The notes under the pieces: generated by a model
What the model was told of the DNA's origin: nothing
The model's database searches: none
What the model saw: only the letters and a program-made list of their open reading frames with translations
Program-made: the position numbers and the translations under genes
Shown here: one piece after another, positions 1 to 64,000 of the stretch
Layout of the letters: each line of letters opens with the position of its first letter
Numbering within the stretch: position 1 is the first letter of the stretch
NCBI RefSeq assembly: GCF_905475395.1
Contig: NC_058342.1
Location: 37,566,640-37,630,639 of the forward strand
Source of the DNA: Chrysoperla carnea
Lineage: Eukaryota; Arthropoda; Insecta; Neuroptera; Chrysopidae
Length of the DNA: 64,000 nucleotides
Reading direction: 5' to 3'

Positions 1-165
1 TGTTAATTTTTTTATGAGGTACATTTTTTGTATTTAAACTTTTGTTCTATCTCTAACGGTTTACAATTTGGGTTCTATGGACTCAAGATTCAATTGACCT
101 ATGTTGTTCATTTACGAACTAGACCTCACTTTTTACGTCCTATAAAAGTTTCATATGAAAAGAAA
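1..165 (-). repeat. fam-6 dispersed repeat, minus-strand fragment cut by the window edge
   Basis: Read on the minus strand, this matches the 3' part of the long fam-6 copy at 51389-51790 (shared words include AGGACGTAAAAA, GTAAATGA, AACAAAAGTTTAAAT) and the fragment at 42523-42670. It has no coding potential. The left end lies outside the window. Confidence 0.7.
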
Positions 166-3100
166 GAAACATAACATAATCAGATTCAGATTCTGAATAT
201 TATATTGTTGTGTGCTGAGTATTACTACACCATACAGTACACACTGATCAGTTGATCAGTATAATACTGACTTCTGACTGCTGATACACTGATATGTTGA
301 TTATACGTTAAACGTTATTATTATAAATATTATTTATTTTTAGAACAGCAAAGAAAAGTGTAGATGTTTAAAAGTGTAATATTATCCGAAGTAAATGCAT
401 CGTCAAACCATATAAGTCAGAGTGCTGTTGCTGCTTACTTTATTTAATAATACGCATGCGTACATCTACAATACACAATACAATAGTACAAATAATGTGT
501 TTGTGTTGTGCTTAGTTAGTGTACAACTTACTGTTCGTATAACGAATACGAACTTATACGAATGTTAAAAACGAATACGAAGTCGTTTGATCAGATTCAG
601 ATTCATATCGCTTACGTTTACATTACTAATACTGATACATAATACATAATACATCTACATATACTAATATACTACTATTATTAATAATTAAACTATACAC
701 TAATGTTCAAGTTATTACATATTATGATTATGATTATTAAATTTATAAATAAAAATCAAAATAAAATAAGCTTTTATTGCTGTTCATTCTTTACAATATT
801 TGTTAATAATTAATTAATACTTTTATCCTGTTTCTTTAAGGATGTACAAGCACGGTAGTGGGAGTACAAATTTAATAAATATATTATTTAAATTTAGATC
901 TAAAAGTAAGAAAACAATTTTTCGATATTTGGAGTAATTTTCAAAATATCGAAATTTTTTTAACATTATTCATCTTTCGATATTTCGAAAAGCAAGATAG
1001 ATATTGAAAAACTTTATTCTTAATTTTCGTCTATATTCATGAATTTATAAAAAAATTTACCATCAAAGTTCGACATCCCTTATATCCCAAGTCGTTTTTT
1101 TGAGATTTCTCCGTAAGACCAATGTATTTTATATCGATTTTCAATTATTTTTTGCTTAAAAATTTGCATAATTAGCCTAAGCTGAAATTTTAAGCACATA
1201 TTCTTTGAGTAAAAGTCTATCGATAAAAAAATTTGGAGCCTTGGGCCTCATTGAAAGATTTTTATAATGCTCAATTCTTTCCAATACTAATTTCTAGTAT
1301 GCTTGTTATAGTTCCAAAAGTTTCAAGACAAATCTAGATATGTCTTGAAACTCGTATTATCTTAAACACTAAAATCATTCTGATGAGCCGCCTTTTCGTT
1401 CTTCCAGTTTCTCTTTTGTCTGGCGGATTTTCATTTTGGTCGTTCGTAAAATCATAATTATTGGTAATAGTTGTTACCAACATATTTATAAAATTAAAGA
1501 TTATTATTTATATAGATTCGTAGGAACGGTCGCTTTGAAGAAGTAGAAATAGTGGAATACAGAACAAACACAAAATAATACAAATAAATATGTACACGAT
1601 AAAATAAAAACTTACAGATATATCTACTAGTGATGGGACGAATATTCGCTTATTTTTTAACAATCAAAACTACGCGAATGTTTTTGACAAAAAGTTAATA
1701 TTTTGTATCCATAAATTGAAAAAAATCAAAAGTTATTAAATTAATATTAAGAGAACATGTTTTAAAAATAGTTTCATTTGAAATATCTTTACAGAGTCGC
1801 TGATTCACTTCTTAATGATGTATTCAGTATTAGTAAAACATCTATAAAAAACTGTTACATTCGAATCATGTTCGCTTGATACACTTAAAAGAGAAAAAAA
1901 ATTGGAGAAATATTATAAAAGGATTAATTTTAAGTGAATACATTAGAATTTGTGAGTGCTTCATTTGAAAGTTAACATTCGCATTCGTGCCATCACTATT
2001 ACAGATATATCTACAGAAATACAGATTACAGATACATCTACAGACAGTGAGTAGTGATAGTGATAGTGAGTAGTGAGTAGTGAGTGGTGATGGTCTACTG
2101 GTGCTGCTCATTGCTCATATGATAAGTTCATAAAATATTCTGGCATGTTTTCACTTTATTAATGTTTATATGTAGTTATCAAATTTTATTTTATTTGCTC
2201 ATCTTACTAAAAATAAAATATAATATATAATATTTTATTTTATGTTGGTAATTATAGTACTGGATCTGTATCTGTATCTGTATTAAAAATATTCCCGATA
2301 AAATTTTTCACTGACAAAAAATACCCACGATAAAATATCAATGAATAAAATTTCTCTTGATAAGATATATCTTCAATATTGTATTCCCAAAACAAAATAT
2401 CTTCAAAACTAAAATATCTTAGTCGTATAATACTTTGACTACTCAATCAGAAGTATGTCTTTTTTAAACTAATATTACAATTAATTTTTAAAGTATAAAG
2501 TTAAAGTAGCTTTAATATTTAATTCTTTAAACAATAAAACAAGTATTTGACTTCTTAAATTAATACTTTAAATTTTTTAAATTACCAATGCACAGATATG
2601 CAAACAGTATCGTGAGAACAAAAATGAAAAAACTTTAACATATTATTATTAATCATGATGCATGATTCCATGGTTCCATGGTTCCATGGTTCCATAGTTC
2701 CATCCATACGATAAGTAATAAATGTTGCTCTAATGATTCTAATAGCATAAATAAATAAATAAACAAATAAATAGGTAAGGTATACACATATATCTATCAT
2801 ATGTACTAATTAGATTTAAAATGAGTAATACTTAAATAACCTAGACATTACATTACTTAGGTGTATTATATCTATCTACCTACAGCTTCAGCTACAGCTA
2901 CAGCTACAGCAACGGTATTAGTCAAGGTTACATTTATACATTTATACAATTATAAATTTACAATTAAATAATAAAAGTAGCAGTACTGAACACTGAATCT
3001 TACACTAAGTGAACACTAAAGTCTTAAGACAGGCACAGGTGTTCTGGCAACATACCTGATAGGCAGTGGCGTATATTACCCTGAATCTGATATATGAAAT

Positions 3101-4863
3101 CAATCTGAAATACACTTAGTAGGTTCCTTTAAGTATCACACCTTTGGAAAAAATCCTTATACTCACATCAGCTTGTAGATATTATAATTATTTCAGTGTA
3201 GATACGGTGTAATCTAGTGGTTTTATCTCAGCACTCAACAGAGACTCAATTATCAGTATCTATAGTACATCCCTACGTACATAGTAGGCAGGTATGTATA
3301 AACAAATATCTACCTGTTCAATTCTGATATGATGAAGCCTGTCTTTTTAGGTATGTATTTCAGCATTTACCTACCTATAAGACAGGTAGATTTAGATATA
3401 CCTATTATTTACAATGTTCCGCTGCCATTTTGAATTACAATCAACCAATAATATTCAAGTATTTATTAGCCAGCCAAAATGATATTACCAGACACATTGC
3501 ATTACATTAATACCATACATTACAGATTTAGAAAACAATTTACTACCACCTATTTTACGAACAAACAAAGCACAAAAAATTATCAAAGTTCGAAAAATTT
3601 GAGCAATAAGTCGGAATTTAACGCAGTTTTCGACATTCGATTCGCTAGAGCGTCAAGAAATTTTGTGACCTAATTTGATTTATAAGAAATTAAAAATTAG
3701 AAATTTTCTGATATTAGGGAATTAATTATACCAGATATTATTGAAATAATTATAGAAATAATAAAATGAAACTAAAGTAAACATAATTTCAATATTTACA
3801 TATTTTGATATGATTAGTCTTTCTAACGGGAATACAAGTGAATATATCAGAATTAATTTTGTGAGTATTGGATTAATAAATTTATAATGTTTTAATAAAA
3901 CGAGAATAAAGGTTTCATTTAAAAAAAATTGATTTTCAATTGATTACCATTACCATGCGTCAAACTTGTTATCATGTATTTAAACTTGTTTGTTTTTTTT
4001 CACTCCTTTTTACAATTTGACGCTCAAAGCCAGCGTTAAACGTCATCATGAAGTTACTGTAACTGTTTAATAATAACTCGTATTAAAATAATAATTGATT
4101 CTTTATTGAATAATATTCTTGTTACAACATAAAAATAAATATATTAATCACATTCTACATTCGGCGCGTATATATGTATTGAAGGAATAATTTCGTCTTG
4201 ATTTAAATCACAATTGGCTGCATTCTATGCACCTGACAGTTACATCTTTTAAATTTGCCGCTGCACATAGTTCTATTTTTTTCAGCTAGGTGAAACCCTA
4301 ATTTGTCGCTCAAAGTCAGTGTCAAGTCTCATCATAAAAGTACATCTTTAGGCAATGCAAAGTAATTAATGAGAATGCACAGTCCTATGATTTGAACCAT
4401 TTAAACATTCAGTACGTACATACAGTTGTCTATCTTATCAATCGGAACGGTAGTACTAACTCTAAACAAAAGATGGCAGTACCATATATATAGAGGTGGT
4501 TCTATAAGTGACTGCCTGTCACTTGAGTAAGGTAAAATTGATGTTGAAATTGAATGACTATCACTATCAACTTCAAATATGACAAGCACAAGATTAACTG
4601 ACTTACTTTTTATTTAAATAAAATAATATAAACAAGTATTAATAAAAAGTTTTAAGTGAACAGTGAGCAGTGAAAGCACAACAGTGTCAAAAATATGAAT
4701 ATGAAGTAACGTAATAAATATTTGAGTGTTATCAATAACATTGTATACCTATGATTGATTGTGAATCTATTTAAACTTATACAAAATAAAATAAATATAC
4801 TTACATTCCAAATTAATTAGCCATCTTATTATTATAATTAATATACCAAATTAATTAATTAAA
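166..4863. other. Intergenic DNA upstream of synaptojanin
   Basis: No gene was recognised. The stretch holds AT-rich low-complexity DNA and repeat scraps: a TCGATA-rich region at 890-1010 resembling one at 46130-46215; a GGTTCCAT tandem repeat at about 2667-2704; an AGCTAC hexamer run at 2885-2912; a fam-12 fragment at 3575-3720; and fam-10-related pieces at 4015-4060 and 4235-4350 (shared words TTGACGCTCAAAG and TTTTTTTCAGCTAGGTG with 22036-22145). The promoter and 5' UTR of synaptojanin must lie near the right end, but no TATA box or initiator stands out. Confidence 0.6.
3575..3720 (+). repeat. fam-12 repeat, truncated copy
   Basis: It shares AAAGTTCGAAAAA, TTTCGACATTCGATTCG and AATTTTGTGACCT with the copy at 34473-34787, and TGATTTATAAGAAATTAAAA with the foldback at 55579-56140. 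Only one arm is present. Confidence 0.6.
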
Positions 4864-7800
4864 ATGGCACTACAAAAGTCATTACGTGTATTAGAAAAGA
4901 ATAATGCACCAAACCCATTCAGTGTAATCTTACTGGATCGTAAACAAACATCGAAATTATTATTTGAATCGGGTGTTGTAGCAGTTTTATGTAAGTACCG
5001 AGCTAGGCACTTCATACATTTTAATTTAACGTTCCAAACTTCACTTAAACTGTCAAAATTAGTATTTAGTAGATTTCATTTACTGTAGAGTGGCCATAAA
5101 CCGAGATAATCGGTAGTTACCACGAAATATTATCTACCGAGAATTACATGAAAATCAGAGAAATCTAACTTGTAGCCTAAAAGCTTCTAAACAATGATTT
5201 TTATCCAAATCCGTGAATGTTTTCTGATTTGTTTTTATTTTATAGCGACTTCTGAATACGATCAAGTTAAGAAGAATTATACAAAAGTTGTTGACGCATA
5301 TGCTTGTCTGGGTGTCTTACAGATCAATTCTGGTGATAACTGTAATCAGTATTTAGTGGTAGTGATTGGATGTGTGTCTGTGGGCAAGATTGGCGACACT
5401 GAAATCTTTAAAATAACACAAACACAATTAGTGGCCTTGCAATATGAAAGTACTCAAGAGGAACGCATATCAGAGGTACTGCATGCTGAAAATACAGTGA
5501 ATAAGGCTGAAAAAATGGGCCGACCTTTTTATTCACTGTACTATTACTAAATAGTTTTATTTGATTAGATTCTTTTGTTTGATTAGATACGCAAGTTTCT
5601 AAATTCGGGTACATTCTATTTTGGATACGGTGGAAATCCTTCATGTCCAATCAGTCATGTAGATGTGACTTTATGTGCTCAACGTCGATACAAGACGAAC
5701 GTTAGCGACCACCGTTTTTTTTGGAATCGTATGCTACATGTGTTATTCATACGGTTTGGCATCAACACCGATCAATGGCTGATCAAATCGATGTGCGGAT
5801 CGATTGAAATACGTACTGTGTACGTGGGACATCGTCAAGCACGTGCAGCTTTGTTTTCACGTCTAAGTTGTGAGCGTGCTGGCACCAGGTTTAATGTGCG
5901 TGGCACCAACGACGATGGACACGTTGCTAACTTTGTGGAAACTGAACAGGCTATTTATTTAGATGAGAGTGTCACTTCGTTCGTGCAAACACGTGGCAGT
6001 ATACCTTTGTTTTGGGAACAAACTGGCGTTCAAGTTGGCGCTCACAAAATAAAACTATCACGTGGTTATGAAGCGTCTAAAGTGGCCTATGACAAACATC
6101 TGACATTGTTACGACAACGTTATGGATTCTTAGCTATTATTAACTTACTTAGTAATACAGCTGGCAACGCTAAGAACGATGGAGAAGCTGCCTTAAGTGC
6201 TGAATTCCAGGTAAATAAACATCTGGTTGTTATCAAAATTAATATAACTACAACTAGCTGTTTGTGACAGAGTTCAATTGAGTTGAATTTGAATGATTTG
6301 ATTTGATTTAGAGACATCATGAAGAGTCTGCGCACACAAACATTCCACATATATTATTTGATTATCATGCAGAATGTCGCAACAACATCAACAATCTTGA
6401 TAAGTTAAAAGCAAAAGTCAACCGATATCCAGAACTGTCAACATTCTTTACTATGCATAAAGGAGCTAATGTTGTAAGGTAATACCATACACTGAAAAAC
6501 AAAATTTAAATAATCACCAGCTCATCCCGAAGTTGGCCGTTTCATATTAAAATCAATTTAATTAATTACTTGTTTATTTTATTTACAGTGAACAATTAGG
6601 TACAATTAGAACGAATTGTTTGGATTGTTTGGATCGTACAAACTGTGTTCAAATGTACTTAGGTTTATCTGTAAGTCTGTTTTTAATATCAATCGATAAT
6701 AACACACAAACACATACACATATTTACAGGGTGTCCTCTTAACTATTATTTTTGGGAACATAAAACTGCCCATAATTCCTTAACTATTGGGTTTTGGACA
6801 AAAGTATATAAGACACTTTTGAATTAAAATTGTCCAAGAAATACGCTCTTAAAGTTTGAGTATCAAATGACGGGACACCCTGTATATATATATTTTTTAA
6901 GCTTGATTGAACTAAACCCAAATGTGTGTGTGTTTGTTTTGATGTTGAATCAAATAAATAAACAGTGAATTGATTTGTTTGTTGAGCAGGTTCTTGAGCA
7001 ACAAGTGTTGCTTGTATTAAATTCATCAACTGATAAACTAGATGCGATGGTGGAACGTTTTAATGAGATCTTCAAACAGATGTGGTCTGTTAATGGTAAT
7101 GAAATTAGTAAAATATATGCAGGCACTGGAGCTATACAAGGCAGTTCAAAGCTTATTGATGGAGCACGCTCAGCGGCTAGAACCATTCAAAACAATCTCT
7201 TGGACAATGCCAAACAAGAGGCCATCGATGTTTTATTGTTTGGTTCTACACTTAATTGTGAATTGGCTGATAGATCAAGAACATTGTTACCATCATACAT
7301 GTTACATGGTTAGTATTTAAGTTTGTTTTTAAAAAGGAAAGGTGTCGTGGTACACCCGGTTGGAACTATGTTCCTATATTATAAATGAAGCTCCTACTTT
7401 TTTACAGAGTACAGAATACTGTGATGTATATATATTAATTTGTTGTTCTTTTTAATTTTAAAGCACCTACTCCTGTATTACGTGAAATGTGTAAACGATA
7501 TAGAGAGTATACAAGACCACAACGATTACGGGTTGGTTGCGGCACCTACAACGTCAACGGTGGCAAACAATTTAAAAGTCTAGTTTTTAAAGACATCTCA
7601 CTAGCTGACTGGTTACTGCAACCATTTGGGGCCGATGAAGAAGGTATGCTAATGCTATGTTCACACTAATCATACAGATAATACCATAGAGCTAGCTTTA
7701 TAAACATAGGAAACACAATAAGTCAATTATTTATTGATTTTAATCGAATTCAATTGAATTAGGTCATCCATTGGCGGCTGAGTCTGATCTAAATGATATA

Positions 7801-9985
7801 TACGCTTTAGGATTCGAAGAAATTGTTGATTTATCAGCAGGAAATATTGTTTCAGCTAGGTAATACAAATATTGATTAATATGTTGATGATAGAACTTGA
7901 TTTACTTTATTTATTGATATGATTTTAGTTCAGAAAATGCCCGTCAATGGGGTGAAGAAATAGAAAAAGTATTATCAAACATTGGTAAATATGTTCTGAT
8001 ATCATCCCAACAATTAGTTGGCGTCTGTTTATTTTTGTACGCTAAAGAACAATTGATTCCACACATCAAAGATTTGGCTATTGATTGTGTCAAAACTGGT
8101 TTAGGTGGTGCAACAGGTACGTACATCTTATCTTATGTAATAAATCTTTGTCCTGATCCTTGGTCCACCTGATATATATCTTTCGTGTGAGAATATATGA
8201 TAAAATCTGAAATCAATATAAAAATCAATTGATAACTTAGCCTCAACTTAACGAATATTTGCTTGTTCCCTTCCGATTCGTTATATCGAGGTTGCACTGT
8301 AATCTATTCTATTCTGTTCAGGTAATAAAGGTGCGGTTGCAATTAGATTTGTATTGCATGGCACGTCGATGTGCTTTGTGTGTGCACATTTTGCTGCTGG
8401 ACAATCACAAGTGAATGAACGTAACGCAGACTTTGCTGAAATCACACGTAAAGTTGCATTTCCAATGAATCGAACGTTAAACTCACATGATATAATATTC
8501 TTTTGTGGAGACTTCAATTATCGCATTGACATCGAACGAAACCAGCTCAAAGAGATGATTAAAAATGAACAATTTGAAGAGATCTTAAAAGAAGATCAAT
8601 TAAAAGTACGCTCGCTAACCTACTAATCATAATAATCATAATAATCATTATAATTTTTGTTTTTATTTGATTTTAGAAACAATATGCTTTAGGCCATGTC
8701 TTTCGTAATTACATTGAAGGACCAATCAATTTCGCACCCACCTACAAATACGATTTGTTTTCTGATGATTACGATACATCTGAAAAAGCACGAGCACCAG
8801 CTTGGACTGATCGTGTCTTGTGGCGAAGACGTGTTGATCCAGGTAACTTAGACTTACGTTACAAGTAGTACATACTATTTATTATTTAGTTAGTTTATTT
8901 TTAACTGAGTCAATTGTTTGTTTTATAGATTCAGATGGAAGTTCAAGTTCAGTAGTTGGGGAATGTGTATACTACGGTCGTACAGAGCTTAAACAAAGCG
9001 ATCATCGACCTGTGTTTGCAGTCATTGATATTGACATCAATGTGATCGACGCAGAACAACGTTTACAAGTCTATTATCAAGTGTTACAATATTTAGGACC
9101 GCCAGATGGAACCATTTGTATTAAATGTCCAGATGTGGAGGAATACGATGCAAGCTTTGTTAACAACATACTGACGGAACTGTCAAACATTGGGCAAGTG
9201 ATCATGGTACGATTTGATGGGGATACCATGTGGGCAACATTCTACGATCCACAATGTTGTTTGTCTGCTGTTAAACGTCAAATTATACAAGTCAATGGTT
9301 ACGATTTACATATTTCATTACGATCACCGAATTGGGTGCAAGAAGCTGAAAAGGAGATTGCGTTATGTACAAATAATACTGTTTCAATGAGATTAAATGG
9401 TACGTATGTTGTGACATCACTACTAAAGATTACTGAACGATTGACGTGAGTGCTGACGGGTTAAAAGTGTTGAATTATTATTTTACAGAAGGATCACCAG
9501 TGTTGGTCGCAACACCCAAGTCTAGTCCAATGCCAAGTCCACATAGACCGCCACCATTAAGGCCACCAAAGCCATCACCAACTTCAAACTGTTCACCATC
9601 GAAATCAGCATCCGATAGTACACCAACAACACAATACAACGAACAACAACAACAACAACAACAATTTATTTCAAATGAAAGAGAGATGTCAATAGATAGG
9701 CCTGAACCAAATTTTACACCTCCATCATTACCACCACCTAATTTTAAAGCACCTGTAAATACTAACACACATACACAATCACAATCAATGGTAAGTAACA
9801 ATGGTGGAGGTGGAGGTGCACCTCCTCCTATACCAGCTAGAACAACAAAACCACCACCATTACCAGCACGTACTCAACAAGCACCTCCACCACCACTAGG
9901 ACCAGCACCTTCATTAACACCTACATCTTCACCTTCAACACCAACAGGAACAGGAACACTTACACCAACATCTAATAATAAATAA
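4864..9985 (+). CDS. Synj: Synaptojanin (Sac1 plus inositol polyphosphate 5-phosphatase), 13 exons, 1143 aa
   Basis: Phosphoinositide phosphatase that strips phosphates from PI(4,5)P2 during clathrin uncoating and synaptic vesicle recycling. Exons: 4864-4990, 5246-5475, 5587-6210, 6312-6478, 6589-6670, 6990-7308, 7464-7643, 7763-7859, 7929-8116, 8322-8605, 8677-8842, 8929-9399, 9489-9985; all have GT..AG borders and one open frame. The Sac domain (about 1-510) has the CX5R catalytic loop CLDCLDR at 393-399 inside [12 protein letters not shown]. The 5-phosphatase (about 538-855) shows GTYNVNGG (543-550), FFCGDFNYR (731-739), PAWTDRVLW (807-815) and SDHRPV (845-850). An RRM-like domain follows (about 860-975), then a proline-rich tail (about 980-1143) with PPPLPAR-type SH3 ligands. 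The start is supported by an in-frame TAA at 4852-4854. Neuronal vertebrate synaptojanins have a longer tail. Several introns carry repeat scraps. Confidence 0.96.
6490..6560 (+). repeat. fam-15 scrap in synaptojanin intron 4
   Basis: The words ACACTGAAAAA and GAAGTTGGCCGTTTC, then ATTAAAATCAA, recur at 61196-61240 and, inverted, at 58582-58640. It lies wholly inside the intron between exons 4 and 5. Confidence 0.5.
6726..6883. mobile_element. fam-2-like MITE in synaptojanin intron 5
   Basis: Terminal inverted repeats ACAGGGTGTCC (6726-6736) and GGACACCCTGT (6873-6883) are perfect over 11 bases. The 158-bp element has no ORF of note and fills much of the 319-bp intron 5. The ends resemble the larger foldback at 16069-16445. 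Confidence 0.75.
7336..7375 (+). repeat. Dispersed repeat scrap in synaptojanin intron 6
   Basis: The words AGGTGTCGTGG, ACACCCGGTTGGA and CTATGTTCCTAT recur, inverted, at about 14708-14752 and 63180-63225 (GGAACATAG, GGGTG, CCACGATAC). The family's ends are not visible. Confidence 0.45.
7676..7727 (+). repeat. fam-1 scrap in synaptojanin intron 7
   Basis: It begins with the fam-1 end GATAATACCATAGAG and continues with ACATAGGAAAC and CAATAAGT, both found in order at 43410-43612. The rest of the element is missing. Confidence 0.6.
8230..8299 (+). repeat. fam-4 scrap in synaptojanin intron 9
   Basis: It ends with TATATCGAGGTTGCACTG, the fam-4 right terminus, and contains TTAACGAATATTTGCT, similar to the interior of the copy at 46505-46900. 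It stops only about 20 bases before the exon 10 acceptor (AG at 8320-8321). Confidence 0.6.
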
Positions 9986-10031
9986 TGTATAAAAACACTT
10001 CATTAAACTTAATTAACGACTACATAATTAT

Positions 10032-10037
10032 AATAAA
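10032..10037 (+). promoter_or_regulatory. Candidate polyadenylation signal of synaptojanin
   Basis: AATAAA lies 47 bases after the stop codon. Another AATAAA overlaps 10105-10112, so the exact site is uncertain. Confidence 0.4.
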
Positions 10038-10288
10038 TAAATGAATTAATTGATTGTTATTAGATTTTTAATTTAATTGATTGTTAGTAGCTTTTATTAA
10101 TTATCAATAAATGTCAACTTAGTGCTTGCTGTATTAGCATCTACAGCTATAACTACAGCTAAAGTTCAAGCTATATTGATAAGATATTGATAAGTATTTC
10201 AATTTTAAATCAGTATCTATTCTTATCTAGATCAATTCAATCATGATATCAGTCAACCAGCCTAGCTATTTATGATACTTAGACACGA

Positions 10289-10509
10289 GAGAGAAAACTG
10301 TCAGTGAGTTCCTCTGTGTCCTTGTCTAATCTATATGTCATTGCCTACAACGAACTTGTAAAAATTACGGCCACATATTGGAGAATATGCAAATGTATAT
10401 AACCTCTTTAAATAACAAAATAGCAGACACAAAATCTTTATACATCATATGATTATGACATATGACTATGATAAAGACACATGGGAACTCACTGACAGTT
10501 TTCTTTCTC
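10289..10509. mobile_element. Foldback MITE, 221 bp
   Basis: Arms GAGAGAAAACTGTCAGTGAG (from 10289) and CTCACTGACAGTTTTCTTTC (to about 10508) are near-perfect inverted repeats. The arms continue inward with GTGTCC/AGACAC and ATATGTCAT/ATGACATAT. Interior words (GTGTCCTTGTC, ATATGTCAT) recur at about 18420-18450, linking it to fam-11. Confidence 0.75.
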
Positions 10510-11507
10510 ATTCATCATATCGCATTCACTTACAGGCCAGCAAATCCCTTGCGTTCTCTATATATGTAAACTCTTTGTTAGCCACACAAAGGAATTGCTC
10601 GTTGCTCGCTGCTGATACTCCTAACATGATTTAACTTCACCTTTAAATGCTTCTACTCTGCTCTTGGTTTGTTACTTATTAGTTATTACGTAAAATGGCG
10701 TCTCTAGTACACACTGTATTCATTAATATAGAATTTGATTCGTGTATGTCCGTATTTATTTCGTACAATACACTTCGGTGCAAAAGGAACACTACTCACG
10801 CTATAATTTCTGCCATTTCGTTAACAAATTTTGTAAATTCTCCCATAAAATGAGTACTCATCAGCTGAGCATTCAGTTAATTTATCATAATCTACAGACT
10901 TATAGGTTATAGACCTTACAATTAATAAATCAATAACATTTCTCTTCCAAGGATAATGATAGAAGTTAAAATAGGAAGGGATAGTAGGACCATTCAAGTG
11001 ATATTTAAACGAACAAAACTAAAACTAAAAGACTAAGTCACTAAATGCATGAATAATTAATAAAATAACGATTAAGTATTTACATTTAACTAATGTTTTT
11101 GTATCAAATAAATTGTACAGCTTTAATAATAATAAACTACTAGTACTAGTATGGTATTATAAATAGTTGGTACAGGTCTGGTACATGAATTATAAATTGT
11201 TATAATTGATCTTATATTGATTTAAAATATCTAAATAAATGTGTCTATCATTTATTAATTAATTATCATTATCATTGATAAATAATAATATTTAAATTAA
11301 AATAAATATATAGAGGTATCTTAGTTAGGTTATAGTTGAATGATATTATTATTATTATTATTATTAATTATCAAATTGAACTGTTCTGTTTTATTATTTT
11401 GTTAGTTCAATCAATACAAGTTCAATATCAGCATTTATTATTTTATTAGCACAATTCTTATTTTATTTTATGTAATTATTTATTTATTTATATGTTAAAT
11501 ACTGTTC

Positions 11508-11640
11508 CACTGAAATATAGAGAGATTGAAACGCTCACTGCCGATAGCATCCAACGAGCTATAAGCGAGGACGGTGCAGCATGATTCAAGCGGATATACG
11601 TTTTTCTTTCTTACTCTTCTGCTCATGCTCATCTGTCACA
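11508..11640 (+). repeat. fam-13 repeat, partial copy
   Basis: It begins CCACTGAAATATAGAGAGAT, close to the start of the copy at 12212-12442, then diverges. CTCTTCTGCTCATGC resembles an inverted piece of the interior of that copy. An ATG-started frame at 11581-11766 inside it is chance. Confidence 0.5.
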
Positions 11641-12211
11641 TATCATATAACTCAGTCATTTTCCTTCTCTGTCTCCTTCTCAATAAAATTTCATAAGCAG
11701 TATTTAAATAAAATAAATAAAATAATAAATGTATTATATTATATTATATATTATTTAATTAAATAAAATGTGATGTTATTTATTATTATAGATTTATAAT
11801 ATATTTAAAATAGAATAGATTAAAATGATGTATATATTATATATATAGTTAAAAACAAATATATAATTACAATCTACCTACTTACCTTACTTTACCTTAC
11901 CTTACCTTACCTACCTACCTACCTATCTATCTATATATTATATACTTGATTCTTTTTTAAACAGCTTTATACTTTAAGTTGTATCTGTTCCTAATACTAC
12001 TATTATATATTATATTATATTATATTAGTTGTATAAATCACAATGTTAGTTCAATTCAATACAATTTAATTATATATAAATAAAGTATTCTATATTACTA
12101 TCAAGTCAACAACTTTAACATATTTATTTTTACACCCTGTACCTACTGTTCTACTAAGATGTCAGCGCCACTAGTAACAAAAAATGTAAACCATACTTAA
12201 TGTGCTGTACC

Positions 12212-12442
12212 CACTGAAATATAGACAGACTAGAACGCTCTCTAGCCTGCTGGCAGCGAGGAGAAAGACGGGTATACATATCTTTCTCGTACAATCTGGT
12301 TTGAAAGTGACTATTAAGTTGTATGATTGTACAGATATGTGACAGATGAGATGAAAATGCGCATGAGCAGAAGAGTTAGAAGGGAATAAGTATACACGCC
12401 CGAATCATGGGTAGTGAGCGTTCCAGTCTTTCAAAATTTCAG
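12212..12442. mobile_element. fam-13 MITE, about 230 bp
   Basis: Imperfect terminal inverted repeats: CACTGAAATATAGACAGACT with AGAACGCTC at the left, and GAGCGTTCCAGTCTTTCAAA with ATTTCAGTAG at the right. No coding sequence. Confidence 0.65.
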
Positions 12443-12504
12443 TAGCTGTGCTGTGTTATATTGGCTCCTCGACTCTTTTATAATTGTGATAGTTTTCCTA
12501 CTTT

Positions 12505-12590
12505 TTATACCCTGTATACATGTAATATATATCAAGGTATATTAAGTTTACTCCCAAGTTTGTAACGTCTAAAAATATTGGAAGGATAAG
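12505..12590 (+). repeat. fam-6 repeat, 5' part
   Basis: It reads TATACCCTGTATACATG, ATATATCAAGGTATATTAAG, CCCAAGTTTGTAACG and AAAAATATTG, in the same order as at 38460, 50398 and 51389. Confidence 0.7.
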
Positions 12591-12958
12591 GATGGAGGTA
12601 TAAATAAGATATAGATGAACATTACAACATCAATTATAAATCATATATATTTTTATTAATTATAATTATTAAATATATAAATATATAAAAACAAACATAA
12701 ACATATTAATTAATATTAAGTAAGTAAGTAATTAAGTAAGTACATTAAAATAATTATAATATAATAATATGTATCTATATAATATAACATTTAATATTAT
12801 ATTATATTATATTATATTTATTAAATTTTTGTAATTATAATTTAAACTGTTCAATAAGCTGACTAATTATTTATATAATGCAATGTTTGTGTGATTATTG
12901 TAAATCAATTTAATTATATTTAAATAAATCAATATATTATTGTTTTTAAGTCATATTA

Positions 12959-13251
12959 AAGTGGTTCGGCTGTCACGTGACTAGTCAACTAGTCAGCTAT
13001 GAATTTGTATGACGTAAATGTAAAAAAATGCTCTAAAAATATTGAAAAAGTGTCAAAAACCAAAGTTTTTTATGTTTTCTTTTTGAAAAGTGCGATAAGG
13101 TAATATTTTTTTTGCATAAACAAAATCTGTGATAAATTTTCTTCATGATGAAAACTTTTTTGAAGTTCATTCCTTGATTAATTTTTGTACAACATAATTG
13201 TGAGTTCTTCAGAAATAATTCAAAATGTTCTCTCAAACAGTCGAACCACTT
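12959..13251. mobile_element. fam-7 MITE, about 290 bp
   Basis: Terminal inverted repeats AAGTGGTTCGGCTGT and ACAGTCGAACCACTT differ at one base. A second, diverged full copy lies at 38878-39210 and shares CACGTGACTA, TTTGTATGACGTAAATGTAA and TTTTATGTTTTCTTTTTG. The reading frame at 13033-13236 (-) is not conserved in the other copy. Confidence 0.8.
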
Positions 13252-13287
13252 AGTGTAGATATTATATTACTACAATGTTCATCATGA

Positions 13288-13333
13288 TAGGTAGGTAGGT
13301 AGGCAGGTAAGTAGGTAGGTAGGTAGGTAGGTA
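13288..13333 (+). repeat. (TAGG)n microsatellite
   Basis: TAGG tetramers with a few variants (GGCAGG, GGTAAG). This is one of more than ten TAGG/CCTA loci in the window. Confidence 0.9.
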
Positions 13334-13550
13334 TGTGATAAAACATTAAACGTAGTAGGTTTACCCTGGTGGAATAAGAATTTGGCCGAATAAGAAGAAA
13401 GAATAAGAAAGAGACTGAAAAAGTCTTAGGAACTCGGATTTTTGAATTCCGAGTAACCCAGACTTAAATTACTTTGAATCGACCCGTCCTTTCTCGTTTT
13501 TTTGACAGGCCCACCGGGAATTCTTCCAAACTCCAAGCCCCCTCCCCCTG

Positions 13551-13558
13551 TATAAAAG
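13551..13558 (+). promoter_or_regulatory. Strong TATA-box-like site without a recognisable gene
   Basis: TATAAAAG follows a C-rich run (CCCCCTCCCCCTG) and is followed about 30 bases later by TTAATAGTTGAGTG, a plausible start region. No ORF follows. It may be a promoter left by a retroelement LTR or an unannotated non-coding transcript; the flanking DNA at 13362-13700 shows no clear LTR ends. Confidence 0.25.
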
Positions 13559-13737
13559 GACACACAATATTGATTGAATTAATAGTTGAGTGTAACTGAA
13601 CGGAATTAATAAGTCGAGCTCAAACAAGTTACTTAAATACAGTACTTACAATCAAACTCACAAACTGTGCAGCTTGCAGGTTATAACTACCTAAAACTTA
13701 CATTATAGAGTAGAATTATAAGCTGATGAAGTGATAG

Positions 13738-13960
13738 TACAGTGGAACCTCGACAACTCGAACCTTGAACTTTTTCGCTAAACCTTTAAATAAGCGATAT
13801 CTCGAATTATTTAGACTTTCTAACTCGAATAAAATGTTATTTGAGTATTGACATTATATATGTAACTCGAATTTCAAAAAGGTAGTAATATAATCGCGCT
13901 TTTCTTATTCGTAATTGTTGGCCTTTCCTTTGAGGTTCGAGGTATCGAGGTTCCACTGTA
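13738..13960. mobile_element. fam-3 MITE (Tigger/pogo-like ends)
   Basis: Terminal inverted repeats CAGTGGAACCTCGA and TCGAGGTTCCACTG are perfect and each is flanked by TA, the target duplication of the Tc1/mariner/pogo group. The interior is AT-rich with repeated AACTCGAA words and no transposase. Confidence 0.85.
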
Positions 13961-14194
13961 TACGATAAAATAATGGATTCAATATAATAAACAATATACC
14001 TAATAAACATTTATTGATAACAAAAACGATGAATATTAATCATATTATAATAAATAATTAATAAAGACATACATTCAAGTATGTAAATTAAATTAAATTA
14101 TATTAAATAAATTATATTTTATTAAAGTTAACAATAATTAATAATAATAATAAATGATGAACATTAAACATGAACACTGTAACAACAAACTATA

Positions 14195-14316
14195 TACAGT
14201 GCAACCTCAGTAGACTAACCTAACCTTGATATAACCAACTCCAGCTCTATGAATTATTTGATATAAAGAATATTTATTTGTTCTCTTCTGATTTGTTAGA
14301 TCGAGGTTGTACTGTA
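14195..14316. mobile_element. fam-4 MITE, about 120 bp
   Basis: Ends CAGTGCAACCTC and GAGGTTGTACTG with flanking TA. Related copies lie at 46505-46900 and, truncated, at 8230-8299. The related terminus suggests the same transposase group as fam-3. Confidence 0.75.
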
Positions 14317-15000
14317 ATTAGAATCAGAATTAGAATTTTATGTATTTTATCTATAAAATTTAAATTTTAAAAAGGTTTTATTTAGAAGTTCATCAGACAG
14401 AGTGAGTCATAAAAAACTAAATTCAAAAACTCAAATTCAATTTGTATAATATAATATAATATTAATTATATTTAATAATAATAAATAAATAAAGAAATAA
14501 TAAATAATTTATAAAAACAAACAAACAAACAAACTTAATATAACAACAATCATTTGATTCATTTTCAATGCATAAAATTTAATTCAGTGAATATGATTCA
14601 TTTAGTTTTTGATTTGATCTTGATCAAGCCAAATGAAGGTAATGTAAGCACATATTGGGTTGACTACTAAATCAGAAGTATATCTCTTTTAAACTAATAT
14701 TACGAATATACGATAGGAACATAGTTCCTACAGGGTGCCCACGATACTTCTCATTTTTTTTTAAATGATGAGTCAGTCAGTAGTTAATTAAAGATACAGT
14801 GTTGCTGTTACAGGTTTATTTAATTTTGATTGTTATTTTTATTTTTGGTTTTACATTTGTTTGATAATTGTAATATAATATAATATAATATAATAATATA
14901 TTACATTATATTACAATCTTATATTATATCTTTGGTTTAATTAATTCAAATAATAACAAACAATTAAATAATAATTAATAATATATAAATAGTTATATTT

Positions 15001-15290
15001 ATGTCGCAACCAACTAGCTTAGTAGCTGAGCTGTTTAATTAACAGCCTAGCCTTTTTATTAAATGAGCTGCCTGAAAGATATTCAGCCATTCAATCAAAT
15101 ACCTTGACTAATAACTTGGCTCGATAATGTTTAACTATTTAATTTCACTTTCTGCCACCTGGCTCCGAAACCCATACACTTTCAATATTCTCACAGAAAT
15201 TACTATTTGATCTCATGATTACCGAATATTGTACGAATGGCCTAAGCATCAGTCAATCACTTGATTAAGTGCTGTAATTGGCTGCGACAT
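15001..15290. mobile_element. fam-9 MITE, 290 bp
   Basis: Ends ATGTCGCAACCAA and TTGGCTGCGACAT form a terminal inverted repeat with one mismatch. No ORF. It lies about 55 bp from the fam-8 element, and CAGTCAATCACTTGATTAAG near its right end has an inverted partner (AAGTGATTGACTG) inside fam-8. Confidence 0.65.
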
Positions 15291-15346
15291 ATACATAACT
15301 GTAATAACTATAATAACTATAATGTTCAATACAAGAACATGTTGAT

Positions 15347-15597
15347 ATAAGGACGTGAAACTCTTATGACGAGCTACAAGCTTCCGTGGCTGAATTTACG
15401 ACGCTTATCCGGATGGCGTTTAGTCATCGATCGTTGCGTACTTTGTACTACGCATCAGACTGTCTAAGTGATTGACTGATGCTCAATCGATTGAAACAAA
15501 CGATAAAAAATTGAAAATCAACGACTGAGGACTAAACCTTGCCCAGATAGGTGTCTTTTTTCCTGCTACCTTCTCCACTCGAATTTTACGTCCTTAT
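15347..15597. mobile_element. fam-8 MITE, about 250 bp
   Basis: Ends ATAAGGACGTGAAACTC and GAATTTTACGTCCTTAT form imperfect terminal inverted repeats. A second copy lies at 39698-39903, sharing GTTGCGTACTTTGT, CAGATAGG and CTTTTTTCCTG in order. Non-coding. Confidence 0.8.
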
Positions 15598-15726
15598 TAT
15601 ATATACAGATCGGATTTTACTCTGTTTTCCGTGATCATATCTGTATATTTTCTTATGTTCTTGATTCAATGTCAGTGTAGTGTAGTGTATTGTAATGTAT
15701 GTATGTTGTTGTTAAATACTAGATAC

Positions 15727-15778
15727 ATCTTACGTTACGTTATGTTACGATACGCTACGTTACGTTAAGTTACGCTAC
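15727..15778 (+). repeat. (TTACG)n degenerate pentamer array
   Basis: TTACGTTACGTTATGTTACG and variants. A similar (ACGTT)n run lies at 54389-54422. Confidence 0.75.
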
Positions 15779-16068
15779 ATACATAGTCTTATTAATTATT
15801 AAAAGCTTTACGTTCACTGAATTTACGTTAAAATGTTGACACGCATTAGCATTACATTACAATCAAATACAATATTTAAATAAAGCAATCAATTAATTAA
15901 TCTTTATTTGATTTTAATTATTTATGTTATGATGATAATGATAATGATAATGATATAAATAATAAAATAGCTAATAATTAAACTGAAGAACGTTCAGTCA
16001 ATGAAAATTCAATGAAAACATTTTTGGCATTACCATTTATTGGTTGGTATCATAATATGATCATCATT

Positions 16069-16445
16069 TATACAGAGTGTTCTGTTATTGATAACAGATA
16101 ATTATACCAGTAAATTAAGCTTATTAAGACAAATGGAAAAGCTATTTACCCAATTTCGATCTAAGGCCTGATTCGGGAGATGTGATTATGGGAAAAATAG
16201 AAAGATTTGTGAATTCACAGACCTATCAAACTCATTAAATTTGTAGGTATCACTTTAGAATATAGAGATGATCCTACTAATTTAATGATAGGTCTATGAA
16301 TGCACAAATCTTTCTATTTTTCTTATAGTCACATTTCCCGAATTAGGCCTCAGATGGAAATTTGGTTCATAGCTTTTCCATTTGTCTTGATAAGCTTAAT
16401 TTACTGGTGCAATTTTCTGATATCAAGAACAGAACACTCTGTATA
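16069..16445. mobile_element. Long foldback MITE (fam-2), 377 bp, arms of about 175 bp
   Basis: Left TATACAGAGTGTTCTGTT pairs with right AACAGAACACTCTGTATA perfectly. Pairing continues inward: TAAATTAAGCTTATTAAGAC with TTGATAAGCTTAATTTA, AATGGAAAAGCTAT with ATAGCTTTTCCATT, and GGCCTGATTCGGGA with CCCGAATTAGGCC. Nearly the whole element can fold into one hairpin. Non-coding. Confidence 0.85.
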
Positions 16446-16637
16446 TATTATTTATTATTTATCATAATCTAATTTGTGTGTTTATTTAATTAAATTTATT
16501 TAATTAATATTAATATAACGTAAACGTACTATGTATGAATAGGCTAGCTAATATTTAAAATTTAATATTATTTTTGATTTTAATTTGCGTTCTGTTCTCA
16601 TTCAATTCAATTTAAAAAGGCTGCTGATTAGTTAGGT

Positions 16638-16643
16638 TTTATT
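16638..16643 (-). promoter_or_regulatory. Candidate polyadenylation signal of CRMP
   Basis: AATAAA on the minus strand about 350 bases after the stop codon. The 3' UTR length is unproven. Confidence 0.3.
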
Positions 16644-16995
16644 AATTAATTAATTAATTAAATATAAATTTATAAAGGTAATATATAATTATAAATATTT
16701 ATAATGTAATTATATTTTAATTTAGTTACATTTAGCTGCTGATATAAATCATTCATATGGATTACAGACAGTACTGTAGGTACTTATTAAATAATTAATA
16801 ATATTATATCATTAATTAATTGATTAAACTCAATGAACAGTACCTAGGTATGATACGATATGGTACGCTATAGTACAATCAATATGTCTGTCATATGTTC
16901 ATTTAATTAATATTGTTTTGTTAATTAAGAATTAAATTTAATTGTTATTTAATTATTGTAATTGTAATTGTTGTACGGCATGGGTAGGTATGTTT

Positions 16996-19900
16996 TTACC
17001 AAAATCCACCAGATGATTTACCTCCTGGAGGATTCTTAACACGTATACAAGAACGACGGTCATCAGCATCTGGATCTTCTGTAAAAAACAAATCAAAATA
17101 TATATTTGTTTCAAAGACTTAGCTAGGTAATCCAAGGCCCTAAACAAAAGTGCAAAAAAAGGCCCCCTTCGGAGAACGGCACCGTTTAGCACTTCAGTAG
17201 CTACGCCACTGATTTGTTATAGCTTAAATACCTGAAACTTACCACTACTGATTGAAAATGATGAGCTTTGTAAATTTCTTTGGCCTTCTTGTCTCGGTGC
17301 TTTCCCAATTGGTGTGCTCACACTTGAGTTGGGTAAAGTTGGCATATTATAAATAACTTCTTCTTGTGCGTTTGGTCCATTACCATTGTTAATATTTAAG
17401 TGATCCAATGTCAATTCATTTTCGTAGCTGTGCAAACGTTTTTTCTCAACAGCAGCAATATCATCATCCGTGCCATAAACGTACGGAGCAAATGGTAATG
17501 TTGGAAGAAAACGTCCATAGCCTTGTACAGCTTTTAATTCGCCTTCGTCGACACAAACACGACCATTCACTATTACGTACTCTGGTGCGCCGTGACAAAC
17601 TAATCCCTCGAATATGTTAAAATCAATTGCATGATGATGTGTTTTTGCCGATATTGTTTTCGTTTGATTTGGGTCCCAAACAATTATGTCGGCATCGGAT
17701 CCAACAGCTATGCAACCTTTTTGAGGGTATAAATTAAATAATTTTGCTGCATTTGTACTGGTGATGGCCACAAATCTAGATGGATCCATGATGCCATTTA
17801 CAACGCCTTTTTCCCATACAACGTACAAACGATCTTCAACACCATTCACACCATTTGGTATTTTTGAAAAGTCATTTTTACCAGCTGCCTTCTGTTCAGC
17901 CGTAAATGTACAGTTATCACTTCCAGTTAAGTGCAGTTTATCCCTAAATACAATATTCCAATTTAGTACTTAACGTAATAAACAAACTTTCATAGCTATA
18001 TTTTTTATAGAAAGCATACGTGGATGCGGAGACACGATGCAAATGTCTCTTGATCTTTCCTGACTTGCGTATCATATGAATTTTTCTTTATAGTATATAA
18101 AATACAATGGATCCGTTCGAAGATATTGACGCCCATGTGGTAACAATAATAAGGTCCCCTTTTTGCTACAAATTACCTATTTCTGGTGAAGAAGTTCACT
18201 GCAGGTAAATTCTAGCTTAATAAATAAATTGAATTGAAGTAAATAAGATTGATACTGGATACGACCCCGATAAAAAGCAAATCAAAATAACAAACATAAA
18301 GCATAATTTGATTTGATTTGATTTGATGAGTGTGTATTGTGTAGTTTAGTATGCAGTTTGTAGCTTGCAACAGTGTAGAGTCAAAACTATGGAGGGCAGA
18401 GATAAGGAGAGTTAGTTCCTATGTGTCCTTGTCATAGTCATATGTCATAACCATATGATGCATAGAGATTTTGTGTCTGCCACTATTATATTTGTTTTAT
18501 ACAAAGAGGTTATATACAGCTATTGAAATAAATACCACAAAACACTTGAAATAAAACCCTTCCATTTCATTTCCTGCTTTTCAGTGGACACTTTTTATAT
18601 ACTGACATGATTTTCCTTATCTCTCTCCATAGTCAAAACTTACACAAACAGCTATCATTATAGGTTTTTGTATGATAATCAACCAACTAATAAGCTATAA
18701 ACATTTACTTAATTATCCACATTTTATTAGTATTTAGTTCTTAAGTACCATACCATGATACTAAATACTAAGTAATTTTAACTTTTTTTATTTACAATTT
18801 TATATGAAAGACAGACTTTAATAAATTTTAAATTTAAAGCTGAACTGTACTTAATTTATATAATCAATTGCAAGCTAAGTAATGCTATGCAATATGCACC
18901 AACCCAGCCCAACTCAACCCATCTTACTTAATATTAGTAGTTAATTATGTACACATACACACACGAACTACACTTTACAGTATAGTACAGTTTGTTTTTA
19001 ATAAAGTACTCTTCTGTTGTTTATTTTCTAATCGATATCTACTTTAAAAGAGTCCAGTCCCATCCAGAGTCAAGATATTGATAGCGTGCCATACAATCTT
19101 GTTTAAGGTATGATTCCGATACTGTCCTCTGTGCGCTGTGTCCTCTGCTGACACAATGCGCACTGCTGATACATACCTGACTATTTCTTCTGAAGTGTCA
19201 GTTGTACATATGTATGTGTTGTTGCGTCAGCGTCAGTATTGCTCTGAGAGAGATATAGCCGCAAGGCTTTCCAAGCTTACTCACTTAAGTATACTCACTT
19301 AAGCGTCTGACGTAGTGCGACAGCCACAGCATAGGAATCATATCTTTAAAATCGTATTGGTTCTGGATTGGTTTTTTTTAGAAGGAATTAAAAAATAAAC
19401 ATCAGAATTAGTGCTAATCTGTTAAGTAAATATGAATTATTAGGTAGTTAGTTAGTTAGTTAGTAACTTACGAAGAACTGATGAAATTCATCAAGTATTC
19501 TGGAGTTGTTGGATCAGAACGTATTGGAGGTACTGTGCAACACCTCACATCGTTCTTATTGCCTACCAGTGCTAGAGAACAAGCAAGCACTTCTCCATAC
19601 ACTGGATATCCATCAGTATGTGTGTTATTCTCACAATGCGTTGATATCACATCCGCCCCATTCTTACTACTCACGTGGGCTATGTATAATGGACTGTTTA
19701 CCTATTATTTATTATTGATTTATTATTCACTTCAAATTTAAACAAACTAAAATTCATTAATTAATTAGTTATTCATTAATTATTTTCTTATTTGTTTGCA
19801 AGCAATCTGTCATTGAATTTGTTTGCAATATCAATTATATAATAATGATAGCTACCTACACTAACATTATACAATAGTTTATATAATTATTAGTATTATC

Positions 19901-22900
19901 ATTAACTGTACGTTGCAATAGCACGTATCACGTAGTACTTAGTACGTTGAACGTAGATGTTGTGTAATTGAATAAAAAATCTGAACACATTTTAGTAGGT
20001 ACATAAAATATATTTAAAAATAAATGTAAAGAGCACTCACTCAAAAACAAAAAAACAAATGCAACAAAACAAAACAAAACAAGACTAAAAAAACATAAGT
20101 AGTGTTACTTAAATGTAGTAAAGTATATTAAGTAAAGTTAGATAAAAACAAAGAAACAAAACAAAATGATTTAAAAAACAGAATAAATAAACAACAAAAT
20201 AAATTTAAAAACAAAACATAATTATTAAAAGACCTCAGTACCAACATGATTTTATTGAGCCATCACATTTCATCCATCTCAACTTAATTCGACTGAATTG
20301 AATTGAATTGAATTAAATCGAGAATGAATTAAATCATTCATAATTATTATCAAATGAATATGAATGAAATGGAAGTTTGTTAGTAAAAAATAAAACTAAA
20401 ATCAAATAAAAATGTAAAAAATGGACAAAGAACAAAATGTAAACGTACTCAGCTAAATAGTGCATAAGAATGTTGGGCGTTTCTTTATTTGGTCGTAGCG
20501 GTGGACTTAAAATGTGTCTGGCTGCATGGTACCAATCAGCGTGGTAGTAATGTGACCCATCCGTACCCAACGCAGCTGCTAAAGTTTCTCCAATTATTTT
20601 CAATTCGCTATTGTTTATTTTAAATTGGTTTAGGGCTTGCGCTGCACTTTGACTCATTACGTGAACTACATACAACGGACTCTCCACCTAAATCCATCCA
20701 TCCAAAAAGAACCAAAAAGAAACCAATTCAAAACAAAACAAAACAAAAAATGATAATAAATAAAATAAAATAAAATAAATCAAAGAGTAGTAGTAGCAGT
20801 AATAAATAGTAGATGGCAGTACTACCTACATAGTAAATAAATAAGAGAATCAAATCAGTTCAGTCAGTTCCTAATATCTATCACAGTCTCATCAAATAGA
20901 AATAGAATCATTAGTCTAGTACCTAAATCACAAGTAAATGATTCAATTCAATCACTGATCAATACAATAATACCTAGTGCTAACAATAAACACACACCTG
21001 CTTAGCAATAACACAAGCACGATTCACTGCTTCAGCTTCAACTTCTTCATTGCGTGACAGTTCGTGACCATGAGGACCAGTCACACCTTTCGCTAATAAC
21101 TTCTTAGTGTTTTCAGTGATCACATCACCGTTTTCAGCATGAACCATCGTAAGTGCTCCAATTGACTTGCAAGTATCCATTAATTGATAGATTTCTGAGT
21201 CGCGCAGTGCAAAGTTGTAAGCCATAAATAGTTTGTATGAATTGATACCATGTTTGGCAGTTAATTCTTTGATTTCATTTTTTTGTCGTTCACCCCATGA
21301 AGTGACGCACACATGCAATGCATAATCACAACATACTTTAGGATCAGCTTTTTCACGATAACGCATATAAGCTTCTAAGAGTGTTTCATCTGATCGTGGC
21401 ATCACAAAATCAACTGTTGAGAACAATAAATGAATAAATTAATTAAAACTTAATGAATTGCTATTAGAATTAGTGAGTAGTAGATAACTTGAATAAAATG
21501 TAATGTACTTACTTATGGTAGTGGTTCCACCAGCTATAGCAGCTTTAGTTCCTTGATAAAAATCATCAGCCGTTACAGAGCCCATGAATTCCATTTCAAA
21601 ATGGGTATGTGGATCAATGCCACCAGGCATTATTAATTTACCTCGAGCATCAATCACTCGTGTCCCTCCTGGTATTATTAAGTTCCTACCTAATTGTTTA
21701 ATAACACCTTCCTCAATATAAATGTCACCTTCAGCAATTCCATCTTCGTTCACGATACGTCCATTCTTGATAAGTAATCGATTTTGAGCACTCTGTTGGA
21801 TTCAAACAGAACAATTCAAATCAAAACCATTTATTTTTATAGTCGAAGTCAATAATAATCTGAGATATTATAGGGTCTAGGCATATGGCTCTAATGGGTT
21901 ACTAGAAATAGTTTAATTTAGTATATTATATGGAAAAATCGGGTTCATTTTACATTTAGACGCCTCTCTGTAATTGTTTATAATTACCACGTGTAAAAAT
22001 GAGCTTATAGATTAATAACCTTGTTTGTTTTTTGCCGCTCCTTGAATTTGACACTGGGCATAGTTCTATTTTTTTCAGCTAGGTGGATTCCTAATTTGAC
22101 GCTCAAAGCTAGCGTCAAGCGTCATCATGAAGTTACATCTTTAGAGTTAGTTACTGCATATAGTGACTAGTGACACTAGCTCCAATATAATATCCAATAA
22201 CTGTAGAATATAGAATGTAGTCACTGTTTGTTTTATTAATTAAATAATTTATTTAATTATTTATATTTTCAACGCATGTATTATACATAATTTTTTTTTT
22301 TTTGTAAATAATATCATCAATTTAATAAATTATTAAAAAATTAATTAATTAATAGATGGGATGATCATCAGAGTTTCAAATATATGCATATATAGTGTTA
22401 CTTGTATTTATATCCACTTATAACAATTTTCAACAGTCCTCTCCGCTGTGCTAAACGAAGTTGCCGTTTTCCGCCTTCGTCGAGCAAAAAAATAGTACAC
22501 ACGCCATGAGAGCAAGTAAAAGATTACTCGGATTGCATGTTCATTGTTGCCCGAAGCGAAATCGAGGGTGACAAAAAAAAAAAGAAAGCGACACTTTCAT
22601 TTATCTCAGCGGGGTAAAAGACATCTTCCAACCGGATGGTAGAAAATTTTTGAAAAAGAATATCTTGTAATTCCTCGAATTACAGATCAAAGTGGTAATA
22701 TTTCAATCATTTTCTAATCTCAGCCACAAATAATTAATCTAATTATAATAAATCTGCATTGTAAGTACTGTTATAGTTATGTCGGATTAAAAGGGGTGCC
22801 CGATTAGACGGGGACTGAATTACCACGGGTCTACTGTATACTAGCATATTTTCTCAAAGGAAAAACAGAAAGTTGGAAATTTTTAGGTAGCTACAAATAG

Positions 22901-23618
22901 TGAGTCTATTGATTCCAATTTTCATATACGTACCAAAAACCTACGAAAAAATTCCTAGAAAAATTTTCGGGGAAAAATCGTCATCATTTTATCGCAGTGA
23001 ATCTTTTTATTTTTTTAAACTTATTTTATTTATTATAATAATACATGCACTGATATTCGACACTGTCTATATAAAATATTTCAACAATTAACTTAGGCAA
23101 TTGTTGTTACTTTTTCAAAAATTTCGTTTTTGAGTTATAAAAAATATCAAAGAAAAATTCATTGAAAAAAAAATTAATAATCATTTATCAATCAGCGTTT
23201 AAAATTTTTATTCAACAGCTCAAAACATTAAGGGAAAACTTATTAAGGATTAGGGTATACGAAATACAGAGAAAAATTAATTAGCCGCCGTACTATATTG
23301 TATTTGTATGCGTATAGTACAGTACAGTATACGAGCGACATGACATACGGTATACGTACACATTAATATGGATGATATACCGGCTTCTTTTCATTGGATC
23401 AATATTTGAACTAAAAATAACAATGTTCACATGCACATTGATATTTTTATAAAATAAAATAAAATATACTAACACTAATACTAATACTCTTAACAGAGAT
23501 ACAGATTAGGTAGTTTAGGTGCTGAATACTGAATACTAAATACTAAATTATGATAATTATTATCAAAACTCACTTGTAAATGAATTGGTACTTTTTTAAC
23601 GTGTGATGTAGTCGTCAT
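16996..23618 (-). CDS. CRMP: Dihydropyrimidinase / collapsin response mediator protein, alternative exon 4A or 4B, 587 or 584 aa
   Basis: Cyclic amidohydrolase of the DHP/CRMP family; in Drosophila one gene makes the pyrimidine-catabolic enzyme and the neuronal CRMP by alternative splicing. Exons in transcript order: 23618-23574, 21792-21513, 21413-20998, then 20687-20449 (4A) or 19701-19472 (4B), 17943-17243, 17078-16996. All have GT..AG borders and one frame. Zinc ligands of the family are present: H77 and H79 (PHTHF), K169 (NSYKLFMAY, the carboxylated lysine), H200 (VHAENGD), H256 at the start of exon 4A or 4B, and D336 (GSDNCTF; D333 with 4B). Vertebrate CRMPs have lost several of these, so the enzyme function is probably kept. 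The C-terminus ends [11 protein letters not shown]. An in-frame TAA (23643-23645) precedes the ATG. Confidence 0.95.
18387..18632. mobile_element. fam-11 MITE in the CRMP intron between exons 4B and 5
   Basis: Left ACTATGGAGGGCAGAGATAA and right CCTTATCTCTCTCCATAGT form an imperfect terminal inverted repeat. A shorter relative lies at 41472-41628, sharing the TGGACACTTTTT word. The rest of this 1528-base intron (17944-19471) is AT-rich without visible genes. Confidence 0.7.
19443..19466 (-). promoter_or_regulatory. ACTAAC array just inside the intron after exon 4B (candidate STAR-protein splicing element)
   Basis: On the transcript strand, four overlapping ACTAAC motifs follow the exon 4B donor: GTAAGTTACTAAC at the splice site, then further ACTAAC units. 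ACUAAC is the core bound by STAR-family RNA-binding proteins (quaking; Held-out-wings in flies). Position and copy number suggest a role in exon 4B choice; this is inference, since a plain TTAG microsatellite would look the same. Confidence 0.45.
19472..19701 (-). CDS. CRMP: CRMP alternative exon 4B (CRMP-type)
   Basis: 230 nt encoding 76 codons plus two bases. The acceptor is AATAG before GTA, the donor a perfect GTAAGT. It opens with [16 protein letters not shown], homologous to [16 protein letters not shown] of exon 4A, then diverges ([36 protein letters not shown]) and lacks the GTDGSHYY substrate-side segment. It starts in phase 0 and leaves two bases (TC), exactly as 4A does, so it can replace 4A. 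Using both or neither shifts the reading frame. Confidence 0.9.
20449..20687 (-). CDS. CRMP: CRMP alternative exon 4A (dihydropyrimidinase-type)
   Basis: 239 nt encoding 79 codons plus two bases. The acceptor is TTTAG before GTG, the donor GTACGT. The peptide contains [30 protein letters not shown] and [10 protein letters not shown], words that match vertebrate dihydropyrimidinase closely (LGTDGTHYW, HHAAHH, PPLRPDPSTP). The exon begins in phase 0 and leaves two bases (GA), completed by the first base of exon 5 to make Glu327. I infer that it makes the enzyme form. Confidence 0.93.
21793..23573 (-). other. CRMP intron 1, 1781 bases
   Basis: It holds a fam-10-related piece at 22036-22145 (CATAGTTCTATTTTTTTCAG, TTTGACGCTCAAAG, CGTCATCATGAAG) and a less AT-rich segment at 22430-22840 that ends CGGGTCTACTGTATA, resembling a Tigger-type right terminus without a visible left partner. 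No coding exon was recognised. Confidence 0.55.
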
Positions 23619-24633
23619 TTTTAAAATAAAAACTTTTAATATTTATTTAATATGAATATGAATAATAATAATTAAGTAAATCACAATTAACTTCACTTCC
23701 TGCTTGATATTTTTAATATTACAAACACATGCACATACACCACACACAGAGGTAGCAGAGCTGGATACTTGTACTAGTACTAGTACTACTGTTAATGTAC
23801 TGTAGCTGTTGCTGTAGGACTGGTAGATGAGATGGAAAAGTATAGTCTAGGTTCCAGGTGCTATACTTCTAGGTGTACTGATGATGGGTTAATCTATAAC
23901 AATCAACAAAAACATAATTTTATTTATTAAATCTAATCTAATATTATTTATATTATTTTTAAACTGTATTGTATCTAAATAAATAAATAATGTTAACTAT
24001 TAATAATAATAAATAAGTTTAGTTTAAAAGATACAAAATAATTTTAATAAATTAACAATACAATTAAATTAACAATACATTTGTATTGTTAATTTATTTT
24101 TAATATTATATAATAAATATATAACACGTTTACATTTCATTTATTATTATTAAGGTATATTTTTATATTTATTTGTTAATATCTTATCTTATTTAAATAA
24201 AAATTTTATATGATTTTATTACTTTTGATTTTGAACGTCACAGTCACTTCACAATACACAACACACAACGCTGAACACCTCACAACTCTTTTATTCTTTA
24301 CTGTTCACTGTTCACTGCTCTCTGAATCTCTACTCTCTGGCTCTGCTCACTGCTAGTGAGTGCTTCGTGTTTGAATAGTGTCAGTGGATATTCTATATTC
24401 ATAAAATGTATAGCTTTACCCCCTGTGTGATGTGAATATGGATGTGATGTGATGTGACTTCAACTTCGTTCCGTTCACAGTTGTGTGTACAATCGAAATC
24501 GATTATAGTGAAATTGAATTACGACGTCAAATTGGATGTTACGAGCAATAGGCAAGATTTATGTTAAACTAAATACAAATGTCAAACATATTGAAAACAT
24601 GAACGAGTTCACAGAAAATTTCTGTTAAAATTC

Positions 24634-24850
24634 ATAGAGATAATACCATAGAGTTGCAAACGGTTGATCTTTCGAACGTCGTCCAAACGGTTGCTTGCAG
24701 TAGAACAAGACAGATAAAATAGGCACATATAACTGCTTTCGCCTCTCTTATACACCTATAATTTCTCACTCTTTCTTCTTCTCTCACAGCGGTCAAGAAT
24801 TCACTTATTGCGTTTCCTATGTCTATACAGCTCTATGGTATTATCTCTAT
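24634..24850. mobile_element. fam-1 MITE, reference copy, 217 bp
   Basis: The left terminus 24634-24653 and the right terminus 24831-24850 (CTCTATGGTATTATCTCTAT) are perfect 20-base inverted repeats. Other copies: 43410-43612, 33913-34072, 30000-30147 and a scrap at 7676-7727. Shared interior words are CTCTTATACACCTA, TCTCTCACAGCGGTCAAGAA and TTCACTTATTGCG. Non-coding. Confidence 0.88.
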
Positions 24851-26549
24851 GGATAAATTGCATTTAAAATGAACATGCTTTCAATTGAAATAAGCAATGA
24901 CTACTAATTGATATCTTTCCTTAAATCTCCTGCCCTTAGAACCTAGAAAAGTGCCGAGAACAAAGTTATTTCTATTATTTCGTATTGCGAATGCGAAAAT
25001 TCGCCCCATCACAAATACTAATAAATATGCAATTGACGTTTATTATGTCTAACATTTATTAATAATCTAATCTCATTTATGAGTAAAAAGTAATTTACTT
25101 AATCATTTAAGCTTTGTATATTTTTTATTTTAGGTACTTTTACTGTTATCTCTATACTTTATTAACCAAAAAGTTGTTTTTATTAATTTATGTTTGTTAA
25201 ATCTTTTAATGGACATTTTATATTTCACTGATCTTATGTTATTTTTATTTTGTAAATGCGCTTATCAGTAGGAGATAATTGGTCATATTACCCATAAAAA
25301 TGTACTTGTTACCATGACAAAATTTGAGTGAAAGTGAAATTAAAATTGATTAAAAAACGAAGAAGTTATAAGCAACCAAAGATTGCATTCAAAAGTTGCC
25401 CAAAGATTTATATGTCATCTCTATGGTGATACCATAGATAAAATAATAGTACTATTACAATATCTTTGGGTGATACTCACGTATGACGTCCCTAGTGGGT
25501 ATCTTCCTAATTTTGTTCCGTTACCTTTTTCAACGTAGTCAAATGAACTAATTTTGAGTGTAGTTAGTTAAGTTAGTTAAATACATTTACAGTAGCTGTA
25601 CCTACTATACTATCAACTACCTACTATTTACTACCTAATATACATAATAACTGTACTATATACGTAGGTAATATGTATTTACTGTTGTATGTAATATAAG
25701 TATGGTATGGCATGCATTTAGTTGTCACCGCGTGTAAAGTGTACTTAAAGCATTGTATTTCTTCCATTTTCATCTTTATTTTTATGCGCTTACATTATCT
25801 AACATTTATATAACATTACATATTGGGAGTTGAGTTGATGTTAGTTTGTTGAGTTTAGTTTTAGTCTATTCTATGCAAACAATCAATTTATGTTAGTTCA
25901 ACTGTTACATCACAATCATAATTATGATTATTCAAATTTTAATAGTTTAGCTACTTTGAATCGATTTTTTATTCATTACATTGATTCAATTGATTTATTT
26001 TATACAGCAGTTAAATCCATCTTGATTTAAATAAAAAATTAGTATTTAATTATGCACGAACACAACTCGACTTACATTTAGGGGAAACATAAATGTAGTT
26101 CCTATATGCTAATGAGTAATAAGTAATCAGCAGTGGCGGCGCGCCATTTGAGAGCAGTTGTCCAGCAACAATCGGAAACAAAAAACTTTTTTACGATTTC
26201 TTGCAATTTTTTTAAGGGGTACCCTTAGAAAAATTGATTTTTTTCTACAGATTTTGATAAAACTTAGTTTATAAGGCTAATTTGACCCCAAATATTCAAG
26301 TTTTATTTGACGATAGAGCAAATAGTTTTTAAGATATCGCTCAATTCAAAGCAATTTCATAAAATATCTCGAAAATTACTCATTTAATGATCAAATAAAC
26401 ACGATTTTTGTAATTTTCGGGTCAAAATTACCTTAAAAACTTAGTTTTATCGAAATCGGAAACAAAAAATTTTTTTACATTTTTTGCAATTTGTAAAAAT
26501 CCAAAAAATCATAAAAAATTCAATAAAACACAATTTTTGTAATTTTATG

Positions 26550-26833
26550 TTAGGTTGGGTTGGGTTGGGTTGGGTTAGGTTGGGTTAGGTTGGGTTAGGT
26601 TGGGTTAGGTTGGGTTAGGTTGGGTTAGGTTGGGTTAGGTTGGGTTAGGTTGGGTTAGGTTGGGTTAGGTTGGGTTAGGTTGGGTTAGGTTGGGTTGGGT
26701 TGGGTTAGGTTGGGTTAGGTTGGGTTGGGTTGGGTTGGGTTGGGTTGGGTTGGGTTGGGTTGAGTTAGGTTAGGTTGGGTTGGGTTAGGTTGGGTTAGGC
26801 TGGGTTAGGCTGGGTTAGGTTGGGTTGGGTTGA
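26550..26833 (+). repeat. Telomere-like pentamer array (TTAGG/TTGGG)n
   Basis: About 57 pentamers, mostly alternating TTAGG and TTGGG so that TTAGGTTGGG forms a 10-base higher unit, with blocks of pure TTGGG at 26695-26760. TTAGG is the ancestral arthropod telomere repeat, but this array is internal and mixed. It abuts the hexamer array on its right. Confidence 0.9.
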
Positions 26834-27280
26834 GTGTGGGTGTGGGAGTGGGAGTGGGTGTGGGTGTGGGTGTGGGTGTGGGTGTGGGTGTGGGTGTGGG
26901 TGTGGGTGTGGGAGTGGGAGTGGGAGTGGGTGTGGGTGTGGGTGTGGGTGTGGGTGTGGGTGTGGGTGTGGGTGTGGGTGTGGGTGTGGGTGTGGGTGTG
27001 GGTGTGGGTGTGGGTGTGGGTGTGGGTGTGGGTGTGGGTGTGGGTGTGGGTGTGGGTGTGGGAGTGTGAGTGGGTGTGGGAGTGGGAGTGGGAGTGGGAG
27101 TGGGAGTGGGAGTGGGAGTGGGTGTGGGAGTGGGAGTGGGAGTGGGAGTGGGAGTGGGTGTGGGAGTGGGTGTGGGAGTGGGAGTGGGAGTGGGAGTGGG
27201 AGTGGGAGTGGATGTGGGAGTGAGAGTGGGAGTGGGAGTGGGAGTGGGAGTGGGAGTGGGAGTGGGAGTGGGAGTGGGGG
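26834..27280 (+). repeat. G-rich hexamer array (GTGGGT/GTGGGA)n
   Basis: About 75 hexamers in blocks: mainly GTGGGT up to about 27060, mainly GTGGGA after it. The absence of stop codons gives long false ORFs in several frames on both strands (Gly-Val, Gly-Cys, Pro-Leu, Pro-His dipeptides). Runs of GGG every three bases make quadruplex formation likely. Not coding. Confidence 0.92.
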
Positions 27281-28086
27281 ATTTCTCAAAAATACTTTAT
27301 CTACATCAAAGTTGGCTTTTGTCCGAGTATCCACTGGTAATCAGTAATTAGTAATGAATTGATCATATTGGATGTATTACAATGTGCTTGTAAAGATGAC
27401 GTAAAAAACTAATAAATAGTACCATCTACAAAACGAATGTGACAGTGACAGATTTACATACAGCAGAATCAGTTATAGCAATAGCAGCCATACATATGAT
27501 CAGACATGCGCAATTTAATCTTTATGAAGTGAGTTCGCCTCTCTCAATATGAAATTATGAATGGGTGCGTTTGATTACTGACTAACTGACTACTGAGTGC
27601 TAGTGAGAACTGACACTAAGTTACTGAATGATACATTCACAGCACCGCGTATATCTTTACGAAGAAATAAATTTTCGATGTATGGAGTGCAGACTGCATG
27701 GAGTTTCAGTTAACTAATCAAGCGCTTAATTCGGCCAAACTACATCACATGTAGTTTTAGTATATAGCAGTTACACTGTTGTGGACGCCACATAACCTCT
27801 ATATACGATCTAATATAAAAAAAAAAAATACAGGTGACAAATCTACAAATTCGAATAGTATTAGAAATCTTAAAAGTTCATATCTTGCATACTAGTAAAG
27901 TTTTTTAAAAACCCAACTTCACTTTTCTATTTATGAAGTGAGAATTCTTCATCTGAAGTGCAATAAATTTTAGTCCTATCCCCTTTTAAGTAAAAAGTAC
28001 GCGTACAAGCTATTGTGTACAACTTGTAGCGTACAAAATTGATTATGTTATGTTTTTATGTTTTGTAACAGTAACGTACCTAACTT

Positions 28087-28152
28087 AGGTAGGTAGGTAG
28101 ATACTATATTAACAAATATAGATAGGTAGGTAGGTAGGTAGGTAGGTAGGTA
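28087..28152 (+). repeat. (TAGG)n microsatellite, two blocks
   Basis: Two TAGG runs separated by about 25 bases of AT-rich sequence. Confidence 0.9.
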
Positions 28153-29999
28153 CTTATTTTTTATTTATTTATTTACACTTTTATTATAAATTTCACTTGT
28201 AGTTGTAAATATTATGTATTCAAGTAGCTACATAATATTATTATTTTTATCATTTGATTGATAAGGTATTTAAATTCAAACAAGTTCCTAATTATTTTTC
28301 TTATTTAGTAAAATAATTAAGTGAAAGTAAGTAAGATGAACAAGTTTGTTTATCTATTTGTTTATAAATATGTGGATAGAAAGTTATCAACAATTCATAA
28401 TTAAATACTTTTAGTTGTATTGCACTTATTAGTACTTTAACTATTTACTCCTTAATTCATTATTTGGTAATAATAATTAATTAAATTTATTTACAATGTA
28501 AGTACCTACGTACAAATATCAAGAAACTAGTTGCCATTTGTTTTTACGAGTTTGATTGCCGCTTAATTATAATATTTGAGCCCGTTACCGATAAGTCAAG
28601 TAATTTTGCAGTCCGCTCCCGGACCATAATTCTATTAGTTCTGATAACAGTACACTGCACACCTACACGCTACAATTACAGCTACTCGACTATAAAATTG
28701 TCTAAGTTTAGGTTGTTATAGATACGATCTTTAATATTTTTCATGCTCTTTTTTGAAATTTTAAAATGTTTTATATGTATCAAAATTATTGTTATATCGA
28801 GAATCAAAAATATTGGTTACGTTTAGCTGAATTGCTTAAGTGCTTATACCGAAACCCTCGATTATGATAATCCTTTTTTATTTAAGATTTCTTTAAAAGA
28901 GTTGCCAATAATATCTTTTCGCTGAGGTACTTTAAATCGTAAATGGCCAAGTTTTAAGGAGACTTAATAAATTTAATTTTTTTTTTGATGACTCAATTAA
29001 AAACTGTAATAGTAGCAAATAGTAATTAAGTAAGCCTTAATATGCATATCTATAAATATAAAATGAATAAGTATGTAAATAAATTAGATTTGTTGCAACT
29101 TAAAATTTGAATACTTTTGTTAAAACTTTTAGTTTAGTTACATATTGAGTATTGAGTATTACAGTATTTTGATTTAGTTGGGTTGGGTATGTATCTTATT
29201 TTATTTATTTTACTAACTTTTTATTTATTTTTATGAAAAAACTATTTAAATATAAGTATGTATCTATATTCTGCAGTACAGTTACAGTTTGCAGTGCTGT
29301 TAGTTTATTCATATTTAGAAACATTCAGCAACATAGCCAACATAACATGTTAACATTAACACATTTTAAAAATTCATTTATGCAATACATATTACACGAC
29401 GCGACGTACAGTATACCAAACATTATCTTGTAGTACCTGGTTGACCAAACTTTGCTCGGTATTTTTTGCGTTAAAAAGACACTAATTTTATCACTAATAT
29501 ACGAACCTTTTAAAATTTCTCCAAACAAATACCAATTTGAATGTCCCGGTTATGTAGTTTATTTCGTTAACCACTATATACACCAGTAGATGTCAGGAAG
29601 AGTCATATTTTGTAGTTTGTTTCAGTTTTTTTCGAAAACAAGGATAAAACGAAATTTTCTACTATATATTATGATAAAGCTGAACAGTTTCTTTGTGTTT
29701 TTCATATATTTGTTTAAACGCGTTAATTAATCTCTGTAACCAATAAGATTCGCTAATTAATCCAGTAGGATTCGAAAAATTATCATCGTTTTATAAGCAA
29801 GATTCATAGCTGTATTTCATTTTCAAAAAAATTACGACATTGGTACGGTAATTGCAATAATGTAACCCAATGTGTCAAAAATTTGCCTATAAAGTTATTA
29901 CCAGAGATAAACTAAAAAAACTACTGAAACATCATCAGCTAGTAATATGAGCTATGTTTTTTGATAAAAAAAAGTTAGGGTACCGTCTTGAAAAACAAA

Positions 30000-30147
30000 A
30001 ACCCATTAAATGGTGGGAGAGGGAATACATAAGAGTAAGGGAAGTGAATAATGACAATATCTTCTCCTCTTTCTACCTCTCTCACTACAGGTATGAATTC
30101 ACTTATTGCCATCCTATGTTTATACAGCTTTATGGTATTGTCTCTAT
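30000..30147 (+). repeat. fam-1 repeat, right part
   Basis: It contains CTCTTTCTACCTCTCTCAC, GAATTCACTTATTG and the right end CTTTATGGTATTGTCTCTAT. The left terminus is not clear. The ATG-started frame across 29954-30169 is not meaningful. Confidence 0.65.
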
Positions 30148-31149
30148 ACTTATATTACTTGCTATTTGAGTGAATAGTATTTAAGAACATATGGTTTATT
30201 TGACATCATAAAAAATGGCGAACAATCTTACTCACATATATAGAGCTTCTCTTATATGTATGTGTAGCAGTAAGTAAGTAGTAATAGAACGTTTAGTATT
30301 GTAGCTCAATGGTACATAAAAAATAGAATTATAGTTACATTACTAGAGTATAATAGAGTATAATGGTGTACAGACACACTGTCATTCTATGTACAGTTGA
30401 GTACACTATCAAAGTGTTAATACAATGTTAGTGTATGGTTATGGTATTGATATCATGTCATGATATTATGATTATATGACAATGACGTAAAGTAATTTGA
30501 CATAAGAAACTAGCAAACTTATTTCATACTTAGTTCATAAGTGATTACCAATAAAAGAGTAACTAACTAAACTTTTAATTTGATTACCATACTAAGTATA
30601 CCTAATTATATAAAATATTTAATAAAAATGATTATATTTTATAATTATAAATATACCAATGATATTAATCATATTAATATGATGGTGGATATTATTCATA
30701 ATATGAATATTAATAAATGTATGAATATGAATGTAACAAGAAATGGTAATAGTTATGTTATGTAATTATGTGGATTTATATAAAAATGATTTTTGAAATA
30801 GCATTACAAGAAGGTTAGGTTATCAAACATACCAAATAACAAACAAAACTATCAACCTATTACCTATTGTAAGTAAATATTTACGTTAAGTAGATTTTAT
30901 TTCATTTTATTATAAGTACCTACCTGAACCTATCTTAATGCTTAGTTTTACAACTTACTTTAATCATACTTAAATCATTAATCCATCTATAAAAAAAGTA
31001 CTTGTACTATTTTTAGTACATTACATTCATAAAAATTAAATTAAAGATTATAAGATAAAGGAGAAGGCTCCGATTACTGGCAATGTTAAGACAACAATAT
31101 GTAGCGGAGTTTTAACGCCGCTAGTGATTGTGTCCAGTCATAAATGCTC

Positions 31150-31390
31150 TTCGCCTGTGGGTTATGGGCCCAGCACGCTTTCAATTGAGGTTACTAACTT
31201 ACAGAAAGTTTGAAATAAACTTAGCATCTTTTTTGGTATATATAACAAGCGTTGGATGCGTTTGTGTCAACTTCACCACTCAACCCCGTACGATAGTTGT
31301 ATCACATTCGTGGTGCCATTCGCCATATTTGATCTCGCTATGTGGTTGAGACAACCTTATATCGGTTGATATTCAAAAAAATTTTCAGTA
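31150..31390 (+). repeat. fam-15 repeat, long copy
   Basis: The segment CTTACAGAAAGTTTGAAATA matches 61364-61390, and the right part (TGTGTCAACTTCA, GTTGAGACAACCT, ATATCGGTTGA, then AAAAAAATTTT) matches the inverted copy at 52520-52670 and, more weakly, 62859-62990. The frame at 31128-31349 has no conserved protein. Confidence 0.65.
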
Positions 31391-31827
31391 TAATAATTGT
31401 ATTGGGATGTGGGTGGTGTGGTGTATGTATAGTGGTGTATAATTGAATTATATTTTAGAATGTACAGTAATAAAATAAAATAAAGTATTATCAGTATTTA
31501 ATACACCCACACAATACAATAAACATTGTACAACATCATACAAGTAAAACTACTAGTTTGTACTTATTATCATTATCAGTGATTATCAGTAACTACCAGC
31601 CACACACATATATACTACAGTTACAATATTACAGTCAAGTGATCTAACTGAATCTGAATCTAAATCTAAGTGTGATTTTATAGTTTAACAATTAATAATT
31701 ATTAAGTGTAAGTGAACTAGCTGACACTGTGACTACAGTCTACAGTCTACGCCAACACAAAATATTACGTTACATCACATTATTAAATTTTATTTTAAAT
31801 AATCTAGAAGTACTAATTGAGCACAAT

Positions 31828-32095
31828 ATATTGTTGTAATGTGATTTTTCTGACAATGAATTTAAATGTCAGGAGGTCTTTGTTATAAAGCGCCTGAAGA
31901 AGTGATTATTCAGCACGAAACGTAGTGTGAAATGTAAATTACTTTCTCAATAAAGTTGTTGATTTGAATATTGTTGTAGCGTGATTATCCTGATATTGAA
32001 TTTTAAAACTTTTGTTATTAGATTGTCTGAAGAAGTGCTAATTCAGCACGAAACGTAGTGTGAAATATAAATAAGTTACTTACTGAATTTGTTTA
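31828..32095 (+). repeat. Two tandem units of about 135-140 bp with hammerhead-like core motifs
   Basis: Each unit starts ATATTGTTGTA and ends with CTGAAGAAGTG, ATTCAGCACGAAACGTAGTG and TGAAAT. In unit 2, CTGAAGA (32027-32033) is followed by GTGCT-AATTC-AGCAC, a perfect 5-bp stem, then GAAAC (32050). That resembles the CUGANGA / stem II / GAAA core of hammerhead ribozymes, known in Penelope-like elements. In unit 1 (31894-31921) the stem is only three pairs. One extra A sits before stem II, and no stem III or cleavable NUH site was found, so activity is doubtful. Confidence 0.5.
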
Positions 32096-32406
32096 TTTTT
32101 TCCTCAATCCTCTGTAAGTCCATTGTAATTATAACCATGAAGGACCTTAATCTTATTTCATTATTAAAAATAAATTTTAAACAATAAAATGGTTTTATAA
32201 TGTTACAATTCAAATATTTGGTAAAATTACAATACAACCTACACCACATTGTAGTACAGTACTAGTAATTAATATATAAATTAAAAATTAATAATTATTT
32301 ATTTGAATTTTAGTTTGAATGGAACAACAAGAACAAAAACAACATAATATATATGTTGTATTGTATATATTAGAATTAGATAATTAATTAATATTAATTA
32401 ATAAAG

Positions 32407-33732
32407 ATGAGAGGCTCAATAAAGATGTGTGTGTTAGTGATGATTGGAGCTGCAATCATCTTTTATCAGTCACATTTATCAAATACTTTAGTTGTACGAA
32501 TTGAGGTAAGTTTTAAATATTTATCTTAGAACCAGTAACAGTACATACACTCTACAGTACTTAACTACTTATCTATTGGATTGTAATGCTATCTAGCGAC
32601 AGTAAAACGAACTATAGGTGTGAGCTCTCAAAGATATATAATATTTAACGGACATGTTGTATACATTCTTGTATAAAAGTAAACACTTTGTTGTAGACAA
32701 ATCAAGAACTACCAAATGCAAAAGAAGAAATGTTTGTTGATGGCAATGGAATAGGAGTAGCAGCAGTAGGTGCAGGGAACTCAGGAGCAGTAGGAATATT
32801 AAATATAAACAGTAACAGTCATAGTCAGTTAGCACTACCACCCTTGTACATAATTACACCAACATACTATCGTGCTGAACAGTTACCAGAGTTGACTCGG
32901 CTGTCACACACTTTAATGTTGGTACCAAATGTGCACTGGTTGGTGATTGAAGATGCGCATACCAAGTCACCGCTGGTCGGTGAATTGTTGGAGCGAACCA
33001 GTTTAAAGTTTTCACATTTGGTGGCACCTATGCCAGACAAATATAAAAAGCGTAAAGTGAAACCTCGTGGTGTTTCAAATCGTAATCGTGGCTTACAATG
33101 GATCCGGGAACATGCTACTAACGGTGTTTTTTATTTTGCTGATGATGATAACACATATGATTTACGATTATTTGAACAGGTACGTCTCTTAATATTTCAA
33201 TTCAATTTAAATAAAATACTAACAGTTTTATTTTATTTAGATGCGTTTTACTAAAAAAGTATCGATGTGGCCAGTTGGATTAATCACCAAGTTAGGTGTG
33301 AGCTCACCAATAGTACGTAATGGTACATTTGATGGGTTTTATGATGGCTGGATTGCTGGTAGAAAGTTTCCTGTCGATATGGCTGGTTTTGCAGTATCAG
33401 TTAAGTTCCTGTTAGAACGGCCCAATGCAACGATGCCCTTCAAACCTGGATTTGAAGAAGATGGTTTTTTACGTAGTTTAGCACCATTTGAACCAAAGGA
33501 TATTGAATTGTTAGCATCAAATTGTACAAAGGTAATTTATTTTTATTATTTTTGAATAAATACATTTTATTTGAAGACATTTAAGGCACGTATTTAAAAT
33601 TTACATAATATTTAATATTTACAGGTGTTAGTGTGGCATACACAAACCAAAAAAAATGAACGGTCTCAACCATTAGACATGGTGAAGTATGGTACAACAA
33701 ACTTAGTTGATTTAAAAAAAGTGATCTTTTAG
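32407..33732 (+). CDS. GlcAT-I: Beta-1,3-glucuronyltransferase, GlcAT-I/B3GAT3 type, 4 exons, 326 aa
   Basis: Golgi type II membrane glycosyltransferase (family GT43) that adds glucuronic acid to Gal-Gal-Xyl and completes the glycosaminoglycan linker tetrasaccharide. Exons: 32407-32505, 32697-33179, 33241-33531, 33625-33732, all phase 0 with GT..AG borders. Residues 7-22 form the signal anchor (MCVLVMIGAAIIFY); 34-80 is a stem. The catalytic domain shows IITPTYYRAEQLPELTRLS, the metal-binding DDD at 182-184 (YFADDDNTYD), WPVGL, RKFPVDMAGFAV, the acidic FEED segment (probable base E267) and LVWHTQT near the end. FPVDMAGFAV and ERPNA resemble B3GAT3 more than the B3GAT1/2 (GlcAT-P/S) branch. 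Two NXT sites (NGT, NAT) and NCT are present. The ATG follows an in-frame TAA at 32395-32397. Confidence 0.93.
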
Positions 33733-33912
33733 CTATACATTAACAATATTAAATTATTTATGTTAATATTCAATCATCAACATTATCATTATCAACATAA
33801 TCATAATCATAATCATTACAATAACACCCCCACCACTAACTGCACTCAAATTGATAATATTTTAACTGTTAAGGCTCAACAAACGATTATTTTAAAAGTA
33901 ATTAAGTTTTAA

Positions 33913-34072
33913 GATTATATCATAGAGAGAAACAAAAAATGTAAGTGATAAAGTAGACATGTATAGCTATCTTTGTCTCTTGTATACACCTACCATTTCT
34001 GTCTCTTTCTACTTCTCTCACTGCGATCAAGAATTCACTTATTCTGTTGCCTATCTCTATATAGTTCTATGG
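33913..34072 (+). repeat. fam-1 repeat, diverged copy
   Basis: GATTATATCATAGAGAG at the left and TAGTTCTATGG at the right are degraded fam-1 ends. The interior CTTGTATACACCTACC, TTCTCTCACTGCGATCAAGA and ATTCACTTATTC match 24634-24850. Confidence 0.7.
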
Positions 34073-34472
34073 GCTGTAGTTAATTTTACCACCATCTAGC
34101 ACTAGCACTAGCAGACTGACCGTTTAAAGGTAAGCATTGTCTAGCTTTTTACGATTTGACGCTGCTGAAGTTCTTTTTTATTCACCCAGGTGGTAGCACG
34201 ACCTAAACTGACTACGTAAGCTGATTTGACGCTCAAACTCACGACTTTAAAGAGTTCGCTACGTCACTGTACACTACAACTACACTAAACTATAAAGACG
34301 CTTTAAGTGAGATGGCTATATAATAATACTAATACTAATATATAAACACGCATGTCACTCATCTGTCAGTAACATTGTTCCATGGTTCCATGTTCATAAT
34401 GAACAACACGATATCATGTATCATGTATCATGTATCGTTTGCATCCCTAGTCTTACTCATGGAACTGATGTA

Positions 34473-34787
34473 AGACGAAGAAACGAAACACTAAAAATGG
34501 TTAAAGTTCGAAAAAGTCGAATTTGAATGCGGCTTTCGACATTCGATTCGTTAGAACGTCAGAAAATTTTGTGACCTTAAATTGATTTATAATTCACAAT
34601 TCGGTTAATAGTGACAAAAATGATTTCAAACTTGTTACACGGGGGTTTTTGGGAACACAAATATCATGACAGAATTGATCTCAGATGTACCTGGTACACA
34701 GGTTGAACGATATCCTCGCCGAATATCGCATTGAAATCCGACTTACTGCTCAAATTTTTCGAGCTTCATTGAATCGTTTCTTCGTCT
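34473..34787. mobile_element. fam-12 MITE, 315 bp
   Basis: Perfect 14-base terminal inverted repeats AGACGAAGAAACGA and TCGTTTCTTCGTCT. The interior has inverted pairs, such as AATTTGAATGCGGC against CGCATTGAAAT, and GTTACACGGGGGTTTTTGGG, which is shared with 55579-56140. Confidence 0.8.
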
Positions 34788-35033
34788 ATTAAGTAATTTT
34801 TAAAATCGAATTCGTTGTTCGTCTCTATCTGGTCTATTTTATTTGTATTAAACATTCATTAATTAATTATAATTGTGGATTTTGTTTTAAGACAACAGAT
34901 TGGAATGAATCAATGAATATTTTTATTTTATGTGCAATAAAATTTAAATTGAATGAATGAAGTATTAAACACGTATTTAATTAAATAAGATATTACTATA
35001 CTTACTAGTCTACTTATTATTAAACAAATAATG

Positions 35034-35061
35034 TACAGTACAGTACAGTACAGTACAGTAT
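35034..35061 (+). repeat. (CAGTA)n microsatellite
   Basis: Five to six tandem CAGTA pentamers. Confidence 0.85.
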
Positions 35062-35492
35062 AAACAAACAAAGAAACAATACAGTTTACAGTCCAAATAC
35101 ACAATATTACAATAAACAGTATTCAAATGTTTAAACTTTTACAACAAGAACAAAACATTAACAACATATTATTAGTATTATTATTATTATTTTTATTTAA
35201 ATTTGTTATTTTAATGAATTCATGTCTGGCAAGGGGGGGGGAGATACAGGGTTTACACCACAGAGCCACCCATCTCCTTGAGAGACATTAATCTTCACAA
35301 GTCAGCTACGTCTTTTGAAGGAAGTTCACTGACTTGTGGCCGTGTAGTCTGTACGTCCGTAAGGTCACGCGACGTCCGAAGGTCCGTCTGTCTTTCGAGT
35401 GAAGAGTACGTTAGTGTGTCATCGATATGGAACCTACTTAAAGAAGAAAAAGAAAAATAAAGAAATTTTAAGGGCTGTTACTTGAAGACAAT

Positions 35493-35741
35493 CTAATGCA
35501 ATCTCAATGGACGAAGGGTTCCTATGATGACAGCTTTCTGTATGGCAGAGATGAGGTAACGAAGATGAGATCTACAGACCGAAATTTTAGAAAGATTCGT
35601 CTCGGGAGTGGGACGAATCCCGCCAAGGCAACGGATAACGAGAACAACCATTTTGACTGAGTAGCCAGGGCGTAGTTGCAGAAGATCAAAATATTTAGTC
35701 CTTATTATAATTAGTATTATTTTTATACAATATTTATTCAT
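35493..35741 (-). pseudogene. LINE reverse-transcriptase C-terminal fragment, decayed
   Basis: The minus-strand peptide contains VKMVVLVIRCLGGI and ISAIQKAVIIGTLRPLR, which resemble the VVPVVIGALG...LQKxALLGTARILRK tail common in LINE pol proteins. The segment is less AT-rich than its flanks. No catalytic YADD box is present, so only the C-terminal scrap survives. The overlapping plus-strand frame at 35278-35460 has no recognisable product. Confidence 0.35.
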
Positions 35742-36604
35742 TTTATTTATTAATTATTATTTCAATTCATCAATTAATACAGAACAGAACATTATATTTG
35801 TATTATATCTCAATTTATATAAGTATTAGTATTAGTATTATATATTGAATCAAATTAAATTTATGAAAAGTCAAATCAACTACAGTTATCTAGACGTGGA
35901 CGTGGACGTGGGTAAGCGTTGGCTAAACTACTTCTACTATTTGCTATTCTACAAGTAACAGTTAATGCCAGGTCTTTCTAAAATCTGTATAAATGACAAA
36001 CACATACTAGGGATGGACGATTCTTTCAAAAGAATTAATTCTTGAATTGGTTTATCGAGAATCGATTCACTTGTTATATATTAAAAAAAAAAAAGAAAAC
36101 GTAAGAAATAGTCATTCTGCGCAGCCATATCGTTCATCCCTAACAGGAACATTTATATGAGAAAATCGTTTTTTGGGTCGTGAATACTATAAGTGAAACT
36201 TTTAGACTGTTAGAATCAGGAGCGGATTAAAAATTTAAGGGGCCCTTTCCATCCTCTATTTTATGATTGATTTTTTTTTATATTTGATTGTTGGGGCTCC
36301 CAGAACACTCGGGGACCATATGCATTAATCCAATCCTGGTAAGACTGCTGAGTGCTAGTTTCCTGTACTTATTCAAGCGTATTTAACATGTGTTTTTTAT
36401 GAACCTTCTTTCAATTAAACTAACAAACTGCCTGACTAACCTTTCTTTTGTGTAAGATCTGTATAAGTCTGTTGTACTGGCTTATACAGAACATGACTGT
36501 AGACTGTAAACTGTAAACTGTAGACTGTACTTATTTAAAACATGTTACAATTAGTTATATTTCACAAATAAGTTGAGTTTTCTGACTTTTGTCCGGAAAT
36601 TTGA

Positions 36605-36645
36605 TATAAATACTCCACTGTACGATGACCTTTAGTCTTCAGTGA
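36605..36645 (+). promoter_or_regulatory. Core-promoter-like sequence without a gene
   Basis: TATAAATA (36605-36612) is followed 36 bases later by TCAGTG, close to the insect initiator TCAGTY. The spacing is slightly long (about 30 is usual). No ORF or signal peptide follows within a kilobase. Confidence 0.2.
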
Positions 36646-37179
36646 TCGTCAGCTTTCAGATCAAAGCAGTAATTAATCATTATCTCTAGTCAGTTAGTTA
36701 ATTAACTGTCATTATACAATGTATATATTTTAATTATATAAATATAAATATAATTGATTGTGGTTGTAGTGTAGTATAGATAAGAAGCTTCTTTAATTAT
36801 ATAATTGATTATATTATATAAGAAGTACGAAGAGTTGAGTTAAATCAAGTTGAATTGAATATATTATGTATTTATTTATATAAGTCCGTCCATACCAAAT
36901 CAATTCAATATATTATTATATGTATTATATATTATATATAATAATATATTGATTATTACGTATATTATATAATTATTAAAATATTTATAGATATTATTAT
37001 ATAATATATGTAATATTTAGTATTATATATTATACTACACTACACTACACTACACTATATTACATAAACATATACATATTAATTATATAATTAATTAAAT
37101 ATAATTATAAATATTTATTTTTAAAGTTAAATATAAATATAATACGTTTAATATACTACCATTCTGTACTAGAGTGTTG

Positions 37180-37650
37180 ACATGTTGTTGTGTCTATGTC
37201 AATGTCAAGTAAACAATGTGACATCACAGGTATGCAAAACTATCCTCCTTGAAAATTGTTTAAAATCCTCGTTATACCTTTTTCTCTTGTCATTGAAGCT
37301 TCTTTTAAAGATTTTCCCTTGTGTTGTGGTCTTCTCAGCGTCCTTGTGTAACATCCAGCAAAAGTTTGCAATATTTGATGATATTTCTCTCCATGTTCTT
37401 CACTGAAATCCCCGAGATTTTCTGGTAAGAAGTCCAGGTGAGATTTTTAAGCTCATGTTGCATTCCAATTTCCTGAAATTATTTAACATGTTTTCCATTA
37501 ATTGGACGTAGTCTAAACTTTTCTTATTGCCCAGAAAATTTTTAACAACTTTTTTGAAAGAAACCCATGCTTCCTTTTCTTCAAAGTGCATATAAAGTTC
37601 TTTAAGGTATGCTCGTGATATGACGAGTTCGTTCTCAACCCAAGACTCTC
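37180..37650 (-). pseudogene. Broken ORF of a repetitive, mobile-element-associated arthropod protein
   Basis: On the minus strand, EKEAWVSFKKVVKNFLGNKK and then LECNMSLKI are read in one frame (37400-37591); after a shift, HLDFLPENLG and SEEHGEKYHQ are read in another. From memory, this order (AWxSFKxVxxNFLGN, MSLKIHFL, HLDFFPENLG, SEEHGERFHQ) belongs to a highly repeated uncharacterised protein in aphids, wasps and other arthropods, probably part of a transposable element. The frame break and short deletion make it a pseudogene. The overlapping plus-strand frame at 37182-37406 is a shadow. Confidence 0.6.
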
Positions 37651-38397
37651 AAGGTCATGGCGATTACGTTTGATGGATTTTTGTCATTATTTTTCCGTTA
37701 ATCAGCACCTCAAAATCTAGGAAAAACTATTATTCAATTTCAGTCAATTTTACGCATACATACCTGTGGTTCTATCGTTAACAAAAACAATCAAATATTT
37801 GGCATATCAACGGTTTGCGGTAATCGAATAATTTCTCGTAAAGCAGATTGTTTACTGATCGCCTAAATCTTACCATTCCACATCTCAGATGTCAGATCTC
37901 AGATAAGTGTTCACCGATCGAATATTAATATTTAATTTGAACTTTGTTAATGTCATTGATACTTGTTCACATTCTAGTACATAACCTCAAAATGAAATGG
38001 CGGTATATTTAAAAATGATACAGTTTACATAATGGAGTCTTATTTATATAAATAATAAAGTGCAGATGCATTATTATCATGATCATTATCATTATCACTC
38101 ATGACAATCGATTGTAAATAAAATTTGAATTTAATTAAACATATCTAAATTTAATTTAATACAATAAGTACAATTTTAAATAAATATCATTTTAGACCAA
38201 TCATTTTAGACGAAAAAAGTGTAAATCAAGAATTTTTTTGTACCTCGAGCTATGGGGTCAATGTTCAGGAAGGTCCATATATCAAAATCTACATCTAACT
38301 AAGTGTCGAGGTACAAAAAAATTCTTTTTGAAATACTAAAATGATTCGTCTAACATAAATATATATAAAATAAATGATATATTTATTAAAGATTATA

Positions 38398-38592
38398 CAG
38401 TGGAGTCTTGGTAATCCATTCAGTAAACTCATTTTCGTTTCTCGGAAAAATGTCCGTCTTTTTGTTTATATACCATGTATATATGAAATATATCAAGGTA
38501 TACTAAGTTAGTCCCAAGTCTGTAACGCTAAAAATATTGATGCTACCAACAAAAATTTGGTTTGGGTCTTAAAAATTAGTGAGACTCTACTG
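38398..38592. mobile_element. fam-5 MITE with a fam-6 fragment inside
   Basis: Left CAGTGGAGTCTTGGTAATCC and right ATTAGTGAGACTCTACTG are imperfect terminal inverted repeats flanked by TA at the left. Positions 38460-38560 are the fam-6 5' part (ACCATGTATATATGAAATAT, GGTATACTAAG, AAAAATATTGATGCTAC). The other fam-5 copy (54957-55495) lacks this segment, so fam-6 probably inserted into fam-5. Confidence 0.65.
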
Positions 38593-38877
38593 GTACTGGT
38601 ACCGTATTATTAGAAATAAGTTATAAATTTTTTAAATAATAATATAACATATCTACTTACCTACCTACCTACATAAAATATCTTATGTAAAACTTTTTGA
38701 TTTATTGCCAACATTTCATCAATTTTGCTGAACAAACGATCGACCTGGACTTAAACATAAATTATAAATTAATTATTTGTTAATTACTAATATTAATTAT
38801 TACTATTACTATTTAATAAATGAATACATCATCATGTTATATGTTATGTGATTGTAATTTAAAGAGGTACCAGTTAC

Positions 38878-39210
38878 AAGTGGTTCGGCTGTCACGTGAC
38901 TAATCAACTTATCAACTAGGCAATTTGTATGACGTAAATGTAAGAAAATGCTTTAAAAATATCGAAAAAGCGTCAAAAATCAAAGTTTTTTTTATGTTTT
39001 CTTTTTGGAAATCGCCGTAAGGAGGTAATGTTCTTTTTTTTTGCATAAAAAAAATCTGTGATAAATGAATCATGATGAAAACTTTATTAAGCTCATTTAC
39101 CGATTAATTTTTGCCCCGCAAGAGGCCTCAAAACTTTGTGATCAAGGGACTTTGAAATATCATTTAAAAAATGAACATTCGCCATACTTGCTCAAACAGC
39201 CGCACCACTT
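38878..39210. mobile_element. fam-7 MITE, second copy, 333 bp
   Basis: Ends AAGTGGTTCGGCTGT and ACAGCCGCACCACTT. Colinear with 12959-13251 but about 40 bp longer. Confidence 0.8.
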
Positions 39211-39374
39211 TAAAAAGTAACAAACTCAACTAGAAGCCTTCCTGCGTTTAATTCAAGTTGGTTTTGATTCCAATCCTTAAAGGCTTCAATATAATCATAG
39301 ATTATATTTATAATATAAATGATATTCCATTCCATTTCTCTTTGGAAATGTTTGTTCTTAAAAATGTTAAAGTT

Positions 39375-39635
39375 GCGATTTCATGGTGACGCTTGACGTC
39401 AGCTTCTACCGTCAAATTTGATCACATGGTATAATTTTGATCAAAGCGCCATCTACATAAAAGGCAGTAATAGAGCTGAAAGTTTTTGAGTTTTAATTAA
39501 TTGACGCTGGTATCATTATAATAAAAAACATAGTTAACTTGAAGCTTGGCGCTTGACGCTACAGTTTGACGCTCAGATTTGACGCTGCTCTTTATCTAGA
39601 TGGCATTCTAGCGCCAAGGGTCACCATGAAATCGT
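39375..39635. mobile_element. fam-10 MITE, 261 bp
   Basis: Left CGATTTCATGGTGACGCTTG and right CAAGGGTCACCATGAAATCG are 20-base inverted repeats with one mismatch. The interior is rich in TTGACGCT words. Related debris lies at 4015-4060, 4235-4350, 22036-22145 and 34144-34260. Confidence 0.82.
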
Positions 39636-39697
39636 ACAAATCATCAGCATCATGTAAAACAGTGATTTAATAAAAGCCTGCATCTCGAATCCATATA

Positions 39698-39903
39698 ACA
39701 AGGACGTGAAATTCCTATTCCGAGCTATAAACGCCCGTGACTGAATTCACGGTGTCAATCTGGCCGAAGTCTAGTCTTCGGTTGTTGCGTACTTTGTTAG
39801 GTGATTGCAATTGTTTTCAATCACTTTCAATTGAGAACTGGAACTCGTTCAGATAGGCGCCTTTTTTCCTGATATCCGCTCCACTCGAGTTTCACGTCTT
39901 TAT
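39698..39903. mobile_element. fam-8 MITE, second copy
   Basis: Ends AAGGACGTGAAATTC and GAGTTTCACGTCTTTAT. Shorter than 15347-15597 but colinear. It lies only about 60 bp after the fam-10 element. Confidence 0.75.
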
Positions 39904-40574
39904 GATATGGGTTCGTGGCCTACATATTAACATTACAGGAGGTGCACATGCACTATTCAACTGTATTGTAGTGCAACTGTAACTGTAAAAGTTGCATGTG
40001 TTGCACTATTTATATTTGTATTGAAAGTAAGTGTACAAGACAACAAGACAACAACAAACAAGTACAGTATGTTAGTTCAGTGGTTTACAATTACAACTAA
40101 TAAGATAGACATCGAAATACAAAAATTGATCTGTATTATTATTTACTACCTTGATACCCGCTCGCTTTACTGCTCTTTAAAAGTAAAAAACCAACGCTTT
40201 ATAGCTTTCCCCTCTCTTGATCTCACTTATCGCTCTTCCATAACACTCAAAGTGATTGTTTTACACAGCTAAAATATATGCAGTTTTCAATTTTTTTGAG
40301 TGTAAAATAGTCTCAGAAAATATGCTCATGAATTGTTTTACATTTACAATTTTAAATTTATGGTTAAAAATGATGAACATAGATGGAGCAGTAAAAATAT
40401 CAGATAAAATTTAATTTTTTGAATAATTTTTGTTAAAAATATATCTTTATAAAGTATAGCTCATGTGTTATTCTGATGTATGAGCTATCTATATTGTTGT
40501 ACAGTTTTATTCAAATCTTGATATTTATAATATATAAGGATTACGTAGACGTAGGTATTTACTATAATTATAAG

Positions 40575-40660
40575 TAGATAGATAGGTAGGTAAGTAGGTA
40601 GGTAGGTAGGTAGGTAGGTAGGTAGGTAGATAGATAGAAAGATAGATAGATAGATAGATA
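40575..40660 (+). repeat. (TAGG/TAGA)n microsatellite
   Basis: A TAGG run changes to TAGA (GATA) units within one array. Confidence 0.9.
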
Positions 40661-40878
40661 TATTATAAATAATATTGTTGTTGTTCTTGTTCTCTTGTAT
40701 TGTATTGTAATGACAATCATTATCATTAAATAATAATTAAATAATTGTAAATATATACATATTTAATTGTAATATAAATGAATTCAATGTAGTTCTAACG
40801 TTCTAGTTTTAAGATTTAATTAGCTCTAATCAATTCAAATACACACATACAAACTAGTTAGTGCCCATGAGCTTATAT

Positions 40879-40929
40879 ATACAGGATGTTCTGTTTTATT
40901 TTTGGTATTAATAATAGAACAGCCTGTAT
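40879..40929. mobile_element. Minimal fam-2-like element, about 50 bp
   Basis: TATACAGGATGTTCTGTT and AATAGAACAGCCTGTATA face each other with only about 15 bases between. It looks like two TIRs with the interior deleted. Its right end overlaps the left end of the fam-14 element. Confidence 0.55.
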
Positions 40930-41136
40930 AGAGGAGACAAACCATAAAAAACTACCTGTAAACTAAATAAATTTTGTTATCATCTGTCTCTGTCTAGTGG
41001 AAACAACAGTTACCGCAACTATATCTATCAAAATAACGCTCGGTAGTATCTGTCTCTGTCAGATAACAACTATCACGCGTCTACCTATCTCTTTTATTTT
41101 TGCTGTCAGGTTTTATGTTGGGTTGTCTCCTCTATA
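40927..41136. mobile_element. fam-14 MITE, 210 bp
   Basis: Left TATAGAGGAGACAAACC and right GGGTTGTCTCCTCTATA are inverted repeats, followed inward by ATAAAA...ACCTG and CAGGTTTTAT. The interior carries two ATCTGTCTCTGTC copies. No second full copy was noticed. Confidence 0.7.
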
Positions 41137-41471
41137 TACAGTTTGGCAAGCAGCTCGTTAGCCATTTTAAGTAAAAAGATTTTTCATGAACGTTCTTATG
41201 TAGAAAATAAAGAGAGAATGTGTACTGTGTGTGATGCGTGATGTATCGTATGTGTACAACTTCAATTGATATAAAAGTGATGAGACAGATCGCTTGTATT
41301 CATGTATACACATACGCAATACATTTCCTGAAGACTCTTTCTTTGTCTTATACATAAGAACGTCCATAAATACTCTTCTTACTTCATATATTTTAAATGG
41401 GTAACGAGATGGTTGCCAAACTTTATATAACCTCTTTGGTTAGTACACAGTTATTACCAATACCTACACTT

Positions 41472-41628
41472 CTATGGAGGGTAGAGGAAAGGAGAATCAT
41501 CTTTGTATATGAAAGGTGTCCACGAAAAGCAGAAAATTGGAAAAACTGTTTTTTTTCTGTTTTTTAGATGGACACTTTTTTACTGAAACCCCTTTTTAAG
41601 ATTACCTTCCTTACGTATACCCTCCATG
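41472..41628. mobile_element. fam-11 MITE, short copy
   Basis: TATGGAGGGTAGAGGAAAGG and CCTTCCTTACGTATACCCTC with CAT are imperfect inverted ends. The interior has inverted words GGTGTCCACGAAAAGCAGAA and ATGGACACTTTTT. Confidence 0.6.
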
Positions 41629-42522
41629 CTCTATTCCAAATGATAACACGATACAATTCAATCTTTTGAAAATTTTTATTAAATATCTCAATAAAATTTA
41701 AGACAATGTTTTTTAAATTCAAATAAACCCTACTCTATTGCTCTCTTTGTCAGCAAAAGTACGAACAAAATTGAACAAAGCCCTTATTTTATCTAAGCCT
41801 ACTTACGCAATATTTGAAGGCCCCCTAACAAATTGGTCTGCAACTGAACAAACTCATCTATCTTATTTAATGAATAATTAAGCTTTTATTAATTAATTAA
41901 TACTTTATATATTATATTATTATTAATTTATTATTTTATTTAATTCAAATATTTATAATAATTTTCAAACAAACAACATACATACATACATACATACATT
42001 TTATTATTATTATGAATTAATTAATTAATTAATTAATTAATTTAAAATGCAATTAATTGCATTTAATAAGTATTAAATAAAAGTATAAACACAATAAAAT
42101 GTTTACATTATAAAGTAGGTCTTATATAATATGTAATATTATTTATTTATTTATTAATTATTATATATTTATTTAAAAAGGTACCTGCGATCAAAATAAT
42201 AAATCTGTATTATTATTATTATTATTATTATTCATTAATTATAATGTGATGTCATGTAAAATAATATAATATTATTAATTAATTACTTATGTATTCTTAT
42301 TATTATTATTATTAAAATTCAATTTAATTCAATAGAAACAACAATTCATTGTATTTATATTTTACAAAAATTGATTGTATTTATTAATAATAAATTTATT
42401 ATAATAAAGTAAATATTTATTATATATTGCCTTCCTATATACCTACCTACCTACCTACTTACCTACCTGCTATTATTATTACTTAAAGTTCTCGATCACA
42501 ATAAACACAAAATTTTATTGCC

Positions 42523-42670
42523 TGTTCTAGACATAAAAAGTGAGGTCGAGTTCGTAAATGAGCAACATAGGTCTCATCTTGTAAAGCGTTATTAGGTCCG
42601 TAGGATTCATCTTGTAAACCGTTTAAACAACTTTTGTTTCAAACATTTTTTCGGAAACGTTATTGTATAC
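42523..42670 (+). repeat. fam-6 repeat, 3' part
   Basis: AAAAGTGAGGTCGAGTTCG, GTAAATGAGCAACATAGGT and CATCTTGTAAACCGTT match the 3' half of the copy at 51389-51790 and the inverted fragment at 1-165. Confidence 0.7.
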
Positions 42671-43409
42671 TCGTGAAAGCGCATATGGTATGTATTATAC
42701 GGGAATATCAGTCATACGTGTGTGACAGGTATGCATGTCTATCTATCTAAGAGTGGCTATCTCTCTTTGTTTATATGAAAAAATAAACGATTCTGTAATC
42801 AAATCTATCTATACATGGTATTTCAACAATTATCTCAGTTAATTGTTTGTTTTCACTTGTTTATTATCTTTGGTTGGAGTACATGGTGTGCTATCTATAC
42901 TGAACTAAATAAAACTATCATAAATTTTTTATATAGAAGGTAGAAACCATCTTTATTATCCGAATGCTGTGCCATCTATGAATAATAAACAAAATTATCA
43001 ATAATTTTGTACATCCACAGCCAACAAAATATTTACAGATGTTACCACCAATCATAAAATGAATACGATTTTTGCATTTTCCAGGTTGAAATTAGTCTAG
43101 GAAATGATTTTCATCCAAATCGGAGCCAAACATTTTACTCGATGTTTTTAATTTTCTGAGGCCATCCCCCCCTTTGAAAAAATTCGAAAAATCGAAAGAA
43201 CTTTTTGCTCTCCAATTTCGCCCGAACTTAGTATAAAAGGTAATTTGGACCCAAAAAATACAAAAATCGTATTCATTTGATGATTCAATTCTTAGTTTTT
43301 GATGGTTTTAAAATTATCATCGTTATTACTTCAGAAGCTCGAGTGCTTTATTAAAAAACATTTGCCCAACAAAAGAATAACATAACAATGAGATACTTAC
43401 GAAATAAGC

Positions 43410-43612
43410 ATAGAGATTATACCATAGAGACGTATAGACATAGGAAACGCAATAAGTGAATTCTTGACCGCTGTGAGAGAAGAAGGACGTGACGGAACTT
43501 GTAGATGTATAAGAGACACGAACGCACCTATATGTACCTACCTTATGTATCTTTCTCTACTGCAACTAATGGTTTAAGCGGCGACTTTGCAGCTAGATGG
43601 TACTATCTTTAT
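43410..43612. mobile_element. fam-1 MITE, second full-length copy, inverted relative to 24634
   Basis: Degraded ends ATAGAGATTATACCATAGAG and CTAGATGGTACTATCTTTAT. The interior GACATAGGAAACGCAATAAG, TTCTTGACCGCTGTGAGAG and ACGAACGCACCTATATG is the reverse complement order of 24634-24850. Confidence 0.8.
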
Positions 43613-43980
43613 GGAAATAAAAAGAGATTGTGGTAGTGATTAGTGAGTGCTTCACTTCTTCTAGAGTAGGATATACTCGGCGAGGATAATCCGAAAGAAT
43701 GTGGATGGCGGATGAAAGGTTATAAATTATAATTAAGTGCTAAATTTTGCGCACTTAGCATGAACACTAAGTAGTGTATTAGCATTATTAAATAGGAATA
43801 GTAGTAACAATAAGTAGCTGCTAGCAAAGTATCAAACAAAGTATGAACAAATTTAATTGTAGTATATTATACATAGAATGATTATATATAACTTCTTTGA
43901 TATTATATTACAGTACAGAAGTTAGTACTGACTTGATTTATCAAGTACTTACTGCTACCTTACAAAGTGACTGGCGTTGT

Positions 43981-44012
43981 GTGTGTATGTGTGTGTGTGT
44001 GTGTGTGTATGT
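43981..44012 (+). repeat. (TG)n microsatellite
   Basis: About 16 TG dinucleotides with two TATG interruptions. Confidence 0.9.
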
Positions 44013-44699
44013 GCACTAAACTATAATTATAACTGTTATATTATATTTATATTATATTTACATTACATACAAATCAGAGGATGTATATAATATAATGTAT
44101 TCATTTATATTAGATAAATATAATGGTACAAACTCACTTACTCACCTATAATTAAATGAATATTGAAGTTTTTATTATCTGTGTTTATTATTAATTAATT
44201 AAATATAATATAATGTAATATATATAATATAAAATTAAATAAAATTAGTAATTAAGATATATATTTTTATAATATTCTACAACTATTTAGTAAATAATAA
44301 TAAATACAAATACAAATTAATTAGAAGATTATATATGTAGATACTATGTACCTACTAAAGTATTTATTATTGTAACTTATTTATTATAGATATGTAATAT
44401 GTATATAGTACAATGAAACTAAATAACTGAAAGGAAAAAATTAATGCATCTTTGAAATTTTATTTATTAGTTGTTTATTAAGGTGTAAACACTTCGTAAA
44501 AAAAAGTTCCACCTCTCAGGAACATATCTGCTTTTTTGGGTTAATCAGTTTTTTACAAATTACTAAAATATTTTTCTTTCCTCTCATAAACACTATGTTC
44601 CTCTTATATTTTAAATATTAAAATTGCCATCCAATTTCTATCAATAAAAATAAATATTATACTCACTAATCAAGAAAGGAAAAAATCAATCACTTCAGT

Positions 44700-45357
44700 T
44701 TATCTGCACGGAACGTCCAATGTTATAGCGGTTGTGGAAATTTTATTTGCATGTAAGTTTTTTTGCCACTCTAAATGAGGATTTTTGAAAATTTAGCTCA
44801 AGGTTTTGAAAAGGGGGATGAAATTTTTTGGATACATTAAATAAAATAGATCAATTGAAAAACTATATTACCGATTTTAAAAGTTTCTTGTATTACTATT
44901 TTCAAAAAATTTATTCTTCAAGGGGGTGAAAGTTTATATGAAACTTTGTCATTATTGAGGTTAGAAATGTAAAACTTAATATATGAGCTCATGGTTTGAG
45001 ACCAAAGTTTATTTTACTTTTTTCATAAAAATTCATTCTTTAAGAGGATCCATATAATTCGGTAATCAATATAAAATAACTTCGTAATTTTGGTGGTGCA
45101 AAGGAGATTATAGTTTGTATGAAAATTCGTCATTTTTGAATTAACTACTTAACCGATTTTAAAAATTATTTCACTTGTAGAAAGTTACAATATCAGTGAG
45201 TATTATGGGAAAAATTTCATTTTCAAAATTTTCAGATCCATAAAATTGTAAACAAAAATAGAGGATAAGTGAGGGCAAGGGAAGTGAGGGCTATTACGCG
45301 GTAATCTTTATTTTTAAAGTAGAAATTGCTCAGCAAAGCGGGCGGGTATCTGCTAGT
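44700..45357 (+). mobile_element. Possible Helitron or other retro/rolling-circle element tail
   Basis: A non-coding segment with repeated ACCGATTTTAAAA words ends in a GC-rich stretch, GCAAAGCGGGCGGGTATCTG, followed by CTAGT. Helitron 3' ends carry a short GC-rich hairpin and CTRR before a host T. The hairpin here is weak (about four pairs, AGCA/TGCT) and the 5' TC end was not found. Confidence 0.3.
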
Positions 45358-45915
45358 TAATTAATAAATATAATATTTAGATATATTTTATTTAAAATAA
45401 ACTATAATTATATAAATTATCAAGTATCAACTATCAACTATAAATATAACTAGAATAAAGCATGAATAAAGCATCAATAACATTCAAATTTAAAAGCTTT
45501 GTTTTGTTAGATATAATTTAAGTTTTTATTGAATCTGTTTATTAATATGTATTAATAAAAAATATAATATAATATGTATGTATATAATATGTAAGTAAGT
45601 ATGTATGCGCATGTGTGTGTTAAAATGTATATAAATTAAGTTAAGTATGTAGTTGGTAGGTAGGTAGGTAGTTATTTAGGTAATATTATGTATTTGGTTC
45701 TTTATTTATTTTTTATTTAAATCTTTTAAATTTAAAAGCAGCATATTTAACTTTAATAAATATGATTATGAACATTAATTAATTAAACATATTACATCAT
45801 TACATTACATTACATTACATTACATTTATTAAAACTAAAGTACATTTATAATTAAATTGTATTTGTAAGTAAGTAAGTAAGTAAGTATTGTAATTGTAAA
45901 TATTATTAACTTTAT

Positions 45916-48900
45916 TTAATTTAATTTTAAAATAGATATCATTGCAACAACCAGTGAAGTAGTTATGATCAGTGGTGATTCGATGTTTACCATTGGAGCA
46001 CCTCCTAAAAACAAATAAATACTTTCATTATTATTCAATTCTTAAGGTAGTACGACCGCTAAAACAAGCATAGACGTGGGCTTCAAATTATTTGTACCTT
46101 ATTTTAACTTATACGGATTTACACGAAAAAAGAATAAAATTGTTCGATATCTGCCTTGTTTTTCGAAATATCGAAAGATTAATAGTAAAAAAATTTACAT
46201 TTTTCGATATTTCTAGGCTAGCCACCTGAACGTTTCTCTATAATCTCAGTAAGCACCTAATATGGTATGTATTTGATAAAATGACCATGAGTAAGTAGTA
46301 GGTGAACAGGTGATGTGATAAATGATGGATGGTAGGTAGGTAGGTAGGTAGGTAAGAAGGTAGGTTGTAGGTTAGACAACGTTATTATCACATTTAAATC
46401 TCTTCATTTAAATGCCAAGCAACATTACATAATATATATATATATATACTGATGATTTGTGGTTCAACTCATACAAATAATCATTTCCGTTCAATTCTTT
46501 AATACAGTGCAACCTTAATATAACGAATTCTTCAAACAAATTTTTCGTAGTACCCTTGAATTGTCCATAGGAGTAAAAAAAATGTAATAATAAAATACTT
46601 TTTAAGTGTTTATGGAGGAAGCGATGGGAAAATCAGGACGCTCCAACCTTACCATACACTGTCATCCAAACTAAGCTTGCATGCAAAATTCAGCTCAATC
46701 GGAAACCTGGAAGTGGATCAAATTTGACTTGCAAGATTTGATTACAGACAGACAACGGGACAGGTGAAACTAAATAAAAGCTTGTAAAACAACTTTGACA
46801 GCAACCTAACCTCAATATAATAAACCTCTCTTTAACGAATTACTTGATATAACGAATATTTACTGGTTTGCTTCAGATTTGTTATATCAAGACTGCACTG
46901 TATATATTATATGTATTATTATATAAGTATTAAGTATTATATATTTTATATAGGTTAGGTAGGTAGGTAGGTAGGTAGGTAAATAGATAGGTATTTATAA
47001 TAGATATTAAATGAATTTAATACTATAACTACACACTAGCAAAGTTAGAGGTAGTAGATGTAGGCCATAGGTAGGTAGTTGATAGTAGCAAGTAGGTATC
47101 TACTATAATGAACTTATTTATTATTTAGTGGATTGCCAACTGATCAACTATTAACGATATTTTAAATATTAATCATGTTTTTGTATTAGCCTCACTCAAA
47201 TTATACTATTATACAGGTCCGTGGGTGAAAATGATCCAAGGACCAAGGGTGGTCATAGTCAATTAAAACAAGAGACTCTTTTTTCGAGTAAGATAACATT
47301 TAATTAAGCACAAAAAATGTCCACGGTTCTCAAGACTATAAATCCAGATACCAGTGTTTGTGCCCCCCCCCCCCCAAATTCCATTCTAGACCAACGCCTG
47401 TGTTCAGGTAAATTAAAGGTTAAAATATTTGTAATTTTAAATTAAAAATAAGTTTTATTGTATTGCATTGTATCTTCGATATTTTTACTTGTACGTACAA
47501 TTCATATTTTTTCTAGAATTAAATTGAATGCTTTAAAATGATTCTAGTGGCAACGGAATCCTAAGTTTTTGTATTGTTTACTATTACTAGCCGCATTTAT
47601 TTAGATTTAGTGAAGTTTTACATATTACACACCAAAGACGAACAATCATTTCACCTTTAGAAAAAAAAAAAAAACAAGAAAAATGTTGGCAAGCCAACAG
47701 CTACCCGCTTCCTCCTCCAGCACGTTTGGAGCTACTTTATTACAACAGTAGTAAGTAGGTGGTAGGTGGTAGGTGGTAGGTAGCAGGTAATAGTTTAGGT
47801 GGTAGGTAGTGGATATACCCAATAAAACCTCGTTCCTTAATCACATATCAAACATGAGCAGCTGCTTAAACATGCAATATTGTATTCGTAGTCGTAGTCG
47901 AATCTGTTCGAAATGTAAATGTTAATGTTAACTTAAAGGCATGTTATGCGTACTGTGTTTAATACACGCTATGCTACGCTACGAAAGGTGCTACTCTACA
48001 CACTACAAAATTACACTGTTGTTATATCAACAAACTAGTTTTTAAGGTTTTCACCATCAACCACGGATCCAGCTTTCAAAAAAGGTAATGAGCACCGATG
48101 AACTCGTTTATGAGCTATATAGTACATTTTGTACCAACCCTCACCAAGATTTTTTACCGACAGAGTATTTGTAAAATAATAAAACTGTAAAATGTTAGCT
48201 AGTTCACTCAAAATAATTACAAAAGTAAATGTGCGTTTGTTTACACATCTCAGTGACACATTTAGACTCTAAACTACTGAACCAATTTTGATGAAATTTG
48301 TACAACTTCAAATTAAATTAAACGTTCTTTAAATTTAGGTTCTTTTCTTAAATAACAAATTCAAGCTTTGATAAAGATACTGAAGCTAAATACTGAACAG
48401 TCACAAGAATAGTCACTTTGTTACTTGATTGCATTTATCAATTAACTTTAATCTAGCTAATAATTTAATTGAAGTCATTTAACTTAAATCAATAGATATT
48501 CATTAGTTATAAATAATTATTAAGCATAATTATTCAGCAATTATATATGTAACAACATATATAATAACTATGAAAATGGTATTAAGTAATGGTTGTATTT
48601 GTGGTAATAATATTTACTTTATATATTTTTATTTACTTATATTCAATAATACATATTAAATAATATTAATTATTGAATTAAAATAAATAAATAATTATAA
48701 ATATGTTCTATATTTATAATTAAGTATATTATCGATTACAAACAAGGTCTAACTAAAAGTATTAATAAGTACTTAACATACATATAATTAACAATACATC
48801 AAGCAATTCATTACTAATTTATTCATTAAGGTGTTGTATTATGTAATTCTTATTCTTATACTTAGTAGTTATTATAAATATGGATTTTTAATTTTATTCA

Positions 48901-51900
48901 TTTTTGGTACTGATATTGTACTGACTGATTCTGTACTCAGTATTAACACTTATCATAACCAGTGATCACAACCGGTATGAGAAGTGAAGAACTTATCGTA
49001 TTAGTAGCGTAAAATTATCGTACATAAAATAAAATAGAATTATCGTACTTTTCAAAATATTTTTACGAGTGAAAGTGAACTATCGTACAACATCCGTTGG
49101 CATGAAATTATTGTAAATGGACGATAATGAAGGATTTAAATGTATAAACAAAGAAAATAGCACTTGGTGACGTCAAAGCTTGTAATAAATATCAGCAATT
49201 TCGGAAACGACTCCAACGATTTTCATGAATATTAGTATGCAGGGGTTTTTTGGGACAAAAACTCGATTTAGCTTGGTTTCATTTTTAGAAAATATCGGTT
49301 TATCCGTGTTTTCAGGAAAAACAGAAACTGCCTCTTACTGCCATCTATTAGCGAGTAGTAATTCTATTATTTATTTAAATTGGGAGAAACTTCTTTACTG
49401 ACACTGAAACATTAAAGATAGGTTTCAGTTCATTCTTGGAAACGGCTCTAATGATTTTTATGACATTTAGTATGTAAGGGATTTCGGGGATGAAAAATCA
49501 ATCTCGCTAGGTTTTATTTAAAATAAATAAGGAGCAAAGCTCGATCATCCAGGTAATAATTAATTAAAGCATGACATATATATAATATATAAATACAATG
49601 AATGTGACGAAGATAAAGGAATTGCAGAACAATTTTATAGTATCCTATCTTTTATATTACTTATTGTAAAATAATATATGTATGTACCTACTTATTTTAT
49701 TACCTACCTACCTACCTACCTACCTCACTAAACTAATTTCATTTTTACATATTTGTATTGTATTATACATGTATTATTTATACCTAGTTATGTTATTAAG
49801 TGCTGACTTGTTTGATTCGATTGTAAAACAAAATTTACAAATTGAAATCAACTCATAAATCACTTGAAATATTATGTAGTTTTATGATTGTTATTGTTAT
49901 TGTTATTGTATTGTTATTGTTCAAATATTCACTTGTTTATTTTGTACAATACATGTAATGTGTGCATTCTTTTAAAATAATCATCATATTTTAAGTAGGT
50001 AGGTAGGTAGGTAAGAACTAAGTAGGTAGGTAAGAAGGTAGAAAAGTACCCTACCATACTAATTCAATTCAATTGAATATTATAAATCTAGTAGCACACA
50101 CCATCACATACTATTTTATTTGTTTATTTGTTTGTTTAAATTTTATTTTTTTAAATAAATAGTTAAAAGTGTATGTATGTAAATATATATATATATAGGT
50201 TGTAGATTCAGTATCGATTCAAACCAAATACAACTATATATAATATATTTTAAATAAAGTAAATGTATAGGTGAGTTGTATTTTGTATTTGCACGCGATT
50301 CTTATGTTCTTTAGTGACCACTTGTATAAAATACAAATAACACAACATAAAATAATATAATATAATATAATATAAAATAATATAATATACTATGTTTGTT
50401 TTTATACCATTTATATATGAATTATATCATAGTATATTAAGTTCAGTCCCAAGTTTGTAACTAGAGTTAAAACTATTGATGCTACGGCACAATATCTTTT
50501 TAGGACCCCTCTCCTCCCAATCAAAAACCATATAATATTATATGTAAAATTTACTAAAAAAATAATAAATAAATAAAGTCATAGGTTCAAGCTAGGCTTT
50601 AAATTTGAGACAAAAATGTAGTTGAGAAATCAGGACTAGATTTTGACTTGTATATGATCGAAAAGAATCAAGTTCAAAAGATACCTATTATTTATCTCTA
50701 GCCAATTCTTTGGGCATTTTGCGGCGTCTATATGCAATTTTGTCTTTTATTTTAACAATTCCCAATGAAATCGGTTTAACTAATTGTTATAATCCAATAA
50801 TTTACATTTACTTTACCAATTACATGTAAACATTTGAAAAATAATCATATTTAAATTACTTTTCATGCAAAGAATATCTTCAAAAGGAACAATTTTTGGT
50901 GGAAACGCAATTAAATTATGTATACTATTAACTCTTTATATGTGAATTTAACTTATTTGCGCTCCCACCATATTTCACTTCAGCATTCAGAGACAGTTGT
51001 TCTTACACGTATTTTTGTATCAATTGTATTGTTTTTTTTGGGAACCATTTGGCGCTCTTTGTGAGATACGCCCGGGGCATGATGACCCTCCTAGCTTCAA
51101 CTAGTGACCTTGTGAAACATTCTCGAAAAACGAAATAAAACTTCTACAAAATATGTTGGTTTTTTAAACTTTTCTAATTTATAATAAAAAAATATTGCCA
51201 GTACTGATATTCAACACTTTCTATACATGGTATTTTAACAATGAACTCAGTCAATTGTTTGTTTTCACTTGTTTATTTTAATGTGTACTTTAACACACTT
51301 TTCAGCAATCATTCATCAATAATCAATAATCATTCTATAATTAATACATTTTATATAATATTCATCATCTCCTGGGAAGAAGAAGGCCTACCTTATTTTT
51401 ATAATCTGTATATATGAAATATATATCAAGGTATACTAAACTTAGTCCCAAGTTTGTAACACTTAAAAATATCTAGGATACGAACGAAATTTTGGTATAA
51501 GAGGTTCATAAGATCATCTAATTAGTCTATTTACGGTTGTCTGTCCAATTGTGTATCCGTCTTTCTGTCAACACGATAATTAAAAATCAAAAAGAGATTT
51601 CTAGCTAAAATTTTTAAAGCGTGCTAAGGACGTAAAAAATGACTTTGAGCTCGTAAATGAACAATATAAATCAATTGGGTCTTTGGTCAAATAGGTCCTA
51701 CGGACTCATCATGTCAACCGTTCAAGATAGAACAAAAGTTTAAATGTAAAAATGTTTCTTTGACATACTGAACATACGCATCGCTTGGTTTAAAATGTCC
51801 GTAGATTGACTAATAGAAAATATTTTTGTACTTTAAGGTACTATTTAAAAGGCATGAGTCTATATTTTAATGTTATGCCCATAAAAATATGTTTTATGCA

Positions 51901-54266
51901 ATAGCAACGAAGCTTGTACGATTTTAATTATTAAGCTTTATCATTTTTCCGACCCGCTATTAGTTTATAAGGCGAAAGCAAGCCATTAGTGTAAGAAAAC
52001 TTCACATAATTTACTCACCACTACACATGTTTCCAATTTCCACAGCACCTTCAGCACATTTGCAAACTTTTGAAGAGGTACCACCATTATTTCCATTATT
52101 TCCATTATTACCATTCGTAGCATTATTGATCATACATGACCCGCCTTCTAAACATTCACTGTCTGAGTTGCAAGAGTGGCCCACTCCTAAAATTCGATAA
52201 CAATTTATTAAAATGACAATAAACAGATTTAATTGTTTAAAGATTATATACTACTAGGTGTTATATTCTTAGTTTGAGTTATTAAAAAAATTATGTCACC
52301 GTAATATTTAATTTCTGGCAGATTGTAAACTAACTAGTAAAATTGTGAATTTGACTGCCGAAAAAAAAGGGTAAAAACCACGCGTTCTAACTCTACCTGA
52401 ATTTTAGAATTTTCTAATTAAAAGTTTCTCTCTATACAGATACAGATAGCTGATTGCTGTTACCACTTAAAAGATTATTTCCCCAAAACCATCGTTTGTT
52501 GAGTACAGACTAACAGTACACTGAAAAAAAATTCTTAATGTCAACCGATATGAGGTTGTCTCAACCTCATCGCGAGATCAATTATGGCGAATGGGGCCAC
52601 AAATGTGATACAACTATCGTGCGGGGTTGAGTGTTGAAGTTGACACAAACGCATTAGTTGTTTGTATGAAAGTAAGTAATATATTGTCTAAGAAATTTCA
52701 AATATTGTTATTTTGAAATGCAACCTAGTTTTAAACAATCTTTTTTTGATTAGATTTACCACTTATAAACCTTACCAAAATAAGTTACCTTACCAAAATA
52801 TATTTCTATAATTCTAGCTTTAAATTTGTGTAGGTATTTAATGGATAATCACATTTTTTCTTCTCAACATATGTTTACATACATTCGCTTATCATAAAAA
52901 ACCACATCCTATTTCCGCTCTAACAAATCTTAGCATGTTAGTTTAAAAATATTTAATCATAATTATTAAATAATCTTTTATTAATGCTGTACCAAAAAAA
53001 ACTCGGCAGCTTTTTTACCCCCTCAAAAAATTAACTGCGGACTTGGGTCGGCACTTTCAATGACCTCTTATTTTATCGCTCAACTGAACCACTCACCTTC
53101 TGGCCCACATCTTCAATACTCTAAAAGTCTAGTTTTTCCCGATGCGATTTAACAAATAGTTTGGTAAAAAAGTTGTTTTTTTTCTTTATGGCGAGTTATA
53201 AAGGGAATTGTCACAGAACTGTCACAGGACTCCTACTTTTCCCTTTACCTATTTTAAATTTTAATTATATTTAAATGTCTCCGAAAAATTTAATTCTGAT
53301 GGCACTTTTACGAGAAGGTTCGTTCAATATTCAGAAATTGATCATTCCTAGACTTCAAAAGTAAACAGTAGATAGGTTCTAGTAATTAATAATAATTAAT
53401 GAGTGATTTTTTTTTTATTTGTTAGATAGAAATAATTTGATTCTACTTAAATATTTTCAATTAAGGTGGTGTATGACTGTATGAGTAATCTAATTGTAGA
53501 TAATGAATGGTACCTAATTATACAAATTAAATGAGCTAAGTAGTTATTGAATTAGATAGGTAGGTATTATAGGTAATAAAGTAGAATTTTACCTTTTTTT
53601 TTAAAACGTTTTAAAGTGCAAAATGTAAATGGAAGGCAAAGTGATAATCAGACCACAGCCACTTTTGTCATTTAAAAGTCAACAATCAACTCAAATCTTC
53701 AACGACAAACTCAGCATAATATTTTTGTCATCGAATAACTGAATTGAATTGAAAATTAAAAAAAAAAAAACAGTGCGAGTTTGGTAAAGCGATTAGATAA
53801 TCAAGCGAAACACAATAATTAGCAAATGAAACGGCATGAAAATGATCAAGTTATGGTGCAATGATAATCCAAGCAATCCTCAATTGTACCTTTTATTTTA
53901 GCCTGACATTGACCGTTTTGCGGGGCTTTGTTGTCACCACAAAGACATCTCATTTTTTTATCCAAGGGATCTGGAACACAACTTGTGTCTTGTATTCCAG
54001 CACATTCTGATTCCATGGTACAGTCCTTGCCACGTGCTAATTAAATACAAAATTAAAAATAGATTATAATTTTAACTGAGCTGATTCTAACAATGAATTG
54101 ATGCTTTTTAAATTAAATTTAGTTAAATAAATTTTTACGAACCAGTTGGTGTTGGAATAGGTTGATTTTGATTACTTGGCGATTTACCAAAAGTTGTTAA
54201 ACTTTGTACTGAATTGAGTGAAACCATGAAGATAAGAAAAGCACAAATATTTATCGTATAAAACAT
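45916..54266 (-). CDS. Secreted, probably GPI-anchored protein with two six-cysteine (EB-like) modules, 4 exons, 175 aa
   Basis: No named family is recognised. Exons in transcript order: 54266-54143, 54036-53890, 52186-52019, 46004-45916; every intron is phase 1 and has GT..AG borders. Exon 1 encodes a signal peptide (about 1-22, hydrophobic NICAFLIFMVSLNSV) and a polar NQNQPIPTPT linker. Exon 2 encodes module 1 with six Cys (C-x5-C ... CLC ... C), exon 3 module 2 with six Cys (C-x5-C-x5-C ... CKC ... C) interrupted by a low-complexity NGNNGNNGNNGG loop and one NAT glycosylation site. Exon 4 adds GGAP and a final hydrophobic tail (LIITTSLVVAMISIL), typical of GPI-anchor signals. The Cys spacing resembles EB modules of insect and nematode surface proteins. 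The first two donors (GTTCGT, GTACAA) are weak. AATAAA on the minus strand at 45911-45916 overlaps the stop. Confidence 0.75.
46505..46900. mobile_element. fam-4 element, long copy, 396 bp
   Basis: Left CAGTGCAACCTTAATATAAC and right TTATATCAAGACTGCACTG are imperfect inverted ends with TA on both sides. Inside near the right end, CAACCTAACCTCAATATAAT repeats the terminus, suggesting one fam-4 element inserted beside another. Confidence 0.7.
49190..49335 (+). repeat. Dispersed repeat (reverse copies at 59700-59905 and 29575-29655)
   Basis: TTTCGGAAACGACTCCAACG, GGTTTATCCGTGTTTTCAGG and TGCCATCTATT are found inverted at 59700-59885 (CCTGAAAACACGGATAAACC, GTTGGAGCCGTTTCCGAGA). A weaker direct copy follows at 49437-49500. 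These words often accompany LINE or Helitron tails in insects. Confidence 0.55.
50398..50510 (+). repeat. fam-6 repeat, 5' part
   Basis: TTTATACCATTTATATATGA, GGTATATTAAG-like and CCCAAGTTTGTAAC words, then ATTGATGCTACG, in the family's order. Confidence 0.65.
51389..51790 (+). repeat. fam-6 repeat, longest copy, about 400 bp
   Basis: It runs from TATATATGAAATATATATCA through ACTTAGTCCCAAGTTTGTAA, TTTTGGTATAAG, GTTGTCTGTCCAATTGTG and GGACGTAAAAAATGA to AACAAAAGTTTAAATG. It joins the 5' type (12505, 38460, 50398) and the 3' type (1-165, 42523) into one family. No TIR or ORF is visible. Confidence 0.75.
52520..52670 (-). repeat. fam-15 repeat in intron 2 of the two-module gene
   Basis: Starts TACACTGAAAAAAAATTC and continues GTCAACCGATATGAGGTTGT, CGCGAGATCAA, ATGTGATACAACTATCGT; this is the reverse complement of 31230-31390. 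The rest of intron 2 (52187-53889) is AT-rich and has a patch at 52980-53110 with GACTTGGGTCGGC but no ORF. Confidence 0.65.
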
Positions 54267-54560
54267 TTTTAATTTTATTTGATTTTGAACAAATTCAACT
54301 TTAAAATTTAGAACGTTATGTTACAGTTACAGTTACAGTAAGTACAGTTACAATACTTTGTTTTATTACTTACAGTACAGTACAGTATAGTAATATTACG
54401 TTACGTTACGTTACGTTATGTTATTTGACTTTCAAGTAGCTTTGCAAAGTAACAAACACAGCACAACACAATACACCAATGAAGTGAAATGAATTACTTA
54501 AACTTTCTTATAGTCAAAGAATTGTTTAATTTAGTTTTATACTAAATAATAATATACATC

Positions 54561-54616
54561 GGTAGGTAGGTAGGTAGGTAGGTAGATAGGTAGGTAGGTA
54601 GGTAAAGGTAGGTAAG
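54561..54616 (+). repeat. (TAGG)n microsatellite near the 5' end of the two-module gene
   Basis: TAGG units with one GATAGG interruption and a trailing AAAGGTAGG. Confidence 0.9.
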
Positions 54617-54956
54617 CAGTATATGTAGTATTATAGTATTATAGTAGTATAGTAAGAAATACTAGCACTAGCAGTATATCTACACAAGTACATTAACATA
54701 TACTTTGATAGTATGGTTAAAGTTAGTATAAAGTATAGTAAAGAAGGCACGAATGTAAGCTTTCTTATGTTTTCTTATTCTTTCTAAAGCACACCACACG
54801 AACGCTTAACATTTACAAGTGATTGACTGGCTAACGGACTATTCTATGAATAATGAATAGTAACTGGACTGACTTGTTCAACGTCTAAATCTGAATATTA
54901 GTTATACTAATACTTATACAAAAATACTAATTATGTGTTTTTTGCTTTTACTTATA

Positions 54957-55495
54957 CAGTAGAGTTTTACTAATCCGAACACTGAGTAGTCCTAGTCCTA
55001 GTTCTCAGGGCCCGATCTCTCGAGTTATCGAATATTTCGATAACTCGAAGCTCGATAAATAAATTTAATCGACGAAAAATATAAGTTTCAAAGGGATACA
55101 TCTTATACCGGCATCGAATTCGATCTAAGTTTTCAGGTTCAATTAAAAGGTCACTCTGGTTCATAACTGATAAATATTAAAGGAACGATTTAAATTAGAA
55201 AGTTGTTCTTTATCTATACACAAACATTAATTGCTTGAAACATACTTTGTAAAGCGAGTAGTTTAGACAAAATTTGATAGCAAAAATCTAGCTTTTTGTG
55301 CGTTTGTTCATACAATTTGAACTAAATTGATATTTCTAGAAAACAAAACCATTTTTATTCGATTTAAAATTTTTTTTCGAAGAATATCTAGATTTCCCAG
55401 AAACAAATCCAGTATTCCAGTGCAAGGTTCAAGGTGCTTCTGGTTTATGAATTTAGAGAGTAAAGTTGATTTTATAGATTAGTGAGACTCTACTG
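54957..55495. mobile_element. fam-5 element, about 540 bp (Tigger-like ends)
   Basis: Left CAGTAGAGTTTTACTAATCC and right GATTAGTGAGACTCTACTG are imperfect terminal inverted repeats, with TA at the left. The interior contains TCTCGAGTTATCGAATATTT and GATAACTCGAAGCTCG, similar in style to fam-3. It overlaps a meaningless minus-strand frame at 54970-55164. Confidence 0.75.
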
Positions 55496-55578
55496 CTATT
55501 GTAGCTACTGTAGCCACTGTACTTGTTACCAATAGCAATGAACAGTGAATAACAAGCGAACCAATAACGATAGTCGTA

Positions 55579-56140
55579 GAAACGAAGCATTGAAATTAGA
55601 AAATTTGAACAGTAAGGCGGATTAAAATGCGATTCAGGAAATTTTGTGATCTAAATTGATTTATAAGAAATTAAAAATATGTAATTTATATAAATAATAT
55701 GCATTTATGATTGCATTTTAAATTAAAGTTGATTCCAAACTTGTTAACTTGTTACTCGGGAGTTTTTGGGGTCGCTGAACACGAATACCGCGACAGAATC
55801 GGACACCAGGTACTTGGTGCCGGGTGTAATGAAGGAAACCGAGGTAACCTGGCCACCTGGATCAATTCTGTGCCTCTTCTTCACAATATTCGTGTTCAGC
55901 TACCCCAAAAACCTCCGAGTAACAAGTTTGGAATGATTTTCATCACTATTAACCGAATTGTGATTTTAGTATATTTACGTTTAATTTAAAATACAATTAT
56001 TTATGCAAATTGCATATTTTTAATTTCCTACAAACCAATTTAGGTCACATAATTTCCAGATTATCTAACGAATCGAATGCTGAAAACCACATTAAAATTT
56101 TTCTGACTTTGACTGATTTTTAGTGTTTGGTTTCCGCGAC
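55579..56140. mobile_element. fam-12 long foldback element, about 560 bp
   Basis: Arms pair over long stretches: AAACTTGTTAACTTGTTACT-CGGGAGTTTTTGGGG against CCCCAAAAACCTCCGAGTAA-CAAGTTTGG, CGCTGAACACGAATA against TATTCGTGTTCAG, and AATTTTGTGATCTAAATTGA against AACCAATTTAGGTCACATAA. The centre is a short unpaired spacer near 55830. The frame at 55711-55989 is an accident of this palindrome. Confidence 0.8.
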
Positions 56141-56604
56141 TATAACTAATACGAACCGATTCGTGTTGTCCGTCCGCTACTTTTCTTGAATTTATTCCTC
56201 ATGCAAACTATTTAAATTAGGACTAGGAGTTTAGTGAGGTCAAAATTTAAACAACTACATATACACATATTATATGTTACTATAAATAATTATGTTCTTT
56301 TGATGGTGATAAAGGTGTAATATAGTGTAAGTGTACCTCTATCTAAGTAGGTACATAACATAACATAACATATAAATACTAAGTAAAAGATATTGAATGT
56401 AGTAAATACAAGTATAGTATGTAATGTATTATATCTGACTAGTATGCTAATACTAGTGTTTTTACTATCAACACAATACACAGAACATGGTACAATACTA
56501 ATTACACCTACATCTACACCTCAACCATCACAAAAAGAACATATAAGCTTGCTAACTTATACTTTATACTTTCAGTTTTTACTATAAAAAGAATAATATA
56601 GTAA

Positions 56605-57440
56605 TAAGTATTCATATGCATTCATCGATCATGCCAAAGCTTTTGATTCAATATTCCAAGCTCTACATATGTAATATGCCAAAAAAAGACACTAGTAGAA
56701 TGAAACTAGATAAAACTGGTCCCGAAATAGATATCATTTTAAGATAGAATAGAGGTTTAAGACAAGGGGACCCCTTTTCTCAGACATTATTTATAACTGT
56801 TCTACAAAATATTATGAAACAACTAAATTGGTCAAAAAAGGTATAAATGTTACAGTAAGTTACATTAGCAACCTACGTTTTATTCTTAGAAACAGTATCA
56901 CAACTTGAAGAAATGATAAAAGAACTTAACTATGTCAGTCGCAATAGTAGAATTCGAATATCGAACAAACTCAACTCAAAGACCCAAATTTTAGGGAGAA
57001 TCGACATGACAGTTGGAATATGTCCATGAATACATATATTTAGGCAAACAAATATACTTCTCAAAATCAAGAAACCGTGACGAAATAAAGAGACGTATTA
57101 AAAAGACATGGAACATATTCTGGAGCCACATACAAGTTTATTGGATCTACCTTTAAGATTAAAAAGGAAACTCCTAAACTCATGTCTTATCTTGCCTCGC
57201 ATATGCAAGTCAAATCTGGATCTATAAAACGCATACGAAGAAAAAATGAAAGAAATAGAATTGGGCGTCAGAGTAAAAAGATATGGACAAGCAAAATTAT
57301 TACATGGTCTGACCTCCCTGAAAAAAGAAAAAGAGGTCGCCCTCTGGAAAGATAGAAGGACGAACTTATAAAATTCGCAAAGAACGGTTGGATGAAAACA
57401 GCCCAAGATAGGAAAAAGTGGAGAGAGATGGAGAAGGCCT
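56605..57440 (+). pseudogene. RTE-like LINE reverse-transcriptase fragment with frameshifts and stops
   Basis: Three-frame reading shows decayed RT motifs in order: HAKAFDSI (56630), RGLRQGDPFSQTLF (56750), a degraded YISNLRF where the catalytic YADD block should follow, IRISNKLNSKTQI (56955) and, near the end, RKRGRPLERWKDE-like and GWMKTAQDRKKWREMEKA (57390). The last block is typical of the C-terminus of RTE/craniofacial-type LINE proteins. Many stops and frame changes show a dead 5'-truncated copy. Confidence 0.75.
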
Positions 57441-58117
57441 GTACCCACTCTGTATATCTGTGCCTGTGTCTATCACTATCTTTATATAAATATCGTTATC
57501 GTTATACTTTATATTCTGTATACTGTACGTCTGTTTGTCACTCAATTTGTATTTAATTGGATCTCTGCATGCTAAAAGCAGACAAACCAACGCTCGGACA
57601 GTACGAGCTTCTCTAAATTGGGACAATTCATTTGAAATCTAAAAAAAAATTACCTGACACTGCAATTCATTGATTGCATTGAACAGCGAGCACTGCATTG
57701 CACTAGATATTTATTAGAAAACATAACAAGTTAATTTTTGTTATTGAAATGTTTCAATAATAAGCATTTGACATGATATCAGACAATCGACATCAGACAT
57801 CAAACTTCGACATCACTCATCAATACAAAGTTCAGATAACATAAATATCTTCTCTATTGGCTGAGTAATACTACATATGTCATATACATAATGCATTTAG
57901 TCATGAATAATGATATTTGATGTGGATCGATTTAATAATCTGTTGTACTGTATCTATGACTACTGGTAGGTAGGTAGGTAGGTGGGTAGGTGGAAGGTAA
58001 TTGATTTAACTACTCCAGAAGCTACAACTGCATCTGTCCGTATATAAGTCATACTATCTATCTTGGGGAAGCCCAATTACTATAATAACACTGGTCATAT
58101 TACTATTAATTTTAGTG

Positions 58118-58158
58118 TCTTAAGTCTACCGCTGTACCAACTGCGCTACCGAGGGCTA
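58118..58158 (-). repeat. tRNA-like head of a SINE
   Basis: The minus strand reads GGTAGCGCAGTTGGTACAGC and then GGTAGACTTAAGAC. TAGCGCAGTTGG fits the pol III box A consensus TRGYNNANNNGG. There is no box B or closed cloverleaf, so this is a SINE fragment or tRNA relic rather than a tRNA gene. Confidence 0.5.
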
Positions 58159-58514
58159 TTATACGTAAAAAAATATCCTATATATTATAAAAATGATCAA
58201 CAAATTTATTTCAAACTCTCTGTAAATTAGTAACAACAATCTTTATGTAGTTGACTCAACCTCACATTGACTAGACGTGACAGGTATGTGTTCGTTATAA
58301 CCAAATCCTATATTTAAAGCAAACGATATGTTTTTTAATTTGCCAATTTGCTTTAATTACACGTATATGTATTCCAACTAAGTACAATTTTAATTTCCAT
58401 TAATAAAATGAATGACTTTAAACTTAAAATCAATCTTTCATAGAAGTAATGATTTTGTTTATTTGATTTCGATGATTTTGTATCAATGAATTCATATTTT
58501 AAATTCAATACTTT

Positions 58515-58640
58515 TCTATTGTAAATACAAATATTTAGCTGTACTTGTTCCAATCATTAATAAATTGTTTAAAAGTTTTTTTACTTGATTTCAATATGAA
58601 ACGACCAACTTTGGGATGAAGTTGTCATTATTTTAATTTT
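58515..58640 (-). repeat. fam-15 repeat, minus-strand copy
   Basis: It ends TTTTTTCAGTGTAC, the inverse of the family end, and contains AACGACCAACTTTGGGATGA and TTGTAAATACAAATATTTAG, matching 61196-61310 inverted. Confidence 0.6.
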
Positions 58641-59699
58641 TTCAGTGTACTTGTGTATGTGCTTAGGTTGGTTAAGAATCATTTTTATTCAATAAATCAA
58701 GTATTATTTTGATTAAACAATTTTACAATCAACAATAAACAATAGGTAGATTTAGGTACGTTACTACAACCACTAAGTACAACATTTATTATTGAGGGTG
58801 GCTTCAACTTTTTTTACCGATCGAGATTATTGTTTTTGATAAGTATACTGTATACTGTACAGTATACAGTGAACAGTGTACAGTATACAGTATTATTATG
58901 CATTCATTAACTAACAGGCCAACTAACAAACCTCCTACTCCCCAACCCCAAACTCTTTCTCTTCTAACCCAATCTTGTGTCCTTCCATACATATACATAA
59001 AGGTAAAGTATATGCCGCAATATTAGCACGTCTTGGTGGTCAGTTATAAAAACATAACGCGTCAACCGATGATTTCTTCACTGTTAAGAAACGGCGGTCG
59101 ATGGTCAAACACATTGGCACGCCACTTTGTCGATGGTTTGCTGTTCTGTTCTCTATTGCGTAATACTGGCCGTGTAAGTTGTAAGTTAGTCTGTCTGTCT
59201 GTCTGTGTATAACGTCCACCGTTTATGTTCGCGTCCTGTTGTGATGTGGTAGTGATTTACGGTTATGCTAATGACGTCACATTAAACAAAGATAGATAGA
59301 TAACTACCTTGATGTAAAAGGTTAGTACAAAATAATATATAACGGAAATTTAGAATACAATCAATTATTTGAACATAACATTTACGTTAGTGACGTGTGA
59401 CGTCATTATTTATTAATTTCATTTTAAAGGCTACCTACCCAAACTCTACCTACTACATTAATTATAAATTTTTAAATAGAGACCTTATTTAACTAAATTT
59501 ATTTACACGACTAAAAACTCTCAATGTTCTATGTTCTGTGTAATGTGTAGATCAGATGACTCCTAGCCGTAAGATCTAGATCCTAACGCTCTTAGATTGT
59601 AGACCACAAGCTTTATACTATGCGTAATACTAACCAAAACGGACATAGCCACACGGATCGCACACTATACATTACATACGAAACAAACCACGTAAAATG

Positions 59700-59905
59700 T
59701 AGTTACTTGCCAATAAATGTCAGGCAACGTCATATTTTGCAGTTTATGTTTGTTTTTCCTGAAAACACGGATAAACCGACGTTTTCTAAAAATGAAACCT
59801 AACTAGATCGATTTTTGTCCCCAAAAGCTCCCTGCATACTAAATTTTATGAAAATCGTTGGAGCCGTTTCCGAGATTCCAAATATATACATACAAGAATT
59901 GCTCG
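59700..59905 (-). repeat. Dispersed repeat, inverse of 49190-49335
   Basis: See the entry at 49190; it ends GTTGGAGCCGTTTCCGAGAT and then ATATATACATACAAGAATTG. The frame at 59620-59802 crosses it and is not a gene. Confidence 0.55.
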
Positions 59906-60473
59906 TTTAAATATATCAGATAAACAAGGAAGTAAGTACTATCTAACTGATAAGCGGACAGCCTACATTTCTATCAGTACTCTCAACACCCAGTAAAAAA
60001 AAGCTTTTATATGAATAAATATATAATTTGATTGATTCCTATCTATAAAGTTTTTAGTTAGAGAATTCCTTATTAACTTAATGTTACTTTACAGTTAATC
60101 AAACCAACGAAGACATTTGATAGATTTTTATCGACTGCTTATTGCTCGCATTAAGTGTGTTGGACTGTGAAGTCTTATTGGTGTATAAACAAACATTCAT
60201 AAGGAGTAATTGTATAATAAGTTCGTAGTATAGAACTTGATAGCTTCATAAAATATATTATAAATAATTAGTCATAAGTACCTATTATTTTAAATTACTT
60301 TTTTTTTCTTCATTACATAAGCGATTAAATTTTGATATTTGAATAAAGATTATTATATTTTATAAAGATTATTTACTTAGTAGTAGCTTATATATAAGAC
60401 TTATTAGACTAAACTAGACAAGACTAAATTAAGTTTTAATTATCATTAATATATTAAAATGGGTTTAGAGTAA

Positions 60474-60513
60474 TATAATATAATATAATATAATATAATA
60501 TAATATAATAAAA
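60474..60513 (+). repeat. (TAATA)n microsatellite
   Basis: Eight or so tandem TAATA pentamers; similar but shorter runs occur at 14870-14895 and 50353-50390. Confidence 0.9.
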
Positions 60514-61195
60514 TATCTTTAATTATTTATTTATTTCATATTATAATACAAAGTTTTCAACTATCAATAATCGCACCTCGGTTAGACCTCATTGGTTACG
60601 ATATCGCCACTGTGAAAAGCTCTCCTTCTAAATGAATAACAGTTTAATGTTAATTTTCATTGATTAATGATTAATGTAGGAAAGTATTTGTAAAAAGATT
60701 GTAAAGTCTTGAATCAAATAAAAATTTATTTATTTTTATTATAATACAACAACAGCTACATCTATTAGCAAAAACAAAATAAAATTAAATAGCTACCTAC
60801 TATAACTTTAATATGTGCTGTAAAAGTAACGAGAAATTGACTGTCCGTATGTTTTCGTTATCGTTACTAAACTAATCGGTACCCGTTACAATCGTAACGT
60901 TACGTTACTCGTTATAGTGTTTCAATACACGGTACTAGATGGCATACCCGTTACTCAGTATTCGGTACACACGTTTTGGTACTGCTATAATACATTGCCC
61001 ATACTTAAAATGTGTAGATACTTACTGTAATAAAGCTTTATTAAAATTATATGAACTGTAGGTATATAAATACCTGTAGAGATGCAGATACCTACCTAGT
61101 ACCTACCTTACCAAATAAACGAACGATTACCTACTAAATATATAATATCTAATATGTAGATGTAGAATGTCTATCTACTGTCAGGTGGGTAGACA

Positions 61196-61425
61196 TCCCC
61201 TTATTCCAAAGTTGGCCGTTTCCTATTGAAATCAAGTAAAAATACTTGCAAACAATTTCTTAATGATTGAAACAAGTGCAGCTAAATATTTGTATTTACA
61301 AAAAAACATTACATGTCTATATGTGATTGAGCCAACTACATGAAGATTGTGGGTACTGACTTACAGAATGTTTGAAATAAACTTGATCATTTTTATAATA
61401 TATACCATTTTTTGGTAAATATCTA
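61196..61425 (+). repeat. fam-15 repeat, plus-strand copy
   Basis: CAAAGTTGGCCGTTTCCTAT, TTGAAATCAAGTAAAAA and CTAAATATTTGTATTTACAA match 58515-58640 inverted, and CTTACAGAATGTTTGAAATA matches 31190-31225. It is followed directly by the tRNA-like head at 61433. Confidence 0.6.
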
Positions 61426-61432
61426 ACATGCA

Positions 61433-61470
61433 TCGGTGGCCCAGTTGGTTAAGCTGTAGACTTAGGCCAA
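61433..61470 (+). repeat. tRNA-like head of a SINE
   Basis: ATCGGTGGCCCAGTTGGTTA followed by AGCTGTAGACTTAGGCC; TGGCCCAGTTGG fits the box A consensus. It shares AGTTGGT, GTAGACTTA with the minus-strand copy at 58118-58158. An A-run follows immediately. No complete tRNA fold. Confidence 0.5.
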
Positions 61471-62858
61471 AAAAAAAAACAATAGTGATCCATATGTCGC
61501 TTTTTTGCAAATCGAAGAAACCTATTTTTTTTAAATATACCTGTTAGGTGGTATAAACAAAAATTTACACGTTAAAGTTTGATCGAAGCTTCACTATACG
61601 ATAGACAAAGCCAAAAAATTATTTTTAATTTTAATGTAATTATTGAATTAACGTTAGCGACGAAAGAACCTCCTTAATTGTTACCTTCGAGTAGAGTAGA
61701 GTAGTATTTGGTTGTGTTGGATAAGAAGTAATGTAAGTACCTTCTAAAACTTACTGTACTAAACTACTACTCTGAATTATAACGTTACTGTAATTAAGTA
61801 ATTACAGTGGTTGTAAGTTTTGTTAGTGACATGAAATGACATGACATGGCGAGTAACAACACAGATCACTGATGACTGATGACTGTTGAGTGAGGGCATG
61901 TATACATGACAGTCAAGTCACAGTCATAGTCATAGTCACAAATTATTTATACAATAAGTGGTAGATTATGATGTATGTCCGTCCGTCCCTACAGAGATAG
62001 ATAAGTAATGTAAATATAAATAAAAACGTAAACATACGTGGCTCATTTATTTTTGTTATTTTTTACTCTACTGTAAATATACAGTTTACAGTGTGTACAA
62101 TGTACTTAATGTACCTATACATTTTTCATAATTTCAATTAAATAATAGTAGCCTGACAGATTGCCTACTTTATGTATTATTTAGAATTCGGTCTCATTCG
62201 AGAATAAAAATACCTGTACCTTTCTTTTACTTATACCTTTTTTCAATATCTTTACGTTTCATGATTATTACCAAGCTTCCTGATAATCTGCAATGTTAAC
62301 AAAATTTATACATATCTCCTAAAACCTAATGCAAAAGACCGCATCTCGATCCATCTTACTTTAGAAATTTTGACGTTTTTCGGGTATTCCAATGTATATA
62401 GTTCTAGTTAGTATCTTAAGAAAGTTAGAAACTTAAAAAAAACTGTTTGCAGGCAAGCGCGGATCGAGCTTTCGAAAAAGGTGATAAGGACGGCAGAGCC
62501 ACCCGAAAATCAGCTAAATGTGAATCGGAACATGAATTCGCTCATGATCACTATAGTTTTTTCCTCCTTCATAACATTCGATCGAGTCGTTTCGAGTCAG
62601 CCGAGTATTATTTTTTTAAATTTTTTTTGTAAACTTTTTATTATGCTGGGAAGTTATTTGTGCAGTAAAAAACTTAAATTTGAATTTAATGCTAATGTAT
62701 ATGTATTAATACTAATGGAAATTATATTTCTTTTTTATTTTGTTAACATTTATTTTTTTAGTTAGACATTTTTACAAAATTAGATAGATGGGTAGGTAGC
62801 TAGGTAGGTAGGCAGGTAAGTGGTTTATTTCAATAGATAGATACATATATCTATTCTA

Positions 62859-62990
62859 CACTTAAAAAAAATTCTTAATACCAACCAATATGATCTCATT
62901 GCGAGATCATATATGGCAATAATGCCACGAATGTGTTACAACTACCGTTTGCTGGTTGAGAGTTAAATTAACCGTTTGCTGGTTAATTTT
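62859..62990 (-). repeat. fam-15 repeat, short copy
   Basis: TACACTTAAAAAAAATTCTT, then ACCAACCAATATGA, TTGCGAGATCAT and ATGTGTTACAACTACCG, parallel to 52520-52670. Confidence 0.6.
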
Positions 62991-63574
62991 TTCTTGTTGT
63001 GTTTTTTTAAAGTAAATCGACTACAAGTCACATTGGGTATTTTAAAAAATAGACAGAAGAAAGTAAAAAACGATCTTACAAAATTCCAACATTGCATAAT
63101 CAATCATTCAAACCAGCAAAAAAACAAAGCAAATCTGAGTAAAAAAAGTAAGTGCTACTGTTATAATATAGGAAGATACAATAGTAACATAGATCCAACC
63201 GGGTGTCCCACGATACCTCTCTTTTTTAAAAGTTATGATCTTTATTAAATTTTGAGACTCTAATGTGTTCATTTATTAATAATTATAATAAATGAAAGTA
63301 ATTAAGTATTGCACTTGTATGGTTGTATGGTTGTATGGCTATATGGTAGCATAAGTGTATCTATAATATTAAACGTAATAAGTATGTAATATGTAATATG
63401 TAATGAAATAATTTGATATTAAAGTTTTCTATATCCAATCCAATAATATTATTTTATACTGAAGAGAGAAAAACGAACACTAACAAAATTATAGAAAATT
63501 GATTGCATTGAGACGAGCTTTAAACACACAAACAAACATAATATATGGATGGTAGAAGAATAACAAAACGAGTT

Positions 63575-63640
63575 ACAGTTACAGTTAAAGCTGTAGCTAT
63601 AACTACAGCTATAAGCTACAGCTACAGCTACAGCTACAGT
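63575..63640 (+). repeat. (ACAGCT)n microsatellite with inverted half
   Basis: AGCTGTAGCTATAACTACAG then GCTACAGCTACAGCTACAG. The left part is the inverse of the right part, so the array can fold on itself. A short plus-strand relative lies at 2885-2912. Confidence 0.8.
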
Positions 63641-64000
63641 AACTATCATCACTAGCATATCATAATAAATGTATTTTATGGAATTGAAGCTGCAGCTGGT
63701 TGCTTGAATAGTTAAAGCTTTGTAGTGTAGTTGTAGATAGAAGCAACACTAACTGACTAACTGTAGGTAATGTAACTAACCAACCAGCATCAACCATCTG
63801 ATGAGCACAGAGTGAATACTAGAGACTGATTAATACATGAGTAGCAGCAGCAGTATGGCAGTACCTCACTACCTCACAGTAGCACGATACACGAACACCA
63901 GATACTAGATACTAGATACTAGATGTAGCATGTGACATGTAGCGTGTAGCATGTAACGATGAAGTGAGCTTGAGCTTCAGCTACGACCAACGACCAACTA

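Follow-up and report, generated by a model that had tools for sequence, protein, structure and literature searches.

Two alternative fourth exons in a probable dihydropyrimidinase/CRMP gene of the lacewing Chrysoperla carnea

A stretch of 64,000 nt from contig NC_058342.1 of Chrysoperla carnea (the window) holds on its minus strand a gene that probably belongs to the dihydropyrimidinase (DHP)/CRMP family, and that offers two fourth exons, 4A and 4B, between exons 3 and 5. The question raised by this locus is whether the exchange of one exon could yield both a metabolic enzyme and a neuronal protein, and which parts of the metal site such an exchange would touch. In its insect sense, CRMP designates the neuronal, non-enzymatic product given by an alternative exon in the DHP gene. 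According to Morris et al. 2012 (Genetics 191: 1227), the Drosophila melanogaster CRMP gene reportedly yields DHP and CRMP by alternative splicing. The initial annotation had relied on this fly precedent, which is indeed in print: the exon switch of fly CRMP, with a change from His to Gly at the zinc-binding residue numbered 192, is described in an excerpt of PMC7954323, and an excerpt of PMC3650022 names fly dihydropyrimidinase as the product of CRMP. Among the open-licence papers surveyed, as represented by excerpts, the DHP/CRMP exon switch is described only in PMC7954323, for the fly; the excerpts of PMC3650022, PMC3645671, PMC7325199, PMC4051505, PMC3385985, PMC7916958 and PMC1414087 carry no description of it.

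We consider it highly probable that the lacewing locus is one DHP/CRMP gene whose duplicated exon 4 is spliced in a mutually exclusive manner, 4A leading to dihydropyrimidinase and 4B to a CRMP-type protein. This resembles the fly CRMP gene as described in the excerpt of PMC7954323, with one gene, a mutually exclusive exon and the same two products, and extends to another genome the fly-type arrangement, in which a single exon swap decides between an enzyme of metabolism and a protein of neurons.

Gene structure and reading frame

Seven exons were placed from the sequence on the minus strand, from 23618 to 16996 (coding parts only at both ends), and all introns of the gene have GT-AG ends. The exons and the residues discussed below are as follows.

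23574..23618, minus strand: exon 1, coding part, 45 nt; ATG, then donor CAA|gtgagt
21513..21792, minus strand: exon 2, 280 nt; HTH with zinc ligands H77 and H79 (splice borders, PDB alignment)
20998..21413, minus strand: exon 3, 416 nt; K169 (position of the carboxylated lysine), Y174 and H200 (splice borders, PDB alignment)
20449..20687, minus strand: exon 4A, 239 nt; dihydropyrimidinase-type, H256 (borders, similarity, loop, ligand)
19472..19701, minus strand: exon 4B, 230 nt; CRMP-type alternative, H256 and PP-x-R kept, GTDGSHYY...W loop lacking (borders, similarity, ligand)
17243..17943, minus strand: exon 5, 701 nt; zinc-ligand Asp (D336 with 4A, D333 with 4B) and start of the C-terminal tail (splice borders, PDB alignment)
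16996..17078, minus strand: exon 6, coding part; end of the CRMP-like tail and stop TAA (CRMP2 alignment)

The initial annotation had placed 4A at 20449-20687 and 4B at 19472-19701, which is exactly where they lie, with GT-AG borders on both (4A: ...ttag|GTGGAGAGT...TTTAGCTGA|gtacgt; 4B: ...atag|GTAAACAGT...CAGTTCTTC|gtaagt).

Since exons 1 to 3 total 741 nt (45+280+416), exon 4 begins in phase 0, and both versions, as had been proposed, start in that phase and leave two bases over, 239 and 230 both being 2 mod 3. The further proposal that inclusion of both or neither would break the frame of exon 5 is borne out in a sharper form than claimed. When exon 3 was joined to exon 5 in the four possible ways, the frame stayed open only with 4A alone (587 aa) or 4B alone (584 aa), while joining 4A to 4B ends the frame at codon 328, directly past the 4A/4B junction codon, and skipping both ends it at codon 249, the second codon past exon 3. 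The open frame of exon 4 by itself is weak evidence, because stretches without a stop, as long as 70 codons, also occur in its introns. Anatomically, the two exons are homologous, adjacent, of the same phase and not joinable, as in a mutually exclusive pair.

Because transcripts with both exons or with neither stop at once, they should undergo nonsense-mediated decay, and exclusivity would be achieved at least partly through the reading frame, the wrong forms being removed in this way. The same early stops, well upstream of the later junctions, would also suit a gene that joins 4A and 4B in one transcript, or one in which exon choice acts mainly as an off-switch through decay. We give hardly any credence to this alternative, since a pure off-switch would have no use for the full frame that each exon alone provides (587 or 584 codons). 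Mutually exclusive use of the two exons is the reading we retain.

Origin of the two exons and number of loci

Both 4A and 4B open with the V-x-S-P-L-Y-x-x-H-V segment reported in the initial annotation, and their translations are identical at 23 of 70 aligned positions. The global protein score of the pair is 97, whereas 2000 shuffles of 4B average 10.2 and never exceed 43. Searched alone against the PDB, each exon retrieves dihydropyrimidinases (4A at 2.8e-21, 4B at 2.2e-8); a Pfam search with each exon-4 piece alone returned no family. On this sequence comparison, 4A and 4B are confirmed as two versions of one duplicated exon. The DNA score, 97 vs at most 88 among 500 shuffles, is a modest excess, and a similarity so little above that of shuffled sequences indicates that the duplication of exon 4 is probably old. 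No branching order is drawn from a seven-sequence tree of the exon-4 segment, whose key nodes have supports of 0.64-0.76.

This modest DNA similarity, as well as the acceptor of 4B, which has the lowest pyrimidine share of the six in the gene (0.32 over positions -25 to -4), would fit the idea that 4B is a decaying relic of the duplication, no longer spliced. It is, however, very unlikely: 4B is fully open, has GT-AG borders, a gtaagt donor and the right phase at both ends, keeps the zinc-ligand His along with its dihydropyrimidinase match at 2.2e-8, and a switch of this kind exists in the fly gene according to the excerpt of PMC7954323.

Concerning the number of loci, the 4B-form protein was compared with the 559-Mb genome in six frames and gave, among the best candidates scored, 11 matches, namely five exons of this locus with at least 47.9 bits and six elsewhere with at most 28.2 bits. 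With 4A as query, the whole genome yielded among the best candidates scored only 4A itself and 4B, the latter at 22 bits. Neither a third copy of exon 4, nor a retrocopy, nor a second DHP/CRMP locus was found genome-wide among the best candidates scored, and no relatives were found for 4B among viral contigs or for a 4A-form fragment among genome contigs. The case for one DHP/CRMP locus in this genome is strong, if not absolute. Pfam Amidohydro_1 has 10 matches genome-wide, two within this locus and eight elsewhere; for four of these eight the best NCBIfam match is guanine deaminase (two), allantoinase or dihydroorotase, all four being fragments that score under the whole-protein cut-offs.

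The neighbouring steps of the pathway were also located. Dihydropyrimidine dehydrogenase (DPYD), found via Pfam PF14691, matches the PDB enzyme with 448.6 bits over 338 residues, and beta-ureidopropionase, found via PF00795, has CG3027-PA as its top PDB chain and two chains named beta-ureidopropionase as the next ones. With the steps before and after it present, a dihydropyrimidinase is expected in this genome, and the only source of it that was found is the DHP/CRMP locus.

Metal ligands and assignment of the two forms

As reference we used structure 2vr2, human dihydropyrimidinase, with its six zinc-ligand positions (H, H, carboxylated K, H, H, D). Aligned to it, both predicted proteins have all six positions filled, by H77, H79, K169, H200, H256 and D336 (D333 in the 4B form), which upholds the earlier claim that the 4B form keeps every zinc ligand. 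Also present in both forms is Y174, the Tyr near the carboxylated lysine, and the 4B form retains the PP-x-R arginine. Of the six ligands, five lie in exons common to both forms, so exon choice could touch only H256, which 4B keeps. The residue that corresponds to human His192 lies in exon 3, common to both forms as well. Six of six ligands speak for possible metal binding by the 4B form, as had been proposed. A switched exon thus need not take away a metal ligand: the fly switch, by the description in the excerpt of PMC7954323, changes a zinc His to Gly, whereas the lacewing switched exon has its one ligand His in 4A and in 4B, a contrast that may reflect either lineage or residue numbering. 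While the exon-switch arrangement is already known from the fly, the zinc ligand kept in the switched exon is an additional point.

Both predicted proteins pass the cut-off of the NCBIfam dihydropyrimidinase model TIGR02033 (393.25 bits), the 4A form with 564.9 and the 4B form with 535.6 bits. Scored against 2vr2, exon 4A reaches 78.5 bits vs 36.7 for 4B, and among structures the 4A form matches 2vr2 best (621 bits). The stretch GTDGSHYY...W...HAARH...PPLRPN is kept in 4A; the alignment of 4B shows a seven-residue gap at that loop and about five extra residues earlier. 4B retains VNSPLYI, VYGE and DPTTPEYLM, and beyond the loop it is in places nearer to 2vr2 than 4A is (VNxPLYI, VYGE, DPxTPxxLMN). 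Of 41 columns invariant in three DHPs, 4A keeps 29 and 4B 22, compared with 32 in vertebrate CRMP2 and 31 in DPYSL3. As overall conservation does not single out 4A, what speaks for it as the enzyme is the loop together with total similarity. These two features, the DHP-like loop and the higher match to human DHP (78.5 vs 36.7 bits), side with the initial annotation, and 4A is quite likely the enzyme form. Its inclusion would give dihydropyrimidinase, which catalyses the second step in the reductive breakdown of pyrimidines. We infer that 4B replaces the substrate-side segment, and its inclusion would give a CRMP-type protein as from the fly gene.

An alternative is that each isoform is an active hydrolase that depends on metal, the two differing in substrate or rate, with 4B retuning the pocket and leaving catalysis in place. 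The 4B form does keep the six zinc ligands, Y174 and the PP-x-R arginine, its exon keeps VNSPLYI, VYGE and DPTTPEYLM, and 535.6 bits is its score to the dihydropyrimidinase model. Nevertheless, we judge this alternative improbable, given that 4B is short by about seven residues at a loop found in all five proteins compared (three DHPs, two vertebrate CRMPs), and that the fly alternative product is termed CRMP, and not an enzyme, in the title of Morris et al. 2012. The assignment of 4A to the enzyme and of 4B to a CRMP-type product is preferred here.

The comparison with vertebrate proteins shows in which sense 4B could be called CRMP. At the six ligand places CRMP2 (7u5k) has H, R, L, H, K and A, hence two of six kept, and two of six is also what CRMP-4 keeps according to an excerpt of PMC4051505. 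In the vertebrate sense, in which most zinc ligands are lost, the 4B form with its six ligands does not match CRMP on this point; in the insect sense, its anatomy as an alternative exon in a DHP gene does fit. The two are mirror images: CRMP2 has two of six ligands and keeps the GTDGSHYW loop, whereas 4B keeps its ligand and lacks the loop. Vertebrate CRMPs (the DPYSL family) are moreover separate genes, whereas the CRMP-type form here is an alternative exon.

Like vertebrate dihydropyrimidinase (2vr2), the 4A form has the same six zinc-ligand residues and the GTDG-HY loop; unlike it, the lacewing protein is two residues shorter in the segment after Y174, and both predicted forms add a CRMP2-like C-terminal tail. 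The alignment of the 4A form with 2vr2 ends at residue 484, and that with CRMP2 (7u5k) spans residues 17-582, including the end ...RNL...SFS-S...RR...R...PPGGK. The tail of the gene thus aligns, as in vertebrate CRMPs, with that of CRMP2 through PPGGK. A CRMP-type C-terminal tail is encoded by exons 5 and 6, which are common to both isoforms, and the enzyme form would therefore carry it too.

It seems doubtful that the 4B isoform is an enzyme with its full metal complement and a remodelled pocket. Were it so, insect and vertebrate CRMPs would be convergent, vertebrates having lost the metal and kept the loop and the lacewing lineage the reverse, and the neuronal role of CRMP would not need a dead active site. 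Two questions become testable. One is whether the CRMP of insects is a metal-binding protein, perhaps even with enzyme activity; the other is whether CRMPs came about along separate paths, through gene copies in vertebrates and exon copies in insects.

Splice signals around exons 4A and 4B

Several known routes to exclusivity were considered. Spacing too short for joint splicing is ruled out by the 747 nt between 4A and 4B, and a U2/U12 mismatch by donors that read GT, with no U12-type motif seen by eye. Competing intron pairing of the docking-site kind gave no convincing signal: the best pair, intron 3-4A with intron 4B-5, has -126.6 kcal/mol vs a mean of -117.4 in 60 shuffles (sd 4.4, minimum -130.3), only about 2 sd away, and the other two intron pairs are within about 1 sd of their shuffles (60 each). 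Rbfox-type GCATG sites are absent (0) from the three introns around 4A and 4B.

When the six donors of the gene were scored with a position table, those of 4A and 4B were the two weakest, with 2.12 and 4.57 vs 7.67-9.53 for the others. The acceptor of 4A is not weak, its pyrimidine run of 9 nt being the longest among the six acceptors. As donors are weak at both exons, a cell-type factor probably decides between 4A and 4B, and the two forms would then be split between tissues. One group of motifs lies beside 4A:

20044..20748, minus strand (transcribed strand): five TTTTGTTTT tracts (eight overlapping matches by motif count), one before and four after 4A

The introns flanking 4A hold 8 of the 16 TTTTGTTTT matches of the whole 64,000-nt window, both strands counted, and the 3 + 5 seen compare with 0.10 + 0.43 expected from 300 dinucleotide shuffles per intron in the two introns. 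These tracts could be candidate sites of a splicing regulator, though the evidence is weak, and growth of a simple repeat would explain the excess equally well. Proteins of the ELAV, Sxl or Bruno type bind such U-rich motifs.

In the fly nervous system, an excerpt of PMC3385985 lists CRMP among candidate splicing targets of TBPH (TDP-43); the table gives a splice index of 0.646 vs control and 0.612 in the rescue comparison, with no clean rescue. A moth brain proteome table, in an excerpt of PMC7916958, contains an entry 'Dihydropyrimidinase isoform X2' with Bombyx mori as reference, a label that says nothing on exon 4 and hints at annotated isoforms in another order.

Segments shared by both isoforms

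17363-16996 (-), CRMP2-like C-terminal tail (alignment with CRMP2)
21219-21199 (-), YNFALRD segment starting at Y174, exon 3 (structure alignment)

The C-terminal tail of the DHP/CRMP gene product is common to the 4A and 4B isoforms, and the tail of CRMP2, a vertebrate CRMP, can be aligned to it as far as PPGGK; hence, judging from sequence, the predicted enzyme form would carry a CRMP tail as well. Read by eye, the tail also displays a T-P with S at -4 and T at -8, an arrangement that resembles the CDK5/GSK3 sites of CRMP2. Exon 3 is likewise common to both isoforms, and its YNFALRD segment, which would belong to a substrate gate loop, is two residues shorter than the corresponding segment in 2vr2 (vertebrate dihydropyrimidinase), 4h00 and CRMP2.

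Tracts and repeats in and around the gene

20044-20748 (-), TTTTGTTTT tract cluster on both sides of exon 4A (motif count)
16063-16451, inverted repeat just 3' of the DHP/CRMP stop codon
26795-27347, simple-repeat array of about 550 bp upstream of the gene

The cluster beside exon 4A holds 8 of the 16 TTTTGTTTT matches in the window. The inverted repeat (arms of 166 nt, 88% complementarity, 57 nt between arms) looks like a fold-back element, and the array has several open frames on both strands, which would encode for example proline/histidine/leucine or glycine repeats.

Neighbouring genes

5587-9985 (+), Synaptojanin-like gene, on the other strand from the DHP/CRMP gene (domain matches)
32697-33251 (+), glycosyltransferase family 43 exon (domain match, 122.7 bits)

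The former is Synaptojanin-like, a name taken from its Syja_N (170 bits) and DUF1866 (120 bits) matches.
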